Positions 1 through 64,000 of a stretch of DNA of 64,000 nt are shown here, piece by piece. Source of the DNA: Cyclobacteriaceae bacterium (GTDB lineage: Bacteria; Bacteroidota; Bacteroidia; Cytophagales; Cyclobacteriaceae); the NCBI GenBank assembly GCA_028284125.1, contig JANQSI010000009.1, forward strand, positions 124,001 to 188,000. Reading direction: 5' to 3'. The notes below the pieces were generated by a model. The model ran no database searches. It saw only the letters and a list, made by a program, of their open reading frames with translations, and was not told where the DNA came from. The translations under genes were made by a program, and so were the position numbers. How positions within the stretch are numbered: position 1 is the stretch's first letter; every line of letters starts with the position of its first letter.

Positions 1-57
1 TTGGATGCTTATAAAATCATTGCAAGAAAAATTGTAAAACAAAAAAAATCAGCATGA
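1..57 (+). CDS. 3' end of an upstream gene (partial)
   Basis: Frame 1 is open from the window edge and stops with TGA at 55-57. The 18 visible residues are basic (ending KQKKSA). The stop overlaps the cheW start as ATGA, so this gene probably heads the same operon. It could be the tail of cheA or of a response regulator, but the fragment is too short to identify. Confidence 0.5.
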   Translation: MDAYKIIARKIVKQKKSA

Positions 58-581
58 GGAGCATAGAAGAAGAAAATGAGCATGAAGAAATGGAATCATA
101 TTTATCATTCAAATTAGATGATGAGATTTTCGCTGTAGATGTAAAAAAAGTAATTGAGATCCTCGAAGTACCAGGCATCACGAGTATTCCATTATCACCA
201 GATTATATGGCAGGTGTCATTAACCTGAGAGGAAAAGTTCTGCCATTGATTGATACCAAGGTCAAATTTGGATTAGAGCCAATTGAATTTACTGTGGAAA
301 CTTGCATTGTTGTGATAGAAATTGAAGTCGAAGGAGAAGTATTGCAGATTGGAACTTTGGTTGACGCTGTGCTTGAAGTTTTAGAAATACCACAGTCCAG
401 TATTCAACCTTCTCCAAGCATTGAAGCCAAGTATAGACTAGATTTTATTCGAGGAATGATCAGAAGAGAAGAGGATTTCATCATGCTACTCAATTTGGAT
501 GAAGTATTCAGCATTCAAGATGTGATGTATATGCAAGAGGCGAACGAGAGCATGTCTTCTGAGGAGTTGACGGAAAAATAA
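54..581 (+). CDS. cheW: Chemotaxis coupling protein CheW
   Basis: CheW is the cytoplasmic adaptor linking chemoreceptors to the CheA kinase. The 175-residue product has one CheW-like domain at about residues 14-155. It includes the characteristic run [14 protein letters not shown] (about 62-75), followed by the second beta-subdomain. A charged Glu-rich N-terminal extension precedes the domain. The ATG overlaps the upstream stop (ATGA), indicating translational coupling. An MCP and cheR follow directly, so it belongs to the receptor-array module. The family assignment is firm. Which kinase it couples to is unknown, because no CheA with a CheW-like P5 domain lies in the window. Confidence 0.93.
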
Positions 582-594
582 GAAAGAGAAGAGG

Positions 595-1836
595 ATGAAT
601 TTAACCATTAAATCAAAAGTAATTCTGTTGGTAGTTATCGTGGTTATGATAGCTATTGTTCTTGGCGTTCAACTCCATTTATTGCTTCAGACGCTTGACA
701 ATAACGAACCAAACGCTATTGAAGAAGCGCAGAAATACGCGCAATATTTATCACTATCCTTAGATATTGGAGGTATTTTCCTGGTTGTCGTTTTTATTTT
801 GATTTATAGGTATTTCAAGAGGTCTTTGGAAACTGCATTTGGAGCTGTGGAAACAATTTCTAAAGGAAACCTAGATGTAGATATTGATATTGCAACAGAT
901 GATGAAGTGGGCAAACTGCTATCGAAATTGAAAACGATGAGCAACAAACTTCGGGATATAGTTTCTGCGGTTGTGACAAGTAGCGAAAGCATTGCCAATG
1001 CAAGTTTAGAACTTAGTAGATCTGCGCAGGTTATGTCAGAAGGAGCTTCTGATCAGGCAAGTTCCGCTGAGGAAGTCTCTTCTTCTATGGAAGAAATGGC
1101 AGCCAATATTGAGCAGAACACAGCCAACGCAAAAGAAACCGAAAAGCTTTCACGCTCAGGTGCCACGAGTCTGGAAGATAGCAGTGAAATGGTAAAGAGA
1201 ACATTAGATTCCATGAATACCATCACTAGCAAAATTTCAATTATTGGTGAAATTGCCAGACAAACCAACCTACTAGCCCTAAACGCTGCAGTAGAAGCAG
1301 CAAGAGCGGGCGAGCATGGGAAAGGGTTTGCAGTTGTGGCTGCTGAGATCAGACGATTAGCGGAGAGAAGCCAGGTCGCAGCAAAAGAAATTGATGAGGA
1401 GTCTTTGCTGGGAATAGAAATTGCTCAGGCATCGATGGACGTGCTTTCCAATATTGTTCCTGAAATACAAAAGGCATCCGATCTTGTGATGCAAATTTCT
1501 ACCGCTAGTGTCGAGCAAAATAGCGGCGCAGATCAAATTAACAATGCGATTCAGAACTTGAACAATGTGGTTCAACAAAATGCTGCAGTAGCTCAAGAAA
1601 TGGCCGCTAACTCTGAAGAACTGAACAACCAGGCGAATGTGCTGAGTGACGCGATATCTTTCTTCACCATCGAAGGAGAGAAGAGTTATAGCTCAACGCC
1701 AGAGGTCATGGATCAAGAGCCTCAGCCTGTTATGGAAAGTGTTGAAAAAACTCAAGAGTCATCGCGAGACGAAGGAATAAATATTGATTTAGGTGATGGA
1801 TCGGATATGAAGGACTCTGAATTTGAGAAGTTTTGA
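595..1836 (+). CDS. Methyl-accepting chemotaxis protein with C-terminal CheR-tether-like pentapeptide
   Basis: A 413-residue receptor. It has TM1 at about 7-30, only about 20 residues outside, TM2 at about 53-70, HAMP at about 72-125 and a long coiled-coil signalling domain. The hairpin tip is the near-invariant [20 protein letters not shown] (about 222-241). With almost no periplasmic domain it probably senses internal or membrane state, or acts through a partner. After the coiled coil comes a flexible acidic tail of about 50 residues. The last five residues are EFEKF, matching the x-aromatic-x-x-aromatic pentapeptide that tethers CheR/CheB in other bacteria, and cheR is the next gene. Its TGA overlaps the next TTG (TTGA). 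Confidence 0.92.
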
Positions 1837-2693
1837 TAGAACAGACCATTCCAAATATTGTAGAAAGCCCGAAGCGAATGAGTACTGATGAATTCAAGCA
1901 AATAAGTGAATTCATTACGACTCACTATGGTATCAAACTTCCGGATTTTAAAAAAACAATGGTAGAAGGAAGGCTTCAAAAGCGACTCAGAAAAACCGGT
2001 ATTCCTTCTTTCTCAGCTTACATTGATTTGGTATTTAGCAAGCATGGAAAAGAGGAGCTGCTTGAAATGATAGATGCAATCTCTACGAACAAAACTGATT
2101 TCTACAGAGAATCTTCACACTTTGATTTTCTCACAGGCACTTTGTTACCGAAATTCACCAAAGAACACGCTGGTCAAAAATTAAAGATCTGGAGCGCAGC
2201 AGCTTCAAGCGGTGAGGAAATATACACGATAGCTATGGTGATGGAAGAATACAATTCCACCATTAATGGAGCAATCAACTACTCGATTCTAGGTACCGAC
2301 ATCTCAGTTGAAAAGCTTAAGACAGCCATTTCTGCGATCTACCCGGAAGATCGAATTAAAGATATTCCAGTACTTATTAGAGATAAGTACCTCATGAAGA
2401 GTAAAGATTCTTCAAGAAAAGTGGTTCGATTTATTCCATCCATTCGTTCTAAAGCTCAATTCAAGCGCTTAAATCTAATGGATAACAGATACGATGTGGA
2501 TGATGATTATGATATTGTTTTTTGCCGGAATGTGCTCATTTATTTTGATAAAGACCTTCAGGAAAGAGTCATCAATAAGCTTTGTGAAAAACTAAAACCA
2601 GGAGGATATTTTTTCTTAGGCCACTCCGAGTCAATCATTGGGAAAAAGGTACCATTGAAGCAAATAGAACCTACCGTATACCAAAAAATATAG
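1833..2693 (+). CDS. cheR: Chemotaxis protein methyltransferase CheR
   Basis: CheR transfers methyl from SAM to receptor glutamates. The product has an N-terminal helical CheR_N region (about 17-80) and a Rossmann methyltransferase domain. The SAM-binding region includes [13 protein letters not shown] (about 114-126), and the late motif [12 protein letters not shown] is followed by [15 protein letters not shown]. The listed start is TTG at 1833, overlapping the MCP stop (TTGA). An in-frame ATG at 1878 (MSTDEF) would give 271 residues and also fits the family. I keep the coupled TTG because the same TTGA junction recurs twice downstream. The product ends 6 nt before the next gene. Confidence 0.92.
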
Positions 2694-2699
2694 TCAGCA

Positions 2700-3551
2700 A
2701 TGGAAGAAGATATCAAGCAAAAGATCAAACAACTTGAAGAGAGAAACGCCAAGCTTGAAAGAAGAATCGAATTGGTCAATTCAAAGCTTTTGAAATCTGA
2801 AGAGCTGAAAAGTGATTTCTTGTCCAACATTAAAAATGAGATCAATAATCCGATGACTTCAATTCTAGGGTTGGTTAATCAAATTGCCGCATCACCGGAT
2901 GATATTGAACAAACAGCAACAAATGCCAATTTGGTTTATTCTGAAATGTCCGCATTGAATTTCCAAATCAGAAACATTTTCAACGCAGCAGAAATTGAAG
3001 CAGGTCAGTCATTCCCGGTTATTTCTCACATCAACATTAGAGAACTCATTGAGGAGCTTCTTCATTCATTCCAGCATCTGGCTGAGAAAAAAAATATTGA
3101 ATTTGATCTACAATTGGAAGCGGACGAATCATTTTGTTCAGATCATGAAAAAATACAAGTTATTGTAGCCAACTTGATTTCTAACGCAATCAAGTTTAGT
3201 CACAACGACTCCAAAATCATTATAAGAACTCACAACGATGAAGAGTCGAAACTTCACATACACGTTCAGGATTTTGGAGTAGGTATAGAGACGAAAAACC
3301 TAGGACAGATCTATGATAGGTTCAGACAATTGGATACCGGAACAAGAAAGGAATTTGGTGGTCATGGGCTTGGTCTTTCAATCGTCCATTCCCTGGTTTC
3401 CATTCTAGAAGGTACGCTTGATATGAAGAGTAAATTCAATGAAGGAACACATTTCGAAATTGAATTACCACCAAGAGAAGTTACTGATGTAGAGTTGCAG
3501 GAAGATGAAGTTTTGTTTACCAACGATAACGAAGAAGGAGAGGTGTTTTGA
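2700..3551 (+). CDS. Histidine-kinase-like protein lacking the phospho-acceptor His
   Basis: A soluble 283-residue protein. It has an N-terminal coiled coil (about 1-36), a HisKA-like dimerisation helix and a HATPase_c domain. The N box (NLISNAIKFS), G1 box (DFGVGI) and G2 box (GGHGLGLSIV) are intact, so ATP binding is likely. The H box, normally S-H-E-[IL]-R-T-P, reads K-N-E-I-N-N-P. The catalytic His is Asn46 (codon AAT, 2835-2837). It therefore cannot autophosphorylate in the classical way. It may act as an ATP-dependent scaffold, a phosphatase or a partner of another kinase (inference). It has no sensor domain and lies between cheR and cheD. Its stop overlaps the cheD start as TTGA. Confidence 0.85.
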   Translation: MEEDIKQKIKQLEERNAKLERRIELVNSKLLKSEELKSDFLSNIKNEINNPMTSILGLVNQIAASPDDIEQTATNANLVYSEMSALNFQIRNIFNAAEIEAGQSFPVISHINIRELIEELLHSFQHLAEKKNIEFDLQLEADESFCSDHEKIQVIVANLISNAIKFSHNDSKIIIRTHNDEESKLHIHVQDFGVGIETKNLGQIYDRFRQLDTGTRKEFGGHGLGLSIVHSLVSILEGTLDMKSKFNEGTHFEIELPPREVTDVELQEDEVLFTNDNEEGEVF

Positions 3552-4036
3552 TCGAAGCTGAAGTGCAGATAGAAAAATATTACCTCTACCCGTCTAACAT
3601 TTACGTAAGTGTGGAGCCGTGCCTGATCACAACCGTGTTGGGGTCATGTATTGCGATATGTCTTTACGATAAAAAAAAGAAAATAGGTGGTATTAATCAT
3701 TTCATGCTTCCCCTTTGGAATGGCGAAGGACTAGCGTCTGCGAAGTATGGAAATGTGGCGATGGAAAAATTGATCTCAGAAATGACCAAGAAAGGAGCTA
3801 GTCGAGAAGATATGGAAGCAAAAATGTTCGGTGGAGCCAACCTTGTCAATCTAACCATGAATGTTGGAGAAAGAAATGCTGAAACAGCGCAGCGGATCCT
3901 TAATAATGAGAATATAAAGTTGGTCGCAAAGAGTATTGGCGGTACGCAAGGAAGAAAAATCATTTTTGATACCTCAAATGGAAGTGTTCATATGCGATAC
4001 ATCCAGCAAACCCATGACCTAAGACATAAGATTTGA
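3548..4036 (+). CDS. cheD: Chemoreceptor glutamine deamidase CheD
   Basis: CheD deamidates receptor glutamines, making them methylatable by CheR, and in some species cooperates with CheC. The 162-residue product carries the catalytic signature TVLGSCIAICLYD (nucleophilic Cys in GSC) and GGINHFMLP (catalytic His). The conserved Gly/Ala-rich block MFGGANL follows at about 97-103. The TTG start overlaps the upstream TGA, and the gene's own stop overlaps the cheB TTG. A CheC-like phosphatase is encoded 2.7 kb downstream, so a CheC-CheD interaction is possible. Confidence 0.93.
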   Translation: MIEAEVQIEKYYLYPSNIYVSVEPCLITTVLGSCIAICLYDKKKKIGGINHFMLPLWNGEGLASAKYGNVAMEKLISEMTKKGASREDMEAKMFGGANLVNLTMNVGERNAETAQRILNNENIKLVAKSIGGTQGRKIIFDTSNGSVHMRYIQQTHDLRHKI

Positions 4037-5097
4037 GCAGGAAGATCAAAATATTGATTGTTGATGATTCCGTTCTGGTGCGAAAAACACTAGCGGATGT
4101 TTTTGCTACTGATGATGAGCTGGAAGTAATAGGAGAGGCTATTGATCCATATATGGCGGTCAAAGAGTTAAGAAAAATGGCTCCTGATGTGATCACATTA
4201 GACATTGAAATGCCAAAAATGGATGGTATCACCTTTCTCAAGAAACTGATGTCGCAGCATCCAATTCCAGTGGTTGTCATTTCTACACTGACTCAGAAAG
4301 GAACACGGGAAGCACTTACTGCTTTGGAATTAGGAGCAGTGGAAGTATTGGCTAAACCTAAAATCAATACCAAGGAAGAACTTATTGAGAAAAAGGAAAG
4401 TCTCATAAGAATTGTTAAGTCAGCAGCAAAAGCCAATCTTACCAAGCTTTCCCTAGCCAATAATACCTTTCAGGAACAAGCTAGATTCCGAGAGATCAAA
4501 AGAAACTATGAGAAAAATCCAAGCAACGATCTGGTCGCAATCGGAGCTTCGACCGGCGGAACAACAGCCCTAAAAATGATCTTAAAGGGGCTGACCAGAC
4601 TTTGTCCTGCGGTGGTAGTTGTTCAACATATGCCAGAGATGTTCACGAAGCAGTTCGCTGATCGCCTTGATGGAGAATGTGAAATACATGTCAAAGAAGC
4701 TCAGGATGGAGATCGATTGTACATGGGCCAAGCGTTGATCGCTCCAGGAAATAAACATATGATGTTAAAAGGTCGGGCTCCCAATTTTTATGTGCAAGTA
4801 GTGGATGGACCCAGAGTAAATCATCATAAACCTTCTATTGATGTGCTGTTCAAATCAATTGCCAGGTACGCAGGAGAAAAAGCAGTAGGAGTGTTGCTGA
4901 CAGGAATGGGCAAAGATGGAGCTAATGGATTATTGGAAATGAAAAAGCATGGCTCTTACAATATTGCTCAAAATGAAAGCACCAGTGTGGTTTTTGGCAT
5001 GCCAAAGGAGGCAATTCGACTAGGAGCATCCCATGAAGTTTTACCTATTGAAAAAATAGGAAATGCCATGCTAAAACGTAGACAATCAACAAGATAG
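4033..5097 (+). CDS. cheB: Protein-glutamate methylesterase CheB
   Basis: A two-domain enzyme that removes receptor methyl groups and is activated by phosphorylation. The receiver domain (about 4-125) has the acidic pair D11/D12, phospho-acceptor D57 in LDIEMP and K108. The C-terminal esterase (about 165-350) has the catalytic triad S173 (GASTGG), H199 (VVQHMP) and D295 (TGMGKDGANG). The 354-residue length is normal. The start is TTG at 4033, overlapping the cheD stop. With cheR and cheD the operon encodes full receptor adaptation chemistry. Confidence 0.95.
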   Translation: MSRKIKILIVDDSVLVRKTLADVFATDDELEVIGEAIDPYMAVKELRKMAPDVITLDIEMPKMDGITFLKKLMSQHPIPVVVISTLTQKGTREALTALELGAVEVLAKPKINTKEELIEKKESLIRIVKSAAKANLTKLSLANNTFQEQARFREIKRNYEKNPSNDLVAIGASTGGTTALKMILKGLTRLCPAVVVVQHMPEMFTKQFADRLDGECEIHVKEAQDGDRLYMGQALIAPGNKHMMLKGRAPNFYVQVVDGPRVNHHKPSIDVLFKSIARYAGEKAVGVLLTGMGKDGANGLLEMKKHGSYNIAQNESTSVVFGMPKEAIRLGASHEVLPIEKIGNAMLKRRQSTR

Positions 5098-5112
5098 TAT
5101 ATATTTAAAAAA

Positions 5113-6648
5113 ATGAATTTACTAGATAAGTTAAAGTTACCAGCCTTTCGCTCTTCTATTCGCTCCAAGCTACTACTCAGCTTCGTGCTCTTGATCGGAA
5201 TTTTTATCGCCAGCTTTATCGTGATTCACTACTCCGTCACAGATTCAGAAGGAGTAATGTCAGATTTATCTTCGCAAAAGGACGATTCTGTGGCAAGCCT
5301 GGAATCACTCAAGGACTTGGTATACGAGAGTAAATACCTGACCTCTATTTGGATTTACAACAGAAGTGACGAAGAATCGAAAGAAAACTTAAGAGTTTAC
5401 CATTCAGTTTACCCAACGCTGAAAGAAAACATCCAGCGAATGGCTGAAACCTGGGAGCCAGAAACAAAAAAATTAGCGGATTCAGTCATCACGTTGACCG
5501 ACCTTTTACTACAAGAGCAAAGCTTGGTAATGACTTCTTTAGAGACATTTGATGATTATGAAGACATCATTAATATGATGGAAACAGAATCCTCGATCCA
5601 GAGTATTCAATTTCTAGCGATCGACATTATTCCAAATTTGGAAAACCTGATTGCGATAAAGACTACAGAAGGTGTTAGAGAGGAAGTTAATTCGAACTTT
5701 TCCTACATGAAGAATACAATCTACTGGATCTCAGTTTTGATTGTAGTTATAGGAGTATTCACTTATTTATTCATAAGTAGAACCATTGTAAATCCAATAA
5801 TCAGTGCCTCCAACGTAGTTCAGAAAGTAGTAGAAGGTGATTTAACAGTAGCAATTGAAAAATCTACTGAAGACGAGGTAGGCCAATTGATGGCGCAGTT
5901 CGAACAGATGATTGAGAAGCTACAAAGTGTGATCAGCTATATCACTCAATCATCCGTGGACATTGAAAAAGCCAGTGGGCAAATGAAAGATTCGTCTGAA
6001 GTGCTCGCTTCAGGAGCAGAAAATCAGACTTTCTCGGTAGAAAAAGTCGCTTCTTCAATGGAAGAAATGTCTGCAAGTATCGGACTCAATGCAACCAATG
6101 CGGTGGAAACTGAAAAAATTGCTGTTAGCTCTGCGGAGGATGTCGAAAGTGGTAATGAATCAGTAGTTAAAACATTGGAGTCTATGAAATTGATAACCAA
6201 TAAGATATCAATTATTGGAGAAATAGCGAGACAAACAAATTTATTAGCTCTGAATGCGGCAGTAGAAGCGGCTCGTGCCGGAGAACACGGAAAAGGATTT
6301 GCCGTTGTTGCGGCTGAAATTAGGAGATTGGCTGAGAGAAGTCAGGCTGCTTCAGCAGAAATTGATTCAGTTTCATCTGGCGGGGTAGACATTGCCCAAA
6401 CCTCAGGAGAACTGCTTCAAAATCTTGTATCCAAGATTCAGAAAACTTCAGAGCTGATTCAGGAGATAAGTAGTGCAAGTCAAGAGCAAAGTACAGGAGC
6501 AAACCAGGTCAATAATGCGATTCAGGATTTGAATGTGATTGTGGGACAGAACGATGCTTCAGCCAAGAAGATTAGAGAGAATTCCGAAGAACTTGATCGA
6601 CTTGCGATCGGATTAAAACAGGCAGTATCTTTTTTCAAACTAAGATGA
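5113..6648 (+). CDS. Methyl-accepting chemotaxis protein (large periplasmic domain)
   Basis: A 511-residue receptor. It has a short cytoplasmic N-terminus, TM1 at about 21-44, an all-helical periplasmic domain of about 150 residues (four-helix-bundle type, Glu/Ser/Leu-rich), TM2 at about 195-217 and HAMP at about 218-270. The signalling coiled coil carries the same 20-residue tip found in the first MCP. The two signalling domains are clearly paralogous. Unlike the first MCP it ends at VSFFKLR with no tail and no CheR pentapeptide, so the shorter receptor may recruit CheR for both (inference). It lies 15 nt after cheB. A 104-nt gap follows. Confidence 0.93.
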
Positions 6649-6752
6649 GGGCATATCCATCGAAAAAAATAGATGAATTCACTTTTTATCAAATAATTTG
6701 CAACCGAGTTTAAACCAGCTAAAACCAGTTATACTCACTAAATCAAACCTAA

Positions 6753-7349
6753 ATGTTAAACAACTTGAAAGAGAACGAAATAGAAGTAGCCACTAAGCTC
6801 ATAAATGGAGGTCTTGCAATGGCAAAATCGTCCATGGAACAAATTCTTCAAAGTCCTATAACACTGAAAAAAGTAGCTTTTGGAATAGACAAAGAAGATG
6901 TCTCCAAATTCCGCTCAGAAGCAGATAACGTAAGCTTGATTAAAACTGAGCTAATGGGTGACCTAAAAGGCTCCTGTTTTTTGGTTTTTAGTGAGAGCGA
7001 TGTTGAAAAGATCAACAAGGCCTGCCTTCCAGCAGATATCCTAAATGACGATTCCCCAGAAAGCAAAATGATGATTCTTGGGTTTCTCACAGAGATCGAC
7101 AATATGGTGGCTGCAGCTGTCATTACGGAATTTGCTAACTTCTTAGGTGTGGACATTTTTGGGAATGTTCCATCACTTCACGTACTTAATAAGAATAAGG
7201 TAAATGAGTTTCTTGCGAATGAAACCACATCGTTTGATTCAGTCATTCATTTTAAAGCAATTTTTAAAGGAGAGGAACTAGATATATCACCAGATTTCAT
7301 TTGGATTTTCAATGAAAAATTCATGGACAAAATCAAAGAAGTCTTATAA
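6753..7349 (+). CDS. CheC/CheX-family CheY-P phosphatase (CheC-like)
   Basis: A 198-residue soluble protein. It contains the CheC/FliY active-site pattern E-x2-N-x22-P in the helix LTEIDNMVAAAV followed by NVP. The usual upstream Asp/Ser (x4 before Glu) is Gly here. The first half has a helix ending in ILQSP but does not keep the E-x2-N spacing, so probably only one active site works. It is followed directly by a CheY gene. The predicted role is to dephosphorylate CheY-P in the second signalling module. Confidence 0.75.
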   Translation: MLNNLKENEIEVATKLINGGLAMAKSSMEQILQSPITLKKVAFGIDKEDVSKFRSEADNVSLIKTELMGDLKGSCFLVFSESDVEKINKACLPADILNDDSPESKMMILGFLTEIDNMVAAAVITEFANFLGVDIFGNVPSLHVLNKNKVNEFLANETTSFDSVIHFKAIFKGEELDISPDFIWIFNEKFMDKIKEVL

Positions 7350-7389
7350 TTCAACCAACTAAAACAACCAACTAAAAACACAATTGACA

Positions 7390-7746
7390 ATGAGTAAGGT
7401 ATTAATTGTAGATGATTCAGTATACATGCGGACATTGATCAAAACCGCCTTAACTGATAAAGGACATGAGATTGTCGGAGAAGCCGCTGATGGAGAAACT
7501 GCCATCAACTTAGCCTTAGAATTAAGTCCGGATCTAATCACTTTGGACAACATATTGCCAGATATGATGGGGCTTGAAATTCTTAAGGTCTTGAAAGAAG
7601 AAGGCGTCACATCAAAGATTATAATGGTTAGTGCTGTAGGTCAGCAAACCGTGGTAAATAAAGGAAAAGAACTTGGAGCAGAGGAGTATATTGTAAAACC
7701 ATTCACCGCTGAGGCACTTATCGAGGTAGTGAACAAAGTCCTTTAG
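7390..7746 (+). CDS. cheY: CheY-like single-domain response regulator
   Basis: A stand-alone receiver domain of 118 residues. It has the N-terminal VDD acidic pair, phospho-acceptor Asp in LITLDNILPDM, the conserved Ser in MVSA and Lys in VKPF. A TTG two codons earlier (7384) is in frame, but the ATG at 7390 gives the standard MSKVLIVDD start and is preferred. The gene sits between the CheC-like phosphatase and the membrane CheA-type kinase, 1 nt from the latter, so it is a likely phosphorylation target of that kinase. Confidence 0.92.
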   Translation: MSKVLIVDDSVYMRTLIKTALTDKGHEIVGEAADGETAINLALELSPDLITLDNILPDMMGLEILKVLKEEGVTSKIIMVSAVGQQTVVNKGKELGAEEYIVKPFTAEALIEVVNKVL

Positions 7747-7747
7747 C

Positions 7748-10366
7748 ATGAACAGCATCCACAACCTTTCGGTGAAGAGTAAGTTCGCACTTGCGATCTT
7801 GCCCCTCATCATTATCATTGTTGTCTTTGATTATTTACAAATACAAGAGCATTACAGAGACTATAAGGACTCTCAAAGACTCAATAAGGCAATTTTAGTA
7901 GGGATTGAGATAAATCATGCGGTTCACGAATTGCAAAAGGAGCGCAGTATTTCCACAGGATTTCTTGGACAAGATGCAGATGTATTTCAGCAAACTCTTC
8001 TAGCTCAACGAGAAAAAACGGATAGCACCATACAAGCGTTCTATGATGAAATTGCTAGAGCTGAGTTAGCTGAACTTGTTTCACTTCATACAGAAGATTT
8101 ACGAGATCTTAGTACGTACTTTGACCGCATTGAAGAAATTCGTAGTAATGTAGATTCTAGATTTATTGCTCCTAATCAGGTGATCAGCTATTATTCTGAG
8201 ATCAACGAGGTAGCATTAAGGACTGTAAATAGCCTAATTAGTGAATCTCGGAATAGGGTAGCAGCCGAGCAGGTTCATGCGATTATCTATTTTCTAAAAG
8301 CCAAAGAGCGAGCCAGTATTGAGCGTGCAATTGGGACACAAGCTTTTTCAAACGGTGGACTAGATGATGAAACACGAGGGCCATTCACATCATTAATTGC
8401 TGAGCAGGATGCGTTCATAGATGCCTTTACAACTATAGCCGATCAGCCTTCACTTGTGTACTATAACAATACAGTAAGCGGACAAGATGTAGTTGAAGTA
8501 GATCGATTACGTCAAGAGCTCATTGCAGGTCTGGCGTTAGAAAATGATGCGAATTACTGGTACCAAATGAATACGACTAAAATCAACCTCTTGAAAAAGT
8601 CGGAAGATTTCATGTCAGTACGAATTCACGATTACACTGAAGGTATCTCAGCGGAAGCAAACAGAAGTTTGTATACGGTACTGGTTGTTGATAGTACCAT
8701 TGCGTTACTAACCTTCTTGATGATTGCATTCATTGTTTCACATCTTTTGAAGGATGTAGAAACCCTGGAAGATTTTACCAAGAAAGTAATCGCTGGAGAT
8801 CTTTCACAGAAGGTCGTAATCAAAACTAGGGATGAAATTGGTCATTATGCCGATACCTTCAATTTGATGATCACCGAGATCAAGAAGTCTCATTTGGCAT
8901 TAAAGAAAGAACGTGACAAAGCCAGGTTCCTTTATGAAAATATCTACAAACAATCTCAAGTTGTTTTTGAAAATGTAGAGCAAGGAATATTCCTTCTCAA
9001 CAAAGAGCATAAGATTAGCAGGCTTTACTCTCGAGCAATGGAGACGATTTTTGGAACAAAAACCATTGCTGGAGAAACCTTGGTGAATTTCATGCGAACA
9101 CTTTTGATTCCTCGTGATTTAGAGGCCCTCGAAATGTTCATGAAACACTTGTTCAATCCTGAAATTGATGAAGATGTGGTGAACCAACTCAATCCGGTTG
9201 AACAAGTGAAGATTTTCACTGAGTCTGGTGGAATGGTTCATACGAAATACATCCGTTTGGCCTTCACTAGGATCGAAAATAAAGCTGGAGTCATACAGCA
9301 GATCATGGTGACTGTAACCGATGAAACAGAGGGTGTACTTCTTCAACACAAATTAGAAGAGGCGGATGAGAAGAAGAAAATGGAAATGGAGCAAATGCTC
9401 AGCATCCTCAAGATCGATCCGGCATTGCTTCGAGGATTCATTGTGAATTCAAGAAAAGTCCTAAAAAGTATTTCCACGAAGTACGAAGAGCATGATGAAT
9501 CTGAAGGATTTGATGAACTGTTGACATTTACGTTCCAGATTATTCATAATCTGAAAGGAAACTCTATTGTGATTGGTCTTCAAATATTGACCGACAGGTT
9601 CCATAAAATTGAAGACGCCATAACGAAGCTGAAAGACAATGCCAAGGTCGTTGGAAATGACTTCCTCAATATCCTTTATGAGATCAATGAAGTAGATATC
9701 ATCATAGGAAATATGAGCGATATGCTTAGAAAAGTGGCCAATATTTACAACAAATTCTCGAGCGAGGAACAAACGGATACAAACTATGATTTGATCGATT
9801 CTTTGAAAAGAGGTCTTTCAACAATGAGTGAGGATACTGGAAAGGCCATCAATTTTGAATTTACCAATGATAAGAACCTTACAATTCCTAAGATCATACA
9901 AGATCCTGTTAAGGACGTATTGATTCAGTTAATGCGAAACTCAATCGCTCATGGAATTGAAGCTCCAAATGTCAGAATTGCAAAACGAAAACTGATTAAA
10001 GGGACCATTGCGGTTACGCTTGATAACGAAGATTCCAATCCTGATGAAATGATCATGTCCTACCGTGATGATGGAAGCGGATTGAATACTGCTCAGATTA
10101 TTGAGAAAGCCATAAATAAAAAGATCATAGAAGAATCTGAACGAGATAAATTAAATGATTCTCAGGTAATTGATCTGCTGTTTAGCGATGGCTTTTCTAC
10201 CAATGATGAAGTGGATGAATACTCTGGACGTGGACATGGTTTAGGAGTAATCAAGTCAAAAATTGAAGAATTGCATGGAACTTTTGATATTAAATTTGAA
10301 ACAGGTCAATATTTTGAAATGATCGTGAAGTTCCCAGCTAATATCCAAAACCCAGTAGAAGAATAA
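7748..10366 (+). CDS. Transmembrane CheA-type kinase: NIT sensor, HAMP, PAS, HPt, HATPase
   Basis: An 872-residue single-chain receptor kinase. It has TM1 at about 13-30 and a periplasmic helical domain (about 31-305) with the NIT (nitrate/nitrite-sensing) signature ELQKERSISTGFL. TM2 is at about 309-332, followed by HAMP at about 333-385 and a PAS-like region at about 400-530. An HPt-type helix carries H600 (IIHNLKG). The ATPase is CheA-like rather than classical HK: N box LMRNSIAHGIE (N731), G1 DDGSG (774-778) and G2 GRGHGLG (827-833). There is no C-terminal CheW-like P5 domain, so coupling to the MCP array through CheW is not expected. The kinase is flanked on both sides by CheY genes and on the outside by CheC-like and CheX phosphatases. 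Confidence 0.85.
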   Translation: MNSIHNLSVKSKFALAILPLIIIIVVFDYLQIQEHYRDYKDSQRLNKAILVGIEINHAVHELQKERSISTGFLGQDADVFQQTLLAQREKTDSTIQAFYDEIARAELAELVSLHTEDLRDLSTYFDRIEEIRSNVDSRFIAPNQVISYYSEINEVALRTVNSLISESRNRVAAEQVHAIIYFLKAKERASIERAIGTQAFSNGGLDDETRGPFTSLIAEQDAFIDAFTTIADQPSLVYYNNTVSGQDVVEVDRLRQELIAGLALENDANYWYQMNTTKINLLKKSEDFMSVRIHDYTEGISAEANRSLYTVLVVDSTIALLTFLMIAFIVSHLLKDVETLEDFTKKVIAGDLSQKVVIKTRDEIGHYADTFNLMITEIKKSHLALKKERDKARFLYENIYKQSQVVFENVEQGIFLLNKEHKISRLYSRAMETIFGTKTIAGETLVNFMRTLLIPRDLEALEMFMKHLFNPEIDEDVVNQLNPVEQVKIFTESGGMVHTKYIRLAFTRIENKAGVIQQIMVTVTDETEGVLLQHKLEEADEKKKMEMEQMLSILKIDPALLRGFIVNSRKVLKSISTKYEEHDESEGFDELLTFTFQIIHNLKGNSIVIGLQILTDRFHKIEDAITKLKDNAKVVGNDFLNILYEINEVDIIIGNMSDMLRKVANIYNKFSSEEQTDTNYDLIDSLKRGLSTMSEDTGKAINFEFTNDKNLTIPKIIQDPVKDVLIQLMRNSIAHGIEAPNVRIAKRKLIKGTIAVTLDNEDSNPDEMIMSYRDDGSGLNTAQIIEKAINKKIIEESERDKLNDSQVIDLLFSDGFSTNDEVDEYSGRGHGLGVIKSKIEELHGTFDIKFETGQYFEMIVKFPANIQNPVEE

Positions 10367-10369
10367 GCT

Positions 10370-10735
10370 ATGAAACTATTAATTGTAGACGATTCTTCGA
10401 TCATGCGACGTACCATTGAAAAAAATCTTGGTGATTATAATCTTGAGATCATCGGTACGGCATCCAATGGAAACGCAGCTCTGGAGATTGTTAAAGAGAA
10501 AAAACCTGATGTTATTACACTGGACATAACTATGCCCGAAATGGACGGGATCACATGTCTGGAAAATATCATGGAAATACACCCATCTGCTAAAGTGATG
10601 ATAATCACCGCTCTTTCAGATAAGCTTACGGGACTCAAAGCTCTGGACAAAGGAGCAAGAGGGTTCATGTATAAGCCTGTGAATGCAGAAGATTTGAAAA
10701 AGGCTTTTGATAAATTATTGAAACGGCAGGAATAG
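10370..10735 (+). CDS. cheY: CheY-like single-domain response regulator
   Basis: A second stand-alone receiver (121 residues) starting 3 nt after the kinase stop. It has IVDD near the N-terminus, phospho-Asp in VITLDITMPEMDG, Thr in IITA and Lys in YKPV. It has the same architecture as the CheY upstream of the kinase but is not a close copy. Two receivers around one kinase suggest a branched output or a phosphate sink. The stop is immediately followed by the cheX ATG. Confidence 0.92.
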   Translation: MKLLIVDDSSIMRRTIEKNLGDYNLEIIGTASNGNAALEIVKEKKPDVITLDITMPEMDGITCLENIMEIHPSAKVMIITALSDKLTGLKALDKGARGFMYKPVNAEDLKKAFDKLLKRQE

Positions 10736-11203
10736 ATGGATACAAAAAGAGAGGATTTCGAGACAACATGTAATCTGTTCATTCAAGCTTTGGAAAACTA
10801 TTTCAAGCATTTAACAGATGTTACTTCTGAAATTGGAGTGCCGTTCATTAAGGAATCAGAGACACTATCATTAAAAAATTTCACAGGTCTAATTGGTATT
10901 TCTGGTAATCGAAAAGGATTTGTTTACATCTCTGCAGACAAGAGTATGTATGCGGATTTGATCAATATTTTTATTGGAATTGAAGAGCCTACTACAGAAG
11001 ACATTCTTGATATGGCTGGTGAAATTTCCAACGTAATTGCTGGTAGTGTTCGGGCAAATTATGGAAACAATTTTAACATTTCAGTTCCTATTGTATTTGA
11101 GGGAATGCCCAAACAATTAAAATTTCCAGCTGAAGTAGCAGTATTCGTCATTCCGATGAAATGGAAGGGCCACGAAGCATTTCTTGTGGTTGGTTTGGAA
11201 TAG
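10736..11203 (+). CDS. cheX: CheX-family CheY-P phosphatase
   Basis: A 155-residue protein with the single active-site helix expected of CheX. The pattern D-x3-E-x2-N is present in LDMAGEISNVIAG, with a Pro 19 residues further on (SVPIV). The two-layer fold with a beta-rich C-terminus (AVFVIPMKW, AFLVVGLE) also fits. The ATG abuts the preceding cheY stop without any gap. It probably resets that CheY. It is the last gene of the tight signalling operon; a 154-nt gap follows. Confidence 0.85.
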   Translation: MDTKREDFETTCNLFIQALENYFKHLTDVTSEIGVPFIKESETLSLKNFTGLIGISGNRKGFVYISADKSMYADLINIFIGIEEPTTEDILDMAGEISNVIAGSVRANYGNNFNISVPIVFEGMPKQLKFPAEVAVFVIPMKWKGHEAFLVVGLE

Positions 11204-11357
11204 TATTTGCCAAAACCATTCTTCCCCCTAACTATCATTTGTGATTATGGGACAATTATTTGGATAATTTTTACATTCTTCGATAATAAATAACGTCTTC
11301 ATCGAAAAATCTAACCATTAATTTTGCAATTGCTAATATTGCTATACTTTAACCGCT

Positions 11358-12224
11358 GTGCGAAAACCACTTTTAAATAAAAAGCTAGCCACTCTAGCTG
11401 TTTTGGCTTTTCTGCCGATACTACTTTTAGCTCAGCTAAGAGGCAATACCTATGCAAACGCCCGTCAGACCAAGTCAGCAAAGTTCTACTATGTATATGA
11501 TGGAGTTCCTGGTTTCGTGGACAAGGATAGCAATGGAGAAGTAAAGGGACTTCTCGTTGATATCATGAAGAAATTCGAGGAGTATGTCCAGAATTCAAAG
11601 GGCATTTCTGTTTCAGTTGAATTTGTACAAGTTCCTAATAAGGACTTTCAAATATTTATGTCAGAGGTCAAGAATGGCTCAGGTGGTGTGTTTGGTTTGA
11701 GTAATGTTAGCATTCGCGAAGACCGAAAAAAAGACTATCAGTTTAGTCCGCCCTATATCAACAATGTGTCGGTGTTAATTTCCAATGCAAAAACCCCGAC
11801 ACTTACAAGCTTATCTGATCTCAATGCACGTTTTGCTGGGAAAAAAGCTTACTCTGTTTCCTCGTCAACCTATTATGAACGGTTGGATGGGTTGAAGCAA
11901 ATGTACTATCCAAGCATGGAGATTGTTTCATTGCCATCTGTAAACGAGGTAATGTCAAAAGTCTCTACAGATAATGAGGCTTTTGGCGTAGTAGATTTGA
12001 ATTACTATTTACAAGCCCTAAAAGATAAAACTCCTATAAAAAGACATGCAGTAGGAGACAAGGGAGAGGATAAATTTGGCGTGATTATGCCACTCAAGAA
12101 TGACTGGGAACCAGTAATTCGTGAGTTTTTTGATAATGGATTCATCGGTGGTTCAGACTATCGACTGATAATCACTAATAACCTGGGCAAAGGTGCCCTT
12201 AGATTAATTGAAGGAACAAACTAG
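11358..12224 (+). CDS. Periplasmic solute-binding protein family 3-like (paralog A)
   Basis: A 288-residue exported protein with a signal peptide (about 1-27, Leu/Ala-rich). The body has the family 3 extracellular solute-binding pattern: G-LLVDIMKKFEEYV near the N-terminus, then SGGVFGLSNVSI and a late FGVIMP block. No ABC permease or ATPase lies nearby. Placed just behind the chemotaxis cluster and followed by a close paralog, it may be a ligand-capture protein for a sensor, for example the NIT kinase (inference). The start is GTG at 11358. Alternative: an orphan amino-acid-binding protein. Confidence 0.75.
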   Translation: MRKPLLNKKLATLAVLAFLPILLLAQLRGNTYANARQTKSAKFYYVYDGVPGFVDKDSNGEVKGLLVDIMKKFEEYVQNSKGISVSVEFVQVPNKDFQIFMSEVKNGSGGVFGLSNVSIREDRKKDYQFSPPYINNVSVLISNAKTPTLTSLSDLNARFAGKKAYSVSSSTYYERLDGLKQMYYPSMEIVSLPSVNEVMSKVSTDNEAFGVVDLNYYLQALKDKTPIKRHAVGDKGEDKFGVIMPLKNDWEPVIREFFDNGFIGGSDYRLIITNNLGKGALRLIEGTN

Positions 12225-12232
12225 CTATTACT

Positions 12233-13078
12233 ATGAGAAAAATTAAATACAGTTTTATGTTTTTACTCCTTTTCGGAGTAAGCCTAGTATTCGCACAGCA
12301 GAATGGAGATACATTCGCTCGTGCCAACAGCTCAAAATCAGCCAATCTGGTTTACATACATGCAGGTGTTAATGGTTTTGCAAGCAACAATAGCGCTGGA
12401 AGTACCACAGGACTTCTCGTTGATGTAATGCGGGAATTTGAAAACTACGTTAACCAGAAATATGGAATCAGAGTATCAAGTAGATACGTGGAAGCTCAAA
12501 ATAAAGACTTCAAATTGTATCTCGAAGAAGTAAGAAACAGCAGCGGTGGTGTATTTGGATTGAGCAACACGAGTGTTAAGGAAGAGCGTAAGGAATTCTT
12601 AAAGTATAGCCCTACATTCCTAAACAACATTTCGGTGCTTATTTCCCATAATAGATTCCCCACATTGATAAATATGGATAACATAAGCACCGCGTTTAAT
12701 GGAAAAATGGGATATGGCGTTCCATCCACTACTAACTACGATAGAATGACCAGTGTCAAGTCAAGTAATTTCCCATCGATGCAAATCACGAATGTCACTT
12801 CGAGTCGGGATATTCTTGAAAACATTATATCTAATCCGAATGCTTTTGGATTTTCAGATATTCACTACTATTTGGAGTATTTAGAGCAAGGCAAGCCTGT
12901 TAAGAGACATCCTGTTGGAGATCAGATTGGAGATCAGTTCGGAATCATTATGCCAAAAAATAGCGATTGGGATGGCGTAATGTCTGAGTTCTTATCAGAA
13001 TTCATCAAGACAGGAAAGTATCGGGAAATGGTGACAAGAAATTTAGGCAAGGGTGCTCTACGAATGATTGCCAATTAA
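12233..13078 (+). CDS. Periplasmic solute-binding protein family 3-like (paralog B)
   Basis: A tandem paralog of the preceding gene, 8 nt away, 281 residues. It has a signal peptide ending near VFAQQ. The two share the order and wording of their main blocks (TTGLLVDVMREFENYV, SSGGVFGLSNTSV, FGIIMPKNSDW, LGKGALRMI), which points to a local duplication followed by divergence. No transporter subunits are adjacent. The ligand is unknown. A long imperfect hairpin follows the stop. Confidence 0.75.
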   Translation: MRKIKYSFMFLLLFGVSLVFAQQNGDTFARANSSKSANLVYIHAGVNGFASNNSAGSTTGLLVDVMREFENYVNQKYGIRVSSRYVEAQNKDFKLYLEEVRNSSGGVFGLSNTSVKEERKEFLKYSPTFLNNISVLISHNRFPTLINMDNISTAFNGKMGYGVPSTTNYDRMTSVKSSNFPSMQITNVTSSRDILENIISNPNAFGFSDIHYYLEYLEQGKPVKRHPVGDQIGDQFGIIMPKNSDWDGVMSEFLSEFIKTGKYREMVTRNLGKGALRMIAN

Positions 13079-13087
13079 TTTATGAAA

Positions 13088-13119
13088 CTAGTAGCTAGTG
13101 TTTGATCACTAGTTACTAG
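13088..13119. terminator. Hairpin between convergent genes
   Basis: A 13-nt inverted repeat (one mismatch) with a 6-nt loop lies between the plus-strand binding-protein gene and the minus-strand gene ending at 13125. It lacks a strong T run on either side, so it may work as a weak bidirectional terminator or be a dispersed palindrome. Confidence 0.45.
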
Positions 13120-13124
13120 AACTT

Positions 13125-13643
13125 CTAATCCAGCTTCAAATGATGAATATGCTCATCAATGATGTCAATCCGAGATGTGATACTTTCTACGTATTTGCTA
13201 AGCTCTTTCTCTAGTTTTTTGACTTCTTTTTCATACGTAGCACCTCCTTCACGACCGTAGTTTCTTTCTATTTCATTAACGCCATTGCATTCTCGGTGAA
13301 TGAAGGCCTTGAAATTCTTTGTGGTATACTCTACTTCCAATTTTTCTATGTCGTCCAAAGTCGCTTGAGCTTCCGGATCTTTCCCCTTTTTGTATTTCCG
13401 GCTTACGATCCCGTGAAGAAGCGTATCATAATGATGAATTTTGTCCAAAAGCTTAATCGTTCTATCTCGGTAAGGTCGAGTAGAGCAGTAGACCTGAAGT
13501 CCCTTGTATGTTCCCAGTTCAACTGCCTGCTCATCCCATTTGAGTGTTAAGTCGTCTACAATCTGAACAATGTTTTCTTCTTCATCCTGAGCTACAGCAG
13601 CAAAACAAATGAAGAAAAGTAAGGTGAGTGATAAGGTTTTCAT
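13125..13643 (-). CDS. Small secreted helical protein, unknown
   Basis: A 172-residue product with a clear signal peptide (MKTLSLTLLFFICFAAVAQ) followed by an acidic stretch. The rest is predicted mostly helical, with charged heptad-like segments near the end (KKLEKELSKYVESI). Two Cys residues (CSTRPYRD and HRECNGV regions) could form a periplasmic disulfide. I recognise no family. It is convergent with the binding-protein pair and not in an operon. Confidence 0.65.
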   Translation of the reverse strand: MKTLSLTLLFFICFAAVAQDEEENIVQIVDDLTLKWDEQAVELGTYKGLQVYCSTRPYRDRTIKLLDKIHHYDTLLHGIVSRKYKKGKDPEAQATLDDIEKLEVEYTTKNFKAFIHRECNGVNEIERNYGREGGATYEKEVKKLEKELSKYVESITSRIDIIDEHIHHLKLD

Positions 13644-13772
13644 GTCAGGGTATCCTTAGGAATTATGTCAAAATTGATCAAAGTCGGAAAGACAAGTTAG
13701 GAACTTTTTGTAATCCTTGGCTGATATTTGCCTCGAAAAATCGAACGATAATAGATTAATAATAATCAGGAC

Positions 13773-14429
13773 TTGGGCAAAAAAACCAAACTGCAAAAAT
13801 TTTCTGAAAACAGAGAAAGCTCAAATGTGCTGGAGGCTGGTAAACCAATCTTTGATAATGTCAAAGGAAAATGGAATGAGTATTTTAAAAATGAAAATGA
13901 CATTGTTGTCGAGCTGGCCTGTGGATGGGGTGAATACACATTAGCATTAGCCGAAAGGTTTCCCAACAAGAATTATGTGGGGGTAGATTTAAAAGGAGAA
14001 AGGATTTGGAAAGCCAGTCGAACCGCAACTCAAAGAAACTTATCAAATGTGGCATTCCTGAGAATGTACATCAATGGAATAAATGAATTGTTTAAAGAGG
14101 AAGAGGTGGCTGAAATTTGGTTGACTTTCCCGGACCCACGACCGAAAGACCGAGATGAAAAGCACAGACTTACGAATACTTATTTCTTCAACAAGTACCG
14201 ACAGATTTTGAAAAGAGATGGTTGGTTTAAGTTCAAAACTGACAATACGGCTCTTTTCGATTATACGTTACGAACTCTATCCGAATTCAAGATTAAGGAT
14301 CACGTTTTCACTCACGATCTTTACAACTCTGAACTATTGGGAGACCACTTCGATATTAAAACAAAGTACGAGAAGATCTGGACGGAAAAAGGAGAGGCCA
14401 TCAAGTACATGAAATTCAGGTTCGAATAA
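13773..14429 (+). CDS. trmB: tRNA (guanine-N7)-methyltransferase
   Basis: TrmB makes m7G46 in tRNA using SAM. The 218-residue protein has the SAM-binding loop ELACGWGEYTLALA (about 48-61), an acidic residue after NYVGVDLKG, and the TrmB-typical PDPRPKDRDEKHRLT block (PDP motif) that helps bind substrate. The start is TTG at 13773 (MGKKTKLQKF); no ATG fits upstream. It is monocistronic and convergent with asnB. Confidence 0.9.
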   Translation: MGKKTKLQKFSENRESSNVLEAGKPIFDNVKGKWNEYFKNENDIVVELACGWGEYTLALAERFPNKNYVGVDLKGERIWKASRTATQRNLSNVAFLRMYINGINELFKEEEVAEIWLTFPDPRPKDRDEKHRLTNTYFFNKYRQILKRDGWFKFKTDNTALFDYTLRTLSEFKIKDHVFTHDLYNSELLGDHFDIKTKYEKIWTEKGEAIKYMKFRFE

Positions 14430-14440
14430 GACTTCAAAAA

Positions 14441-16105
14441 TCAATAACTGTCCTCATGAACTGCTTGGATTGCCCTTCCTGAAGGTTCATTCATTTCTTC
14501 AAAAGCTTTATCCCATTTTAGCGCCGTAGGAGTGCTGCAAGCCACAGACGGAACAGATGGTACGGTTAAAGCTGCTGAATCAGATGGAAAATGCTCTTCG
14601 AAAATCGATCGATAAAAGTATTCTTCCTTATTCATCGGAGGATTGATCGGAAATCGAAATTCCTTTTGCTCCATTTCATGATCTGAAACGCTTGATTCGA
14701 CTGTTTCTTTCAACTTGTCAATCCAGCCATAGCCAACGCCATCTGAGAATTGTTCTTTTTGTCTCCAGGCAACTTCCTCAGGCAAATAGTCTTCAAATGC
14801 TTTACGTAATACCCATTTTTCAATTCTTCCATCGCGAATCATTTTATCAGAAGGATTGATTGTCATGGCAACATCAATGAATTCTTTATCAAGGAAAGGA
14901 ACTCTGCCCTCAACACCCCAGGCAGATAACGCCTTATTCGCTCGATTGCAATCGTACAAATGAAGTTTGTCTAGCTTTCGAATAGTTTCATTATGAAACT
15001 CTTCCGCATCTGGAGCCTTATGAAAATAAAGATAGCCCCCAAACAACTCATCAGCGCCTTCTCCAGATAGCACCATTTTAATTCCCATTGATTTGATGAC
15101 ACGAGCCATCAAGTACATCGGAGTAGAAGCCCTGACCGTAGTAACATCATAGGTTTCAAGATGATAGATGACATCTTTTACTGCATCTAATCCTTCTTGC
15201 AAAGTGAAGGTTATCTCATGATGAACTGTGCCAATATGATCGGCTACTTTCTGTGCGAATTTCAAATCAGGTGAACCTTCCAAACCAACAGAAAAAGAAT
15301 GCAACTGAGGCCACCAGGCATCATTTTTATCTTGAGATTCTATCCGCTTGGATGCGTATTTTTTTGCTATAGCTGAAATGATCGATGAATCCAGTCCACC
15401 AGAAAGCAGAACACCGTACGGAACATCAGACATCAATTGACGATGCACTGCAGATTCAAGGCTCGTTCTTAGATTCTCTATGCTTGTTTCATTTTGTTTT
15501 ACCTGATCAAAGCTCACCCAGTCCTTGCTATACCATTTTTTGAGTTCCTTTTCGTCGCTTGAATAATAATGACCTGGAGGAAAGATTTCGATTTTGTTGC
15601 AGACTCCTTCCAATGATTTGAGCTCAGATGCTACGTAATGATTGCCTAGCTTATCCCAACCATGGTAGAGCGGAATGATGCCCATATGATCTCTTGCGAT
15701 GAGGTAAGAATTGGTCGAAAGATCGTACAAGGCAAAGCCAAATATTCCATTTAACTCATTTAAGAATTGGATTCCTTTCTGTTCGTACAAAGCAAGAATT
15801 ACTTCGCAATCGGAATTGGTTTTGAATGCATATTTTTTTTCTAATTGCTTCCTGAACTCTTGGTGATTATAGATCTCTCCATTTACAGCCAGAACCTTTT
15901 TTTCGTCTGGACTGATCAACGGCTGACCTCCGGAACTAGGATCGACAATTGCTAAGCGCTCGTGTGCCAGAAGCCCAGTATCACAACTATAAATTCCAGA
16001 CCAGTCAGGACCCCTGTGCCTGACTTTTTTAGACATACTAAGCACCTGATCTCTCAGTGATTCACATCCACCTTTAGGATTAAATACAGCTACAATTCCG
16101 CACAT
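14441..16105 (-). CDS. asnB: Asparagine synthase (glutamine-hydrolysing)
   Basis: AsnB makes Asn from Asp, Gln and ATP. The 554-residue length is that of AsnB-type enzymes. Cys2 after the initiator Met is the glutaminase nucleophile (MCGIVAVFN). The N-terminal domain has RGPD and LAHERLAIVD motifs. The synthetase domain has the PP-loop LLSGGLDSSI and the downstream GEGADELFGGY. A terminator-like hairpin lies directly upstream of the start on the coding strand (16126-16152), suggesting leader control. Confidence 0.95.
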   Translation of the reverse strand: MCGIVAVFNPKGGCESLRDQVLSMSKKVRHRGPDWSGIYSCDTGLLAHERLAIVDPSSGGQPLISPDEKKVLAVNGEIYNHQEFRKQLEKKYAFKTNSDCEVILALYEQKGIQFLNELNGIFGFALYDLSTNSYLIARDHMGIIPLYHGWDKLGNHYVASELKSLEGVCNKIEIFPPGHYYSSDEKELKKWYSKDWVSFDQVKQNETSIENLRTSLESAVHRQLMSDVPYGVLLSGGLDSSIISAIAKKYASKRIESQDKNDAWWPQLHSFSVGLEGSPDLKFAQKVADHIGTVHHEITFTLQEGLDAVKDVIYHLETYDVTTVRASTPMYLMARVIKSMGIKMVLSGEGADELFGGYLYFHKAPDAEEFHNETIRKLDKLHLYDCNRANKALSAWGVEGRVPFLDKEFIDVAMTINPSDKMIRDGRIEKWVLRKAFEDYLPEEVAWRQKEQFSDGVGYGWIDKLKETVESSVSDHEMEQKEFRFPINPPMNKEEYFYRSIFEEHFPSDSAALTVPSVPSVACSTPTALKWDKAFEEMNEPSGRAIQAVHEDSY

Positions 16106-16125
16106 TTCAGTAATAATTAGAGCAT

Positions 16126-16152
16126 AAAAAAAGTAACCAAATCGGGGTTACT
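16126..16152 (-). terminator. Terminator-like hairpin in the asnB leader
   Basis: On the minus strand a 7-bp stem (AGTAACC / GGTTACT, 7-nt loop) is followed at once by seven T. It sits 20 nt upstream of the asnB ATG. A terminator before a start codon suggests attenuation rather than the end of another gene, because no gene reads into it from upstream. Confidence 0.55.
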
Positions 16153-16341
16153 ACATTAGTGGGGCTGTCGTTTATTTGGGAATTGCAATGTTAGTAAACA
16201 TAGGTGTATTCCTAACAACTTTGACGAGATAGTTCTAAAAATTAGATTAACTTCGACTTAGAAGAAACTCAGTAACATTTGTTACCAACTTGTTTTTCGA
16301 CTTAAGGAAGAAACTGGGAAAACAAGTTTGATTTCTTGCGG

Positions 16342-16390
16342 AAACTCCGCATACCTTAATGATAAATTATCGGTATGCGGAGTTTTTATT
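16342..16390 (+). terminator. Terminator-like hairpin in the dehydratase leader
   Basis: A perfect 14-bp inverted repeat (arms 16342-16355 and 16372-16385, 16-nt loop) runs into a T-rich tail, ending 17 nt before the dehydratase ATG. Just upstream, GCGGA (16338-16342) can pair with TCCGC (16346-16350) of the left arm. That offers a competing fold of the kind seen in attenuators. Confidence 0.6.
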
Positions 16391-16406
16391 TAGTTAAATC
16401 AAAGAA

Positions 16407-17372
16407 ATGATAACCAAGGAACGAATAACTGAAGCTTATAATCGATTTGGAGACCAAGTGCTCAAGACACCAATCGTTTACTCTTCTGAATTAAGTAAGC
16501 ACTCGGGAGCTAAAGTTTATCTTAAGATGGAGCACTTTCAGAATTCCGGATCTTTCAAACTAAGAGGAGCGCTAACCAAAATAAACAGTTTGAATAAGGA
16601 AGACTCTGAAAAAACGTTGGTGGCAGCTTCTACAGGAAATCACGCGGCTGCTTTTGCGCATGTCACCCACATGAGGGGTATGAAAGCTGTTTTATTTCTA
16701 CCAGAAAAGGCAAGCCCAGCCAAAGTAAAAGCACTTGATCCTTATGACATTGATATCCGATACTTCGGCAAAAAAAGCATGGAAACAGAGCAAAAAGCAG
16801 CCGAGTATGCTAGCGAGATTGGTGGCGTTTTAGTTCATCCGTACAATGATCCTGAAATTATCACAGGTCAGGGAACCATAGGAGTGGAAATAGAAGAACA
16901 ACTGCCTGATGTAGAAGTGGTTATGGCTCCAATAGGAGGAGGGGGTTTAATATCAGGCTTAGCCAGTTATTTCAGTTCTTCTACGGTTGATGTAATTGGA
17001 AGTCAGCCTGAAAATGCCGCGGAAATGTTTCACTCCATTGAAAAGGGGCAAATTGCTCCGCCATCAGAACTTGATACCATATCGGATGCGACAGCTGGTG
17101 GAATTGAGGACGGGAGCCTGACTTTTGATATCTGCAAAGAGCATTTGGCAGGCATTGATCTCTGCAATGAAGAAGAAATCAAAAGGGCAATCGCATTCAT
17201 TGCTTCTAATCACCAAACGCTAATTGAACCTGGAGCGGCACTTTCTGTTGCGACGTTGATGCATACGAAAAAGTACCAGGGTAAGAAGGTAGTAGTTGTC
17301 CTGACTGGAAAGAAAATCAACATGAATTTGTTAACCGAAATTCTCTCGACCTATGGCAGTGATTATTCCTGA
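16407..17372 (+). CDS. PLP-dependent threonine/serine dehydratase family protein
   Basis: A 321-residue fold-type II PLP enzyme. The PLP lysine is K51 in GSFKLRGA. The Asn-containing loop STGNHAAA and the phosphate-binding loop PIGGGGLISG (about 174-183) are present. Length and motifs fit the threonine dehydratase / EutB / serine racemase group without an ACT domain. It overlaps the next gene by 20 nt, and the third gene encodes an aminotransferase, so the three probably act on one amino-acid substrate. EutB (hydroxyectoine degradation) is a named relative with an OCD-type partner, but no other ectoine genes are present. The substrate is not assigned. Confidence 0.85.
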   Translation: MITKERITEAYNRFGDQVLKTPIVYSSELSKHSGAKVYLKMEHFQNSGSFKLRGALTKINSLNKEDSEKTLVAASTGNHAAAFAHVTHMRGMKAVLFLPEKASPAKVKALDPYDIDIRYFGKKSMETEQKAAEYASEIGGVLVHPYNDPEIITGQGTIGVEIEEQLPDVEVVMAPIGGGGLISGLASYFSSSTVDVIGSQPENAAEMFHSIEKGQIAPPSELDTISDATAGGIEDGSLTFDICKEHLAGIDLCNEEEIKRAIAFIASNHQTLIEPGAALSVATLMHTKKYQGKKVVVVLTGKKINMNLLTEILSTYGSDYS

Positions 17373-18309
17373 AGCTGAGATCAATGAATTGGTAAAAAGT
17401 GTTGACCTGCTGGAAGCAATGAAAGAAGGGTTTATTCAGTACAGCAATGGAAATGCTGTTGTTCCGCCGGTTGGAGAGCTTTTGTTTGATCAGCCATCAG
17501 GTGAAACGCATATCAAATACGGTTACATCAAAGAGAAAGACTTCTACACCATTAAAATCGCGTCCGGATTCCCACAAAACTCAGAATTAGGCATTTCTTC
17601 CAGTCAGGGAATGATGGTTCTTTTTAGCCAGAAATCAGGAGAAGCAAAAGCAGTTCTATTGGACAATGGACGATTAACAGATTTACGAACAGCCGCAGCT
17701 GGAACCTTAGTTGCTAAACACTTTGCTCCGAAAAAAGTCTCTGCAATTGGAGTCATTGGAACCGGAATCCAGGCTAGACTGCAATTGGATCTTCACCTTG
17801 CAAACATCGATTGTGATTCTGTTTGGATATGGGGAAGAAACCAAGAAAAAGCCTACGGATTAGTAGAACAATACAAGAATATATCCATTCATGTCGCTGA
17901 AACTCCTTCAAAGTTAGCGGAGCATTCCAACGTGATTGTTACAACTACTTCATCAACTGAGCCTATTCTGCGACGAGGTGATATTCAAGCAGGAACACTC
18001 GTAACAGCTGTTGGTTCAGATACTCCACATAAACGAGAACTTGGAGCTGGTGTATTGGCTAAAGCGGATTTAGTCATCTCGGATAGTTTATCGCAGGCCA
18101 AAGCTAGAGGCGAAGTATTCCAAGCTGTAAAAGACGGTTCAGTGTCAGCAAAAGACGTAATTGAATTAGGATCAGCTTTGCAAGACAAATCACTTCAACG
18201 TACAAATGATGAACAGATCATCGTAGCAGATTTGACCGGAGTGGCGGTCCAGGACATAATGATTGTGGAAGCAGTTTATATGCAATACCTAAATAGAAGC
18301 AGACCATGA
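17353..18309 (+). CDS. Ornithine cyclodeaminase / mu-crystallin family protein
   Basis: A 318-residue NAD(P)-binding enzyme of the OCD family. The Rossmann motif is GVIGTGIQARLQL (about 137-149), preceded by DNGRLTDLRTAAAG, the substrate/cofactor contact region of this family. A later SDSLSQAKARGE segment also fits. The family includes ornithine cyclodeaminase, alanine dehydrogenase (archaeal), ketimine reductase and EutC. The gene starts inside the upstream dehydratase gene and ends by ATGA overlap with the aminotransferase, indicating strict co-expression. Confidence 0.85.
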   Translation: MAVIIPEAEINELVKSVDLLEAMKEGFIQYSNGNAVVPPVGELLFDQPSGETHIKYGYIKEKDFYTIKIASGFPQNSELGISSSQGMMVLFSQKSGEAKAVLLDNGRLTDLRTAAAGTLVAKHFAPKKVSAIGVIGTGIQARLQLDLHLANIDCDSVWIWGRNQEKAYGLVEQYKNISIHVAETPSKLAEHSNVIVTTTSSTEPILRRGDIQAGTLVTAVGSDTPHKRELGAGVLAKADLVISDSLSQAKARGEVFQAVKDGSVSAKDVIELGSALQDKSLQRTNDEQIIVADLTGVAVQDIMIVEAVYMQYLNRSRP

Positions 18310-19424
18310 ACATTCCAATTTTTGAACTTGAGAGAATTCAATCTCTTTTTGAAAACACGGTTGATTTCAACCTTACCGAAAGTGGTTTTCATCCCTATAC
18401 GCTGAAGGAATTTCTAACGAAAGATCAGGAAAAAGAACTGTTCAATCTTGTATTAGGATATGGTCAAACGAACGGTTCGATTCCATTGAGGAAACACATC
18501 AGTGCGTTGTATTCAGAACAAGATGAAAACAATGTTCTTGTTACCAATGGATCCTCTGAAGCAAACTTTGTGGCTTGCCATACGCTCCTTGAAAAAGGAG
18601 ATGAAGTGATCATGATGATCCCGAATTACATGCAGATCTGGGGAATTGCTAAAGAAATGGGATGTGAAGTCAAAGCGTTTCACTTACGAGAAGAAAACAA
18701 TTGGGCACCAGATTTAGAAGAATTGGAAAAACTCATTTCTCCAAAGACAAAAATGATTGCAATCTGTAACCCGAATAATCCGACTGGATACATTTTGTCA
18801 GAAAATGAAATGGATGAGATCGTCAAGATTGCAAAAAAGTCAGACGCTTGGATTTATAGCGATGAAGTGTATCGTGGAGCTGAGTTAAATGGCGAACCCA
18901 ATCCAAGTTTCATCGACATCTACGACAAGGTGATGGTAACGGGTGGTTTATCCAAAGCCTATGCACTTCCTGGTTTGAGATTGGGCTGGCTTGCTGGTCC
19001 ACAAGATACCATCGCTGATACCTGGGCGTATCATGATTATACCTCTATTACCGCAGGCATCATGAGTCACTATTTAGGGGAAATTGCTTTGCAGCCTGAG
19101 AAAAGAGAAAAAATCCTTTCCCGAAATCGAAACATGCTTAATGAGAATCTAAATGCTGTTACGAAATGGCTGGATCAATACGGTGACCTGTTTGAGTACG
19201 TTCCTCCTCAAGGTGGTGGAATGTTGTTTATCAAGTACCACTTAGATATAAATTCAACCGAGCTTTCCAACTGGCTTAGAAATGAAAAGAGTGTCTTCCT
19301 TGTAGCGGGAGATTGCTTTGGGATGGATCATCACATTCGCATCGGAATTGGGGAACGGAAGGATTACATTCTGGAAGGCCTGGAAAGAGTAAAGGACGCG
19401 CTTAAAGAGCGATTTGGAGTATAA
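18306..19424 (+). CDS. Class I/II PLP-dependent aminotransferase
   Basis: A 372-residue fold-type I aminotransferase. It has the NPNNPTG loop (about 155-161), YSDEVYRGAE with the PLP-pyridine Asp, the Schiff-base lysine K217 in GGLSKAYALPGLRLGW, and a C-terminal Arg region (HHIRIGIG) that binds the substrate carboxylate. It is the third gene of the dehydratase-OCD operon (ATGA overlap). Substrate unknown. Transamination of the product or precursor of the two upstream enzymes is the simplest reading. Confidence 0.85.
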   Translation: MNIPIFELERIQSLFENTVDFNLTESGFHPYTLKEFLTKDQEKELFNLVLGYGQTNGSIPLRKHISALYSEQDENNVLVTNGSSEANFVACHTLLEKGDEVIMMIPNYMQIWGIAKEMGCEVKAFHLREENNWAPDLEELEKLISPKTKMIAICNPNNPTGYILSENEMDEIVKIAKKSDAWIYSDEVYRGAELNGEPNPSFIDIYDKVMVTGGLSKAYALPGLRLGWLAGPQDTIADTWAYHDYTSITAGIMSHYLGEIALQPEKREKILSRNRNMLNENLNAVTKWLDQYGDLFEYVPPQGGGMLFIKYHLDINSTELSNWLRNEKSVFLVAGDCFGMDHHIRIGIGERKDYILEGLERVKDALKERFGV

Positions 19425-19425
19425 G

Positions 19426-20031
19426 CTAGTCTTCTTCAATCACCTCAAGGACATCCATGATTTCTCCATAATCCTTAAATCCGGGTTTTTCTTCTTTCGT
19501 CGCTTCCATTTCAAGGCCAGGAAATTTTGCGATAGAGTCCGATGCAGTTACCTCATAACCCTTTAGTAGTCTCAAATTTCCATTATAGAATGAAATCTGT
19601 TGATCCAGTTCATCAAACAATTCCTCGTTAGAAGATTTTATGATCACATGGGATATTAATTCATCCAGGTAACTCAGCTTTGAAGCAAGACCTTTCAGAT
19701 CTTCATCACTCTCGATAAAAACCTTGAAAAGAATCGGAAGTTGAAGCAGACCGACTTTCTCAACCAAATCGGTATTCGATATCTCAATGTAATCAATGGG
19801 GTAGTCTTTGACGGTAGTCTTTATGTTTTCGATATCAGATGATCGAAACTCACCGGCAAACTTTACACCTGCAACCCAGTCAGTTATCTCTTTAAAATCC
19901 TCTGGAGAGATGCGTTCTACTGAGTCAGGATCAATGTTAAAGCCAAGAATATCTACACCCATCCCGGCACAATAGCGAGCATCACTTAAACTTGAAACAT
20001 TGGAGATCTTGACAAAAGTTTTTAAAGACAT
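19426..20031 (-). CDS. TrpF-like (phosphoribosylanthranilate isomerase family) protein without catalytic Cys
   Basis: The fold signature of TrpF is clear: KISNVSSLSDARYCAGMGVD near the N-terminus corresponds to KICG-x-x-x-x-x-DA-x-x-A-x-x-x-G-[AV]-D. The C-terminal PGFKDYGEIMDVLE corresponds to the TrpF end. But the catalytic Cys of KICG is Ser (KISN), and the GGTG phosphate-binding loop is not recognisable. Normal PRA isomerase activity is therefore doubtful. No other trp gene is nearby. I chose the internal ATG at 20031 (MSLKTFVKIS, 201 residues), which matches where TrpF proteins begin. An upstream in-frame ATG at 20064 would add 11 residues. Confidence 0.7.
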   Translation of the reverse strand: MSLKTFVKISNVSSLSDARYCAGMGVDILGFNIDPDSVERISPEDFKEITDWVAGVKFAGEFRSSDIENIKTTVKDYPIDYIEISNTDLVEKVGLLQLPILFKVFIESDEDLKGLASKLSYLDELISHVIIKSSNEELFDELDQQISFYNGNLRLLKGYEVTASDSIAKFPGLEMEATKEEKPGFKDYGEIMDVLEVIEED

Positions 20032-20277
20032 TCTTGATTCTTTCTTTTTCGCAAATAAAACCATCTACTTTAAATAAATGGTAGATAAAGTGAAATGAGT
20101 GAAAAAAGAAAAATTGAAACTGGACAACAATTCGTGAAGAATGGAATTGTTCAATGAACTAATTGATGATTACTTCGATTCATTTATCGTGTCAAATACA
20201 TTTCATTATGCAAAGACTGAAACTTGCACGACGCAAAGAGTCACTTACTGTAACATTGCAAAACAAAACAACTACCA

Positions 20278-21249
20278 TTGGAGACTTATCTAGAAACAAC
20301 AAAAGACATTTACAAGAAGGCTGCAGAAACACCAGATGTAGGCCTATGCTGTACAACAACTCCTATTTGGGCATTTCCTGGCCTTGATATTCCAAAGAAA
20401 ATGCAGGAAATGAATTATGGCTGTGGAAGCACCGTTCACCCGCGCGACCTCATCAATAATCCGAAAATACTTTACGTCGGAGTAGGTGGTGGAATGGAAT
20501 TACTTCAGTTTTCCTATTTCAGCCGACAAAAAGAAGGCGTGATAGGAGTTGATGTAGTAGATGAAATGCTGACAGCTTGTGCAGAAAATTTCATGACGGC
20601 TGAACAATCAAATGATTGGTTCAAATCTGATTACGTCAGTTTGAGAAAAGGAGATGCATTAAATCTTCCAGTTGAAGATGAATTAATTGATGTAGCAGCT
20701 CAGAATTGTCTTTTCAACATATTTCATGAAGAAGATTTAAAAATTGCTTTGAGGGAAATGTACCGGGTGTTAAAGCCTCACGGCCGATTGGTGCTATCAG
20801 ATCCGGTGACAGAGGACTTCATGCCTGAAAACCTCAAGAACGACCCTGAATTAAGAGGACTTTGTTTGAGTGGCTCCATACCACTACAAGATTACATTGA
20901 CATGATCACAGATGTTGGATTTGGTACAGTGGAAATCAGAGCAAAAAGACCGTACAGAATTCTAGATCCAAGACACTACGATACAGATAAACCTATTTTT
21001 ATCGAAAGTGTAGAAGTATGCGCGATCAAAGATCCAATGCCGGAAGACGGACCGTGTGTATTCACCGGAAGAACAGCTATTTATACTGGTGAAGATGATT
21101 TCTTTGATGATCACGGAGGTCACATCCTGATGTACAATCAGCCGCTCTCTGTTTGTGACAAGACTGCTAGTAATCTCGAAAACTTAGGCCGGAAAGACAT
21201 TGTCGTCTCGGAAAGCACCTATTTCTATGACGGTGGTGGATGTTGCTAG
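20278..21249 (+). CDS. arsM: Arsenite methyltransferase ArsM-like (arsenosugar-pathway type)
   Basis: A SAM methyltransferase of 323 residues. It begins with the characteristic Cys-rich N-terminus (GLCCTTTPIW, then MNYGCGSTVHPRDL), followed by the Rossmann core (ILYVGVGGGMELLQF, VIGVDVVDEML) and the post-core RVLKPHGRLVLSD. It ends in GGCC. The N-terminal and C-terminal Cys pairs are typical of ArsM from arsenosugar-type loci and would hold As(III). The start is TTG at 20278; no ATG is available before the conserved METYLE start. No arsenosugar synthase (ArsS) or arsR gene is adjacent. Confidence 0.82.
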   Translation: METYLETTKDIYKKAAETPDVGLCCTTTPIWAFPGLDIPKKMQEMNYGCGSTVHPRDLINNPKILYVGVGGGMELLQFSYFSRQKEGVIGVDVVDEMLTACAENFMTAEQSNDWFKSDYVSLRKGDALNLPVEDELIDVAAQNCLFNIFHEEDLKIALREMYRVLKPHGRLVLSDPVTEDFMPENLKNDPELRGLCLSGSIPLQDYIDMITDVGFGTVEIRAKRPYRILDPRHYDTDKPIFIESVEVCAIKDPMPEDGPCVFTGRTAIYTGEDDFFDDHGGHILMYNQPLSVCDKTASNLENLGRKDIVVSESTYFYDGGGCC

Positions 21250-21251
21250 TT

Positions 21252-21352
21252 GGTGAATAGTTATTAGTTGAATAGTTAATTAGTTATTCCATCGAACATC
21301 ACTAATTAACCATTTAACCAATCAACTAATTAACCATTTAACTAATTAACTA
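21252..21352. repeat. AT-rich imperfect palindrome
   Basis: The spacer between arsM and mnmA is built of repeated TTAATTAGTT/AACTAATTAA-type units. The left half is broadly the reverse complement of the right half around a short non-repetitive centre. The copies TTAACCATTTAAC recur. This is either a large hairpin or a degenerated repeat; it resembles the palindromes near 13.1 and 29.05 kb in design. Confidence 0.5.
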
Positions 21353-21354
21353 GC

Positions 21355-21362
21355 TATCTTTG
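21355..21362 (+). promoter_or_regulatory. Bacteroidota-type -7 element for mnmA
   Basis: TATCTTTG matches the TAnnTTTG -7 consensus of Bacteroidota sigma-A promoters and lies 45 nt before the preferred mnmA ATG. A good TTTG -33 box at the right distance is not evident in the AT-rich repeat. Confidence 0.45.
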
Positions 21363-21407
21363 CACAAATGTGTAAACCGTGGCTGTGAACCCGGCAATAA
21401 GCAAAAA

Positions 21408-22523
21408 ATGAGCAAAAAAGGAAGAATTTTAGTGGCGATGAGCGGTGGGATAGACAGCTCGCTCGCTGCAGTATTACTACACGAAGAAGGCTATGAGGTG
21501 ATCGGGATGACCATGAAAACATGGGACTATCAAAACTCAGGTGGAAGTAAAAAGGAAACAGGCTGTTGCAGCCTTGACTCGATTAATGATGCACGAAACA
21601 TTGCAGTTGATCTGGGATTTCCACATTACATCATTGACATCAGAGAAGAGTTTGGTGATTACGTGATTGATCATTTCACGAATGAATACCTCAACGGACG
21701 TACACCAAATCCCTGTGTACTTTGCAACACGCATATAAAATGGGACGCACTTTTAAGACGTGCTGACAAACTAGGTTGTGATTACATTGCTACCGGTCAT
21801 TATGCCAACATAAGGGAAGAGAACGGACGTTATGTAGTCTCTAAGGGCTTAGATGGCTATAAAGACCAATCCTATGCATTGTGGGGCATTTCCCAGGAAA
21901 GCTTGAGCAGAACTCAATTTCCATTGGGTAAACTGAAAAAGACCGAGATTCGGGAAATGGCAATCGAAAGAGGCTTTCACGAGTTAGTGAAAAAATCAGA
22001 ATCTTACGAAATCTGTTTTGTGCCTGATAATGATTATCGTGGGTTTCTCAAAAGAAGAGTCGATGGCTTGGAGGACCAGGTAGCCGGCGGAGAATTTGTA
22101 CTGGAGGATGGATCTGTGGTCGGAACCCATGAAGGCTATCCGTTTTATACTGTCGGACAAAGAAAAGGGCTTGGAATTGCTTTAGGTTATCCGGTTTATG
22201 TTACTGAAATTCAGAAAGATAAGAATCGGGTAGTCCTTGGAACATTCGATGAATTAAGTCGTGATGGAATGTACGTGAGCCAGCTTAACCTTCAAAAGTA
22301 TGCTTCTATTGAAGGCGAAAGAAAAGACACAATTACCAAGGTTCGCTACAATGATGCTGGCAATCCGGCCGTTATTGAGCAGGTGGGAGATACAATGAAG
22401 GTGTTTTTCGGTAATGGAGTGAGTGCAATCGCACCAGGACAAGCAGCTGTGTTTTATGAAAATGATGACGTAATAGGCGGTGGATGGATTAATCAAAGTT
22501 TTCATCAAGCAAGTAATAATTGA
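21408..22523 (+). CDS. mnmA: tRNA-specific 2-thiouridylase MnmA
   Basis: MnmA thiolates U34 of Lys, Glu and Gln tRNAs using sulfur relayed from a cysteine desulfurase. The PP-loop is VAMSGGIDSS. The catalytic Cys pair lies in TPNPCVLCN and SYEICFVPD, and TATGHYA-type (IATGHYANI) and YTVGQRKGLG blocks are typical. The start chosen is ATG 21408 (MSKKGRILVAMSGG, 371 residues). An in-frame TTG at 21360 falls inside the putative -7 element and gives an atypical extension. The stop overlaps the next gene as TTGA. Confidence 0.92.
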   Translation: MSKKGRILVAMSGGIDSSLAAVLLHEEGYEVIGMTMKTWDYQNSGGSKKETGCCSLDSINDARNIAVDLGFPHYIIDIREEFGDYVIDHFTNEYLNGRTPNPCVLCNTHIKWDALLRRADKLGCDYIATGHYANIREENGRYVVSKGLDGYKDQSYALWGISQESLSRTQFPLGKLKKTEIREMAIERGFHELVKKSESYEICFVPDNDYRGFLKRRVDGLEDQVAGGEFVLEDGSVVGTHEGYPFYTVGQRKGLGIALGYPVYVTEIQKDKNRVVLGTFDELSRDGMYVSQLNLQKYASIEGERKDTITKVRYNDAGNPAVIEQVGDTMKVFFGNGVSAIAPGQAAVFYENDDVIGGGWINQSFHQASNN

Positions 22524-23194
22524 GAGTATTAGCAATCATAATTACCTTAAGTTTCATTAGTTCATGTAATGAAAAATTGGAAGTCACACCAGGAGATCGT
22601 GGCGAAAATTTTTATCCCATTTCGATTGGTCAATACAGAATCTATGATGTAGAAGAGATCATCTATAACATAAGCAGTTTCGATACATCACTCTATCAAT
22701 TGCGCGAAACCATTTTTGATTCCATTGTCTCACCAGACCAGACCACTTATCTTATTCGCAGAGATAAACGAGATATGGCACAGGACGAATGGGAAAGCGA
22801 TTCAGTTTGGACAGTTAGTCGAACAGAAAATTTTCTCTCGGTGAGTGAAAACAACATTCCGTTCATGAAACTTACATTTCCTGTTACAACAGGGAGACAA
22901 TGGGATGGAAACAGTCTGAATTCTCTTTCGGAGCTAACCTATTATTATACTTCATTAGCAGCACCGTTGATAGATTCGATTGCAGTTGAGGATCATATCA
23001 GAGTGATCATCGAAGACATTGAGCCAAACGTTGTAAATCAGGACGAGCGAAGTGAGGTTTATGTTAAAGGAGTGGGATTAGTACAAAAAGATTATTTGTC
23101 ATTGAATTTTTGCACAGTGGATTGCAATGAAATTGGGGAAATACAAAGTGGACGTTTCCTAAATCAAGTCTTAATAGAAGCAGGCAATGAATAA
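22520..23194 (+). CDS. Lipoprotein, unknown
   Basis: A 224-residue product with a lipoprotein signal (hydrophobic start and lipobox FISSC, Cys16). The start is TTG at 22520, overlapping the mnmA stop. The mature part is acidic and beta-rich, with a C-terminal pair of Cys in NFCTVDCNE. I recognise no family. It overlaps the following T9SS protease gene by 8 nt, suggesting co-expression with a cell-surface enzyme. Confidence 0.7.
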   Translation: MRVLAIIITLSFISSCNEKLEVTPGDRGENFYPISIGQYRIYDVEEIIYNISSFDTSLYQLRETIFDSIVSPDQTTYLIRRDKRDMAQDEWESDSVWTVSRTENFLSVSENNIPFMKLTFPVTTGRQWDGNSLNSLSELTYYYTSLAAPLIDSIAVEDHIRVIIEDIEPNVVNQDERSEVYVKGVGLVQKDYLSLNFCTVDCNEIGEIQSGRFLNQVLIEAGNE

Positions 23195-24824
23195 AGCAAT
23201 AACACTTGTATTAATCTTACTCAGTAGTGCTAGTGGATTTAGTCAAGTGAATCGCTACGTGGCTTATTTTTCAGGAAAAGCCAATGCTAATTACCCTTAT
23301 TCTTTGAACAATCCGTCTGCTTTTCTGACTGAAAAGGCGCTTCAAAGAAGAAGCAACCAAAACATCTCACTAGATTCCACCGACCTCCCTGTTAATCCAG
23401 CTTATGTTCAAGAGTTAAACACGTTGAGTGATGTTTATTTCACCTCGAGGTGGATAAATGCGGCATTGATTCAAGCCGATGAATCAGATTTAGAAGCGAT
23501 TGAGAATCTTAGTTTCGTTGACAGTTTAACGCTTGTAGCGAAGAACGACAAGCTATCATTTGATAAGCTAGAAGTTGAAATTCCAGAGGAATTTGAAGAA
23601 CCCACTTCTGTCAATTCAAACACTGTACTTCAAAACGCCATGCTTCAAGTCAATGCGATGCATGAAGAAGGCATTCATGGAGAAAATATGACCATAGCTG
23701 TTTTAGACAATGGTTTCCGTGGTGTAAATGAATTTAAACCGTTTGAACACCTCTGGAAAGAAAACAAAATCATCGCCTACAAAGACTTTGTTGACAATAG
23801 TGGAAATGTGTTTAGATCAGGAGATCATGGAACATCCGTTTTCTCAACGATTGCTGCCAAATATCAGGAAGACTTTATTGGAGTAGCCTATAATGCAAAC
23901 TTCATACTCTGCATGACTGAGGAAGTTGGAAGTGAAGATCGGGTAGAAGAGTACAATTGGTTACTTGGTGCTGAGTTTGCTGACAGCCTTGGGGCGGATA
24001 TAATTAACGGTTCTTTAGGCTACAATACCTTCGACATCTCTGAGCACGATTACAGCTATGAAGATCTGGATGGAGAATCAGCAGTTGTTTCAATAGCTGC
24101 TAAAATGGCTTCCGATAAGGGAATGGTAGTAGTGGTAAGTGCCGGAAACGAAGGCAGCAACCCACCGACAAGTTGGAGATTTATTACTCCACCTGCAGAC
24201 GCGGATAGGATTTTGACCGTAGGTAGTGTCAATCCGGATTTCAACTGGTCTCCATTCAGTTCATTAGGTCCAACCTCAGACGGTCGTACTAAACCGGATG
24301 TCAGTGCTATGGGCTTTGGAACTGCCGTCATTCGAGGCGGTGGAAGTATCAATTCTGGAAATGGTACAAGTTTCGCTTCCCCACAAATTGCGGGATTAGC
24401 TGCTGGCGTTTGGCAATCGAATCCAACCTGGACGAACATAGAAGTCATTGACGCCATAAAAGGTGCGAGTCATAAAGCGCACAGTCCTGATACACTTATC
24501 GGACACGGCGTTCCATTTTATACGTTTGCTGTAGATGGAAGAGTGTTGAGTACCACAGACATTTTATCTGAAAAAATCACTGTCTATCCCAATCCATTTA
24601 AAGGGGAAAAACTGTTCCTGAAAATAGACAATGAGATATCTGATCCAATTTATGCTAAGATCACAAACAGTGAGGGGAAGTTAATTCTGAATGAAACGAT
24701 TTCAGTAATAGATTCAAATTCTGTCGTTGAGTTCGAGCTTGAAAATATTCAAGAAGGTCTTTATTTCTTATCCTTGCAATACGCAAATGAAATTAAGGTC
24801 GTTAAACTGGTTAATTTCCAATGA
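23187..24824 (+). CDS. Subtilisin-like (S8) serine protease with T9SS sorting domain
   Basis: A 545-residue secreted protease. It has a signal peptide (about 1-19), an N-terminal propeptide-like region (about 21-125) and an S8 catalytic domain with D174 (AVLDNGF), H214 (GDHGTS), oxyanion N321 (SAGNEG) and S395 (NGTSFASPQ). The last about 85 residues form a type A T9SS C-terminal domain, with the ITVYPNPF start and the G-LYFLSLQ...KVVKLVNF end. The protein is therefore exported by Sec, then moved across the outer membrane by the type IX system and probably anchored on the surface. It is coupled to rpe by ATGA overlap. Confidence 0.93.
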   Translation: MNKAITLVLILLSSASGFSQVNRYVAYFSGKANANYPYSLNNPSAFLTEKALQRRSNQNISLDSTDLPVNPAYVQELNTLSDVYFTSRWINAALIQADESDLEAIENLSFVDSLTLVAKNDKLSFDKLEVEIPEEFEEPTSVNSNTVLQNAMLQVNAMHEEGIHGENMTIAVLDNGFRGVNEFKPFEHLWKENKIIAYKDFVDNSGNVFRSGDHGTSVFSTIAAKYQEDFIGVAYNANFILCMTEEVGSEDRVEEYNWLLGAEFADSLGADIINGSLGYNTFDISEHDYSYEDLDGESAVVSIAAKMASDKGMVVVVSAGNEGSNPPTSWRFITPPADADRILTVGSVNPDFNWSPFSSLGPTSDGRTKPDVSAMGFGTAVIRGGGSINSGNGTSFASPQIAGLAAGVWQSNPTWTNIEVIDAIKGASHKAHSPDTLIGHGVPFYTFAVDGRVLSTTDILSEKITVYPNPFKGEKLFLKIDNEISDPIYAKITNSEGKLILNETISVIDSNSVVEFELENIQEGLYFLSLQYANEIKVVKLVNFQ

Positions 24825-25471
24825 AAAAGCTCATTGCTCCGTCTGTTCTCTCTGCTGATTTTGCCAATATCCAAAGAGACATAGAAATGCTGAATGAAAG
24901 TGAGGCAGACTATGTCCATATCGACATCATGGATGGTGTTTTTGTGCCGAACATCTCTTATGGATTTCCGGTGTGCGCAGCGATGCACAAGCATTCAAAG
25001 AAACCCATGGATTTCCATTTGATGATTCAAAATGCAGATCCCTATCTGGAAGATTGCATTAAGTCAGGAGCTGAGATCATTAGCGTTCATTACGAGGCAC
25101 ATAATCATTTGCATAGGACCGTAACACGAATTAAGGAGCTAGGAGCTAAAGCGGGAGTAGTTTTAAATCCACATACACCCGTAGATGTGCTGGAAGAAAT
25201 ACTTCCATACGTTGATCTTGTTTTGCTTATGTCAGTTAATCCAGGATTTGGAGGCCAAAAGTTCATAGAAACCACCTTTGCCAAGGTCAGAAAACTGAAA
25301 GGTATGGTTGATACACTTGATTCAGAGATTTTGATTGAAGTAGATGGGGGTGTTACTGACAAAAATGCAGGGGAACTTTTCAAAGCTGGTGCTGATATTC
25401 TTGTGGCAGGAAGTTTTGTCTTCAAATCAGATGATCCTGCACAGACGATTTTGAATCTCAAATCTGCCTAG
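24821..25471 (+). CDS. rpe: Ribulose-phosphate 3-epimerase
   Basis: A pentose-phosphate pathway TIM barrel interconverting ribulose-5-P and xylulose-5-P; 216 residues, the usual size. Motifs: PSVLSADFANI at the N-terminus, VHIDIMDGVFVPN (catalytic Asp, metal His), MDFHLMI, LMSVNPGFGGQKF and EVDGGV (second catalytic Asp). The ATG overlaps the protease stop. A TonB receptor follows after 4 nt. The linkage of a central-metabolism gene to two surface proteins looks like packing, not pathway logic. Confidence 0.95.
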   Translation: MKKLIAPSVLSADFANIQRDIEMLNESEADYVHIDIMDGVFVPNISYGFPVCAAMHKHSKKPMDFHLMIQNADPYLEDCIKSGAEIISVHYEAHNHLHRTVTRIKELGAKAGVVLNPHTPVDVLEEILPYVDLVLLMSVNPGFGGQKFIETTFAKVRKLKGMVDTLDSEILIEVDGGVTDKNAGELFKAGADILVAGSFVFKSDDPAQTILNLKSA

Positions 25472-25475
25472 TCTT

Positions 25476-27872
25476 TTGCGGCATTTCCTTTCATCTGTTT
25501 TATTCCTAACCGCACTCATTTCGTTTAGTCAATCTGCTGGCATTATTAGGGGCCTAATTACGGACGAAAAAGGAGATCCTATTCAAGGAGTTAACGTCAT
25601 TCTCAAATCAGACAATCGAATTGGTACCATTTCAGATATAGAGGGAGTCTTCGAGGTTGGTCTGCCAGTTGGTCCAGACATTTTAACCTTTTCTCATATT
25701 CAGTATGCGACAAGAGAAGTGGAAGTAAACGTTCAGGCTGGGCAAACTCAGAATCTAAGTGTTCGGTTAAATCCAAAAAACACCCAACTCGATGAGGTTG
25801 AAGTCATTGGACAGCAAGAAAGAGATGCGATAGATCCTGCTGCTAAAATTGATGCAACTTCAGCTAGAAACCTGCCTTCAGCAGGTGGAGACTTCAGTAA
25901 GGTTTTAGTGACGTTACCAGGAGTGGCTGCTAATAATGAGCTTTCATCAGCCTACAATGTAAGAGGTGGGAACTTTGATGAGAACCTCATTTATGTGAAC
26001 GATATTCCAGTTTACCGCCCGTTCCTGTCTACTCCTGGAAGACAAGAAGGATTGAGTTTTGTAAATACGGATCTAGTCAAAGACATTAGCTTTTACGCGG
26101 GCGGCTGGGAGTCAAAGTATGGGGATAAGCTTTCCTCGTCGTTGAATATTCTTTACAAAGAACCAGAAGATTATCATGGCAGCATCAATTTCGGTTTGCT
26201 TGGCGGCTCGGCTTACGTTGGCAATCAAGTGTCAGACCGATTCAAATACCTATTTGGCGCCCGACACAGTGACACGAGGTACTTGCTTGGAACATTGGAG
26301 ACAGAAGGGCAGTATTTGCCTTCTTACACAGATGCGCAAGCGTTTTTGACTTTCGATTTATCCCGAAAAGGCCAACAAGTAAATCGAACTAAATTGAATT
26401 GGTTGTTGGCCTACGGAAGAAATAGATACCTGACGCTACCGGAATCTCAAACAACAGATTTTGGATCCGTTTCACAAGCGTTAAGGGTTCAGACAGCTTT
26501 TGAAGGACGTGAATTGCTCAACTACGATACGTATCAAACAGGATTGAACCTGTCACACAAGTGGAATAATCGATTCCTAAGCAGATTGATAGCATCAGGA
26601 GTTCGAACCACTGAAAAAGAGTTTTATAATGTAGAAGGTGCCTACCGAATTTGCGATGTAGATAATAATCCAGGCTCGAATAGCTTTAATGATTGTGTGG
26701 TCACAAGGGGTATCGGAACAAACTTCAGTTATGGAAGAAATACACTAAATGCAACCATCCTCAATTTAGAGTTAAGGAATGAACTACTGGCAAGCGATTG
26801 GGTACTCTTAGAGGGTGGGGTAGGTTTTAATCAAAACCAAATGGAGGACGAACTCAACGAGTATGAGTATCTGGATTCCGCAGGGTTTGTGATCAACCCA
26901 AATGATCCAAACAGCAATATTCTTCGAAGTGTATTTAATGAACTAGACCTAACCACAAGAGTATATACCGGCTATCTACAATCAACTATTTTCTCAAAAG
27001 ACTCAGCACATGCTGTCAACATTGGAGGTAGAATCAATCACATGGACTTTACAGGTGAAACACTTTTTAGTCCAAGGTTTATTTACAGGCACAAGCCCAA
27101 TTGGGAAAGAGAAACCTCATTTCGTGTCTCAATAGGCCAATACGTCCAAACGCCATTCTATCGAGAGTTCCGAGACCTGGATGGCAACATCAGGGAAAAT
27201 GTAAAGGCACAGCGGTCTGTACATTTCATTGCCGGTATGGAGCGAACTTTTATATGGTGGGGTAGGCCATTCCTGTTAACTACAGAAGGTTACTACAAAC
27301 GGATGAGCAATATTATCCCGTACGACATTGATAATGTAAGGCTCCGATATTTTGCTGAAAACAATGCGACGGCTTTTGCCTATGGAGTTGACTTACGATT
27401 AAATGGTGAATTCATCCGTGGGTCACAGTCTTGGTTTAGCCTGGGCATTCTAAATACCATGGAAGATCTTGAAGAAGATGATAAGGATTACATCCGGAGA
27501 CCAAGCGATCAACGAATCAACCTCGCATTTTTCTTTGAAGATCATATGCCAAATGATCCGTCTTTACGAGTTTATGTCAATTCAATTTTCGGATCCGGAT
27601 ATCCGTTAGGACCGCCGAATGAAATAAATGCAAGAAATATTTTTTCAGGTGATGAATTTTTTAGAGTAGATATTGGCTTTTCTAAATCACTTCAATTAAC
27701 TAAGAATAAGTACCTGAAAGTCTTATGGTTAAGAGCTGAAATACTCAATGCATTAGGTGCCGACAATACCTTGTCATACTCATGGATTCAGGACATATCC
27801 GGAAGTCAACTGGCTATACCGAATTCATTATCGGCAAGGTTTTTGAACTTCAGGATCGCGGCAGACTTTTAG
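25476..27872 (+). CDS. TonB-dependent receptor with carboxypeptidase-regulatory-like domain
   Basis: A 798-residue outer-membrane receptor. It has a signal peptide (about 1-20), a CarboxypepD_reg-like beta-sandwich (about 22-105, RGLITDEKGDPIQGVNV and DIEGVFEVG), a plug domain (about 115-225, with YNVRGGNFDENLIYVNDIPVYRP) and a 22-strand barrel to the C-terminus (RFLNFRIAADF). The start is TTG at 25476, 4 nt after rpe. No SusD-like gene follows, so it is not a typical Sus pair. The substrate is unknown. Confidence 0.88.
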   Translation: MRHFLSSVLFLTALISFSQSAGIIRGLITDEKGDPIQGVNVILKSDNRIGTISDIEGVFEVGLPVGPDILTFSHIQYATREVEVNVQAGQTQNLSVRLNPKNTQLDEVEVIGQQERDAIDPAAKIDATSARNLPSAGGDFSKVLVTLPGVAANNELSSAYNVRGGNFDENLIYVNDIPVYRPFLSTPGRQEGLSFVNTDLVKDISFYAGGWESKYGDKLSSSLNILYKEPEDYHGSINFGLLGGSAYVGNQVSDRFKYLFGARHSDTRYLLGTLETEGQYLPSYTDAQAFLTFDLSRKGQQVNRTKLNWLLAYGRNRYLTLPESQTTDFGSVSQALRVQTAFEGRELLNYDTYQTGLNLSHKWNNRFLSRLIASGVRTTEKEFYNVEGAYRICDVDNNPGSNSFNDCVVTRGIGTNFSYGRNTLNATILNLELRNELLASDWVLLEGGVGFNQNQMEDELNEYEYLDSAGFVINPNDPNSNILRSVFNELDLTTRVYTGYLQSTIFSKDSAHAVNIGGRINHMDFTGETLFSPRFIYRHKPNWERETSFRVSIGQYVQTPFYREFRDLDGNIRENVKAQRSVHFIAGMERTFIWWGRPFLLTTEGYYKRMSNIIPYDIDNVRLRYFAENNATAFAYGVDLRLNGEFIRGSQSWFSLGILNTMEDLEEDDKDYIRRPSDQRINLAFFFEDHMPNDPSLRVYVNSIFGSGYPLGPPNEINARNIFSGDEFFRVDIGFSKSLQLTKNKYLKVLWLRAEILNALGADNTLSYSWIQDISGSQLAIPNSLSARFLNFRIAADF

Positions 27873-27926
27873 GCCTTTAGGGTACAAACTGCTTTTTTTG
27901 TACTAATAAGTTAATCACATTAAAAA

Positions 27927-28370
27927 ATGAAAAAATCCCTACTAACGATAGCGCTTGTAGTAGCTGCAAGTGCGATCTCTTATGCACAAGAATTCAAAGT
28001 AATCACCGTCGTTGAATCCATCGTTCCAGGTGGACTTGGCCGTTCGAGAATGGTTGAAAACAAAGGTGATCTAGATATCAATGCATTTACTACCGAACGA
28101 ACCGATGGAAAGAAGAGTGGTCAAGGTGACATCAAAAGAAAAGATGCCAAGATTGACAAATTTGCAGAGTCCAAATTGCTTAACTTTTACAGCATCACCG
28201 GTATCAACTTTCAAAATGTAGCTTCCAATGATGCCTTGATTTCATCTAAGCTAAACCAAATGTCAGAAGAAGGCTGGGAATTAGCGTTCGTGACAAGCGG
28301 TGTAGAAAGTGATGCTGGTAAATCTGATGATTACGGACTTTACATCACTCGATTTATTTTCAAAAGATAG
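27927..28370 (+). CDS. Small exported protein, DUF4177-like C-terminus
   Basis: A 147-residue product with a signal peptide (about 1-20, ending ISYAQ). The C-terminal part, LNQMSEEGWELAFVTSG followed by a beta strand YITRFIFKR, resembles the small DUF4177-type fold (LN-x-x-x-x-x-GWELV). The middle is Lys/Asp-rich and probably disordered. It is monocistronic, with a good terminator 9 nt after the stop. Function unknown. Confidence 0.65.
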   Translation: MKKSLLTIALVVAASAISYAQEFKVITVVESIVPGGLGRSRMVENKGDLDINAFTTERTDGKKSGQGDIKRKDAKIDKFAESKLLNFYSITGINFQNVASNDALISSKLNQMSEEGWELAFVTSGVESDAGKSDDYGLYITRFIFKR

Positions 28371-28379
28371 CAAGCTTTT

Positions 28380-28415
28380 AATCCCATGTTCATTTTTGGG
28401 CATGGGATTTGTTTT
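28380..28415 (+). terminator. Rho-independent terminator
   Basis: A perfect 9-bp stem (AATCCCATG / CATGGGATT, 12-nt loop) followed by TGTTTT, starting 9 nt after the stop of the small exported protein gene. Confidence 0.7.
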
Positions 28416-28441
28416 ACTTTGCCAATCAAAATAAAAGACGA

Positions 28442-29023
28442 ATGAATACCATTAAAATAACGACAATACTATCAATAGCCATCCTGGCATTTGGCTGTAA
28501 TCGACAGGTAACAAGAGTAAGCCCGGATCAACAAATCGACTTAAGCGGAAGATGGAATGATACTGATTCAAAGCTAGTTGCAGAAGAAATGATCCAGGAT
28601 GTCACTAACCGTCCATGGCACAGTGAGTTCAGGCTCAAAGAAGACAAGAAACCAACAGTCATTGTTGGCTATGTACAGAACAAAAGCTCTGAACATATCG
28701 AGGCAGAAACATTTATCAAAGACATTGAAAGACAGTTCATTAATACCGGATTTGTTCGAGTAGTTTCTAACTCTGAGTTCCGCGAAAAATTGCGTGTAGA
28801 ACGAGCAGATCAAGGTGAATATGCATCTCCTGAAACTCAGGCTAAATGGGGAAAAGAATTGGGTGCTGACTTCATGATGTTCGGTCTTATCACAGCTGTT
28901 ACTGATTCTTACAAGAAAGAAAAAGTAGTCAGCTACAAAGTCAACCTTGAGCTTACAAGCATCGAAACCAACGAAAAAGTTTGGTTAGGCGATAAAGAGA
29001 TCAAGAAATTCATTAAAAACTAA
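28442..29023 (+). CDS. LpoB-like lipoprotein (penicillin-binding-protein activator family)
   Basis: A 193-residue lipoprotein with lipobox LAFGC (Cys about 19). The body fits the LpoB/CsgG-like N-terminal fold: VIVGYVQNKSSEHIEAETFIKDIERQFINTG, then EFREKLRVERADQG and KWGKELGADFMMFGLIT. In Proteobacteria LpoB activates PBP1b in peptidoglycan synthesis; in Bacteroidota the role is unproven. The start is ATG 28442 (MNTIKI), placing the lipobox correctly; an upstream in-frame codon at 28409 lies in the terminator region. A COG3014-type lipoprotein is encoded next, a pairing that recurs in other bacteria. Confidence 0.75.
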   Translation: MNTIKITTILSIAILAFGCNRQVTRVSPDQQIDLSGRWNDTDSKLVAEEMIQDVTNRPWHSEFRLKEDKKPTVIVGYVQNKSSEHIEAETFIKDIERQFINTGFVRVVSNSEFREKLRVERADQGEYASPETQAKWGKELGADFMMFGLITAVTDSYKKEKVVSYKVNLELTSIETNEKVWLGDKEIKKFIKN

Positions 29024-29026
29024 AAT

Positions 29027-29092
29027 AAGCTGCTAGCCTCAAGTCATTAGTTACAAGGTTACTTGTAGCTTGAAACTTGTGGCTTGCGGCTT
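29027..29092. repeat. Imperfect palindrome, about 66 nt
   Basis: The left half (from AAGCTGCTAGCC) is close to the reverse complement of the right half (ending GGCTTGCGGCTT), with a few mismatches across about 30 bp. It fills the gap between two lipoprotein genes and covers the TTG at 29084, an argument against starting the next gene there. Confidence 0.55.
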
Positions 29093-29110
29093 ACCATGGT
29101 CATCTGCCTA

Positions 29111-30496
29111 ATGAATTGGAGTAGATCCTATATCATATTTCTCTTCTTCGCTCTATCAAGTTGCGCTTCTTACTATGAGTTCAATTACGAGTTCAATAGG
29201 AATTTCGAAAATGGAAACATAGAAGCAGCGCAAACCGTGCTCGAGCAAAACAAGAAAATTGAACGGAGCAAAACCCGATTTCTTTATTACGCCAATAGGG
29301 GAGTTGTCGCGCACCTTTTGGGCAACTACATCGAAAGCAATAACTGGCTGGAGCAAGCGTACATTTTTGGCGAGGACTACAAAAAGAACTACCTGAATTT
29401 TGCTGGTTCGTATTTTCTAAACCCCAACCTCATAGTCTATCCGGGCGAAGACCATGAACATTTGATGTTGCTTTATTACAAGGCACTCAATTTTTTAAAA
29501 ATGGGGGATTACGATAATGCATTGGTGGAATGCCGAAGATTAAACAATCGTCTTTACGAACTTGGCGACAAATACACGTCAGAAAACAAGTATCAAAAAG
29601 ACGCTTTCATACACAACCTGATGGGGATTGCATACGATGCAAGTGGCGATTATAATAATGCCTTCATTGCGTATCGAAATGCATTGGAGATCTACGAAAA
29701 TGAGTATGCCACCATGTTTGAACTTTCGGTTCCAGAGCAATTGAAAGATGACTTGATGCGCACGGCGAAGCTTGCAGGATTCCCGGAAGAATTTGACAAG
29801 TATGCGGAGAAGTTTGGTTACGCTTACAATCACGAACCATCAGAAGGTGGGGAGTTGGTTTTTTTCTGGCACAATGGACTAGCTCCGGTTAAAGATGAAT
29901 GGTCGATCAGTTTTGTAACCATTGATAATGGTGGTGGAAATCTGTTTTTCCAAAACGATGACCTGGGATTGAATTTCCCCTTTTATTACAATTACAATGA
30001 TGACGATGGTATTCGTATAACGGACCTAAGCGGAACCAGAATCGCTTTTCCAAGATACGTTGAGCGAATACCTTATTTTGATTACGGAGACATTGAAGTA
30101 AATGGAAATTACCATACATTGGAAAAAGCACAAGACATTAATGCCATTGCATTCAAAACGTTGAATGAACGCATGTTACAGGAGCTTGGGAAGGGGTTGT
30201 TACGGGTTGCCTTGAAAAAAGCCATTGAAAAGAAGGCCAGGAAAGAAAATGAAACATTGGGTTTTTTAGTGAGTGCCTTTAACCTCGCATCAGAGCAAGC
30301 GGACACCAGAAATTGGCAAACACTCCCACATTCCATTCATTATACAAGAGCGCCTTTGAAAGATGGCGAAAACGTGATTCAGATTTATACCGATGGACCA
30401 AGAAGCGAAGCAGCAGAAACCTTTACGTTTATTGGAAAAAAAGGAGTCACTCAATTCCACAGTTATCAATCGTTGGAAAGCGATATAGCTTTCTGA
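29111..30496 (+). CDS. TPR-like lipoprotein, COG3014 type
   Basis: A 461-residue lipoprotein. With the ATG at 29111 the product starts MNWSRSYIIFLFFALSSC, placing Cys at the lipobox. The N-terminal half has TPR-like helical pairs (ALNFLKMGDYDNALVECRR; LMGIAYDASGDYNNAFIAYR). The C-terminal half is beta-rich, with a conserved-looking region around ARKENETLGFLVSAFNLASEQADTR written across about 385-410. It probably works with the upstream LpoB-like lipoprotein at the cell envelope (inference from pairing). An alternative TTG start at 29084 lies within a palindrome. Confidence 0.72.
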   Translation: MNWSRSYIIFLFFALSSCASYYEFNYEFNRNFENGNIEAAQTVLEQNKKIERSKTRFLYYANRGVVAHLLGNYIESNNWLEQAYIFGEDYKKNYLNFAGSYFLNPNLIVYPGEDHEHLMLLYYKALNFLKMGDYDNALVECRRLNNRLYELGDKYTSENKYQKDAFIHNLMGIAYDASGDYNNAFIAYRNALEIYENEYATMFELSVPEQLKDDLMRTAKLAGFPEEFDKYAEKFGYAYNHEPSEGGELVFFWHNGLAPVKDEWSISFVTIDNGGGNLFFQNDDLGLNFPFYYNYNDDDGIRITDLSGTRIAFPRYVERIPYFDYGDIEVNGNYHTLEKAQDINAIAFKTLNERMLQELGKGLLRVALKKAIEKKARKENETLGFLVSAFNLASEQADTRNWQTLPHSIHYTRAPLKDGENVIQIYTDGPRSEAAETFTFIGKKGVTQFHSYQSLESDIAF

Positions 30497-30574
30497 ATAA
30501 TCTTCTTCAAAAAGCTGTTCGCTAATTCATCAAAAGGTTGTATTTTGAGCACTTAATTCACAATCACCCAACTA

Positions 30575-31186
30575 ATGTTTACCGAATACGAGATTGAGAC
30601 AATGGTTGAGAATCCAGAAATTCTGGAAGCAGCTCAAACATTAAAAAAGGATTTCCTAAAAACTGAAGCCCCTTATTTGGAAATAAATGATCACGATTTC
30701 TTTTCGCTGGTCATGATGGCGCCAACGGTCGGAATAGCCTTGGCGGATGGAACCATTAGTTTGTTTGAAGAAATTGCGCTGAACAAGAAAGCAAGGAAGC
30801 TTTCAAAAGGCGGGTATTTCATGAAGAAAGATCCAGTCGTTTATGCCATGAAATTTCTGATCAAAAACTATTTCAATTGGTCGGATAAATTTTTCGGAGT
30901 ACTAAGAGTAGCCATTAATTCGGCATGTGATTTGGAAAATGTTACGCAACGTAAGATTGATACCACAGGCGAGGTGGACTATTCGGCATATAAGGAAGAA
31001 GTCCTCAATGCACCTTATATCCTGATCAGATTCATTGCGAGCTTTTTTCTCGAAAACGATGAAGATATTATCAATAAGGATCATAAAATTGGTAAATCAG
31101 AATACCAAAGTATGGTGTTGATTGGTGAGAAATTGGGTTTGGATAATCTGGTCGTTTTCCAAATGTTTTGTCAGACATTCAAGTAA
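30575..31186 (+). CDS. Conserved hypothetical helical protein
   Basis: A 203-residue cytoplasmic protein without signal peptide, mostly helical. The segment VGIALADGTISLFEEIALNKKAR resembles the D-G-x-[IV]-x-x-x-E helices of TerB-like proteins, but the rest does not clearly match. It is preceded by a 78-nt gap and followed after 30 nt by an FKBP lipoprotein gene. Function not assigned. Confidence 0.6.
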   Translation: MFTEYEIETMVENPEILEAAQTLKKDFLKTEAPYLEINDHDFFSLVMMAPTVGIALADGTISLFEEIALNKKARKLSKGGYFMKKDPVVYAMKFLIKNYFNWSDKFFGVLRVAINSACDLENVTQRKIDTTGEVDYSAYKEEVLNAPYILIRFIASFFLENDEDIINKDHKIGKSEYQSMVLIGEKLGLDNLVVFQMFCQTFK

Positions 31187-31216
31187 TCTTTTGTCCCTTT
31201 TGTCGTTGGGTAGGTG

Positions 31217-32164
31217 ATGCGAAAAATTAGTGTTGTAGCTTTAGTTTGGGTCTTGCTTTCCTGTAGCAATGACGACACGACTTTGTCGGATATCGACACT
31301 ACCATTATCGCCTGGTTGGATACCATGAATGTTGATTCAGCAATTGCAGATGCGAGCGGCATTTACTATTACCCCATTGTAGAAAATCCAACAGGAACAG
31401 CCGTAAGCTTTGAAAGTGTTGTATCCATTTATTACACGTTGAGTGACCTGGATGGAAATGTCATCGCAAGCCATCAGAGATCAGACGGAGACTCCCTCAT
31501 GTTAAAGCAAGGCGTGTCAGCAGTGTATCCGGTTGGGCTGGATCTTGGATTGGCATTCATGCGAGAAGGAGAGACGTACAATGTTATTGTACCGCCTTCG
31601 CTCGGCTATCAAGACCTAACCTCCGGAGCAATTGATCAATCGCTGATCAGTCTTATTCAAGTGGAAGTTGCAAATGTGCAAAGTGAGTCTTCAGTTTTTA
31701 CCCAAGAAGCCAGCGACATTGCTAATTACATCGTTTCTGAAAATCTCAACGATACGATCACAAATCCAGTGAATTCAGTGGTCACTTTTACGTCTGGAGT
31801 AGCTTATAAACGATTGGAAAAAGGGTTTGGACCACTGGCGGTAAATGGCGAAACGGTCATTCTGAATTACGATGCTTTCTTTTTAGATAATACTGTTTTT
31901 GATTCAGAAAACAATTTCCAATTTATTCTGGGCTCAAACGAACCTAGACCATTAATACCAGGATTCGAATTTGGTCTGACCATCATGGAACCATTCGAAC
32001 GAGCCTTAATCATTGTTCCATCATCACAAGGATATCAAGAAAGTGCCTTGGTTATTCCTGCCTCAATAACGGCAGATTTGATCGATGATGCCATTATTCC
32101 GGATTATGTGTTGAACGTACCTCCATATACCACGATCGCTTTTAATGTCATTCGTTTTGATTAA
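31217..32164 (+). CDS. Lipoprotein with two FKBP-type peptidyl-prolyl isomerase domains
   Basis: A 315-residue lipoprotein (lipobox VLLSC, Cys about 15) with two consecutive FKBP-like domains (about 45-160 and 170-313). Each keeps the flow VSIYYTLSDLDGNVIASH / VILNYDAFFLDNTVFDS, then a P-G-[LF]-[ED]-x-GL-x-x-M block and a V-P-x-S-x-GY segment. Active-site aromatic residues are only partly kept, so activity in either domain is uncertain. The probable role is envelope protein folding. I chose ATG 31217; a GTG one codon earlier is also possible. Confidence 0.8.
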   Translation: MRKISVVALVWVLLSCSNDDTTLSDIDTTIIAWLDTMNVDSAIADASGIYYYPIVENPTGTAVSFESVVSIYYTLSDLDGNVIASHQRSDGDSLMLKQGVSAVYPVGLDLGLAFMREGETYNVIVPPSLGYQDLTSGAIDQSLISLIQVEVANVQSESSVFTQEASDIANYIVSENLNDTITNPVNSVVTFTSGVAYKRLEKGFGPLAVNGETVILNYDAFFLDNTVFDSENNFQFILGSNEPRPLIPGFEFGLTIMEPFERALIIVPSSQGYQESALVIPASITADLIDDAIIPDYVLNVPPYTTIAFNVIRFD

Positions 32165-32184
32165 TTCTTATTTTTGAGAACACT

Positions 32185-33267
32185 TTGATCAACCAATTAA
32201 GACGATATCTATTACTGCCTGGATTATTTCTACTTGCATCGGCTGCAGTGGGTCAGGATATTTATCAGAAATACAACATTTATCGAGATCCGGTTAAAGT
32301 TTTTCTAAACAAATTCAGCATTACACTCACGACGGGTTACAGTCGCAATACATATGATCACACGCTTTCAGGCGTTTACTTTTTTCAAAACAGGGTAGAT
32401 CAACTCATTTTACCGAACAGTGAGCCGCTAGGAAGTACGTTTACCGGCTATGCCAACTGGCTGAATGCTCCTGAATTAGGAGTGGAAACATCGCTCGAAG
32501 ATGAGTTCGATGTTCCATTTGATTACTTAAGTAATCCAGTCAATAATCCGCTATTGGGAAATACGGAATTTCTCATCGATACGGATACTGCAGACTTTGG
32601 CTTCCGAGGAACCTCAGGTGGAATTCCTGTCACGTTGGGTGTTCACTTCAATATTGCTGATTTCAGAATAGGAGGTGGATTCACTTACGAAAAACAGTTC
32701 ATCCGAGAACTTGAACCAACTTCCTTCCAGGGCCAGGTAAGAGCTTATCAACCGAATTTTAAATCCACCCATTACACCAAATTATTTGGCATGGTCGGTT
32801 ATCGCTTCTATCAGTTTTGGCGATACGATTTTGTGGCAGAACTTCAAGTCGGAAGGATCAATGCTGGCAAACAGTTTGATAAATCATCCATTACACGAGG
32901 AACCTTCACCAATTTTGGTGTGAGCATCGAAAATAACTGGTCAGAATATTTTCGGGTAATTGTTAGACCAAGCTTTGATTTCAAGAAATATACGGTGAAC
33001 CTTCCCGATGGAACTGCGATCGATCACAGATATCCAAGTTTCCTCATTCAGGTCGGCCTGAGCATCAATATTCCGGACATTCCACGTTCTCCGATGAAGA
33101 GTGACCATGTGCAGTTGAAACATGTTTATACGGATCCAAAAACAGGTCGATTAATGGAGGTGAGGGGTCAACCGATTTGGAAAAGACAGAACCCGAAAGT
33201 GGGCGAAAATCACCGAAAATTGTGGCGTTATAAATGGCGCAATAAAAAGAAGCTGAATCCCTACTAA
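32185..33267 (+). CDS. Outer-membrane beta-barrel-like protein
   Basis: A 360-residue exported protein. It has a signal peptide (about 1-23, ending AAVGQ), then many alternating aromatic/polar strands (FSITLTTGYSRN, IGGGFTYEKQF, KLFGMVGYRFYQFWRYDFVAELQVG). These suggest an outer-membrane barrel. The C-terminus is strongly basic (RKLWRYKWRNKKKLNPY), unusual for a barrel end, and may sit in the periplasm. The start is TTG at 32185. It precedes gyrA by 66 nt. No specific family recognised. Confidence 0.6.
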   Translation: MINQLRRYLLLPGLFLLASAAVGQDIYQKYNIYRDPVKVFLNKFSITLTTGYSRNTYDHTLSGVYFFQNRVDQLILPNSEPLGSTFTGYANWLNAPELGVETSLEDEFDVPFDYLSNPVNNPLLGNTEFLIDTDTADFGFRGTSGGIPVTLGVHFNIADFRIGGGFTYEKQFIRELEPTSFQGQVRAYQPNFKSTHYTKLFGMVGYRFYQFWRYDFVAELQVGRINAGKQFDKSSITRGTFTNFGVSIENNWSEYFRVIVRPSFDFKKYTVNLPDGTAIDHRYPSFLIQVGLSINIPDIPRSPMKSDHVQLKHVYTDPKTGRLMEVRGQPIWKRQNPKVGENHRKLWRYKWRNKKKLNPY

Positions 33268-33333
33268 AAACTCGTTTTCCACCTTACTTTTCGCTAAATT
33301 GCGGTCTGATTTTTAGGTAACCAACTACAATAG

Positions 33334-35835
33334 ATGTCAGAAGGAGAAATCGGGGATTTACCAGCATCAGATCAGAATATCATCCCAATAAATATTGAAG
33401 AAGAAATGCGTGGCGCATACATCGATTATTCGATGAGCGTAATCATTTCAAGAGCCTTGCCAGATGTACGAGATGGCTTAAAACCCGTGCATCGCAGGAT
33501 ACTTTATGGCATGGATGAATTGGGTGTCAACTACAACAAATCGTATAAGAAATGCGCAAGGATTGTAGGAGATGTGCTGGGTAAATATCACCCACATGGA
33601 GATACTGCAGTTTACGACACAATGGTTAGAATGGCCCAGGAATGGTCGCTGAGATATCCATTGGTTGATGGACAAGGAAACTTCGGTTCCGTGGATGGAG
33701 ATTCACCCGCGGCAATGCGATATACGGAAGCTCGATTGAGAAGAATTGCAGAAGAGCTTTTGGGTGATATTAGAAAGAATACGGTTGATTTTCAGCCTAA
33801 CTATGACGACAGTACGGAAGAGCCTTCCGTATTGCCTTCTAAAATTCCTAACCTGTTGGTCAATGGAGCCAGCGGTATCGCTGTTGGTATGGCCACTAAC
33901 ATGGCACCTCACAACCTTTCTGAGGTGATAGATGGAATCACTGCTTACATCGATGACAATGATATTACGGTAGAAGGCCTGATGGAGCACGTGAAAGCGC
34001 CGGATTTTCCAACAGGAGCTACCATCTATGGCTATCAGGGAGTGCGTTCAGCATTTGAAACAGGTCGTGGAAGAATCGTTTTGCGAGCAAAAGCCACAAT
34101 CGAAGAAACAAAATCCGGAAAAGAACAGATCATCGTTTCAGAGATTCCTTACCAGGTGAACAAGGCATCAATGATTGAGAAGACCGCTGGATTGATCGTT
34201 GAGAAGAAAATCGAAGGAATTTCAGATATCCGAGATGAGTCTGATAAATCGGGGATGCGGGTCGTTTATGATCTAAAGCGAGATGCGATACCAAATGTGG
34301 TGCTGAACAACCTTTACAAGCAAACCGCGCTACAATCCTCATTCAGTGTGAATAATGTAGCACTTGTAAATGGAAGGCCTAAAACACTAAACCTCAAAGA
34401 CTTAATAGCTCATTTCGTTACACACAGGCATGAGATTGTCGTTCGTAGAACACAATTCGAACTGGAAGAAGCTGAAAAGCGAGCACACATCCTGGAAGGC
34501 TACTTGATAGCACTTGACAACCTTGATGAGGTTATCGAGTTGATCAGAGGGTCAAAAGATCCTGATGAAGCCAAAGCAGGGCTCATTGAGAAATTCAAAC
34601 TGTCGGAGATCCAGGCCAAGGCAATTCTTGAGATGCGATTACAGCGATTGACCGGACTGGAACGTGAGAAGATTGAGAATGAGTACAAAGAGATCAAAGA
34701 GCTGATCAAGCGCCTCAATGAGATATTGGGTGATGAAGGCATACGAATGCAGATCATCAAAGATGAGTTGGGCGAGATGAAGGAACGCTACGGAGACGAG
34801 CGAAGATCTGAAATCGAGCATAGTGCAGATGAGTTCACCGCTGAGGATATGATTCCGGATGAAGAGATGGTCATCACCATTTCTCATGAAGGATATATCA
34901 AAAGAACCCCGCTGGTAGACTATAGAACACAAGGTCGAGGCGGAGTTGGAAGCAAAGCTGCCACTTCGAAAGATGATGATTTCACAGAACATCTGTTCAT
35001 AGCCTCAACACACAACTATTTGTTGATTTTCACGGAGTTTGGAAAGGTATTTTGGAAAAAAGTATGGGAGATTCCGGAAGGCAGCAAGACATCCAAAGGA
35101 AGACCGATCCAGAACATCATAGAGATTGAGAGTGATGACAAGGTTAATTCGGTAATCAACGTGAAGACGCTGGAAGATCCGGATTACATCAACAACAACT
35201 TCCTGGTGATGTGTACGAGAAACGGTACCATCAAGAAAACGTCTTTGGAAGCATACAGCCGACCGAGAAGAAGCGGAATCAACGCAATTACGATCAATGA
35301 AGGTGATAAACTGCTCAATGTGAACCTGACAGATGGAGATAGTCACATTATCATCGCAAGCAATGCTGGAAAGGCGATTAATTTCCATGAATCCGACGTA
35401 CGGGCAATGGGAAGAATGGCAGCAGGAGTGAGGGGAATTTCTATTTCTGGCAATGAATTTGTTGTTGGTATGGTTTGTGTAGACTATAAAAATCCACCTA
35501 ACTTGCTGGTAGTTTCAGAGAAAGGCTACGGCAAGCGCTCTGAGCTAGAAGACTATCGTATCACCAAACGTGGTGGTAAGGGAGTGAAAACACTCAATAT
35601 AACGGATAAAACGGGGCATTTAGTCGCAATTAAGGATGTGGTTGATGGAGATGAGTTGATGATTATCAATAAATCGGGAATTGCTATTAGAATGTCTGTG
35701 GATGCGCTACGAGTAATGGGTAGAGCAACACAAGGAGTTAGATTGATTAAATTAAACGACAATGACGAGATCTCTGCAGTAGAAAAGATCTCTAATTTAG
35801 ATACTGACGAAGATGAAATTATTGAAAATGATTAA
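33334..35835 (+). CDS. gyrA: DNA gyrase subunit A
   Basis: The breakage-reunion subunit of gyrase, 833 residues. The winged-helix/tower region carries the catalytic Tyr130 in [10 protein letters not shown]. The quinolone-determining region reads [17 protein letters not shown]; the positions of E. coli Ser83 and Asp87 are Thr91 and Asp95. The C-terminal beta-pinwheel starts near 520 with the GyrA-box-like QGRGGVG and repeats ([30 protein letters not shown]). The GyrA box separates it from ParC. An acidic tail ends the protein. Confidence 0.95.
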
Positions 35836-35854
35836 CCCTCTAAAACTGACAATT

Positions 35855-37000
35855 ATGAGACAGCTTTTTACCATTGTAGCAGCTTTGGTATGTGTGTTTG
35901 CCATGGCACAAAAAAAGCCAAACATCAATAAGGCAAAAGCCGCCTATGACAAGGGCGAAATAGCGGAAGCTAAAGCAATTATTGATGATGCAATCGAATA
36001 CGAAAAAACAAAAGAGAAGCCTAAAACCTGGTATTACAGAGGCATGATTTATGTGACGATTGATACAAGTACCAATGATCCGGAGGCGATGAGAATTGCC
36101 AAGGAATCGTTCGCTAAGGCATTGGAGCTAGATCCTACGCAAAAATCACTCAATGAAATTGTAGGTACTGGAATTCAGAATGTTGACTCCAGAATGCAGA
36201 ATTACTACGGTTTTTATTTCAACAAGGCGATTTCCCACTATAATGCCGAAGAATTCAGCGAAGCTACCGGAAACTTTGAGAAGGCCTATTTTATCATGGA
36301 AGACACGACCTCAATTTTGTATGCGGCATATTCCGCTACAGAATCAGGAGATGAAGAACGAGCGAATGAAAATTACAAAAAGTGTATTGAGGCAGGAATA
36401 ACCGATATGGGAGTCTACTTACGATTATATAATTACCTGATCGTAAGAAAGGAATTAGACGAAGCTTATGCACTTTTAGGAGATGCGTTAAAAGTTCATC
36501 CTGGTAATGTTGATTTGATGAAATACCAGATCAACATTTTGATTGAACAAGATAAGATCGATGAAGCAAAATCAGGAATAGAAGAGGCGATTGCACAAGA
36601 GCCTGATAATGCGGACTTACATTTTAGCCTTGGTGTGATTTACGAAGAGCAAGAAAACATGGCTGAGGCAAGAGCAAGCTACGATAGAGCCATCAAAGCC
36701 GTGCCAGACCATTACAATGCGAATTTCAACCTCGGGGTTATGGTATTTAATGAGTGTAATGAATTGATTAAGGAAAGAAATGCGCTTAGCTATAAAGAAG
36801 AGAAAAGAATCAAGGAACTTGATGTAGCCATAGACGAAAAACTTGAAGATGCGCTTCCATACTGGGAAAAGCTTTACACGATCAGAAACAAGGAAGAGTC
36901 TGTATTGGAAACACTCAAGTACATCTATACCAATTTGAAAATAATGGATAAGGCAGAGAAAATTGCCGATGAGTTAGATGCTGTGAAGGCAGGCGGATAA
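35855..37000 (+). CDS. Exported TPR-repeat protein
   Basis: A 381-residue protein starting at ATG 35855 with signal peptide MRQLFTIVAALVCVFAMAQ. The upstream in-frame codon at 35813 lies inside gyrA and would spoil the signal. The mature protein is a run of tetratricopeptide repeats, for example KAYFIMEDTTSILYAAYSA, PDNADLHFSLGVIYEEQ and PDHYNANFNLGVMVFNE. Such periplasmic TPR proteins act as scaffolds; the partner is unknown. A strong terminator follows. Confidence 0.82.
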   Translation: MRQLFTIVAALVCVFAMAQKKPNINKAKAAYDKGEIAEAKAIIDDAIEYEKTKEKPKTWYYRGMIYVTIDTSTNDPEAMRIAKESFAKALELDPTQKSLNEIVGTGIQNVDSRMQNYYGFYFNKAISHYNAEEFSEATGNFEKAYFIMEDTTSILYAAYSATESGDEERANENYKKCIEAGITDMGVYLRLYNYLIVRKELDEAYALLGDALKVHPGNVDLMKYQINILIEQDKIDEAKSGIEEAIAQEPDNADLHFSLGVIYEEQENMAEARASYDRAIKAVPDHYNANFNLGVMVFNECNELIKERNALSYKEEKRIKELDVAIDEKLEDALPYWEKLYTIRNKEESVLETLKYIYTNLKIMDKAEKIADELDAVKAGG

Positions 37001-37027
37001 CTGTTGTTAAAGTATTGTAATCCAAAG

Positions 37028-37050
37028 AGCCACCTTTCGAGGTGGCTTTT
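37028..37050 (+). terminator. Rho-independent terminator
   Basis: An 8-bp stem (AGCCACCT / AGGTGGCT) with a stable TTCG tetraloop followed by a T run, 27 nt after the TPR gene stop. It probably ends the gyrA-TPR transcript. Confidence 0.85.
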
Positions 37051-37083
37051 TGGTTTAATTTGATTTTCAACTATGAACAGCTT

Positions 37084-37677
37084 ATGAACAGATTTTTCAA
37101 TTCGCTTACGATACTGACATTCCTTTTCATCATAGTGGGATGTAAAAAGCTACGAACCTCATGGACAAAGGAGGGTTATGAAGGAAGATACTTTGCATCA
37201 CTAGCCGTATTGAGTTTAGAAGCAGATGCAGAAGAAAGAACTACTTACGAGAAGTATACGATCGACTTACTAGTTGAAAAAGGAATTAAAGCAATACCAG
37301 GATCAGTGATTGGGTTAGATTCCATTACTTCGAATCTTGACTTAGAAAGTTTGATCTTGGAAAATAACTTGGATGGAATTCTAACCATTGGTTTGACGAA
37401 ACGAGAAGAAGGCGGAATTTTACCAGAGGATTATAACAAGTTCAGCAAATTCCACTCACATCGATTTACAGAACTCAATACGCAACGCTACCTTGTTTCT
37501 GGAGGAAAGTACGTCATGGAAGGACTGCTTCATGATCTTAAAGTTCCGGAAGACAATGACCTGGTGTGGCGAGGCGAAATGGCCATGTTAGATCCAAACA
37601 GTGCAAATGCTAAAGAACGATTTATTAGAAGAGCAGTCAATCAGCTTGTTAGTGAAAAGCTTCTTACAACACAATAG
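37084..37677 (+). CDS. Lipoprotein, unknown
   Basis: A 197-residue lipoprotein. From ATG 37084 (MNRFFNSLTILTFLFIIVGC) the lipobox Cys is residue 20. The in-frame codon at 37042 overlaps the terminator and is rejected. The mature protein has a Rossmann-like alternation (FASLAVLSL, GILTIGLTKRE), somewhat like small LpoB/DUF4136-type lipoproteins, but I cannot assign a family. It is the last gene before the accessory island. Confidence 0.65.
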   Translation: MNRFFNSLTILTFLFIIVGCKKLRTSWTKEGYEGRYFASLAVLSLEADAEERTTYEKYTIDLLVEKGIKAIPGSVIGLDSITSNLDLESLILENNLDGILTIGLTKREEGGILPEDYNKFSKFHSHRFTELNTQRYLVSGGKYVMEGLLHDLKVPEDNDLVWRGEMAMLDPNSANAKERFIRRAVNQLVSEKLLTTQ

Positions 37678-38131
37678 TGCTTATTCTATAACTAATTATT
37701 TAACATAATATAAATTATATAACAAAATCGGATACTGAGCTTTTGAGGCTGTTTGACGATTCTACACTATTTAGATTATATAATGATGCGCACGGCTAGT
37801 GATTATTGTTAACCAGCAGAGCTGGGAATTTGTACGTGTACTACATCTGAGGTTTAATCTTTTAGATCCTGCTTCTAGCTGAGGTGTTATATAATTGTTC
37901 CGCTTTGGCGGAATTACCAGCCCCAAGCAAAAGTTTTCCAGCCAACATGCATCGTATAGATTCTCGTATTCGGGTATTTGTTCAGGTTGTTTTCCTATAC
38001 GCCATTCTCAGCGATTAGGAATTTGGCTGTTCAAACCCTTGCTGGCCATTGCTCTATTTTGCACCTTATTCTTTCCGCTTTTTGTTAAATAATTTATCTT
38101 TATATCTACCGTAAGAAATTTAGAGATCATA
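37678..38131. other. Non-coding stretch at left edge of accessory island
   Basis: 454 nt without a convincing gene. The 10-mer ATTATATAAC occurs at 37714-37723, its reverse complement at 37886-37895, and the near-palindrome ATTATATAAT at 37775-37784. A further direct copy lies at 39203-39212. GTTCCGCTTTGGCGGAAT (37897-37914) forms a small hairpin. Near 38091-38098 TATCTTTA resembles a -7 element for the next gene. Confidence 0.4.
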
Positions 38132-38464
38132 ATGGCATCAGAAACAAGAATAAACCTAACAGTTGATTGTGTATTCACCCTTCTTGACAGGGATGATGAT
38201 CCACAGAAAAGCTCATATGAAAAGCTTGCTGATATTGAAGATAGAACGTACACTCGTAGGCATAGATATGTAGCGGAAGGACTTATAATAGACCCATCTG
38301 GCCGAGGGCTCGAAAACTGTCCTGAAGCCGCAAGTCAAGCCTTCGAAAAAGTTGAAGCTCAAAAAGCCATGGATATCGCTACTTATAATGGTAATGATAT
38401 GATCGTTCTCTCGACTGTATATGGCGCATTGAATTATGGCAAATGCACATCAAAGACCTTTTGA
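38132..38464 (+). CDS. Small orphan protein
   Basis: A 110-residue acidic, soluble protein with ATG start 38132; no signal peptide or recognisable domain. Cys residues sit at VDCVF, LENCPEA and GKCTS. It is flanked on both sides by repeat-rich non-coding DNA, as typical cargo of an accessory region would be. Coding status rests on the intact frame and normal composition only. Confidence 0.45.
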   Translation: MASETRINLTVDCVFTLLDRDDDPQKSSYEKLADIEDRTYTRRHRYVAEGLIIDPSGRGLENCPEAASQAFEKVEAQKAMDIATYNGNDMIVLSTVYGALNYGKCTSKTF

Positions 38465-38826
38465 CTATAAAGGACCTCATTCCGAGAAGTAAATCAATTC
38501 ATTGCCTCGCTTCCTAACCATGTGAGAATCTCGTAAAACACCACGTGTACGTACTTTGACTTGTTTACCTCTGTACGGAGTTCATTCAGGCCCACTCAAG
38601 ACGCTGGGCTTTTACTTTTTTCATTGCCGGGCAGACGCTTCTGTAAAAAAGTAAACAAAAATCTAGCGGTCCGACGTTTCGGCAGAATAAAGCTTCCACG
38701 CACAGCCCAACGCATGGCCCGCTATTTTGTCAACCAGCCCGCCTAGATGCAGACTGTTCTATTTAACATAATAATAGACTGATCAATATTGAATTTAGCA
38801 ACAGTAAACTATTAAGCTTATCTTCT
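38465..38826. repeat. Non-coding repeat region (copy of the 57.1 kb repeat)
   Basis: 362 nt. Positions 38522-38609 match 57111-57200 in the same orientation with scattered substitutions; both contain GTGAGAATCTC, TACTTTGACTTGT and CATTCAG-CCCACT. Downstream is a GC-richer segment (about 38630-38750) with AAAAAAGTAAACAAAAATC and Cys/Arg-type codon noise. It encodes only implausible frames. Probably a dispersed non-coding repeat. Confidence 0.6.
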
Positions 38827-39204
38827 CTAATCTTCTGTGAAAGGTGTATAAATCCAGTTTATATTTTCAACTATGTTAATAGCAAGATAAGCTCTCTTTA
38901 GCTCACCTAAATAGATCAGGTCTCCTCTGGCAATAATGACAATTCTATCATCTTGCCTTTTTGCTTCGAAATATACATTGTATTCTGTGAATTCAATTAT
39001 TGATCCGGAACAGGTCGACTCAACCCCACATTCATGTAGCGCTTTAGAGATCCTCTTAGTTGGGGCGTGAATGCTTCTTTGTGTAATTGAAAACGCCCCC
39101 GACTCAACAGCTTCCAAACTTATATCACACTTAATATATTCAATCGTTTGTGCTTTGCTTGAATGACATAATAATGCTATGAAAAGAAAAGCTAATAGTT
39201 TCAT
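38827..39204 (-). CDS. Small exported protein, orphan
   Basis: Starting at ATG 39204 the product is 125 residues with a good signal peptide (MKLLAFLFIALLCHSSKAQ). Upstream in-frame codons would bury the signal. The mature part has three Cys (KCDIS, HECGVESTCSG) and beta-strand character. It lies 10 nt downstream of the next minus-strand gene, so the two form an operon. No family recognised. Confidence 0.55.
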   Translation of the reverse strand: MKLLAFLFIALLCHSSKAQTIEYIKCDISLEAVESGAFSITQRSIHAPTKRISKALHECGVESTCSGSIIEFTEYNVYFEAKRQDDRIVIIARGDLIYLGELKRAYLAINIVENINWIYTPFTED

Positions 39205-39214
39205 TATATAACGA

Positions 39215-39529
39215 TCAATACGGACAATTAAAGTATGGTCGGTAAGTACATCCACCATTTCCATTGCCAAAGTAGTGATATCGTCTTAAGAAGGCATCCT
39301 TATCAATACCAAAATGTTCTGCAACGAAATCTCCTAACATAGAATCATTGAACCGCTCATTTCTTACTATGTCACCCCAATAACCATATGGAATGCCATC
39401 GTCTGTAAATTCAATGGTAGTCTTAAAATACTCCATGTCGTCAGCACTTAAGCGAGAAAATGGGGTGTTGCGAGAATTTTGGGAATCTAAAAAGGATTCA
39501 AAGTCTGATTTACCTTTAAAAGTTGTCAT
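39215..39529 (-). CDS. Small protein with Gly/Cys/Tyr-rich C-terminal tail
   Basis: A 104-residue soluble protein. Residues 1-85 are acidic and look folded or leader-like (DSMLGDFVAEHFGIDKDAFL). The last about 18 residues change sharply to GNGNGGCTYRPYFNCPY, with two Cys. The layout of an acidic N-terminal part and a short Gly/Cys/aromatic end recalls peptide-natural-product precursors, but no maturase gene is next to it; only a small exported protein follows. Function not assigned. Confidence 0.5.
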   Translation of the reverse strand: MTTFKGKSDFESFLDSQNSRNTPFSRLSADDMEYFKTTIEFTDDGIPYGYWGDIVRNERFNDSMLGDFVAEHFGIDKDAFLRRYHYFGNGNGGCTYRPYFNCPY

Positions 39530-39752
39530 GATTATGTGGGTTATTTTGTGAACAATTTAATTTCATATCAATATGAGATGATCAAATTACTTTAATGAAT
39601 ATTCTGATCCTATACCCATTTTTAGGTATTTTTCACACAACGATATGACTTATTAAAGAAATTTTATAATCTATTGAGAAATCAAAACAATCCGCTATTT
39701 GTAAAGTGATAGTTTAGAAACTATACAATATGGGGTTCTACATAAAATAATA

Positions 39753-39989
39753 TTAGCGCATCTCTTCTTCAGCTCGAGTGAAGAAATCGATCAGCATATA
39801 GAAATCACAAGCCACTCCCTCGAAATCATTCGGTAATGCTTCATGTTCGCAGATGATGTATTGCAGATAAACTTTAAGTATGCTCTTACGGATGGCGTCT
39901 GGTGGTGAGAAATTTAATAGGTTGTCTAGTTCGTTGATTATTTCAGTGGTCAGTTTGGAATTTTCAGGAAGAACTATTGATTTAGGCAT
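39753..39989 (-). CDS. Small hypothetical protein divergent from XRE regulator
   Basis: A 78-residue acidic helical protein (MPKSIVLPENSKLTTEII), no signal. It is divergently oriented to the HTH gene at 40170 and shares a 180-nt control region with palindromes. It may be a partner or target of that regulator. No known family seen. Confidence 0.55.
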   Translation of the reverse strand: MPKSIVLPENSKLTTEIINELDNLLNFSPPDAIRKSILKVYLQYIICEHEALPNDFEGVACDFYMLIDFFTRAEEEMR

Positions 39990-40009
39990 TTAATCACATA
40001 TCTAATTGT

Positions 40010-40029
40010 AACCGATGTAAATATCGGTT
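40010..40029. promoter_or_regulatory. Inverted repeat in divergent control region
   Basis: AACCGAT and ATCGGTT, 7-bp arms with a 6-nt spacer, 21 nt upstream of the 78-residue gene. It could be an operator or a 5' leader hairpin of that gene. Confidence 0.4.
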
Positions 40030-40051
40030 TAACCAATATTATACGCAAATA

Positions 40052-40116
40052 AAACAATGTTTATTTCGATGAAAACATTCTTTACAATTGGATAAATATT
40101 GTTCAAAACAGTGTTT
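40052..40116. promoter_or_regulatory. Twin operator-like palindromes AAACAnTGTTT
   Basis: Two perfect palindromes of the form AAACA-n-TGTTT lie at 40052-40062 and 40106-40116, centres 54 nt apart. The second overlaps the expected -33 region of the HTH gene promoter. This is a likely autoregulatory site for the XRE protein. Confidence 0.5.
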
Positions 40117-40140
40117 TTATCGTTCTGAGGCCATATTTTG

Positions 40141-40148
40141 TATCTTTG
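40141..40148 (+). promoter_or_regulatory. -7 element of the XRE gene
   Basis: TATCTTTG matches TAnnTTTG; a T-rich -33-like stretch (40113-40118) lies about 22 nt upstream. Transcription would begin near 40155, leaving a leader of about 15 nt before the TTG start. Confidence 0.5.
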
Positions 40149-40169
40149 GATTGATAAAAGACTCTCCTA

Positions 40170-40373
40170 TTGGAACGAATAAACAGGATCAAAGAAGTAC
40201 TTGTCATTAAAGGAATGAGCCAAAAGAAATTGGCAGAGATCATGGACAAGAATCCAAACACCATTACTTCAATCTGTAACAATAAGTCGCAACCTCACTT
40301 AAAGGACTTAAAGCGAATGGCGGAGATCCTGGATGTTGATATTCGGGAGTTGTTGGTATCTACAAAAGAATAA
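40170..40373 (+). CDS. XRE-family helix-turn-helix regulator
   Basis: A 67-residue single-domain Cro/CI-type DNA-binding protein. The HTH (about 16-40) includes MSQKKLAEIMDKNPNTITSICNNK written across two helices. The start is TTG at 40170, the only start that keeps the first helix. It sits at the head of a short plus-strand pair with the DUF3800-like gene (8 nt apart) and probably controls itself through the AAACAnTGTTT palindromes. Such small XRE proteins are common in defence and mobile loci. Confidence 0.85.
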   Translation: MERINRIKEVLVIKGMSQKKLAEIMDKNPNTITSICNNKSQPHLKDLKRMAEILDVDIRELLVSTKE

Positions 40374-40381
40374 TTACTGGT

Positions 40382-41329
40382 TTGTCTAGATGGAACGACA
40401 TAGACGGTCCTGCTCCAAGTTGGGTATCAATGCTTAATAAAGCGATGCTCATCACAGACCTGCCCAGTCTAAGGGGTCCTAGTATTTATATAGCCTCTGA
40501 TTATGCAGGAGAAGTCAAGAATGATCAGTACTCTGTTTACTCATTTCTATTCTGTGATCTAGCAAATTCAAAATCATATTTTCAAGACGTATCCAGCTTA
40601 AGGAGAAATAGCTCACTCGGCTACAGGAGAATGAACTTCAAAAACCTGAATGATAAGATTAGATTATCTCATATTGAGAACTTCTTAACAGCCGCTGGTC
40701 AAATAGAGGGCGTTCTTCTAAATCTGGTTCTTAACAAGAGTATAATTCCCATACTAGATGAAAGTTCATATCCCGATCGATGGCATGACATCTTTGATTT
40801 AAAGGGTAATTGGAAGGATAAGGTGTTTACTAGAATGGTCAGAATTGTTCATTTTGTCAGTGTGTTAATGGGCGGACTTCTAAAAGAGGGCCAAAACGCA
40901 TATTGGATTTCTGATGATGACAATATTTTTTCGAATCCTGATTTTAATAAAGATGTTGGCAATATAATTGGCAGGCTAACAAGTTTCTATCTTAAGCAGC
41001 GACCTGGGGAATTGGGTCTTGGCACCACAGCAATCGATGAGGGGGATCTTATTGAAGAAGATTTGACGGGAATCTGCGATTTAGTGGCAGGTACTTTGGC
41101 CGAATTGATACCATACTATTCCACGCTACCTCAGTGGAATAAGGGGGATCAAAAGACATTTTTCTATGATCAATTACGAGAGAAAACTCAAATAATTGGC
41201 TATTGGCTATCTCAACCCAATGCGGCCCTCATGAGGAAAACATTTATTTTCGAACCTCATGAAGAATCCTTCAAAATGAGAATATTAAACTTGGAGAGAC
41301 CAAAACTTGACTACTTTAAATGGAGCTAA
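40382..41329 (+). CDS. DUF3800-like protein (putative RNase H-fold)
   Basis: 315 residues, TTG start at 40382. The first strand IYIASDYAG and following SVYSFLFCDL resemble the D-[ED]-x-G strand pair of DUF3800 proteins. Near the C-terminus, TTAIDEGDLIEEDLTGICDLVAG resembles the final Asp-bearing helix of that fold. Conserved acidic residues (D40, the DDDN cluster, D222-type) could bind metal. The Asp-Glu-Ser signature is altered (SDYAG), so the assignment is tentative. It is probably co-transcribed with the XRE regulator. It is convergent with the DUF5131 gene: the two overlap by 4 nt at their 3' ends. Confidence 0.5.
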   Translation: MSRWNDIDGPAPSWVSMLNKAMLITDLPSLRGPSIYIASDYAGEVKNDQYSVYSFLFCDLANSKSYFQDVSSLRRNSSLGYRRMNFKNLNDKIRLSHIENFLTAAGQIEGVLLNLVLNKSIIPILDESSYPDRWHDIFDLKGNWKDKVFTRMVRIVHFVSVLMGGLLKEGQNAYWISDDDNIFSNPDFNKDVGNIIGRLTSFYLKQRPGELGLGTTAIDEGDLIEEDLTGICDLVAGTLAELIPYYSTLPQWNKGDQKTFFYDQLREKTQIIGYWLSQPNAALMRKTFIFEPHEESFKMRILNLERPKLDYFKWS

Positions 41330-42051
41330 ACACTTCTTTGTAGTTCTATCTCTGGCATTTCATCGTAGGTTTTTCCTTTTAGAACTCTCCCATTTCTCTT
41401 CTTGTTTCTTCCACCCCATTGCTTGAAGAAAAATGCAACATCGTGATGTTCACACTGCTCTTGAATTTCAATAACCCACTCTGGTTTCATTGGTCTTGGT
41501 CTATGACCGCTTTCCCCGCCAACGATAACCCAGTCAATATTTTCTAAGTCCAGTCTTGACAAGGGACCAATCAGAGGTTCCAAAGAAAGGAATTTCACTT
41601 TTGCGTCAGTTTTCCTTAAAAAGTCAATGCGCTCTTCCACTTTTGAATCTTCCACTGAAACTCCCATCCAAATATTATGACTCCATTTGAGCTTGGGACT
41701 TAGTTCCAATAGTCTTTCGGCCCTTTTTGTTAGCACTTGAAAAACATGTTGAGGGTTTTCACGCATGACTGTGAACACTCTCTGAATAAATGAAAGAGGA
41801 ATATCCTTATGGAACAAATCACTCATTGAGTTCACAAAAACTATTTTGGACTTCTTCCATTTGTATGGAGTTTCTAATTCTTTTTCATGAATTCTTACTT
41901 CAAAATTATCCTTATACTTTTCTACTCCCATTGCCTGGAGTCTTTTAGACATAATCTCTGCATAACAGAACTTGCATCCCTGTGAAATCTTGCTGCATCC
42001 TGTAGTTGGATTCCAAGTCATTTCTGTCCATTCTATACTTGACTGTGCCAT
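41326..42051 (-). CDS. DUF5131 / phage Gp37-Gp68 family protein (three-Cys, radical-SAM-like)
   Basis: 241 residues. The N-terminal motif C19-x6-C26-x2-C29 (TGCSKISQGCKFCYA) is the hallmark of this family and probably binds an Fe-S cluster. Other family blocks are FVNSMSDLFHKDIP, VFQVLTKRAERL, WMGVSVED, FLSLEPLIGPL and VIVGGESGHRPRPM. Its start abuts the tcmP stop with no gap, and TcmP proteins are named as partners of this three-Cys protein. The family is known from phages and accessory regions; the biochemical reaction is not established. Confidence 0.88.
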   Translation of the reverse strand: MAQSSIEWTEMTWNPTTGCSKISQGCKFCYAEIMSKRLQAMGVEKYKDNFEVRIHEKELETPYKWKKSKIVFVNSMSDLFHKDIPLSFIQRVFTVMRENPQHVFQVLTKRAERLLELSPKLKWSHNIWMGVSVEDSKVEERIDFLRKTDAKVKFLSLEPLIGPLSRLDLENIDWVIVGGESGHRPRPMKPEWVIEIQEQCEHHDVAFFFKQWGGRNKKRNGRVLKGKTYDEMPEIELQRSV

Positions 42052-43176
42052 TTATTTTAGTTTAAAAGATACTTTGTCAGGGTCGTCTCTATAGTTCTTA
42101 TAATTGAGATAAAAAGACTTCTTCCTGGCCCTAGTACCATTAGCAAGTATAACTTCAAGTTTTGAATCTACTTGCCATGAATCAAAAACCTCATTTGCAT
42201 GCTTTGGCAGAAAACCAAGTCGCAATACGAACTCGAAGATTTCGGCATTACTTCTTTCTTTTGATCCCATAAACTCTTCAAGCTCAACAGCTAATTTATT
42301 AGTTTCCTGACCCGCAAAAAGACCAAGTTGTGGGGAATAATGCCAACCCTTGCCTGCCTCTGCATCTATATCCCACTTTGCCTCCAACATCTTCTCAAAA
42401 CCTTTTATGTGAGAAGTGAAAAAGAAGAGACAGAATACAGTGCTACTATCTTTTTGGATTGTAAAAGTGTCAACGTACAACTCCGTAAGTTTTGATTGAA
42501 ACCCTTCCCTAAGTTGATTTATGAATGACCACACATTATCTGATTTGTTCCAGTCTTTATATGGTACAATTTCTTCAATAAAATCTTTCAGAGCAGTTGG
42601 CGTACCATTAGTTTCAAATCGATACATGAACTGAGTTGGAAGCCAAAGTAGAACCTCTGTTTTCTTGTTTTTCATCAGTTCTTTTATGTGACTAACCTTA
42701 ATGTGCTTGTATTCATATGGGTCTATGAATACAAAAGCCTTTTCCTGTTTTATCGACGCAAGTTCTTTAGCTGTAACTTTTAACAGGTCTTTATAATCTT
42801 CTGATTTGAAATCTACTTTGGCTATATCACTATTTAGAAGGGATTTCTCCGTTAGAAAATTCTTAGTTTTTGCTACTTTCGATTCATCAAGGTCATTTAG
42901 GAGAACATCTATCTTAGGTATTCTTTTGCTCCTGGAGAGAAAACTGTAGTAGCAGTCCTTAACTGCCTTCATAAGAACCACTGGACTACCATAGCCACCA
43001 TTATCATAAACGCCCTCACCACAGAACAAATCGTATATCCTGATCTTCTGAGAGTACCCGTCATTGCTTATGATATTGAGGTACTTATTTATGTAAACTC
43101 CAAGTAATCTGACTTTGGCTTCAGAATGATTAAGTAGATTTTTCTTAGAGCTTCTTTTCTTTCCCACTTTACTCAA
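42052..43176 (-). CDS. tcmP: Three-Cys-motif partner protein TcmP
   Basis: 374 residues. The N-terminal half is methyltransferase-like: IYDLFCGEGVY (about 47-57) is a SAM-loop-like motif, followed by GSPVVLMKAV, and FVFIDPYEYKHI is a D-P-[YF]-like motif IV. The C-terminal half is specific to TcmP. It is transcribed directly ahead of the DUF5131 gene (stop and start abut), the standard arrangement. It may modify a nucleic acid or nucleotide with the partner (inference). A 226-nt gap separates it from the upstream abiV gene. Confidence 0.85.
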   Translation of the reverse strand: MSKVGKKRSSKKNLLNHSEAKVRLLGVYINKYLNIISNDGYSQKIRIYDLFCGEGVYDNGGYGSPVVLMKAVKDCYYSFLSRSKRIPKIDVLLNDLDESKVAKTKNFLTEKSLLNSDIAKVDFKSEDYKDLLKVTAKELASIKQEKAFVFIDPYEYKHIKVSHIKELMKNKKTEVLLWLPTQFMYRFETNGTPTALKDFIEEIVPYKDWNKSDNVWSFINQLREGFQSKLTELYVDTFTIQKDSSTVFCLFFFTSHIKGFEKMLEAKWDIDAEAGKGWHYSPQLGLFAGQETNKLAVELEEFMGSKERSNAEIFEFVLRLGFLPKHANEVFDSWQVDSKLEVILANGTRARKKSFYLNYKNYRDDPDKVSFKLK

Positions 43177-43402
43177 ATCAGTTGTTTATGACCGTTAAAA
43201 TACTAAATATATTAGCATAATCAAAGTTAACTAGTTGATGCCTCTGGAAGTCGATAACCTTGTTCTCATGTAGTAGAAACTCCCTTTCCTCAAGAAAATG
43301 ATTAGTGGCAAGAATTCGATTGCCTGCTGGCCTGGATGATCAATTCAATTTAAACTTAAATTTCTAGATCCTAACTATCAATAAAGATTCACCATTTGCT
43401 AC

Positions 43403-44014
43403 TTATTCTATGATTTTGTAATCCTCTGGGTTTATTTGTGTGAGGACTTCCAAGGTCTCTGCAAATGGAGTTGCGATTCTCACTGCCCTTTGATACGTTT
43501 CAAAATTAACAGAGCTAGGTAGTTGCCAGTTTCCATCAGTGTAATCCACATAAAACCCTGTCTTCTTAAGTTTGTCAGCATCTTTCCACCATTTCTCAAA
43601 ATCCCTTTCTGATTTCAGAAACTTTTCTAGAACATTATGAAGTAAAAGAATAATGCTAATGTCTAGAGCAACATGTTTTGATTCTTTAATCATTTTTTTG
43701 AAAGAGTCTAAGACATTGTGAATTGAATTCAACAATGACTGCATTTCAGCTGCATGTCGGTGTTTTGTTTTGTGGTCTCTAAAAAAGAGAGATATATCTG
43801 TGTCTGTTTTCACATTGAAGAATCCTGCTGTTAGAATCACACATTTGACATACTCCTCTACTGACAGAACAAGTAATGAACAAGCTAGACCATACTTTTT
43901 GATACTACCCATACTTTTACCTTGGATGTAGAGTGAGTTTCCATTCTTCACACATGCTTTTACACCAGCTAGGAGTACCTCTTTTGTAGCTGTTTTGAAG
44001 TCGATTTCATTCAT
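43403..44014 (-). CDS. AbiV-family (HEPN) abortive infection protein
   Basis: 203 residues, all helical. AbiV features are present: ACVKNGNSLY followed by KYGLACSLLVLSVEEYVK (the Glu pair helix), FFRDHKTKHRHAAEM and KTGFYVDYTDGNWQLPS. AbiV of Lactococcus blocks phage translation, and the Pfam family belongs to the HEPN group. It starts 11 nt after the reverse-transcriptase gene stop, so they form an operon. No classical R-x4-6-H motif stands out; HKTKHRH could serve as the basic/His centre. Confidence 0.8.
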   Translation of the reverse strand: MNEIDFKTATKEVLLAGVKACVKNGNSLYIQGKSMGSIKKYGLACSLLVLSVEEYVKCVILTAGFFNVKTDTDISLFFRDHKTKHRHAAEMQSLLNSIHNVLDSFKKMIKESKHVALDISIILLLHNVLEKFLKSERDFEKWWKDADKLKKTGFYVDYTDGNWQLPSSVNFETYQRAVRIATPFAETLEVLTQINPEDYKIIE

Positions 44015-44025
44015 TCAGTAAATAA

Positions 44026-45942
44026 TTAAGACTTAAAATGCTTGCGAAGAAACTTCATGATTTCAGATTTGTATTGATAATATTCGCTATGGCTTGCAGG
44101 CCAGAAAGCAAAATCCTCTTCCCCTGGATGAGATAAAGTATTTTTATTTCTTCTGTCATATAAATCAATGACAAGCTTTAATTCATCAACAGATATGTTT
44201 CTATCTTTCTTTAGAAAGCTCGTAACACTTTTTTGATTGTAGTTCTTGAGGGTGCCTTTCTTTGATGGGTTATCGTTTAAATAGCAGCAGATTTGGGTAA
44301 TGTTCAATAGGTGATTAAGTGCCTCATTAAATCGAGCTCTAATCTCCGATATTCTCAATAGCTTTATTTGCTGGGAAAGACTTTCATTCTGGTTCAGGTA
44401 CCGGTTGCTAAATGGAAATTCAACTGAATTGGAGACTTCTTCAAGTCCAAGAAGCCTTTTGATAAGTTGAAAATGTGTAGACTCTTTTGTTTTTGTATGC
44501 TTCTTTATATCGCTGTTAAACGAACTTCTTTTATTCTTAATAAGAATGATTTTTTCTAAAACAAAAGTCCAATGAGGATCGGTGAGACATAGCTCGAAAT
44601 CCTTTTTGATACTTTTGATTAAGTGGTCGAGTCCCTTTCTAGTGTGGCTTAATAAAAATAGTATAGATGTTATGCTAGAAGTTGTAATTATCGGTGGCCA
44701 TTTACTAAATGCAGATGATAAGTCTCGCCTTGCATGGTTAGATTTAAGATAGTGTTTTACTGTTTTTTGAAAGCACTCCTTTAGTTGAAGTTCGTTTTCG
44801 TTGGAAAGTACAACCAACCCCTTCTCTGAATATTCGGCTTTCAAATCAGAGACAACCTTCACAATGCCATTCAGTACATCTTGCGGAGTGCGGTTATCTG
44901 GCAATTCTGCTCCAAATGAAGTGAATTGGATTTGGCTATTGAATTTTCTTAGGTCCCGCCTATTCTCAATGATGTGTGCCTGTGTCTTGTTCGAATTCAG
45001 GCTCAATTCATATTCATCAAGAACAGTTGACAATTTATCTGTCAAGTTGTAAAAACAATTGCCGATATATTGATGTGTTCTATTCTTTGGGAAAAACCTT
45101 ATGATGATGATATCATCTACGTATCTAAAATAGAGGGTTTGATTTTCGTTCAATACATTCTCATGAACGTATGTGTCAAAAGGAAGTAGAAAACAATTAC
45201 TCAAAAAATTGGAAACCAAATTATGTTTTGAAAGAGGAAGGCCTTTATCATTTCCTTGAGCTAGCAGCAAAAAATTCTTGATTGATTCGATTGTATCGAC
45301 GTTAAATTTTAATGCTTTTTTGCTTGTGCTAGTAGCATTTGAAGAAATAGTATTTAGTAGTTGTTCATGACTGATGGAATAGTAAAAATTTTGAAGGTCT
45401 AATTTTAAAATGCCTATTTTTTTGTTTCCTAACTGATCTATAATAGAGTTATTTATGCGGGAGTGAAATTTAGCGAAATCGTTATGATAGTATATTTTGC
45501 TTTTTTGAGGATTTTCAAAGTTTATACCACCTCCGTAAAAAGTATTTATTCTTTCAAAGGTCTTGCGGAAAGATTCAAGTTCATCTAGCCAGGGACTTAC
45601 AAGTTCTAGAATATAGAATCCCAAGGCATAGTACATCAGTTTTAAATAAGCACTAGTAAAATTGAATCTCCTAATTCCAAACCTGCTTTTGGGAATGGTG
45701 TATGACAGGTTTTGGAATCTTGAAGGATTGTTGTAAAAACTATCTTTTTCAACAAATTCATCATAGAATTTTGAAATTGAGAAATTTTTTGGAATGGATT
45801 TTTCCCGCCTGTAGATTTCAAAATCTAGACTGTTAAAATGATAGGACTCTTGGTCCAACTGTAAACGAATAAGATCTTTAGCCTTTTGTAAATGATGCTC
45901 TTTTAGAAAATATCCGAAATGATAATTCTTTGGTGGTGACAT
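44026..45942 (-). CDS. AbiA-like reverse transcriptase with C-terminal HEPN motif
   Basis: 638 residues. RT core: motif A LKLDLQNFYYSIS (D182), motif B GLPLSKHNLVSNFLSN (from G234), motif C YFRYVDD (D276, D277) and motif D LSLNSNKTQ. The palm is followed by about 300 helical residues. Near the end, R598-N-K-N-T-L-S-H605 fits the HEPN RNase motif R-x4-6-H. Size and layout match AbiA (about 628 residues, RT plus HEPN), one of the Abi group of defence RTs that make DNA without a template. No retron ncRNA or group II intron structure was seen beside it. It leads the operon with AbiV. Confidence 0.82.
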   Translation of the reverse strand: MSPPKNYHFGYFLKEHHLQKAKDLIRLQLDQESYHFNSLDFEIYRREKSIPKNFSISKFYDEFVEKDSFYNNPSRFQNLSYTIPKSRFGIRRFNFTSAYLKLMYYALGFYILELVSPWLDELESFRKTFERINTFYGGGINFENPQKSKIYYHNDFAKFHSRINNSIIDQLGNKKIGILKLDLQNFYYSISHEQLLNTISSNATSTSKKALKFNVDTIESIKNFLLLAQGNDKGLPLSKHNLVSNFLSNCFLLPFDTYVHENVLNENQTLYFRYVDDIIIIRFFPKNRTHQYIGNCFYNLTDKLSTVLDEYELSLNSNKTQAHIIENRRDLRKFNSQIQFTSFGAELPDNRTPQDVLNGIVKVVSDLKAEYSEKGLVVLSNENELQLKECFQKTVKHYLKSNHARRDLSSAFSKWPPIITTSSITSILFLLSHTRKGLDHLIKSIKKDFELCLTDPHWTFVLEKIILIKNKRSSFNSDIKKHTKTKESTHFQLIKRLLGLEEVSNSVEFPFSNRYLNQNESLSQQIKLLRISEIRARFNEALNHLLNITQICCYLNDNPSKKGTLKNYNQKSVTSFLKKDRNISVDELKLVIDLYDRRNKNTLSHPGEEDFAFWPASHSEYYQYKSEIMKFLRKHFKS

Positions 45943-46253
45943 AATAGCAAATCGTTTAGCAATCTTTAAGTTAATTCATTTCTTCTAACGGATTAGCATA
46001 TTCAAAACCGCACACTTTTTCCAGCCCTCTTCCCCTACTCGACCAAAGCTTCAAAAAGAGTGCTCCACTCCTACACGAAATTGATATGACTACATCTTGG
46101 CTCGAAGACCTGTGCTAACTATTAATCCCTACCCTCCCGATAGTTATCTGGACTAAAGCTGATTTAACCGGGCCGCGCAGGATCTGTTAAAGAGTTGTTA
46201 ATCCTTTTTAACAAAAGCCTCCATCCTTTCTTTAAGCACTACTTTTACGATCG
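45943..46253. repeat. Non-coding region with dispersed repeat (copy of 56.85-57.0 kb)
   Basis: 311 nt between the RT gene and the LytTR gene. Positions about 46016-46185 align with about 56850-57000 in the same orientation, sharing blocks such as AGAGTGC-CACTCCTA, ACTATTAAT-CC-ACC and CTGATTTAAC. It is GC-richer than its surroundings and has no plausible frame. It marks the right edge of the accessory island. The leftmost part must also hold the RT promoter. Confidence 0.6.
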
Positions 46254-47033
46254 ATGAAATCCACAAAACTCAATCTAGCGCTACTTTGTACCATAGCTTT
46301 TACAGTTGGTTTAGGATGGGTTTATCAACATGCTTCCGGCACACTTTGTTACTCAAAACTAGGTTTTATCTATGCAGGGAATATCCTTTTTTGGATGGCT
46401 GCAATAAGGCCTATTTCCTCACTGTTTTCTAAGCAACTTGAAAGGCAAAATCTGCTAGTTAGTCTTGCTAAAGTTGGTCTTGTTACTCTTATCTTTAATC
46501 AGCTAATTGTTTACTTCTTTGTAGAAGGTTTGTTCGCTATTTTTTATAGTTGTGAATCAAACATCCTATTATCAGAGTTGATTCTTACTAATGGATTGCT
46601 TTCCAATTCCATTGCATTCATACTAATCATCATAGGCACCAACTATGAAGCAGTTATAGATAAATTCAAACCATCAAACATTGCTGGTTCACCAAAATCG
46701 AACCTGCTATACATTAAGCAAAATGGCGCTATTCATCTTATACAACCCTCAGAAATAATAAAGCTGGAAGCAGACAACAATGCGGTAAATATTTTTACCC
46801 GAGATCGACGTTTTGTTCAATATGGCCGTTTAAAGGACTGGGAAAACCGACTCAAAGATGAAGGCTTGATTCGGGTACATAGGTCTTTTATTATAAACAG
46901 GGAGTACATTCAAACCTATCAGACCAAACCAAGTGGAGATGGTTTAATCACCCTTTACAATGGAGATAAAGTAAAAGTATCTCGCAACTATCGTCCTAAT
47001 CTTTACTACAACGGTGAATTAATCGCTAGTTAG
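46254..47033 (+). CDS. Membrane-anchored LytTR transcription regulator
   Basis: 259 residues. Four hydrophobic helices (about 7-25, 38-55, 70-95, 108-130) precede a LytTR DNA-binding domain (about 148-255) with the family run LEADNNAVNIFTRD, then RVHRSFIINREYI and VKVSRNYRP. There is no receiver domain; activity would be controlled through the membrane part. Its likely targets are the genes directly downstream (DUF5916 protein onward). Confidence 0.85.
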   Translation: MKSTKLNLALLCTIAFTVGLGWVYQHASGTLCYSKLGFIYAGNILFWMAAIRPISSLFSKQLERQNLLVSLAKVGLVTLIFNQLIVYFFVEGLFAIFYSCESNILLSELILTNGLLSNSIAFILIIIGTNYEAVIDKFKPSNIAGSPKSNLLYIKQNGAIHLIQPSEIIKLEADNNAVNIFTRDRRFVQYGRLKDWENRLKDEGLIRVHRSFIINREYIQTYQTKPSGDGLITLYNGDKVKVSRNYRPNLYYNGELIAS

Positions 47034-47138
47034 GTCCACCGCTTACCATAAAAAGCCCTACACTTCACACCAATATCATTATTGAGAGGCAAATCAGCGT
47101 GTTTCTCAGCGTAATCATTGTAGAAAGACGATTTACGC

Positions 47139-49367
47139 ATGAAAACACTTGGCTTACTCGCACTTATACTCCTCATTGTTCCGAATCTATATTCACAGGA
47201 TTATTTAGACACTCGGATGTCTATTGAAGAGTCAGAACCAGACATTATAATTGATGGAGTATTAGATGAAGAGATATGGCAAACGCTAAGCCCTTTTGAA
47301 TACATCCAATTCAGACCGGATTGGGGTGAAGCTGATTCACTGACCCAGCTTTTTGTAACATTCGATGATCAAAACCTGTATGTCGCGGCGAAGTGCTATT
47401 ATCCTGAACCCGAAAAGATAGTAGCCCGTAATTTGGTTCGAGATGACTGGAAAGGAGATGACTGGTTTACCTTCCATATCGATTCTTATGGAGATAAGCA
47501 AAATGCATTTGTATTTTCCATATACCCACTAGGTAGCAGACTTGATATTGCCACTTCTAACGATGGTATAGAACTGGGGGGATCCACGATCAATGGCACG
47601 TATGATATGATATGGGAGGGCGAATCGACAATAACAGATGAAGGGTGGTTTCTTGAAATGAAAATACCCTTATCCAACCTACGGTTTCAACCCACTGATG
47701 ATGGCAAGATATTATCCGCAATAAGTTCTGCACGGACCATCAATAGCGAGAATGAGTTATACGTTTTCCCACCAGTTCCACAGGATATTCAAAATGCCAT
47801 TATGCGGCCAAGTATGAAGCAACCAGTAGAACTGAAGGGGCTAAAACCAAAAAAGCAATTGTTGATCACTCCATACCTATTGGTGGGTCGCAATCAAACA
47901 GCTGTGGAGTCTGAAGGAAACAACGACTATGTGCAAGATGTAGAGGTGACAAGGGAAGTGGGGTTGGATGTACGTTACGGTATAAGCCCTAAGCTAACAT
48001 TAGACCTAACCTACAATACCGATTTTTCTCAAGTAGAAGCAGATGATCAGGTGGTAAATCTAGGGAGGTTTTCTATTTTCTTTCCTGAAAAAAGACGCTT
48101 CTTCCAAGAGCAAGCAGGTTTGTACGAGGTAGATCTGGGCGGGTCCGCTCAGCTTTTTTACAGTCGAAACATCGGTATCTATGAAGGGCAGCTTATTCCT
48201 GTGCTTGGCGGAGGTCGTCTCAATGGAAAAGTAGGAAATTGGGATATTGGAACATTATTCCTGCGCACACAGGAGACAAATCTGGCAGATGGAGAGACGC
48301 TTTTTCCGGAAAATTTCGGAGTGACACGTTTAAGAAAAAAGGTGTTTAACAACCGATCATTTGTTGGATTTATGGGTACCGCTCGTAGCAGACCAGGATT
48401 TGAAAACTATGCTACAGGAGTAGATGCACTGATTAACCTTAAGAACGACATCTATCTTGTGTCTTCATTTGCTTATGCCTATGATGACGAGGCTCCCAAC
48501 GCTCGTCTACTAGACAATTCCCGCTTTTTTGTCAGGCTACAAAATCAGGTGAATGCCGGATGGATCTACACCACTACGTACAACTACTCGGCTCCTAATT
48601 TCAATCCTGGAGTAGGATTTGTAGATAGGGCTAACTTCCACAACCCTTACTTTGCGCTATCGCATGGAAAATTTAATGACAGAAACGAAGGCAAATTTCA
48701 GTATGTAAAATGGACATTGCTGGCTTCTGATCAGTTTTGGACTGCCTCCAATCAGGAATTCGAAACATGGTACACCTATTCAGGTGTTGAGTTTACCAAT
48801 TTCAAAGGAGACAGCTTTGATGTTACGCATATCCGAGAGCTACAAAACCTTCAAGACACGTTGTACTTTACCAATGAGCTTTTTGCTCCTACTGATCAAT
48901 ACTTTTTTCACTATGCCTATTTAGGCTATTATCCAGCACGACAAAGAAGATTCAATCATTGGAGTCAACTCGTGGCTGGAAGTTTCTATGGCGGTAAGAG
49001 AGTTGCGCTGACATATGCACCTTCATTCAATATCAACAAGCACTTCAATATTACTGGCCGATGGAGGGTTAATTATCTTGATCTAAGAGATAATGGAAGT
49101 ACAGCTGACTGGATCCATGTAGCAAAGTTAACAGTAGAAATGGCCGCCAACCTCCATCTATCGGGGAGCTTTACGTTCCAGTATAATACCGCTAACAACT
49201 CCATCTTCAACAATGCCCGATTGCGGTACAATTTCCGAGATGGACATGACCTGTACCTGGTCTACAATGAAACCTTCAATACAGACAGGAATCGAGTTGA
49301 GCCTATTCTTCCTGTTTCTGCACAACAAACGCTCGCATTGAAGTACCTATATACTTTTTACAAATGA
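47139..49367 (+). CDS. DUF5916 outer-membrane protein with CBM9-like N-terminus
   Basis: 742 residues. Signal peptide about 1-19 (ending LYSQ). A carbohydrate-binding family 9-like domain (about 30-215) shows IDGVLDEEIWQTL, LYVAAKCYYPEP, DDWFTFHIDSYGDKQNAFVF and EGWFLEMKIPLSNLRF. The rest is a DUF5916 beta-barrel with NTDFSQVEADDQVVNLGRF and FFPEKRRFFQEQ, both typical. Such proteins are common surface proteins of Bacteroidota; the substrate is unknown. The next gene starts by ATGA overlap. Confidence 0.88.
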   Translation: MKTLGLLALILLIVPNLYSQDYLDTRMSIEESEPDIIIDGVLDEEIWQTLSPFEYIQFRPDWGEADSLTQLFVTFDDQNLYVAAKCYYPEPEKIVARNLVRDDWKGDDWFTFHIDSYGDKQNAFVFSIYPLGSRLDIATSNDGIELGGSTINGTYDMIWEGESTITDEGWFLEMKIPLSNLRFQPTDDGKILSAISSARTINSENELYVFPPVPQDIQNAIMRPSMKQPVELKGLKPKKQLLITPYLLVGRNQTAVESEGNNDYVQDVEVTREVGLDVRYGISPKLTLDLTYNTDFSQVEADDQVVNLGRFSIFFPEKRRFFQEQAGLYEVDLGGSAQLFYSRNIGIYEGQLIPVLGGGRLNGKVGNWDIGTLFLRTQETNLADGETLFPENFGVTRLRKKVFNNRSFVGFMGTARSRPGFENYATGVDALINLKNDIYLVSSFAYAYDDEAPNARLLDNSRFFVRLQNQVNAGWIYTTTYNYSAPNFNPGVGFVDRANFHNPYFALSHGKFNDRNEGKFQYVKWTLLASDQFWTASNQEFETWYTYSGVEFTNFKGDSFDVTHIRELQNLQDTLYFTNELFAPTDQYFFHYAYLGYYPARQRRFNHWSQLVAGSFYGGKRVALTYAPSFNINKHFNITGRWRVNYLDLRDNGSTADWIHVAKLTVEMAANLHLSGSFTFQYNTANNSIFNNARLRYNFRDGHDLYLVYNETFNTDRNRVEPILPVSAQQTLALKYLYTFYK

Positions 49368-50074
49368 TTACCAATATGAAATACAAAGCCTTTTTAATGA
49401 CCACTGCCGCTTGCTCTTTTCTTGGAGCATTGACCACCATTTTGTTAGTCTTTCTTCCAAACCCTACTGCGTATGACTTTGAATCAAGTGTGTTGCTTTA
49501 CGATAATTCGCTATACCTAACAAAACTTTGGATTCTTTTCATTCACCCACAGGTGAATGTTTTGGCAAGCTTTGGAATAGCCTACCTCCTTCTTCGTAAA
49601 TATCCGCTTCAGATAATTATTGGTACATTTTTTCTACTTGTTTGGGCATATACGGAGATGTCGCAACAATCCCTGTTAATCGATGCACTCAATCAAATGT
49701 GGAGGCCGGGATATGTTAATGCTGAAAATGACGATCTCAAAAACACTTTTTCTACTTTAATCAAATCAGTGAGTGGGGTTTCAGACAGCAATTATTTCCT
49801 ACTCCTGTATGGATTTGCTATTGGATCGCTGCTTTATGGTTTTGCATTCATCCAAGAAAATCTGTTTGGAAAATCAATTGGTTGGGTTTTAGTATTCATC
49901 GGGGTACTGAGTTTATCATCCTTTGCGAGATATTACCTTAGAGTAAGCTTTCTTAATGAAATAGTGAATTGGGTATACGAGTATGTATATACGTATTTGC
50001 AACCAACAGTTAGGATAGCGATCGGTGTTTGGATTATAAGAGAAACAAAGGCCTTATTAAGTGCTCGATCATGA
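49364..50074 (+). CDS. Multi-span membrane protein (DUF4386-like)
   Basis: 236 residues with about six hydrophobic spans (about 10-32, 55-75, 80-98, 142-162, 168-188, 205-228). Topology and length recall DUF4386 membrane proteins. The ATG overlaps the DUF5916 stop (ATGA), tying it to that surface protein. A second in-frame ATG at 49376 (MKYKAF) could also be used. Function unknown. Confidence 0.65.
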   Translation: MITNMKYKAFLMTTAACSFLGALTTILLVFLPNPTAYDFESSVLLYDNSLYLTKLWILFIHPQVNVLASFGIAYLLLRKYPLQIIIGTFFLLVWAYTEMSQQSLLIDALNQMWRPGYVNAENDDLKNTFSTLIKSVSGVSDSNYFLLLYGFAIGSLLYGFAFIQENLFGKSIGWVLVFIGVLSLSSFARYYLRVSFLNEIVNWVYEYVYTYLQPTVRIAIGVWIIRETKALLSARS

Positions 50075-50132
50075 TCCTGTCGCTTTTTTACAAAGAAGCT
50101 ATGGCTCTATTTTCTTTATTTGGAAAAAAATC

Positions 50133-50465
50133 ATGAAAGTAATTCATCAAGTTTGCTGTGGCATCCTGATAGCCATAGGTGCAGTCCATATCGTGTTTGG
50201 AATTTTTTCATATGACACTTTATCATTGAATGCACTCTGGTTCGCTGGTTCCGGACTAGCCATCATTTTCGCAGGATTTGTTAATCTCTTTTTTTTGAAG
50301 AACCTCAATTCCCGTAGCGGATTCATTATTGCCCAACTGAGTAACCTTTTATTCTTAGCTTTTATTATCCTGGTCAACATGGTTTCACCAATGCTTCCTG
50401 GCCTAATAGGGTTAGTGGTCACCTTAGTGTTACTCTTTACCAGTTGGAAAATGAAAGTAGGTTAG
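50133..50465 (+). CDS. Small four-span membrane protein
   Basis: From ATG 50133 the product is 110 residues with four hydrophobic helices, starting MKVIHQVCCGILIAIG. An earlier in-frame GTG at 50061 lies inside the previous gene and would add a non-hydrophobic leader, so I prefer the ATG. No family recognised. It is followed after 7 nt by the PagL-like gene. Confidence 0.6.
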   Translation: MKVIHQVCCGILIAIGAVHIVFGIFSYDTLSLNALWFAGSGLAIIFAGFVNLFFLKNLNSRSGFIIAQLSNLLFLAFIILVNMVSPMLPGLIGLVVTLVLLFTSWKMKVG

Positions 50466-50472
50466 CCAAACG

Positions 50473-51090
50473 ATGTATCCAAAACCCCAAATCATTTTAG
50501 TTTTCTTGTTGATTAGCTCATCCGTCAACAAATCTTTAGCTCAAAAATTCACACCTTTTGGGGTAGACTCTGTCATGCATCATCTTAAGGGCAATATTCA
50601 CTACTCAACCATACTGGAGCACTCATACAGTGAAGAAAACCACCCTTTATGGGATAAACCGATTTCCATAACACAATTTGGTACATTGATCGACTATTAT
50701 CTTTTGAATCGGATAGCAATTGGAGGTGCCGCTTCAGTAGCTATACCTCGAGGGGAGAGAATAGTAAATGGTAGCAGTTTGTCGGCTAATACTGTTGGGC
50801 TTGCCATAGCTGGATCCTTGAGAATTGAAGTACTCAACCTTAGTCACCATTCCTTCTATTTGGATACACAACAAGGTATGATTTTCACTTTACATTCGTT
50901 TCCACCTGGTGGCACACACGGGAATTTTATGGTGAAATATGGATTAGGTTATACTATACATCTATCGCATAAAAAATATTTGAGCTTTGGATGGCGGTGG
51001 ATGCATATATCTAATGGGAAAGGACTGGTCTCCTCCAATCCGGCATATGATGGAAACGGTCTGTTCATTGGATTCAAATTTGCAAAATGA
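50473..51090 (+). CDS. PagL-like lipid A 3-O-deacylase family protein
   Basis: 205 residues, signal peptide about 1-23 (ending KSLAQ). The C-terminal half is the acyloxyacyl hydrolase / PagL barrel: KYGLGYTIHLSHKKYLSFG, then RWMHISNGKG with H178 and S180 in the H-x-S arrangement of the PagL active site, then NPAYDGNGLFIGFKF. It would trim acyl chains from lipid A in the outer membrane. It is coupled by ATGA to a broken glycosyltransferase start. Confidence 0.75.
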   Translation: MYPKPQIILVFLLISSSVNKSLAQKFTPFGVDSVMHHLKGNIHYSTILEHSYSEENHPLWDKPISITQFGTLIDYYLLNRIAIGGAASVAIPRGERIVNGSSLSANTVGLAIAGSLRIEVLNLSHHSFYLDTQQGMIFTLHSFPPGGTHGNFMVKYGLGYTIHLSHKKYLSFGWRWMHISNGKGLVSSNPAYDGNGLFIGFKFAK

Positions 51091-51272
51091 AGATCGTCCT
51101 TACATGCGTTGGTAGCACAGGTGATGTTGAGCCTTTCATTCCCCTCCTTAATGTACAGTCTAAATTTTTGATCAAAACGGTCCACACCACACTGTACTTT
51201 TCTTACCACTTCAGTAAGGTTTATTGGTACCATTCAAAATCATTTTTATTACCTCTCATCGAAAGTATCTAG
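51087..51272 (+). pseudogene. Glycosyltransferase N-terminal remnant
   Basis: The frame starts MKIVLTCVGSTGDVEPFIPLL, the N-terminal strand-loop-helix of UGT/GT28-type glycosyltransferases (usually LL-T-x-G-S-x-GD-V-x-P). After about 22 residues similarity stops and the frame ends at 61 residues. The normal length is about 400. It looks like a truncated gene whose body was deleted. The start overlaps the PagL-like stop (ATGA), so the intact ancestor was in this operon. Confidence 0.6.
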
Positions 51273-51341
51273 CGATTAATTAATCCAACTAAATGATTTG
51301 AAGGTTTTGGATAGTTTCAGGTTCACAAAATCATACTACCG

Positions 51342-51875
51342 ATGTTCAAATCTCAACGCTCAATTATTTCTACCGTATTTGTCACCCTGACCAGCCTCAG
51401 TTTAAATGCCCAATCGATCAAAGACCTCAATTTTTTAATAGGTAAATGGAAAGTAGAAGAAACGATGTTTCCAGGTACTGAACGTAGCTACCTTGAACGC
51501 GGCATCAGAACCTGTGAATACTTTTTGGATAATTCGTTTATACATTGTGAAACACAAACTACCAATTCGAAAACCGGTAAGCAGCGTACTTATGCTTATT
51601 TAATTAATTACGATTACGACTTGGGTTGCTTTACTGCGGCCGTGATCGCCAACGACTTCCCTAAGATCGGGATTGATCAATGGCACCTTAACAAGAAGGC
51701 CAAGGAAATCAGAATTGTCTCTCCAAGAGCAGTAAAACCTGATAGGTTTTTTAGAGGCGTTTTATCTTATGACGACCGTGATCAACTGGTGTGGAATTAT
51801 TGGGCAAGTCTTTTTGCCAGTGAAAAGGAATGGAAACAAATTTTCAATGAGGTTTCCGTCCGTATAGAGGAATAG
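51342..51875 (+). CDS. Exported DUF1579-like protein
   Basis: 177 residues, signal peptide about 1-23 (ending LNAQ). The opening IKDLNFLIGKWKVEETM is typical of the DUF1579-like lipocalin-fold proteins (L-x-x-L-x-G-x-W). Later strands (YAYLINYDYDLGCFTAAVI, LVWNYWASLFASE) fit a small beta-barrel. Possible ligand-binding role; none assigned. Confidence 0.65.
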   Translation: MFKSQRSIISTVFVTLTSLSLNAQSIKDLNFLIGKWKVEETMFPGTERSYLERGIRTCEYFLDNSFIHCETQTTNSKTGKQRTYAYLINYDYDLGCFTAAVIANDFPKIGIDQWHLNKKAKEIRIVSPRAVKPDRFFRGVLSYDDRDQLVWNYWASLFASEKEWKQIFNEVSVRIEE

Positions 51876-52018
51876 GACTAGATGTAGATTTGGCTCTACT
51901 TAACATGATCTATGAACTCCACCACCCATTTTCCTTTTGAGTATTTGAGGGTTTCCGCTCTTTTACTATTTAATTGTGAAGATCGATCCTTGCCGATGCT
52001 ACCATATATTAAAGTAAT

Positions 52019-52489
52019 CTAAATCTGATCGAATTTAACCAGGTAATAAATTCCTATAGCGTCATTAAGACTTATTCGCTGATCAGCAATAAAACGATAG
52101 AAGCTATCACTTATCCCCCTACTTTCAAGCAATTTTTGATAACTAGTAGTTGTAGCTTTTTCACCTTCGACCATTAAAAGCTCCGTTCCATCATTCAATT
52201 TTCCATTACCTGTTCCATCTGCTTCGAAAGTCATTATAAATGATTGACCCTCAAATGTGCCGGTTAGTACATTTCCTTCAAGTTTGCCGCATAAGGTTTT
52301 TCTTTCCGGAAATGCGATATGAATGGAAAGATGATCATTCGAAAATTCCGATTCCACAATTTGACCACATTGATCACCAATGATGAATCCGTGCTTGTCC
52401 AGTCCATAAGTCTGAGAATAGACCATCGATTTCATTGAAACAAAAATGAGTAGCGCAAGAAAAATTGCTTCCTTAGATCTTACCTTCAT
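52019..52489 (-). CDS. Small exported protein, unknown
   Basis: 156 residues with a signal peptide (about 1-25, ending MVYSQ). The mature part is beta-rich with paired Cys (GDQCGQ, KTLCGKLEG). The segment VLTGTFEGQSFIMTFEADGTGNGKL resembles lipocalin-like or DUF-type beta sheets, but no family is assigned. Its start overlaps the upstream gene by 17 nt. Confidence 0.55.
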   Translation of the reverse strand: MKVRSKEAIFLALLIFVSMKSMVYSQTYGLDKHGFIIGDQCGQIVESEFSNDHLSIHIAFPERKTLCGKLEGNVLTGTFEGQSFIMTFEADGTGNGKLNDGTELLMVEGEKATTTSYQKLLESRGISDSFYRFIADQRISLNDAIGIYYLVKFDQI

Positions 52490-52856
52490 TTTTGATAGGA
52501 TCTAATCTAAAGCTCACTTCGGCTGGATTGAAAGCAATCATTTCGCCGAGTTCATCGTCTCCATGCAACAACCCTGTATAAAGCCATCCAACTTCTTCAA
52601 TTTCAATTCGATAGGGATACTTTACTGATAGGCGAAGTGATGAGATAAGGCTTTCATTCTTTCGATATTCCGAAGACAGTATAAAATCCTGAACTACGTT
52701 CTTCTTAGGTACAATGTATCTAAGATTTGGTGTAGCGTAAGTCGTATCGTCGAGACACCATACGTCCTCAGAATCAGCCAATTTTACATGTTCCACAAAA
52801 ACTTGAAGCCTCTGATGCAGCCGAGAAACAGGATAGGATTTAATCATACGATCCAT
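52473..52856 (-). CDS. Hypothetical protein, possibly SRPBCC-associated
   Basis: 127 residues from ATG 52856 (MDRMIKSYPVSRLHQ), 7 nt after the stop of the SRPBCC gene upstream. A longer frame from 52925 would overlap that gene and is less likely. No signal peptide. Strands such as YATPNLRYIVPKKN and SVKYPYRIEIEEVGWLY suggest a small alpha/beta fold. Unrecognised. Confidence 0.5.
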   Translation of the reverse strand: MDRMIKSYPVSRLHQRLQVFVEHVKLADSEDVWCLDDTTYATPNLRYIVPKKNVVQDFILSSEYRKNESLISSLRLSVKYPYRIEIEEVGWLYTGLLHGDDELGEMIAFNPAEVSFRLDPIKNEGKI

Positions 52857-52863
52857 TTTAGCC

Positions 52864-53445
52864 TTATTGCCCCCAATACTCGGACATGATAGAAGATATG
52901 TTATCAGGCGTGGCAGACGTCCCATTTAGAACCAGATTCTTTAATCCAGCAAGATTCTGATTAATACCCTCTTGAAAATTCTTTTCTGCCGGTCCATTCA
53001 TAAAGAAGTATTTCATTCTGAAATCAGCTTTCTCAACAACTCTTGTTCCTCCCTCAACTTCATACAGCTCCCAGGTACCAACAGCAATATCAATGGGCAA
53101 ATCACCATCAGTAACCTCAAACGCTAGCACTCGATTAGCTACATCGAATGTGGTTATTTGCTCGGTAACATAGCCTTCCGGAAAGACTTCACAATTTCGC
53201 TCAGCCCCTACTACGGATTGAAAATGACCATTAGCATAGTAGGACCTCTTTACTCCTGCCGAATAATCTTGAATCTTGTCAAAATCCGTAGCTATATAAG
53301 TCCAAACGTCCGCTGCTGGTCTTGGGATAAGTATTTCACCTTCAATGTGAACCAATGATTGATTCGATCTGTATTGAGCAATAAACCCGATGATAACCAG
53401 CAAAGCAACCGTGGCTGTAAACCCAAGTAATATTCTTTTTTTCAT
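52864..53445 (-). CDS. SRPBCC-family protein, membrane-anchored
   Basis: 193 residues. One N-terminal hydrophobic segment (about 5-24) anchors an SRPBCC (START/Bet v1-like) domain: EGEILIPRPAADVWTYIATDF, then NCEVFPEGYVTEQITTFD and WELYEVEGGTRVVEKADF. The fold binds hydrophobic ligands in a deep cavity. It is one of three SRPBCC proteins within 2.4 kb on the same strand. Confidence 0.75.
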   Translation of the reverse strand: MKKRILLGFTATVALLVIIGFIAQYRSNQSLVHIEGEILIPRPAADVWTYIATDFDKIQDYSAGVKRSYYANGHFQSVVGAERNCEVFPEGYVTEQITTFDVANRVLAFEVTDGDLPIDIAVGTWELYEVEGGTRVVEKADFRMKYFFMNGPAEKNFQEGINQNLAGLKNLVLNGTSATPDNISSIMSEYWGQ

Positions 53446-53511
53446 AGATAACTTTTGAATGCATTAAGAAAAAAGTGTGGTAGCAACCACCACCACACTT
53501 TAAAAACTACC

Positions 53512-54027
53512 TCACATTTTGGCCTCAGCCACCACATTTCCAACAAACTCATTAAGCGAGGAGTCGATGAAACCCATGAACTGGTCAAATGTCATTTGAG
53601 GGTTTTCTATAAACTCATCATAGTTTGTAGTCCATACCACCATTGATTTCTTATATCCAAGGTCCACAACTTTCCATGAGTTAACCATTCCTTTTATCGG
53701 AACACCCTCTACGACAGAGTAGCTGAAGGTTCTATTAGTATCATCATAAGCCACTATGTTTTCTTTGAAATAACCCTGACCATCAGGGGCAAAACATTTT
53801 CTGGAACCACCTACACCCATATTTCCGGACCACTCAACACGTGCAACCGTTTGTGTGTATTTGTCAATCTGATCCATTTTTCTCAATACTGACCATACAT
53901 TATCCGCTGATGCGTCAACTACCTTAGTATAAGTTTTCTTTGCACCAGAATCCTGTGCATAAGTTGTGCTAATGCTTCCAGTTACCATCACGGCAACAAG
54001 CAATAAGATTAAATTTCTAATTTTCAT
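53512..54027 (-). CDS. SRPBCC-family exported protein
   Basis: 171 residues, signal peptide about 1-24 (ending TTYAQ). SRPBCC domain: VVDASADNVWSVLRKMDQIDKYT, then GSRKCFAPDGQGYFKENIVAYD and VNSWKVVDLGYKKSMVVW. Polyketide-cyclase-like members have this outline. It is exported, so the ligand would be periplasmic or surface. It lies 26 nt downstream of an AhpD-like gene. Confidence 0.8.
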   Translation of the reverse strand: MKIRNLILLLVAVMVTGSISTTYAQDSGAKKTYTKVVDASADNVWSVLRKMDQIDKYTQTVARVEWSGNMGVGGSRKCFAPDGQGYFKENIVAYDDTNRTFSYSVVEGVPIKGMVNSWKVVDLGYKKSMVVWTTNYDEFIENPQMTFDQFMGFIDSSLNEFVGNVVAEAKM

Positions 54028-54053
54028 TTTGTTTATTATTTATTGTTCAATTA

Positions 54054-54638
54054 TTAGTTCAATACATCTTCGAAAAGCCCTTCAGAAAGTGGAGCGAATG
54101 GCTCATCAATTGCTGTCATTGTCAGTTGATTGGTCAGGTTTGATATGACTTTTACACCGATATTGGTGATTACCTCTACAGCTTGCGCTTTTGTATAACC
54201 TTCCGCTAAAAAGCTTTCCAAGACCTGATCGGAAATACGACCTTTGTTCCTATACACCTCAAGTGTAAATGATCGAAGCGCATCAAATTTTGAAGACGGA
54301 ATAGTCCCTTCATTCCTGATCGCCATAAGATTCTCTTCTTCCGACCCAAAAAACTGTGCCCCAGCCATTTGATGTCCTGAAGTGCAGTATTTGCATCTAT
54401 TTTCCACTGCAATAGACATTTGAATAATGTTGTGCTCTGCTGGTGTCATCAACCCGTGCTTGGACAACGCTAGCTGCGTAAGCCAGTATGACCTCAGCGC
54501 TGCTGGAGATGCACTTAGCACTTTCGAAAGATTGGGTACAAAACCAAAATTCTCTTCGTACCAATCGAATACCTCTCTGACAGAATCTGGTTCATTGTCA
54601 AGGACATCCATTTTAAATCCTCTTAGTGTTTCTTTCAT
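54054..54638 (-). CDS. AhpD-like / carboxymuconolactone decarboxylase family protein
   Basis: 194 residues, helical. The AhpD core shows NRCKYCTSGHQ with C82-x2-C85 and H89, the disulfide/peroxidase motif of AhpD-like proteins, and a conserved upstream Glu (TPAEHNIIQMSI). The protein probably reduces peroxides or a small oxidised substrate. An alternative start is M10 (MDVLDNEPD). It lies between two SRPBCC genes in one minus-strand run. Confidence 0.8.
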   Translation of the reverse strand: MKETLRGFKMDVLDNEPDSVREVFDWYEENFGFVPNLSKVLSASPAALRSYWLTQLALSKHGLMTPAEHNIIQMSIAVENRCKYCTSGHQMAGAQFFGSEEENLMAIRNEGTIPSSKFDALRSFTLEVYRNKGRISDQVLESFLAEGYTKAQAVEVITNIGVKVISNLTNQLTMTAIDEPFAPLSEGLFEDVLN

Positions 54639-54669
54639 TTTGATATGTGATTTATTCTGATGTTGATTT

Positions 54670-55173
54670 CTAGGCAGCTTTCTTGGCAGCCTTGGCTATT
54701 TCCTTTGCTTTTTGCTCACTAGGTTCGCCTGTCTCCACGTAGGTTTTAAGATCCGATACCACCCCGGTGATCAACTTATTCAGATTCATTTTCATCATGG
54801 GTCCCATGATAGCACCCTTAAGCCCTTTGGTCTGCATTTCCATATTCATTTCCACCTTGGTATTAAAACCTTGGGGTGTAAGTCTCCAGGTATTTACCGC
54901 TGAAGCAATAAACCCAGGAAACCCGTGGGTGACCTCATACGCAAGAATGTGTTTGTTCGAATCAAAGGTCCTGATCACCTCTTGGATTTTTCCAAATCCT
55001 GGGACCTCACAGGTTCTGTTGTTACATGGAGTTCCATCAAAAGGGTCTCCATGACCTTGTGAATGATCCAGCCCTCGAGCCCATTTATAGGCATCCCGAA
55101 ACTGATCGCCCAAGACCTCCCAAACTTCTTTGGCAGACTTGTTCACTATGATTTCTTTTTTTATGTTCATCAC
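54670..55173 (-). CDS. SRPBCC-family cytoplasmic protein
   Basis: 167 residues without signal peptide. The SRPBCC fold begins IIVNKSAKEVWEVLGDQF, and continues with Cys-containing GTPCNNRTCEVPGFGKIQEV and NTWRLTPQGFNTKVEMNMEM. The C-terminal tail is Lys/Ala-rich (EIAKAAKKAA). It is the first gene after the sigma factor in transcription direction and probably heads the operon with the AhpD-like and other SRPBCC genes. Confidence 0.78.
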   Translation of the reverse strand: MMNIKKEIIVNKSAKEVWEVLGDQFRDAYKWARGLDHSQGHGDPFDGTPCNNRTCEVPGFGKIQEVIRTFDSNKHILAYEVTHGFPGFIASAVNTWRLTPQGFNTKVEMNMEMQTKGLKGAIMGPMMKMNLNKLITGVVSDLKTYVETGEPSEQKAKEIAKAAKKAA

Positions 55174-55232
55174 TGTATTTTGTTGATTTGAGGATTAGAT
55201 ACAGTGACGTTTGACGTGTTACAGTAGCAAAC

Positions 55233-55258
55233 AAAAAAAGCATGCGAATGCATGCTTT
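55233..55258 (-). terminator. Terminator downstream of the sigma factor gene
   Basis: A 9-bp perfect stem (AAAGCATGC / GCATGCTTT, 4-nt loop). On the minus strand it is followed by a run of T (complement of the A run at 55233-55239). It lies 22 nt past the sigma factor stop and before the SRPBCC gene. Confidence 0.75.
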
Positions 55259-55279
55259 ATTAATCGAAGTGTCAGTTTT

Positions 55280-56149
55280 TTATTGAAAAAAATGCATCAG
55301 ATTCTCATCATTCAAGATCTCTTCAATTACCGTGTCTGCATCAAATTGATCTTTGGCAGGATGATTTCGGAAAAAATCTGAGTGTTTTTCGTAAACAGCT
55401 TCGGTCGAAGCTTTGTAGTTCTCAGAAGCAAAATCAAGCATTTTAGCCTTATAGCCCACATTAAAGGTCTTTTTATCTTCAGTAAGAAGCCCCTTTTTAT
55501 GAAAATACTTGCTCTTCTTAGCACATCGGCATGGGTTGTCAGGATTAATCAAACCGCACTTATTGTCCATGAAATTGCACAATTCTTTACGGGTACGATG
55601 AAGCTTTACCCTAAAGTTTTCCTTGGAAATATTGAATATCTCAGCACCAATATGATGATCAATACCAAACGTATCACCTATAATAAATATGAGCCTTTGC
55701 TCCCTGGTCAAACACATGAGCATACCTGAGAGACACCTGAACTGAACCTCTTCGGTCAGTTCTTTAAGTTCTATTTCTTCTTCGATAGTCAGATCCTCTC
55801 CAGGAACCGCATCTAGCTTATTTCCATGATCTTCCAAAGTGGAGAATTGCTTTTCTCCCTTCCTCCTTTTGGCTTGAAGAAATTCATTCACTACGATGCG
55901 ATATAGCCAGGTTCTAAATTGACTCTCAAAGTTGAACTGTGAGAGCTTGGTGATTACTTTAATGAGGACTTCCTGAGTCAGGTCCAGGGCATCATCTGGT
56001 TCCCATGCCATTTTCCAGGCAACATTATAGATGAATGGCTGGTGTAATCGAACAAGTTCATCCAGTGCCTTACGATCTCCACTCAAGGACTTACGAACCA
56101 ACGCTCTGTTTTCTTCTTCCGAATATCTTTCTGTCAATGGGTTATGCAT
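55280..56149 (-). CDS. ECF-type sigma factor with Cys-rich C-terminal extension
   Basis: 289 residues, longer than usual ECF factors (about 180-200). Sigma-2 lies at about 25-95 (LVRLHQPFIYNVAWKM, DALDLTQEVLIKV, FRTWLYRIVVNEFLQAKRR). Sigma-4 is at about 130-195 (LTREQRLIFIIGDTFGIDH, FRVKLHRTRKEL). Then comes an extension with five Cys (LCNFM, NKCGLI, NPCRCAKK), which may bind zinc or sense redox, and an acidic helical tail. No anti-sigma gene is next to it, so the extension may control activity directly. Confidence 0.85.
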   Translation of the reverse strand: MHNPLTERYSEEENRALVRKSLSGDRKALDELVRLHQPFIYNVAWKMAWEPDDALDLTQEVLIKVITKLSQFNFESQFRTWLYRIVVNEFLQAKRRKGEKQFSTLEDHGNKLDAVPGEDLTIEEEIELKELTEEVQFRCLSGMLMCLTREQRLIFIIGDTFGIDHHIGAEIFNISKENFRVKLHRTRKELCNFMDNKCGLINPDNPCRCAKKSKYFHKKGLLTEDKKTFNVGYKAKMLDFASENYKASTEAVYEKHSDFFRNHPAKDQFDADTVIEEILNDENLMHFFQ

Positions 56150-57206
56150 ATCATGTATCTTTTACTCATTGGATGCAGAAGATTAAATGGTGTTACAAAT
56201 AAACGATTAATAGCTCCAGGACAATTTTCCATTTTTCTAAATCACTTAAAATCATCCGCACACACCTGCCAGCCAGCATAGGCAGGTTTGCCACTCTCCT
56301 TCCTTCCTGGTCCAACGTCCCTCACTGCGGTATAATAATTCCTTGCTCAGCGGAAGTGACAAAAAAGTGTTCTACTCTTACAATACATATATGAACTAAA
56401 TAAAGTAGATTTTCGTTTAACAATTTAATGCCACTCATTCCAGACATAGCGAACTACGTTGGCACCCTTCGAGAAGGTGTTGCAGGAGGAGCACTTACAT
56501 ACGTGCTTATCGAAACTATTCGATATTTGTGGAATGATTTTTTTGAATTTTATGAGTATCCTAAAAAAAAATGTCTATACTCTTGGAATTTCTGAAAAAT
56601 CCGATTACCCTTGCAGTCCCTTTGAGCAGGTGATTCCTATAAACTGCTAAAATCCTAATTTCTTGCAATTCTTTCTGAGAAGTTCTATTATTTTTTTCTC
56701 GGATTAAAGTGACTTAATGCACTAATTATACATAGAAAAAGTATTCATTTGATCAAATGAATCACTTATTCTCATATACTTTTAACTTTGTTAAAGGCTT
56801 TATTTAAATTTGTGAATTTTTTTCACTAAAGGTCTTTGGATAGCACAGTTTTTTCATCCCCTCTTCCAGCCTATGCAAATCAAAGCCTTAAGAGAGTGCT
56901 TCACTCCTAAAAATAAATTGTGACTAAATCCTATCACGAAAGCCCAACGCTCACTATTAATTCCCACCCCAAGCACTACTGATTTAACATAGCGCAGAGA
57001 GATTATGATAACAAAGCTATGTTTCATTACTGTTGCGCTGTTTGGCGATATCTGTCAGGATACACGTGCATCCGTGCTGTCATTCTGAGGATCCCGCATC
57101 TGCGGGAGACGTGAGAATCTCATAAAACACTCCGTGCACATACTTTGACTTGTATCCGTTCTGTACAGGGATCATTCAGACCCACTTGAGCTACGCATGG
57201 TCTCAG
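56150..57206. repeat. About 1 kb repeat-rich non-coding region
   Basis: Contents: a CCTGCC/GGCAGG hairpin (56265-56286); a 55-codon frame at 56428; AT-rich DNA (56640-56830); a repeat copy at about 56850-57000 matching the 46.0 kb region; the palindrome TCCCGCA-TC-TGCGGGA (about 57090-57105); and a repeat copy at 57111-57200 matching 38.5 kb. Thus both repeat types found at the edges of the accessory island occur here side by side. No convincing gene otherwise. Confidence 0.6.
56428..56595 (+). CDS. Possible 55-residue small protein
   Basis: An ATG frame within the non-coding region. The product starts MPLIPDIANYVGTLREGVAGG and continues with a weakly hydrophobic helix (ALTYVLIETIRYLW) and a charged end (YPKKKCLYSWNF). 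The composition is protein-like, unlike other frames here. An A9 tract near the end leaves room for a frameshift from a longer ancestor. Coding is unproven. Confidence 0.28.
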   Translation: MPLIPDIANYVGTLREGVAGGALTYVLIETIRYLWNDFFEFYEYPKKKCLYSWNF

Positions 57207-59294
57207 TTACTCATTCTTGACCTTTCTTCCTAAATATTCAACGATTGCTTCATTTACTCTTTGCTGATTCTCATGAACCATGAAGTGGTGACTGTCGTCC
57301 ACTATCACCATCGTTTCTATATCAACCTCTTTCGCTCTTAGGCGCTGCACTAAATCAACACTTTGCGAAAAGGGAACATTTCTATCATCGTCTCCATGAA
57401 TGATCAGTACTGGAGAAGTCCACTCATCGATGTAGGCAATGGGAGAAGACTTCCACATGGTTTCAGGAATATCATCAATATCTGGTGCTTTTTCATATCC
57501 ATTAGGATTGGTGAAATTTCTTAGACGATTGACAGCTCGATCATGCACCCCGTGAATATCTACACCTGCTTTGAAAATATCAGAATTTTTAGCCAGAGCA
57601 AAGGCGGTAAGATATCCACCATACGATCCACCATACACACCTATTCGCGCTGGGTCAACACTTGGATGTCCCGCAAGCCATTTTCCAGCAGCTTCAATAT
57701 CTTGATATTCGGAAGCCCCTCGCCAGCCTGCATTCTCTGGATAATGGAAATCAAAACCATATCCAATTCCTAGTCGATAGTTCACGGAAACCACAATAAA
57801 CCCCTGATTCGCAAGGTATTGATTAGTCGCATAGGCATTGGAATAGTAGGAAGAATAATGCCAGCCAAGGAGCATTTGTCTTGGTGGTCCTCCATGAATA
57901 TAGATGATAGCCGGTTTCTTTTCGGGTCCTCCCTCTTTCTCGAACCATGTACCATGAATTTCCAGTCCATCAGATGATTCAAATAGCACTTGCTTTGGAA
58001 CTACAAATGCTGATGAAGGGTAGTTTTCTATCTTATCTGAAGCAAGTAATTTGATTTTTCTCTTATCCAAATAGGCCGGTAGAGGTGGGCGCTGTGGTCC
58101 CCCTGAGAGGAAGACAACCGTACCATCTGCAAGTTCCTTAGGAGCCCACTCATTGCCATTTCCAGGTGTCAGTACTTCCAGATTGGCTGTTTCAATTTCT
58201 ACTTTTACAACATGCCGCCGCTCAATGTCATAAGGATCCGGCCCGGTGTTGCCAGCGAAGTATGCCCGTTCCCCGTCAGGGCTAATGGAAATATACTCAC
58301 ACATAAAGTCACCTGGAGTGAGCAATTCAGCCTTTCCACCCGCCGGATTAATCTTGTAGAGATGTGGCCAACCATCCATATAAGAATTAAATACAATGTT
58401 GTTGGTTGATGCCCAGTGTAGGTTGATTCCGCCATGAGTTCGAGGAATTGATCCTTCCAGCGTTTCAGGAGCTGTCCAGATGGTTGATGTCTTATCCGCC
58501 TTGAGATCATATACCAGCAAAGACCAAGGACTTGGACTTAGCTTCAAAGCTGGATTCGGAGTACCTCCTGCTCCAGGCCGCCTCACAAACACGATCTTAC
58601 TTCCATCCGGCGACCACCTCGGTAAATAATCGCGATCATAGCCAGGGTCAATCCATTTGATTCTTGTCTCCGCATTGGTGTAAATACCTACGTAAGAATG
58701 GTCGCCTCGATAGGAAACAAAAGCCATTTTAGAACCATCAGGTGAAAATCGAGGAGAAGCAATGGTTCCACGAAGCTCAGTTAGTTTAACGGCAGAGCTA
58801 TCCTTATGGAGTTGCTTACTCCAGAGCTGTCGGTTTTTTTGGAAGATCACCGTGTTTTCAGGGGAGAAAACAGGTGAAGCACCAGCTCCAAGATTTATTT
58901 CCTGCGATCCATCGAAGCTAACTGCAAATAGTTCCACCTTGGGAGGTATTGGTAGAGATAATGGGTTGATGGTCACTTCATCATCCCAATTGGAACCATG
59001 TTCGCCCCCACGGACGAAAACAACCCATTCACCGTCATTCGAAAGAGACAGACTCGATATTTCCTGACCATCATCAAGATTAAAGGAAGTAATCTTGCGT
59101 GGTGTGAACCTTGGAGCCTCCGCAACATAGACATTTCTCCGCCCCTGCTCATTAAAAACCCATGCAATCCGATTAGCGGATTTTGCACTTGTCAAAGAAG
59201 AAGGAAACGGATACGACATAAAGTCGCCCATGGAAGGTTGAGATTGACCAAGGAAAAATCCGGCTGTGAGAACGAGCGTAAATAGATGCTTCAT
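57207..59294 (-). CDS. S9-family (prolyl oligopeptidase-like) exported peptidase
   Basis: 695 residues, signal peptide about 1-18. The N-terminal beta-propeller (about 30-400) has TolB/WD40-like PD40 repeats (FSPDGSKMAFVS, WSPDGSKIVFVR, ISPDGERAYFAG). The C-terminal alpha/beta hydrolase (about 430-695) has S557 (GGSYGG), D637 (HGDDDRNVPF) and H669/H670 (DDSHHF). It is a dipeptidyl-peptidase/acylaminoacyl-peptidase-type enzyme acting in the periplasm or at the surface. Monocistronic. Confidence 0.9.
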   Translation of the reverse strand: MKHLFTLVLTAGFFLGQSQPSMGDFMSYPFPSSLTSAKSANRIAWVFNEQGRRNVYVAEAPRFTPRKITSFNLDDGQEISSLSLSNDGEWVVFVRGGEHGSNWDDEVTINPLSLPIPPKVELFAVSFDGSQEINLGAGASPVFSPENTVIFQKNRQLWSKQLHKDSSAVKLTELRGTIASPRFSPDGSKMAFVSYRGDHSYVGIYTNAETRIKWIDPGYDRDYLPRWSPDGSKIVFVRRPGAGGTPNPALKLSPSPWSLLVYDLKADKTSTIWTAPETLEGSIPRTHGGINLHWASTNNIVFNSYMDGWPHLYKINPAGGKAELLTPGDFMCEYISISPDGERAYFAGNTGPDPYDIERRHVVKVEIETANLEVLTPGNGNEWAPKELADGTVVFLSGGPQRPPLPAYLDKRKIKLLASDKIENYPSSAFVVPKQVLFESSDGLEIHGTWFEKEGGPEKKPAIIYIHGGPPRQMLLGWHYSSYYSNAYATNQYLANQGFIVVSVNYRLGIGYGFDFHYPENAGWRGASEYQDIEAAGKWLAGHPSVDPARIGVYGGSYGGYLTAFALAKNSDIFKAGVDIHGVHDRAVNRLRNFTNPNGYEKAPDIDDIPETMWKSSPIAYIDEWTSPVLIIHGDDDRNVPFSQSVDLVQRLRAKEVDIETMVIVDDSHHFMVHENQQRVNEAIVEYLGRKVKNE

Positions 59295-59662
59295 CTTTCT
59301 AGGTTTAGGTTGTTAGAAAAACGAATTTACGCTTAAACGACTGATCTTACCTAGTCCACTGGGGATTATTAGCCACTCATTTTTATGAGAACCATTTAGC
59401 TAATCTGACAAGCTGAAAAACCACGATTGGTACCAAGAATGAACAGGCAATACGCGAATGGGTAAACTAGCATTTGATAATCAAGGGTTTCTGAATAGCG
59501 ATGTTATTGGGATAAGCCATAAATAGGTTCTTCCACACACATTTGTAAGTTGATCAGACAGGTATTTGGTATAGTAAAGTCTGGTAAAGACTACTGTCCA
59601 GAGATAGGTTCAAGATCTTAGCTCCTACCCTTTTTAGTGAGTTTTTTAGTCATATTTATATC
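59295..59662. other. Intergenic region without recognised elements
   Basis: 368 nt between divergent genes (S9 peptidase and DUF3800-like). It must contain both promoters, but no clear -33/-7 pair, stable hairpin or repeat stands out. Confidence 0.4.
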
Positions 59663-60799
59663 ATGAAGCAATTGAAAGCTCATGAATACAAAGAAACTGC
59701 TATTAAGCTCCATGGCTTGACTGGCTTAGATGAGAAACTGTCATTTTATTATGACGAGACCAATAATATTCGAAAGTTCTATTTGAAAGAAGAAGGATTT
59801 AATTTCTATACATCTGAGAATTTCATTTTAGGTGGAGTACTTCATGACACGAAAAAGAAGCAAGATCTCTCAGAATTATTCACGAACCTTCATCTTCAAA
59901 AATCCGCTACAGAATTAAAACTAAAGCATCTAGCTCGCGGTGATTTCTTGAATTGCTTAAAATCACAAAGTCTAAATTATTTCCTAAGATGGATATATGA
60001 AAGCGATCTATATGTTCACTATGTCAATATAAACCTGTTTTATTATTCACTTGTAGACATAGTTGATTCAGCCATATTTGCAGATAAAGAACTTCTAAAG
60101 CTTGACCCATATCTTCTTGGTATGATTAAAAATGATCTGTATAAGATTGCTATGGATGACAAGGAATTGGTTGTACAGATTTTGTACAAATATGATTATC
60201 CAAATATTAAATCTGATCAAATTCGATTCTTCATTGATGAGTTATTCCTTTTTTTTAGTGAATATGAAAATGATCCAGAGTTTCATCTAGGAATTACTTC
60301 CTTGAAGCAAATACTAAAGCAATCTTCGAAAATTAACTCACTTCCATTTTTAGAAGATGAAGACGATTTCATACTTATTGAAAACTTCCTTCATTTTTAC
60401 CTTGAACCTTTGTATTTATTCACTAATTCAACTCATGTATTTGATAATGAACATGGAATAGAAGAATTGCTTTCGCAATACCAAATTGTTGATGGAGAAC
60501 GGATAATTGATAATTATACTTTTGTAGAATCAAGGACAAATCAACTCATCCAAGTGTCAGATGTGTTTTCGGGCATATATGGGAAGTACACTGGTTTTAT
60601 CAATCATATTGAAAAAGACTCTATAGAAGGCCTATTTAAGAACTTATCGCACCTCCAAATAGACACTTTTGTATGGATGCACAATAATATTTCTAAGGCT
60701 CATGCGAAAAATCCAGCTTTCTTAAATTCCTGTTGTAGTCTTGATGAACTTGAAAAAAACAATATTGTAGAAGAAATGTTGTGGAAATACTCTTTATGA
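59663..60799 (+). CDS. DUF3800-like protein
   Basis: 378 residues. The N-terminal FYYDETNNIRKFYL and following FILGGVLHD match the opening of DUF3800 proteins (Y-x-D-E-[ST] strand then a G-G-[VL] strand), an RNase H-like fold. Near the C-terminus VFDNEHGIEELL and FVESRTNQLIQVSDVFSGI fit the late conserved Asp/Glu helix. Putative metal-dependent nuclease, not tested. This family is frequent in accessory and defence regions. It is divergent from the S9 gene and convergent with the DUF4007-like gene. Confidence 0.65.
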   Translation: MKQLKAHEYKETAIKLHGLTGLDEKLSFYYDETNNIRKFYLKEEGFNFYTSENFILGGVLHDTKKKQDLSELFTNLHLQKSATELKLKHLARGDFLNCLKSQSLNYFLRWIYESDLYVHYVNINLFYYSLVDIVDSAIFADKELLKLDPYLLGMIKNDLYKIAMDDKELVVQILYKYDYPNIKSDQIRFFIDELFLFFSEYENDPEFHLGITSLKQILKQSSKINSLPFLEDEDDFILIENFLHFYLEPLYLFTNSTHVFDNEHGIEELLSQYQIVDGERIIDNYTFVESRTNQLIQVSDVFSGIYGKYTGFINHIEKDSIEGLFKNLSHLQIDTFVWMHNNISKAHAKNPAFLNSCCSLDELEKNNIVEEMLWKYSL

Positions 60800-60823
60800 C
60801 ACTTGGTCCCCTTCCTACGAATT

Positions 60824-61420
60824 TCATTTATAGTTATTCTGTAACTCATCTGGACCTTTCCACGGACCTAGTGATTTTGGATTGTTAAACTGATATTTTT
60901 TATTATCAATCTGACTTACTATCTCCAAGTCACCTAGTGCCTTCGGTTCAGTATAACATTCTATAAGTTTTTTTGTAATTGTGGCATTCATAGAGCTTCC
61001 TTTACGAAAATGCTTCTCACTATGAGGCATCATTTTCATGGCTAATTGATTTTGCAAATCCTCTTTGGTGAAAGTCTTGTTCTTTGGCAGGAATGATTGA
61101 GCAAAGAAGTGCCAAGCCTCAGCATTTTCTGGATCGATACTTAACTGATGATGGATGAACCACTGAGTAACTGGAGTTTCAAATTTTGGATCATTTAACC
61201 AAATAATTTCTCCAAAAGAGGTCAGCGTGGGATTTCTTGTGTTTTCTAATATTCCGGTTTTAACTAACCAAGTCCGATACTTCTGGCCAAAAGGCGCACT
61301 ATACCCAAAGGGTGCAGCTAGTTTCTCGGGAGAGGCATTCTTATCTTTGAGCAAAGCCACCAACAAACCTGACATATATAGACGATTTAGTCCAAAACTA
61401 CCATGGAAGTAAACAGACAT
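60824..61420 (-). CDS. DUF4007-like protein (phosphorothioation-associated family)
   Basis: 198 residues. An N-terminal FHGSFGLNR-type segment and the block LTSFGEIIWLNDPKFETPVTQW, then FIHHQLS, resemble DUF4007, in which L-T-x-x-G-x-x-[IL] is followed by D-P-x-x-E and [TS]-x-W-x-x-H. The G-H-E-T-F opening of classic members is altered. DUF4007 proteins are known to me as neighbours of PAPS-reductase-like and cysteine-desulfurase genes in Dnd-type loci. Here the gene is divergent (64 nt) from a cysteine desulfurase, which supports the reading. Confidence 0.62.
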   Translation of the reverse strand: MSVYFHGSFGLNRLYMSGLLVALLKDKNASPEKLAAPFGYSAPFGQKYRTWLVKTGILENTRNPTLTSFGEIIWLNDPKFETPVTQWFIHHQLSIDPENAEAWHFFAQSFLPKNKTFTKEDLQNQLAMKMMPHSEKHFRKGSSMNATITKKLIECYTEPKALGDLEIVSQIDNKKYQFNNPKSLGPWKGPDELQNNYK

Positions 61421-61484
61421 TTTGTATTATTAGAATCGATAATCGTTTAGGAAGATAACCCTATAATATTTCAGAAACAATCTG

Positions 61485-62639
61485 ATGAAAGAAGAGCTAA
61501 TATATCTTGACAATAATTCCACAACACCCATCGATCCGAGAGTTCTCGAGGTAATTATGCCTTTTTTCACTACATCCTATGGGAACGCATCAAGTAATCA
61601 TATTGCTGGGGTTGAAGCCAACAGGGCCGTGAAAGCAGCAAGGGAAAAGGTGGCTAATCTTATTGGTTCGGATCCAGGAGAAGTAATTTTTACCTCCGGA
61701 GCTACTGAAGCTATCAATACCGCAATTAAAGGTGTTGCTGAACAATATAAGGAAAAAGGAAGTCACATCGTTAGCGTCGCTACAGAACATCCTGCAGTAC
61801 TGGATGCCTGCCAATCTATAGAATCGAAGGGTATTGAAGTAACCTACTTACCAGTCGATCAATATGGTTTGGTTGACTTACAGGATCTTGGGCAGTCGAT
61901 CCGACAAGATACTGTTCTGGTGTCAGTCATGTTCGTCAACAATGAGACAGGAGTTATTCAGCCTATTCAGGAAATCGCAGAGCAAGCTCATCAAAAAGGT
62001 GCTCTTTTTATGACAGATGCAACTCAGGCGGTTGGGAAAATGCCCCTGAATGTTAGGGAAATGGATATTGATATTATGGCTTTTTCCGGACATAAGTTCT
62101 ATGGTCCTAAAGGTATTGGAGGTCTGTATCTACGAAGTAAGCGACCTTTCAAAGTGAAGCTGGAGGCATTGATCCATGGAGGTGGGCATGAGAGAGGTGT
62201 CCGCAGCGGCACCTTGAACGTTCCGGGTATAGTAGGTTTAGGAGCTGCTGCAGAAGTAGCGCTTGAGGAAATGGAGGCAGACAAAGATCGGATTGGTATG
62301 CTAAGAGATCAACTGGAACAAGCTTTTCTCAGTATGCCAGATACACTGCTTAATGGGCATCCAACAGAAAGACTTTACAACACTTCCAATATTTGTTTCA
62401 AAGGAGCCGATGCAGATGCAATCATTGCTGGATTAGAAAACATAGCTGTTTCCAATGGGTCTGCCTGTAGCTCTACCAAAGTGGAACCCTCTCATGTTTT
62501 AACCACTATGGGATTGAGAGAAACTGAAGCTTATTCGAGTTTGAGATTTAGCCTTGGGAGGTTTTCAAATCACTCTGATATTGAGAAATGTATCAAGGAA
62601 GTGAGTATGAAGGTGGATAATTTGAGAGGAATGATTTAA
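61485..62639 (+). CDS. Cysteine desulfurase (DndA/IscS type)
   Basis: 384-residue class V PLP enzyme. H102 (ATEHPAV), PLP lysine K204 (SGHKFYGPKGIGG) and catalytic Cys328 (NGSACSS in a long flexible loop) define a group I (IscS/NifS/DndA) cysteine desulfurase. No iscU, iscA, sufE or fdx gene is adjacent. It faces a DUF4007-like gene and an unknown operon, so a role in DNA sulfur modification (DndA/SspA-like) is more likely than general Fe-S assembly. Housekeeping sulfur supply remains possible. Confidence 0.85.
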   Translation: MKEELIYLDNNSTTPIDPRVLEVIMPFFTTSYGNASSNHIAGVEANRAVKAAREKVANLIGSDPGEVIFTSGATEAINTAIKGVAEQYKEKGSHIVSVATEHPAVLDACQSIESKGIEVTYLPVDQYGLVDLQDLGQSIRQDTVLVSVMFVNNETGVIQPIQEIAEQAHQKGALFMTDATQAVGKMPLNVREMDIDIMAFSGHKFYGPKGIGGLYLRSKRPFKVKLEALIHGGGHERGVRSGTLNVPGIVGLGAAAEVALEEMEADKDRIGMLRDQLEQAFLSMPDTLLNGHPTERLYNTSNICFKGADADAIIAGLENIAVSNGSACSSTKVEPSHVLTTMGLRETEAYSSLRFSLGRFSNHSDIEKCIKEVSMKVDNLRGMI

Positions 62640-62666
62640 AAAATTGATTCTCTAAATATCATCCAA

Positions 62667-63623
62667 CTAATCACGTATCTCAACGAAATTCGGGTAATAT
62701 CTGTAAGTGGTTAAATATTTCTTTCTTTCTTCCTCTGGAATGAATGTGATTTTCTTAATACTTAGAAATCTGCTTGGATAGTTAGGTAAAAAGTTGTTCA
62801 TAGCATCCAGTTCTTGGGTAGTTACAACCGGAGACTGAAGGTTTAGAAAGTCCTCTCCTGACCTTACGTAAGGTAGTTTGTTAATTTGAAGTTTTTTAAA
62901 GTCTCTAGCCAATTCTTTCCTTAATAAATAACCACCATAAGTAAACATGGGTGCGCCATCTTGATATGTTATAAATATTAATTGATGGAACTCCAATTTT
63001 TCCTCATCACTTAGTGCTGCGTTTCTTGAAGATAGATTACTTTCAATACGATCTTTTATCATTTCCTGAACTAGTATGGGAGCATTTTTCTTAGTCAGTT
63101 CTTCCTTGGTCACATCTAGTCTACAAATGCCCTCAAAGTCTTTTTTAAATTTCTCTTCATTGTAAACATTTTCGCTCAGGTATCTATGAAATGAATAATT
63201 ACAAGTCAGTAAAAAGAAGCTTTCTGATGGAGCCTCAGAAAAGAATGTATCAATGTCTTCAAACATGTAAGGTTGCAGGCTTTGATCATAGTCTAGCCAA
63301 AGAATTTTTTTGCCAGTAGTCCAATTAATATTAGGAAGAACATCTGTTGTTTTTCCCCATTTCAGTTTGATGCAACTAAAAGGTTTATTGAACTCAAAAC
63401 GAAGCATATCATCCTCATTCATTTCAATATTGATCAAATTGGATAAACCTAACTCTTTATGAATCAATTTGAAGTCAGCAAAAAACACTGAACCCAACCC
63501 TATATAACCTAAATCCTTGTTTTGGTTAACTCCATATAACTCCTTAAGCAACTCAATAAATAGCTTGCGCTCAATTGATTTTGCAGGACGGTAGTGATAA
63601 TTAAAAATGTTATAAGATGCCAT
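62667..63623 (-). CDS. Unknown protein with methyltransferase-like N-terminus
   Basis: 318 residues, soluble. The start IFNYHYRPAKSIERKLFIELL precedes YIGLGSVFFADF (a GxG-like loop) and LINIEMNEDD (acidic residue at a strand end), a layout like SAM-binding motifs I and II. ILWLDYDQSL may be the motif IV strand. The C-terminal half is helical and charged. I have the impression of a conserved family found in accessory loci but cannot name it. It starts 2 nt after the stop of the next minus-strand gene, so it is in an operon with it. It is convergent with the cysteine desulfurase. Confidence 0.6.
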   Translation of the reverse strand: MASYNIFNYHYRPAKSIERKLFIELLKELYGVNQNKDLGYIGLGSVFFADFKLIHKELGLSNLINIEMNEDDMLRFEFNKPFSCIKLKWGKTTDVLPNINWTTGKKILWLDYDQSLQPYMFEDIDTFFSEAPSESFFLLTCNYSFHRYLSENVYNEEKFKKDFEGICRLDVTKEELTKKNAPILVQEMIKDRIESNLSSRNAALSDEEKLEFHQLIFITYQDGAPMFTYGGYLLRKELARDFKKLQINKLPYVRSGEDFLNLQSPVVTTQELDAMNNFLPNYPSRFLSIKKITFIPEEERKKYLTTYRYYPNFVEIRD

Positions 63624-63625
63624 TC

Positions 63626-64000
63626 TTAATCTATTTCGTTCATCTTACAGTAATAATCAAACGTGATTGAGCCGACCTCCCCGTTTGCCGAAACACCTAG
63701 AAAGTCTTTGAGCTTCTCGACTTTTGCCTTATCTTTTTTATAGCTTATTCCAACATACTTATTGGCTTCTTTTTGAGCTTTTGTAGTGGGGAATGTGAAT
63801 GTCTCGGAATAATTTTTAACATGATCCTTTATCTCCATGATTTCAATTTTTTCTGAATCATTTATAATTGATTCTCCTTCATCTTTATCCTCAAGTTTTT
63901 TGAGGAAATTGATAACCTGTTTCATTGCTGTTAACATGGTAGGTCGAGCAGACTTAAAAACTGGATGATCGGAATCGATACCAGTTTTAGTTGTTGTCAT
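63626..64000 (-). CDS. Unknown protein, probably 5'-truncated by the window edge
   Basis: 124 residues visible. An ATG sits exactly at the window edge (64000), but the frame may extend beyond, so the real start is undetermined. The visible part is charged and helical (PTMLTAMKQVINFLKKLEDKD, then KEANKYVGISYKKDKAKVEKL written in two parts). It looks like the C-terminal end of a larger protein. It is tightly coupled to the methyltransferase-like gene (2-nt gap). Confidence 0.5.
   Translation of the reverse strand: MTTTKTGIDSDHPVFKSARPTMLTAMKQVINFLKKLEDKDEGESIINDSEKIEIMEIKDHVKNYSETFTFPTTKAQKEANKYVGISYKKDKAKVEKLKDFLGVSANGEVGSITFDYYCKMNEID

Follow-up and report, generated by a model that had tools for sequence, protein, structure and literature searches.

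The window, a 64,000 nt stretch of Cyclobacteriaceae DNA, carries an intact gene for a remote member of the AbiA-like reverse transcriptases (RTs), followed on the same strand by an intact gene for an AbiV-family HEPN protein, and members of the two families showed no conserved linkage in the genomes sampled. Because AbiA-like RTs and AbiV were not found together in the relatives examined, the pair is better read as two neighbouring defences than as one two-part system. The explanation that we favour, with moderate confidence, is a divergent single-protein AbiA-type defence polymerase next to AbiV as a separate, probably co-transcribed module. The features concerned are the following:

44026..45942, minus strand: AbiA-like reverse transcriptase (RT), 638 aa, intact ORF
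44015..44025, minus strand: gap from RT stop to AbiV start, 11 nt, letters TTATTTACTGA
43403..44014, minus strand: AbiV-family HEPN protein, 203 aa, intact ORF
45943..46253, minus strand: intergenic region upstream of the RT, no known RNA family, folding not unusual

Reading of the ORFs confirmed the length, strand, coordinates and YVDD motif (residues 274–277) that a sequence-only reading of the window had given for the RT, and the distance of 11 nt to AbiV was verified directly from the RT stop codon (TAA, 44028–44026) and the AbiV start codon (ATG, 44014–44012). The two genes are probably co-transcribed, since the gap between them is so short. No terminator-like sites were found in 43000–46300, where shuffled sequences averaged 1.8, and promoter-like sites were not enriched (8 versus 11.5 in shuffles). 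An ncRNA of the DRT2/DRT9/DRT10 type upstream of the RT was considered, and is unsupported both by Rfam (no matches up to E 1 in 37600–46400) and by folding of the 311 nt upstream of the RT (z-score −0.24, no signal of a structured ncRNA), tests which unknown ncRNAs can escape.

Family, fold and motifs of the reverse transcriptase

The proposed AbiA-like identity of the RT was borne out by the PADLOC AbiA model PDLC03741, which matched residues 54–637 (E = 1.9e-34), and the Pfam RVT_1 model was matched at 33.3 bits (cut-off 29.6). The NCBIfam AbiA model TIGR04499, which matches four of four proteins scanned (best 3.5e-85), gave 108.9 bits, under its cut-off of 250; the RT is therefore called AbiA-like here and falls outside the NCBI subfamily as this cut-off defines it. 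The PADLOC AbiA model PDLC02341 did not match the RT even at 0.1, though it matches 8/10 aligned proteins at 1e-10, and the Pfam HEPN models matched none of ten aligned proteins (the RT and nine relatives). There is also a weaker similarity to Drt3a models (NCBIfam 61.5 bits, cut-off 200), but the window RT differs from DRT3 in having a HEPN domain and no second RT beside it.

With the RT alone as query, no relative was found in genome_contigs, viral_contigs, or plasmids and phages (1e-5). A pattern scan recovered 12 AbiA-like loci (L017–L028) from Bacteroidota, Cyanobacteriota, Nitrospirota, Bdellovibrionota and one Anaerolineae genome, with Hymenobacter ginkgonis, Fulvivirga sediminis, Nostocaceae, Nitrospirota and Bdellovibrionales among the hosts; three of these loci come from genomes (G666, G571 and G521) of a 291-genome sample of the window's order, and G666 belongs to the same family as the window's genome. 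Two AbiA-like genes are broken, one by an in-frame stop (L020:5950–7869) and the other by inserted frames (L027:5944–9335). Homology of the window RT to two AbiA-like RTs extends over the full length (139 and 160 bits) and is not due to chance, and the nine unbroken proteins are homologous to it end to end, with the HEPN motif and the invariant residues of both the RT and HEPN parts in common. These nine are 34–66% identical among themselves, whereas the window RT is 22–25% identical to each, in a matrix that leaves out the two broken genes and L028, which is cut by a contig end (row P0003 of alignments A1 and A2 is a piece of the L028 protein that begins at an internal start, so that misalignment of its first residues is possible). 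In a tree with six other RTs, the nine grouped together (58/89 support, 62% of bootstrap trees) and the window RT fell outside, on a long branch that makes its placement unsure. The window RT is thus a real, intact and remote branch of the AbiA-like RTs, and partly new as a variant.

At a threshold of E 10 the window RT gave 30 weak matches in plasmids, mostly to annotated RTs, and five of these loci (L008–L012) were inspected: an annotated SLATT gene precedes the RT in L008, L011 and L012, L009 has mostly 'hypothetical protein' labels, L010 lies on a large Pseudoalteromonas plasmid, and none of the five has an AbiV-annotated feature. The L009 RT (same record and coordinates) is classed in PMC8934634 as AbiA with a SLATT_5 neighbour, and the neighbours of AbiA RTs named in that study are MazF, HTH_XRE and SLATT_5. 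The AbiA relative P0002 as query found nothing in plasmids and phages, nor did alignments A2 and A4 in viral contigs.

Lactococcus AbiA was not reached by sequence searches of the PDB, and was reached by fold search only. The AlphaFold2 model, made from the window RT and nine relatives (pLDDT 76.6, pTM 0.76), was divided by eye into fingers and palm (~76–330), a flexible loop (331–352), a helical domain (353–514) and a C-terminal HEPN domain (~515–638). The four best Foldseek matches in the PDB were chains of Lactococcus AbiA (8oz7), with TM 0.64–0.70 over 665–668 alignment columns, whereas the other 46 matches listed (DRT9, Abi-P2 and more) had TM 0.24–0.35 by query length, the shorter RTs among them reaching up to 0.55 by their own length. 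As the alignment behind the model contained AbiA relatives, the match to 8oz7 is not fully independent of them. The predicted structure thus has the three-domain architecture of AbiA, with RT-like, helical and HEPN domains in one chain; it shares with Lactococcus lactis AbiA the order of these domains, the catalytic Asp residues and an R-x6-H motif, but only 14% identity in the structural alignment.

The RT motifs had been called intact in the sequence-only reading. This holds for the catalytic residues, as alignment with relatives showed that D182 of motif A and the Asp pair D276 and D277 in the YVDD of motif C are kept, together with R273 and K319, but not for motif B, where Gln in 9/9 full-length relatives is replaced by Leu237 in the window RT (GLPLSK versus GIPQSD or near in most relatives). 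A further difference from L. lactis AbiA lies in the presumed priming loop. In Lactococcus AbiA, a partly disordered loop (290–310) holds Tyr298, described as conserved in AbiA, and Tyr303; their double mutation abolishes polymerase activity and defence, and AbiA alone protects E. coli in a manner requiring the polymerase and priming residues (PMC11077055). Loop 331–352 of the window RT contains no Tyr, nor is there any from residue 326 until Y371, and residues 341–348 have pLDDT <50 in the model and are presumably flexible. A loop Tyr occupies the aligned column in 7/10 relatives, a column which we infer to correspond to Tyr298, L. lactis AbiA itself being outside that alignment. The L026 protein has a Tyr elsewhere in the segment, and those of L022 and L023 have none, so its absence may be tolerated. 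Given Leu237 and the loop without Tyr, neither polymerase activity nor Tyr priming at the AbiA place can be assumed. With the window RT, the AbiA-type RTs gain a deep side branch that lacks some residues used to explain AbiA chemistry, and priming and motif-B dependence become testable across the family.

The R-x6-H motif reported at the C-terminus was recovered as R598-NKNTLS-H605 (RNKNTLSH, compared to RNSNPVSH in L. lactis AbiA), with R598 and H605 invariant in 11/11 aligned rows. The window RT keeps R597, R598, N599, N601, S604 and H605, and within positions 597–605 six of nine are invariant in ten full-length rows versus 55/638 overall (hypergeometric p 2.2e-05, with rows that are not independent). 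The invariance of R597, R598, N599 and N601 is partly selected, because the search pattern included RRN.N, whereas S604 and H605 lie outside that pattern. The motif is near-invariant across phyla (alignment A5), yet the published R581A, H588A and double mutants of Lactococcus AbiA still defend; no RNase activity was seen for Lactococcus AbiA, and its HEPN domain is needed for dimerisation (PMC11077055). The HEPN domain of the window RT should therefore not be presumed to be an active RNase, and the earlier proposal that the RT product controls a HEPN RNase conflicts with these data. The puzzle is sharpened by the alignment, as R-x6-H is among the most conserved parts of a family in which mutants lacking it are published as unimpaired in defence for the Lactococcus protein.

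AbiV and the linkage of the two families

The second gene product is a clear AbiV, as had been proposed, with scores far above the cut-offs of PF18728 (74.5 bits, cut-off 27.1) and TIGR04498 (62.2 bits, cut-off 27), and a length close to that of L. lactis AbiV (203 versus 201 aa), from which it differs in having an RT as its partner gene. It is at most 37% identical to nine other aligned AbiV proteins, and keeps E53, E54, H81, Y155 and P166, which are invariant across the ten. AbiV proteins typically lack the His of the Rx4-6H motif and have another conserved His, described in PMC3710099 as an alternative HEPN site; H81 is probably its counterpart. According to a review (PMC3231927), the 201 aa Lactococcus AbiV is a homodimer that binds SaV, a phage protein, and its probable effect is a block of translation. 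Searches with the window AbiV found nothing in viral_contigs, plasmids and phages, and another AbiV protein (P0006) found nothing in plasmids. Folding without an alignment gave a model with pLDDT 44.2, which was set aside. Recent duplication of one HEPN domain from the other, in AbiV and the RT, was considered and is unsupported, since a profile comparison between AbiV and the AbiA-like alignment did not match HEPN to HEPN (probability 0.1).

The RT and AbiV had been suggested to form a distinct system joining an RT with two HEPN modules, for which a neighbourhood survey was set beforehand as the test. The survey spoke against it: the AbiV HMM detected AbiV in 0/12 AbiA-like loci (positive control, 12/12 AbiV loci), and the AbiA HMM found an AbiA-like RT in 0/12 other AbiV loci (positive control, 12/12 AbiA-like loci), so that the window RT differs from the RTs of L017–L028 in adjoining AbiV. 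On each side, 9/12 control loci had helped to build the HMM, whereas L045, L048 and L080 for AbiV and L020, L027 and L028 for AbiA had not; the AbiA HMM is not all-inclusive, as it misses three plasmid RTs including that of L009. Sequence downstream of the RT amounted to at least 3.4 kb in ten AbiA-like loci and almost nothing in L018 and L022, and there was almost none upstream in L024 and L028. The AbiV loci L040–L048 were read with up to ~1.5 kb on each side; the AbiV match in L045 is interrupted by a stop, and the one in L048 covers only model positions 3–88 of 155, in a 522 aa protein.

Among the genomes surveyed, the window's own was the only one with the pair. Of the 291 genomes sampled from the order, five were matched by the AbiA model, or four after G425 (42.6 bits) was dropped from the count for its tandem RT pair, which we take to resemble DRT3, and AbiV was found in three, with only the window's genome common to both. 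The AbiA model matched one of 395 genomes of the phylum (the window's own), compared to ten with AbiV (own included), and the AbiA-like alignment matched two of 148 genomes of the family. In the genus (ten genomes, own included), the RT was present in the window's genome only and AbiV in two; in the second congener, which lacks the RT, AbiV lies directly behind HsdR, itself behind an AbiEii gene. In Lactococcus, both AbiA (PMC11077055) and AbiV (PMC3231927) are described as systems of a single gene, and the window RT differs from the published single-gene AbiA in preceding AbiV. The titles and abstract openings surveyed from the AbiA, AbiV, HEPN and DRT literature described no AbiA-AbiV unit, which is a statement about those texts rather than a claim of absence from print. 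A joint RT-AbiV system is thus unsupported by linkage in the sampled relatives, and cooperation specific to this pair is possible.

Genes next to AbiV were scanned in six of the 12 loci (L080, L041, L040, L042, L044 and L037), and at least 3/12 AbiV genes adjoin restriction genes: HsdR is directly upstream in L080, HsdS ends 2 nt upstream in L041, and L037 has a CfrBI-type R-M set, while a Ymh gene (L042) and an RNA ligase gene (L044) were further partners. The position of AbiV directly behind type I restriction genes in L080:296–5094 (HsdR with AbiEii) and L041:1348–3416 (HsdS) suggests that R-M systems carry AbiV as an operon-tail module. In L044:244–1992, the AbiV gene is followed by a T4-type RNA ligase gene. 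AbiV is thus a module which adjoins unrelated defence genes, with type I and II restriction genes and an RT among them.

AbiA-like RTs also occur in varied company. In a Sphingobacteriales genome, one is placed inside a BREX-type cluster, with brxC and pglX on its two sides (L026:2291–12111), the Nitrospirota RT of L021:1292–8992 is flanked by type I methylase/specificity and Mrr genes and by a PDC-M50 pair that includes a ThsB TIR-like protein, and that of L025 adjoins a C5 methylase. Tandem RT genes, presumably of DRT3 kind, were seen in another genome of the order (L016:7159–10989). As both AbiA-like RTs and AbiV mix with varied defence genes, the best reading of the window pair is as one of these encounters.

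Competing readings of the pair

If the RT and AbiV are two neighbouring defences, the RT would, by analogy with Lactococcus AbiA, dimerise via its HEPN domain and make untemplated DNA attached to itself during phage infection, and this DNA would block phage growth. AbiV would be a separate HEPN defence protein, which by analogy may bind a phage factor and stop translation; it would have been appended to the RT gene, the RT being among the several unrelated defence genes with which AbiV partners, and the two would probably share a transcript in a variable island of defence genes with low GC. We infer polymerase activity, protein priming, phage defence, co-transcription and the independence of AbiV alike.

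A true two-gene system, in which the RT would detect phage or synthesise a DNA-protein product by which AbiV, the effector of translation arrest or RNA cleavage, is held back or activated, is rather unlikely. The shared strand, the 11 nt gap and the lack of a terminator-like site are as a real two-gene unit would show, the invariant AbiV residues are kept, and an RT this remote from the relatives found could have gained its own partner during evolution; against this, neither survey nor the order sample gave a second case, the only other AbiV in the ten genomes of the genus sits behind HsdR without an RT, and both proteins are described as one-gene systems in Lactococcus in the sources cited above. 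We consider it unlikely, too, that the RT has changed its chemistry, using Ser/Thr or other priming or a different substrate or template, or merely binding DNA or nucleotides. Leu237, the loop without Tyr and the low confidence of residues 341–348, which recalls the partly disordered priming loop of Lactococcus AbiA, would fit such a change, but the catalytic Asp residues, R273 and K319 are kept, the relatives L022 and L023 do without Tyr in that segment, and no ncRNA signal was detected upstream.

A further reading holds that a new AbiA-like lineage no longer primes from Tyr at the AbiA place, has altered motif B and has recruited AbiV as a dedicated HEPN effector, switched on by DNA synthesis or by a phage block of that synthesis; we regard this as quite improbable. 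Decay of the RT, AbiV or both into passengers of a defence island with no present function appears very improbable. The rarity, low GC and single occurrence of the genes, the loss of some family residues in the window RT and the broken relatives in L020 and L027 would agree with it, but neither frame is interrupted in its 638 or 203 codons, and the core motifs are kept in both proteins.

Genomic setting

The two genes are lower in GC (RT 0.335, AbiV 0.358) than the window (0.392). They are flanked on one side by gyrA, a TPR gene and a 211 aa gene in succession, and on the other by a LytTR gene. The flank past the TPR gene was read in six congeners, and the 211 aa gene was next in three of these, one of which (L073) is on a contig that ends soon after it. 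With the exception of an XRE match in L075, none of the window genes from 38132 to 45942 was seen beyond that point in the six congener flanks, and by eye XRE is accompanied by HNH or TIR-like genes in the flanks of L072 and L075. The setting is best read as a variable, low-GC defence island.

Two further pairs of genes lie close to AbiV. An XRE-type HTH gene is followed after 8 nt by a gene for a 315 aa protein (40170–41329), which matched nothing in Pfam or PADLOC at E 0.1, and the two could be a toxin-antitoxin-like or defence pair. The other pair starts 226 nt after AbiV and consists of adjacent genes on one strand (41326–43176), which match the candidate defence pair PDC-M30A/B of PADLOC and are probably a defence unit separate from the RT and AbiV:

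42052..43176, minus strand: TcmP-like protein, PADLOC candidate PDC-M30A (3.4e-150); TIGR04474 138.7 bits, cut-off 53
41326..42051, minus strand: DUF5131 protein, PADLOC candidate PDC-M30B (1.3e-131) / PDC-M41B (1.1e-132); PF07505 336.6 bits
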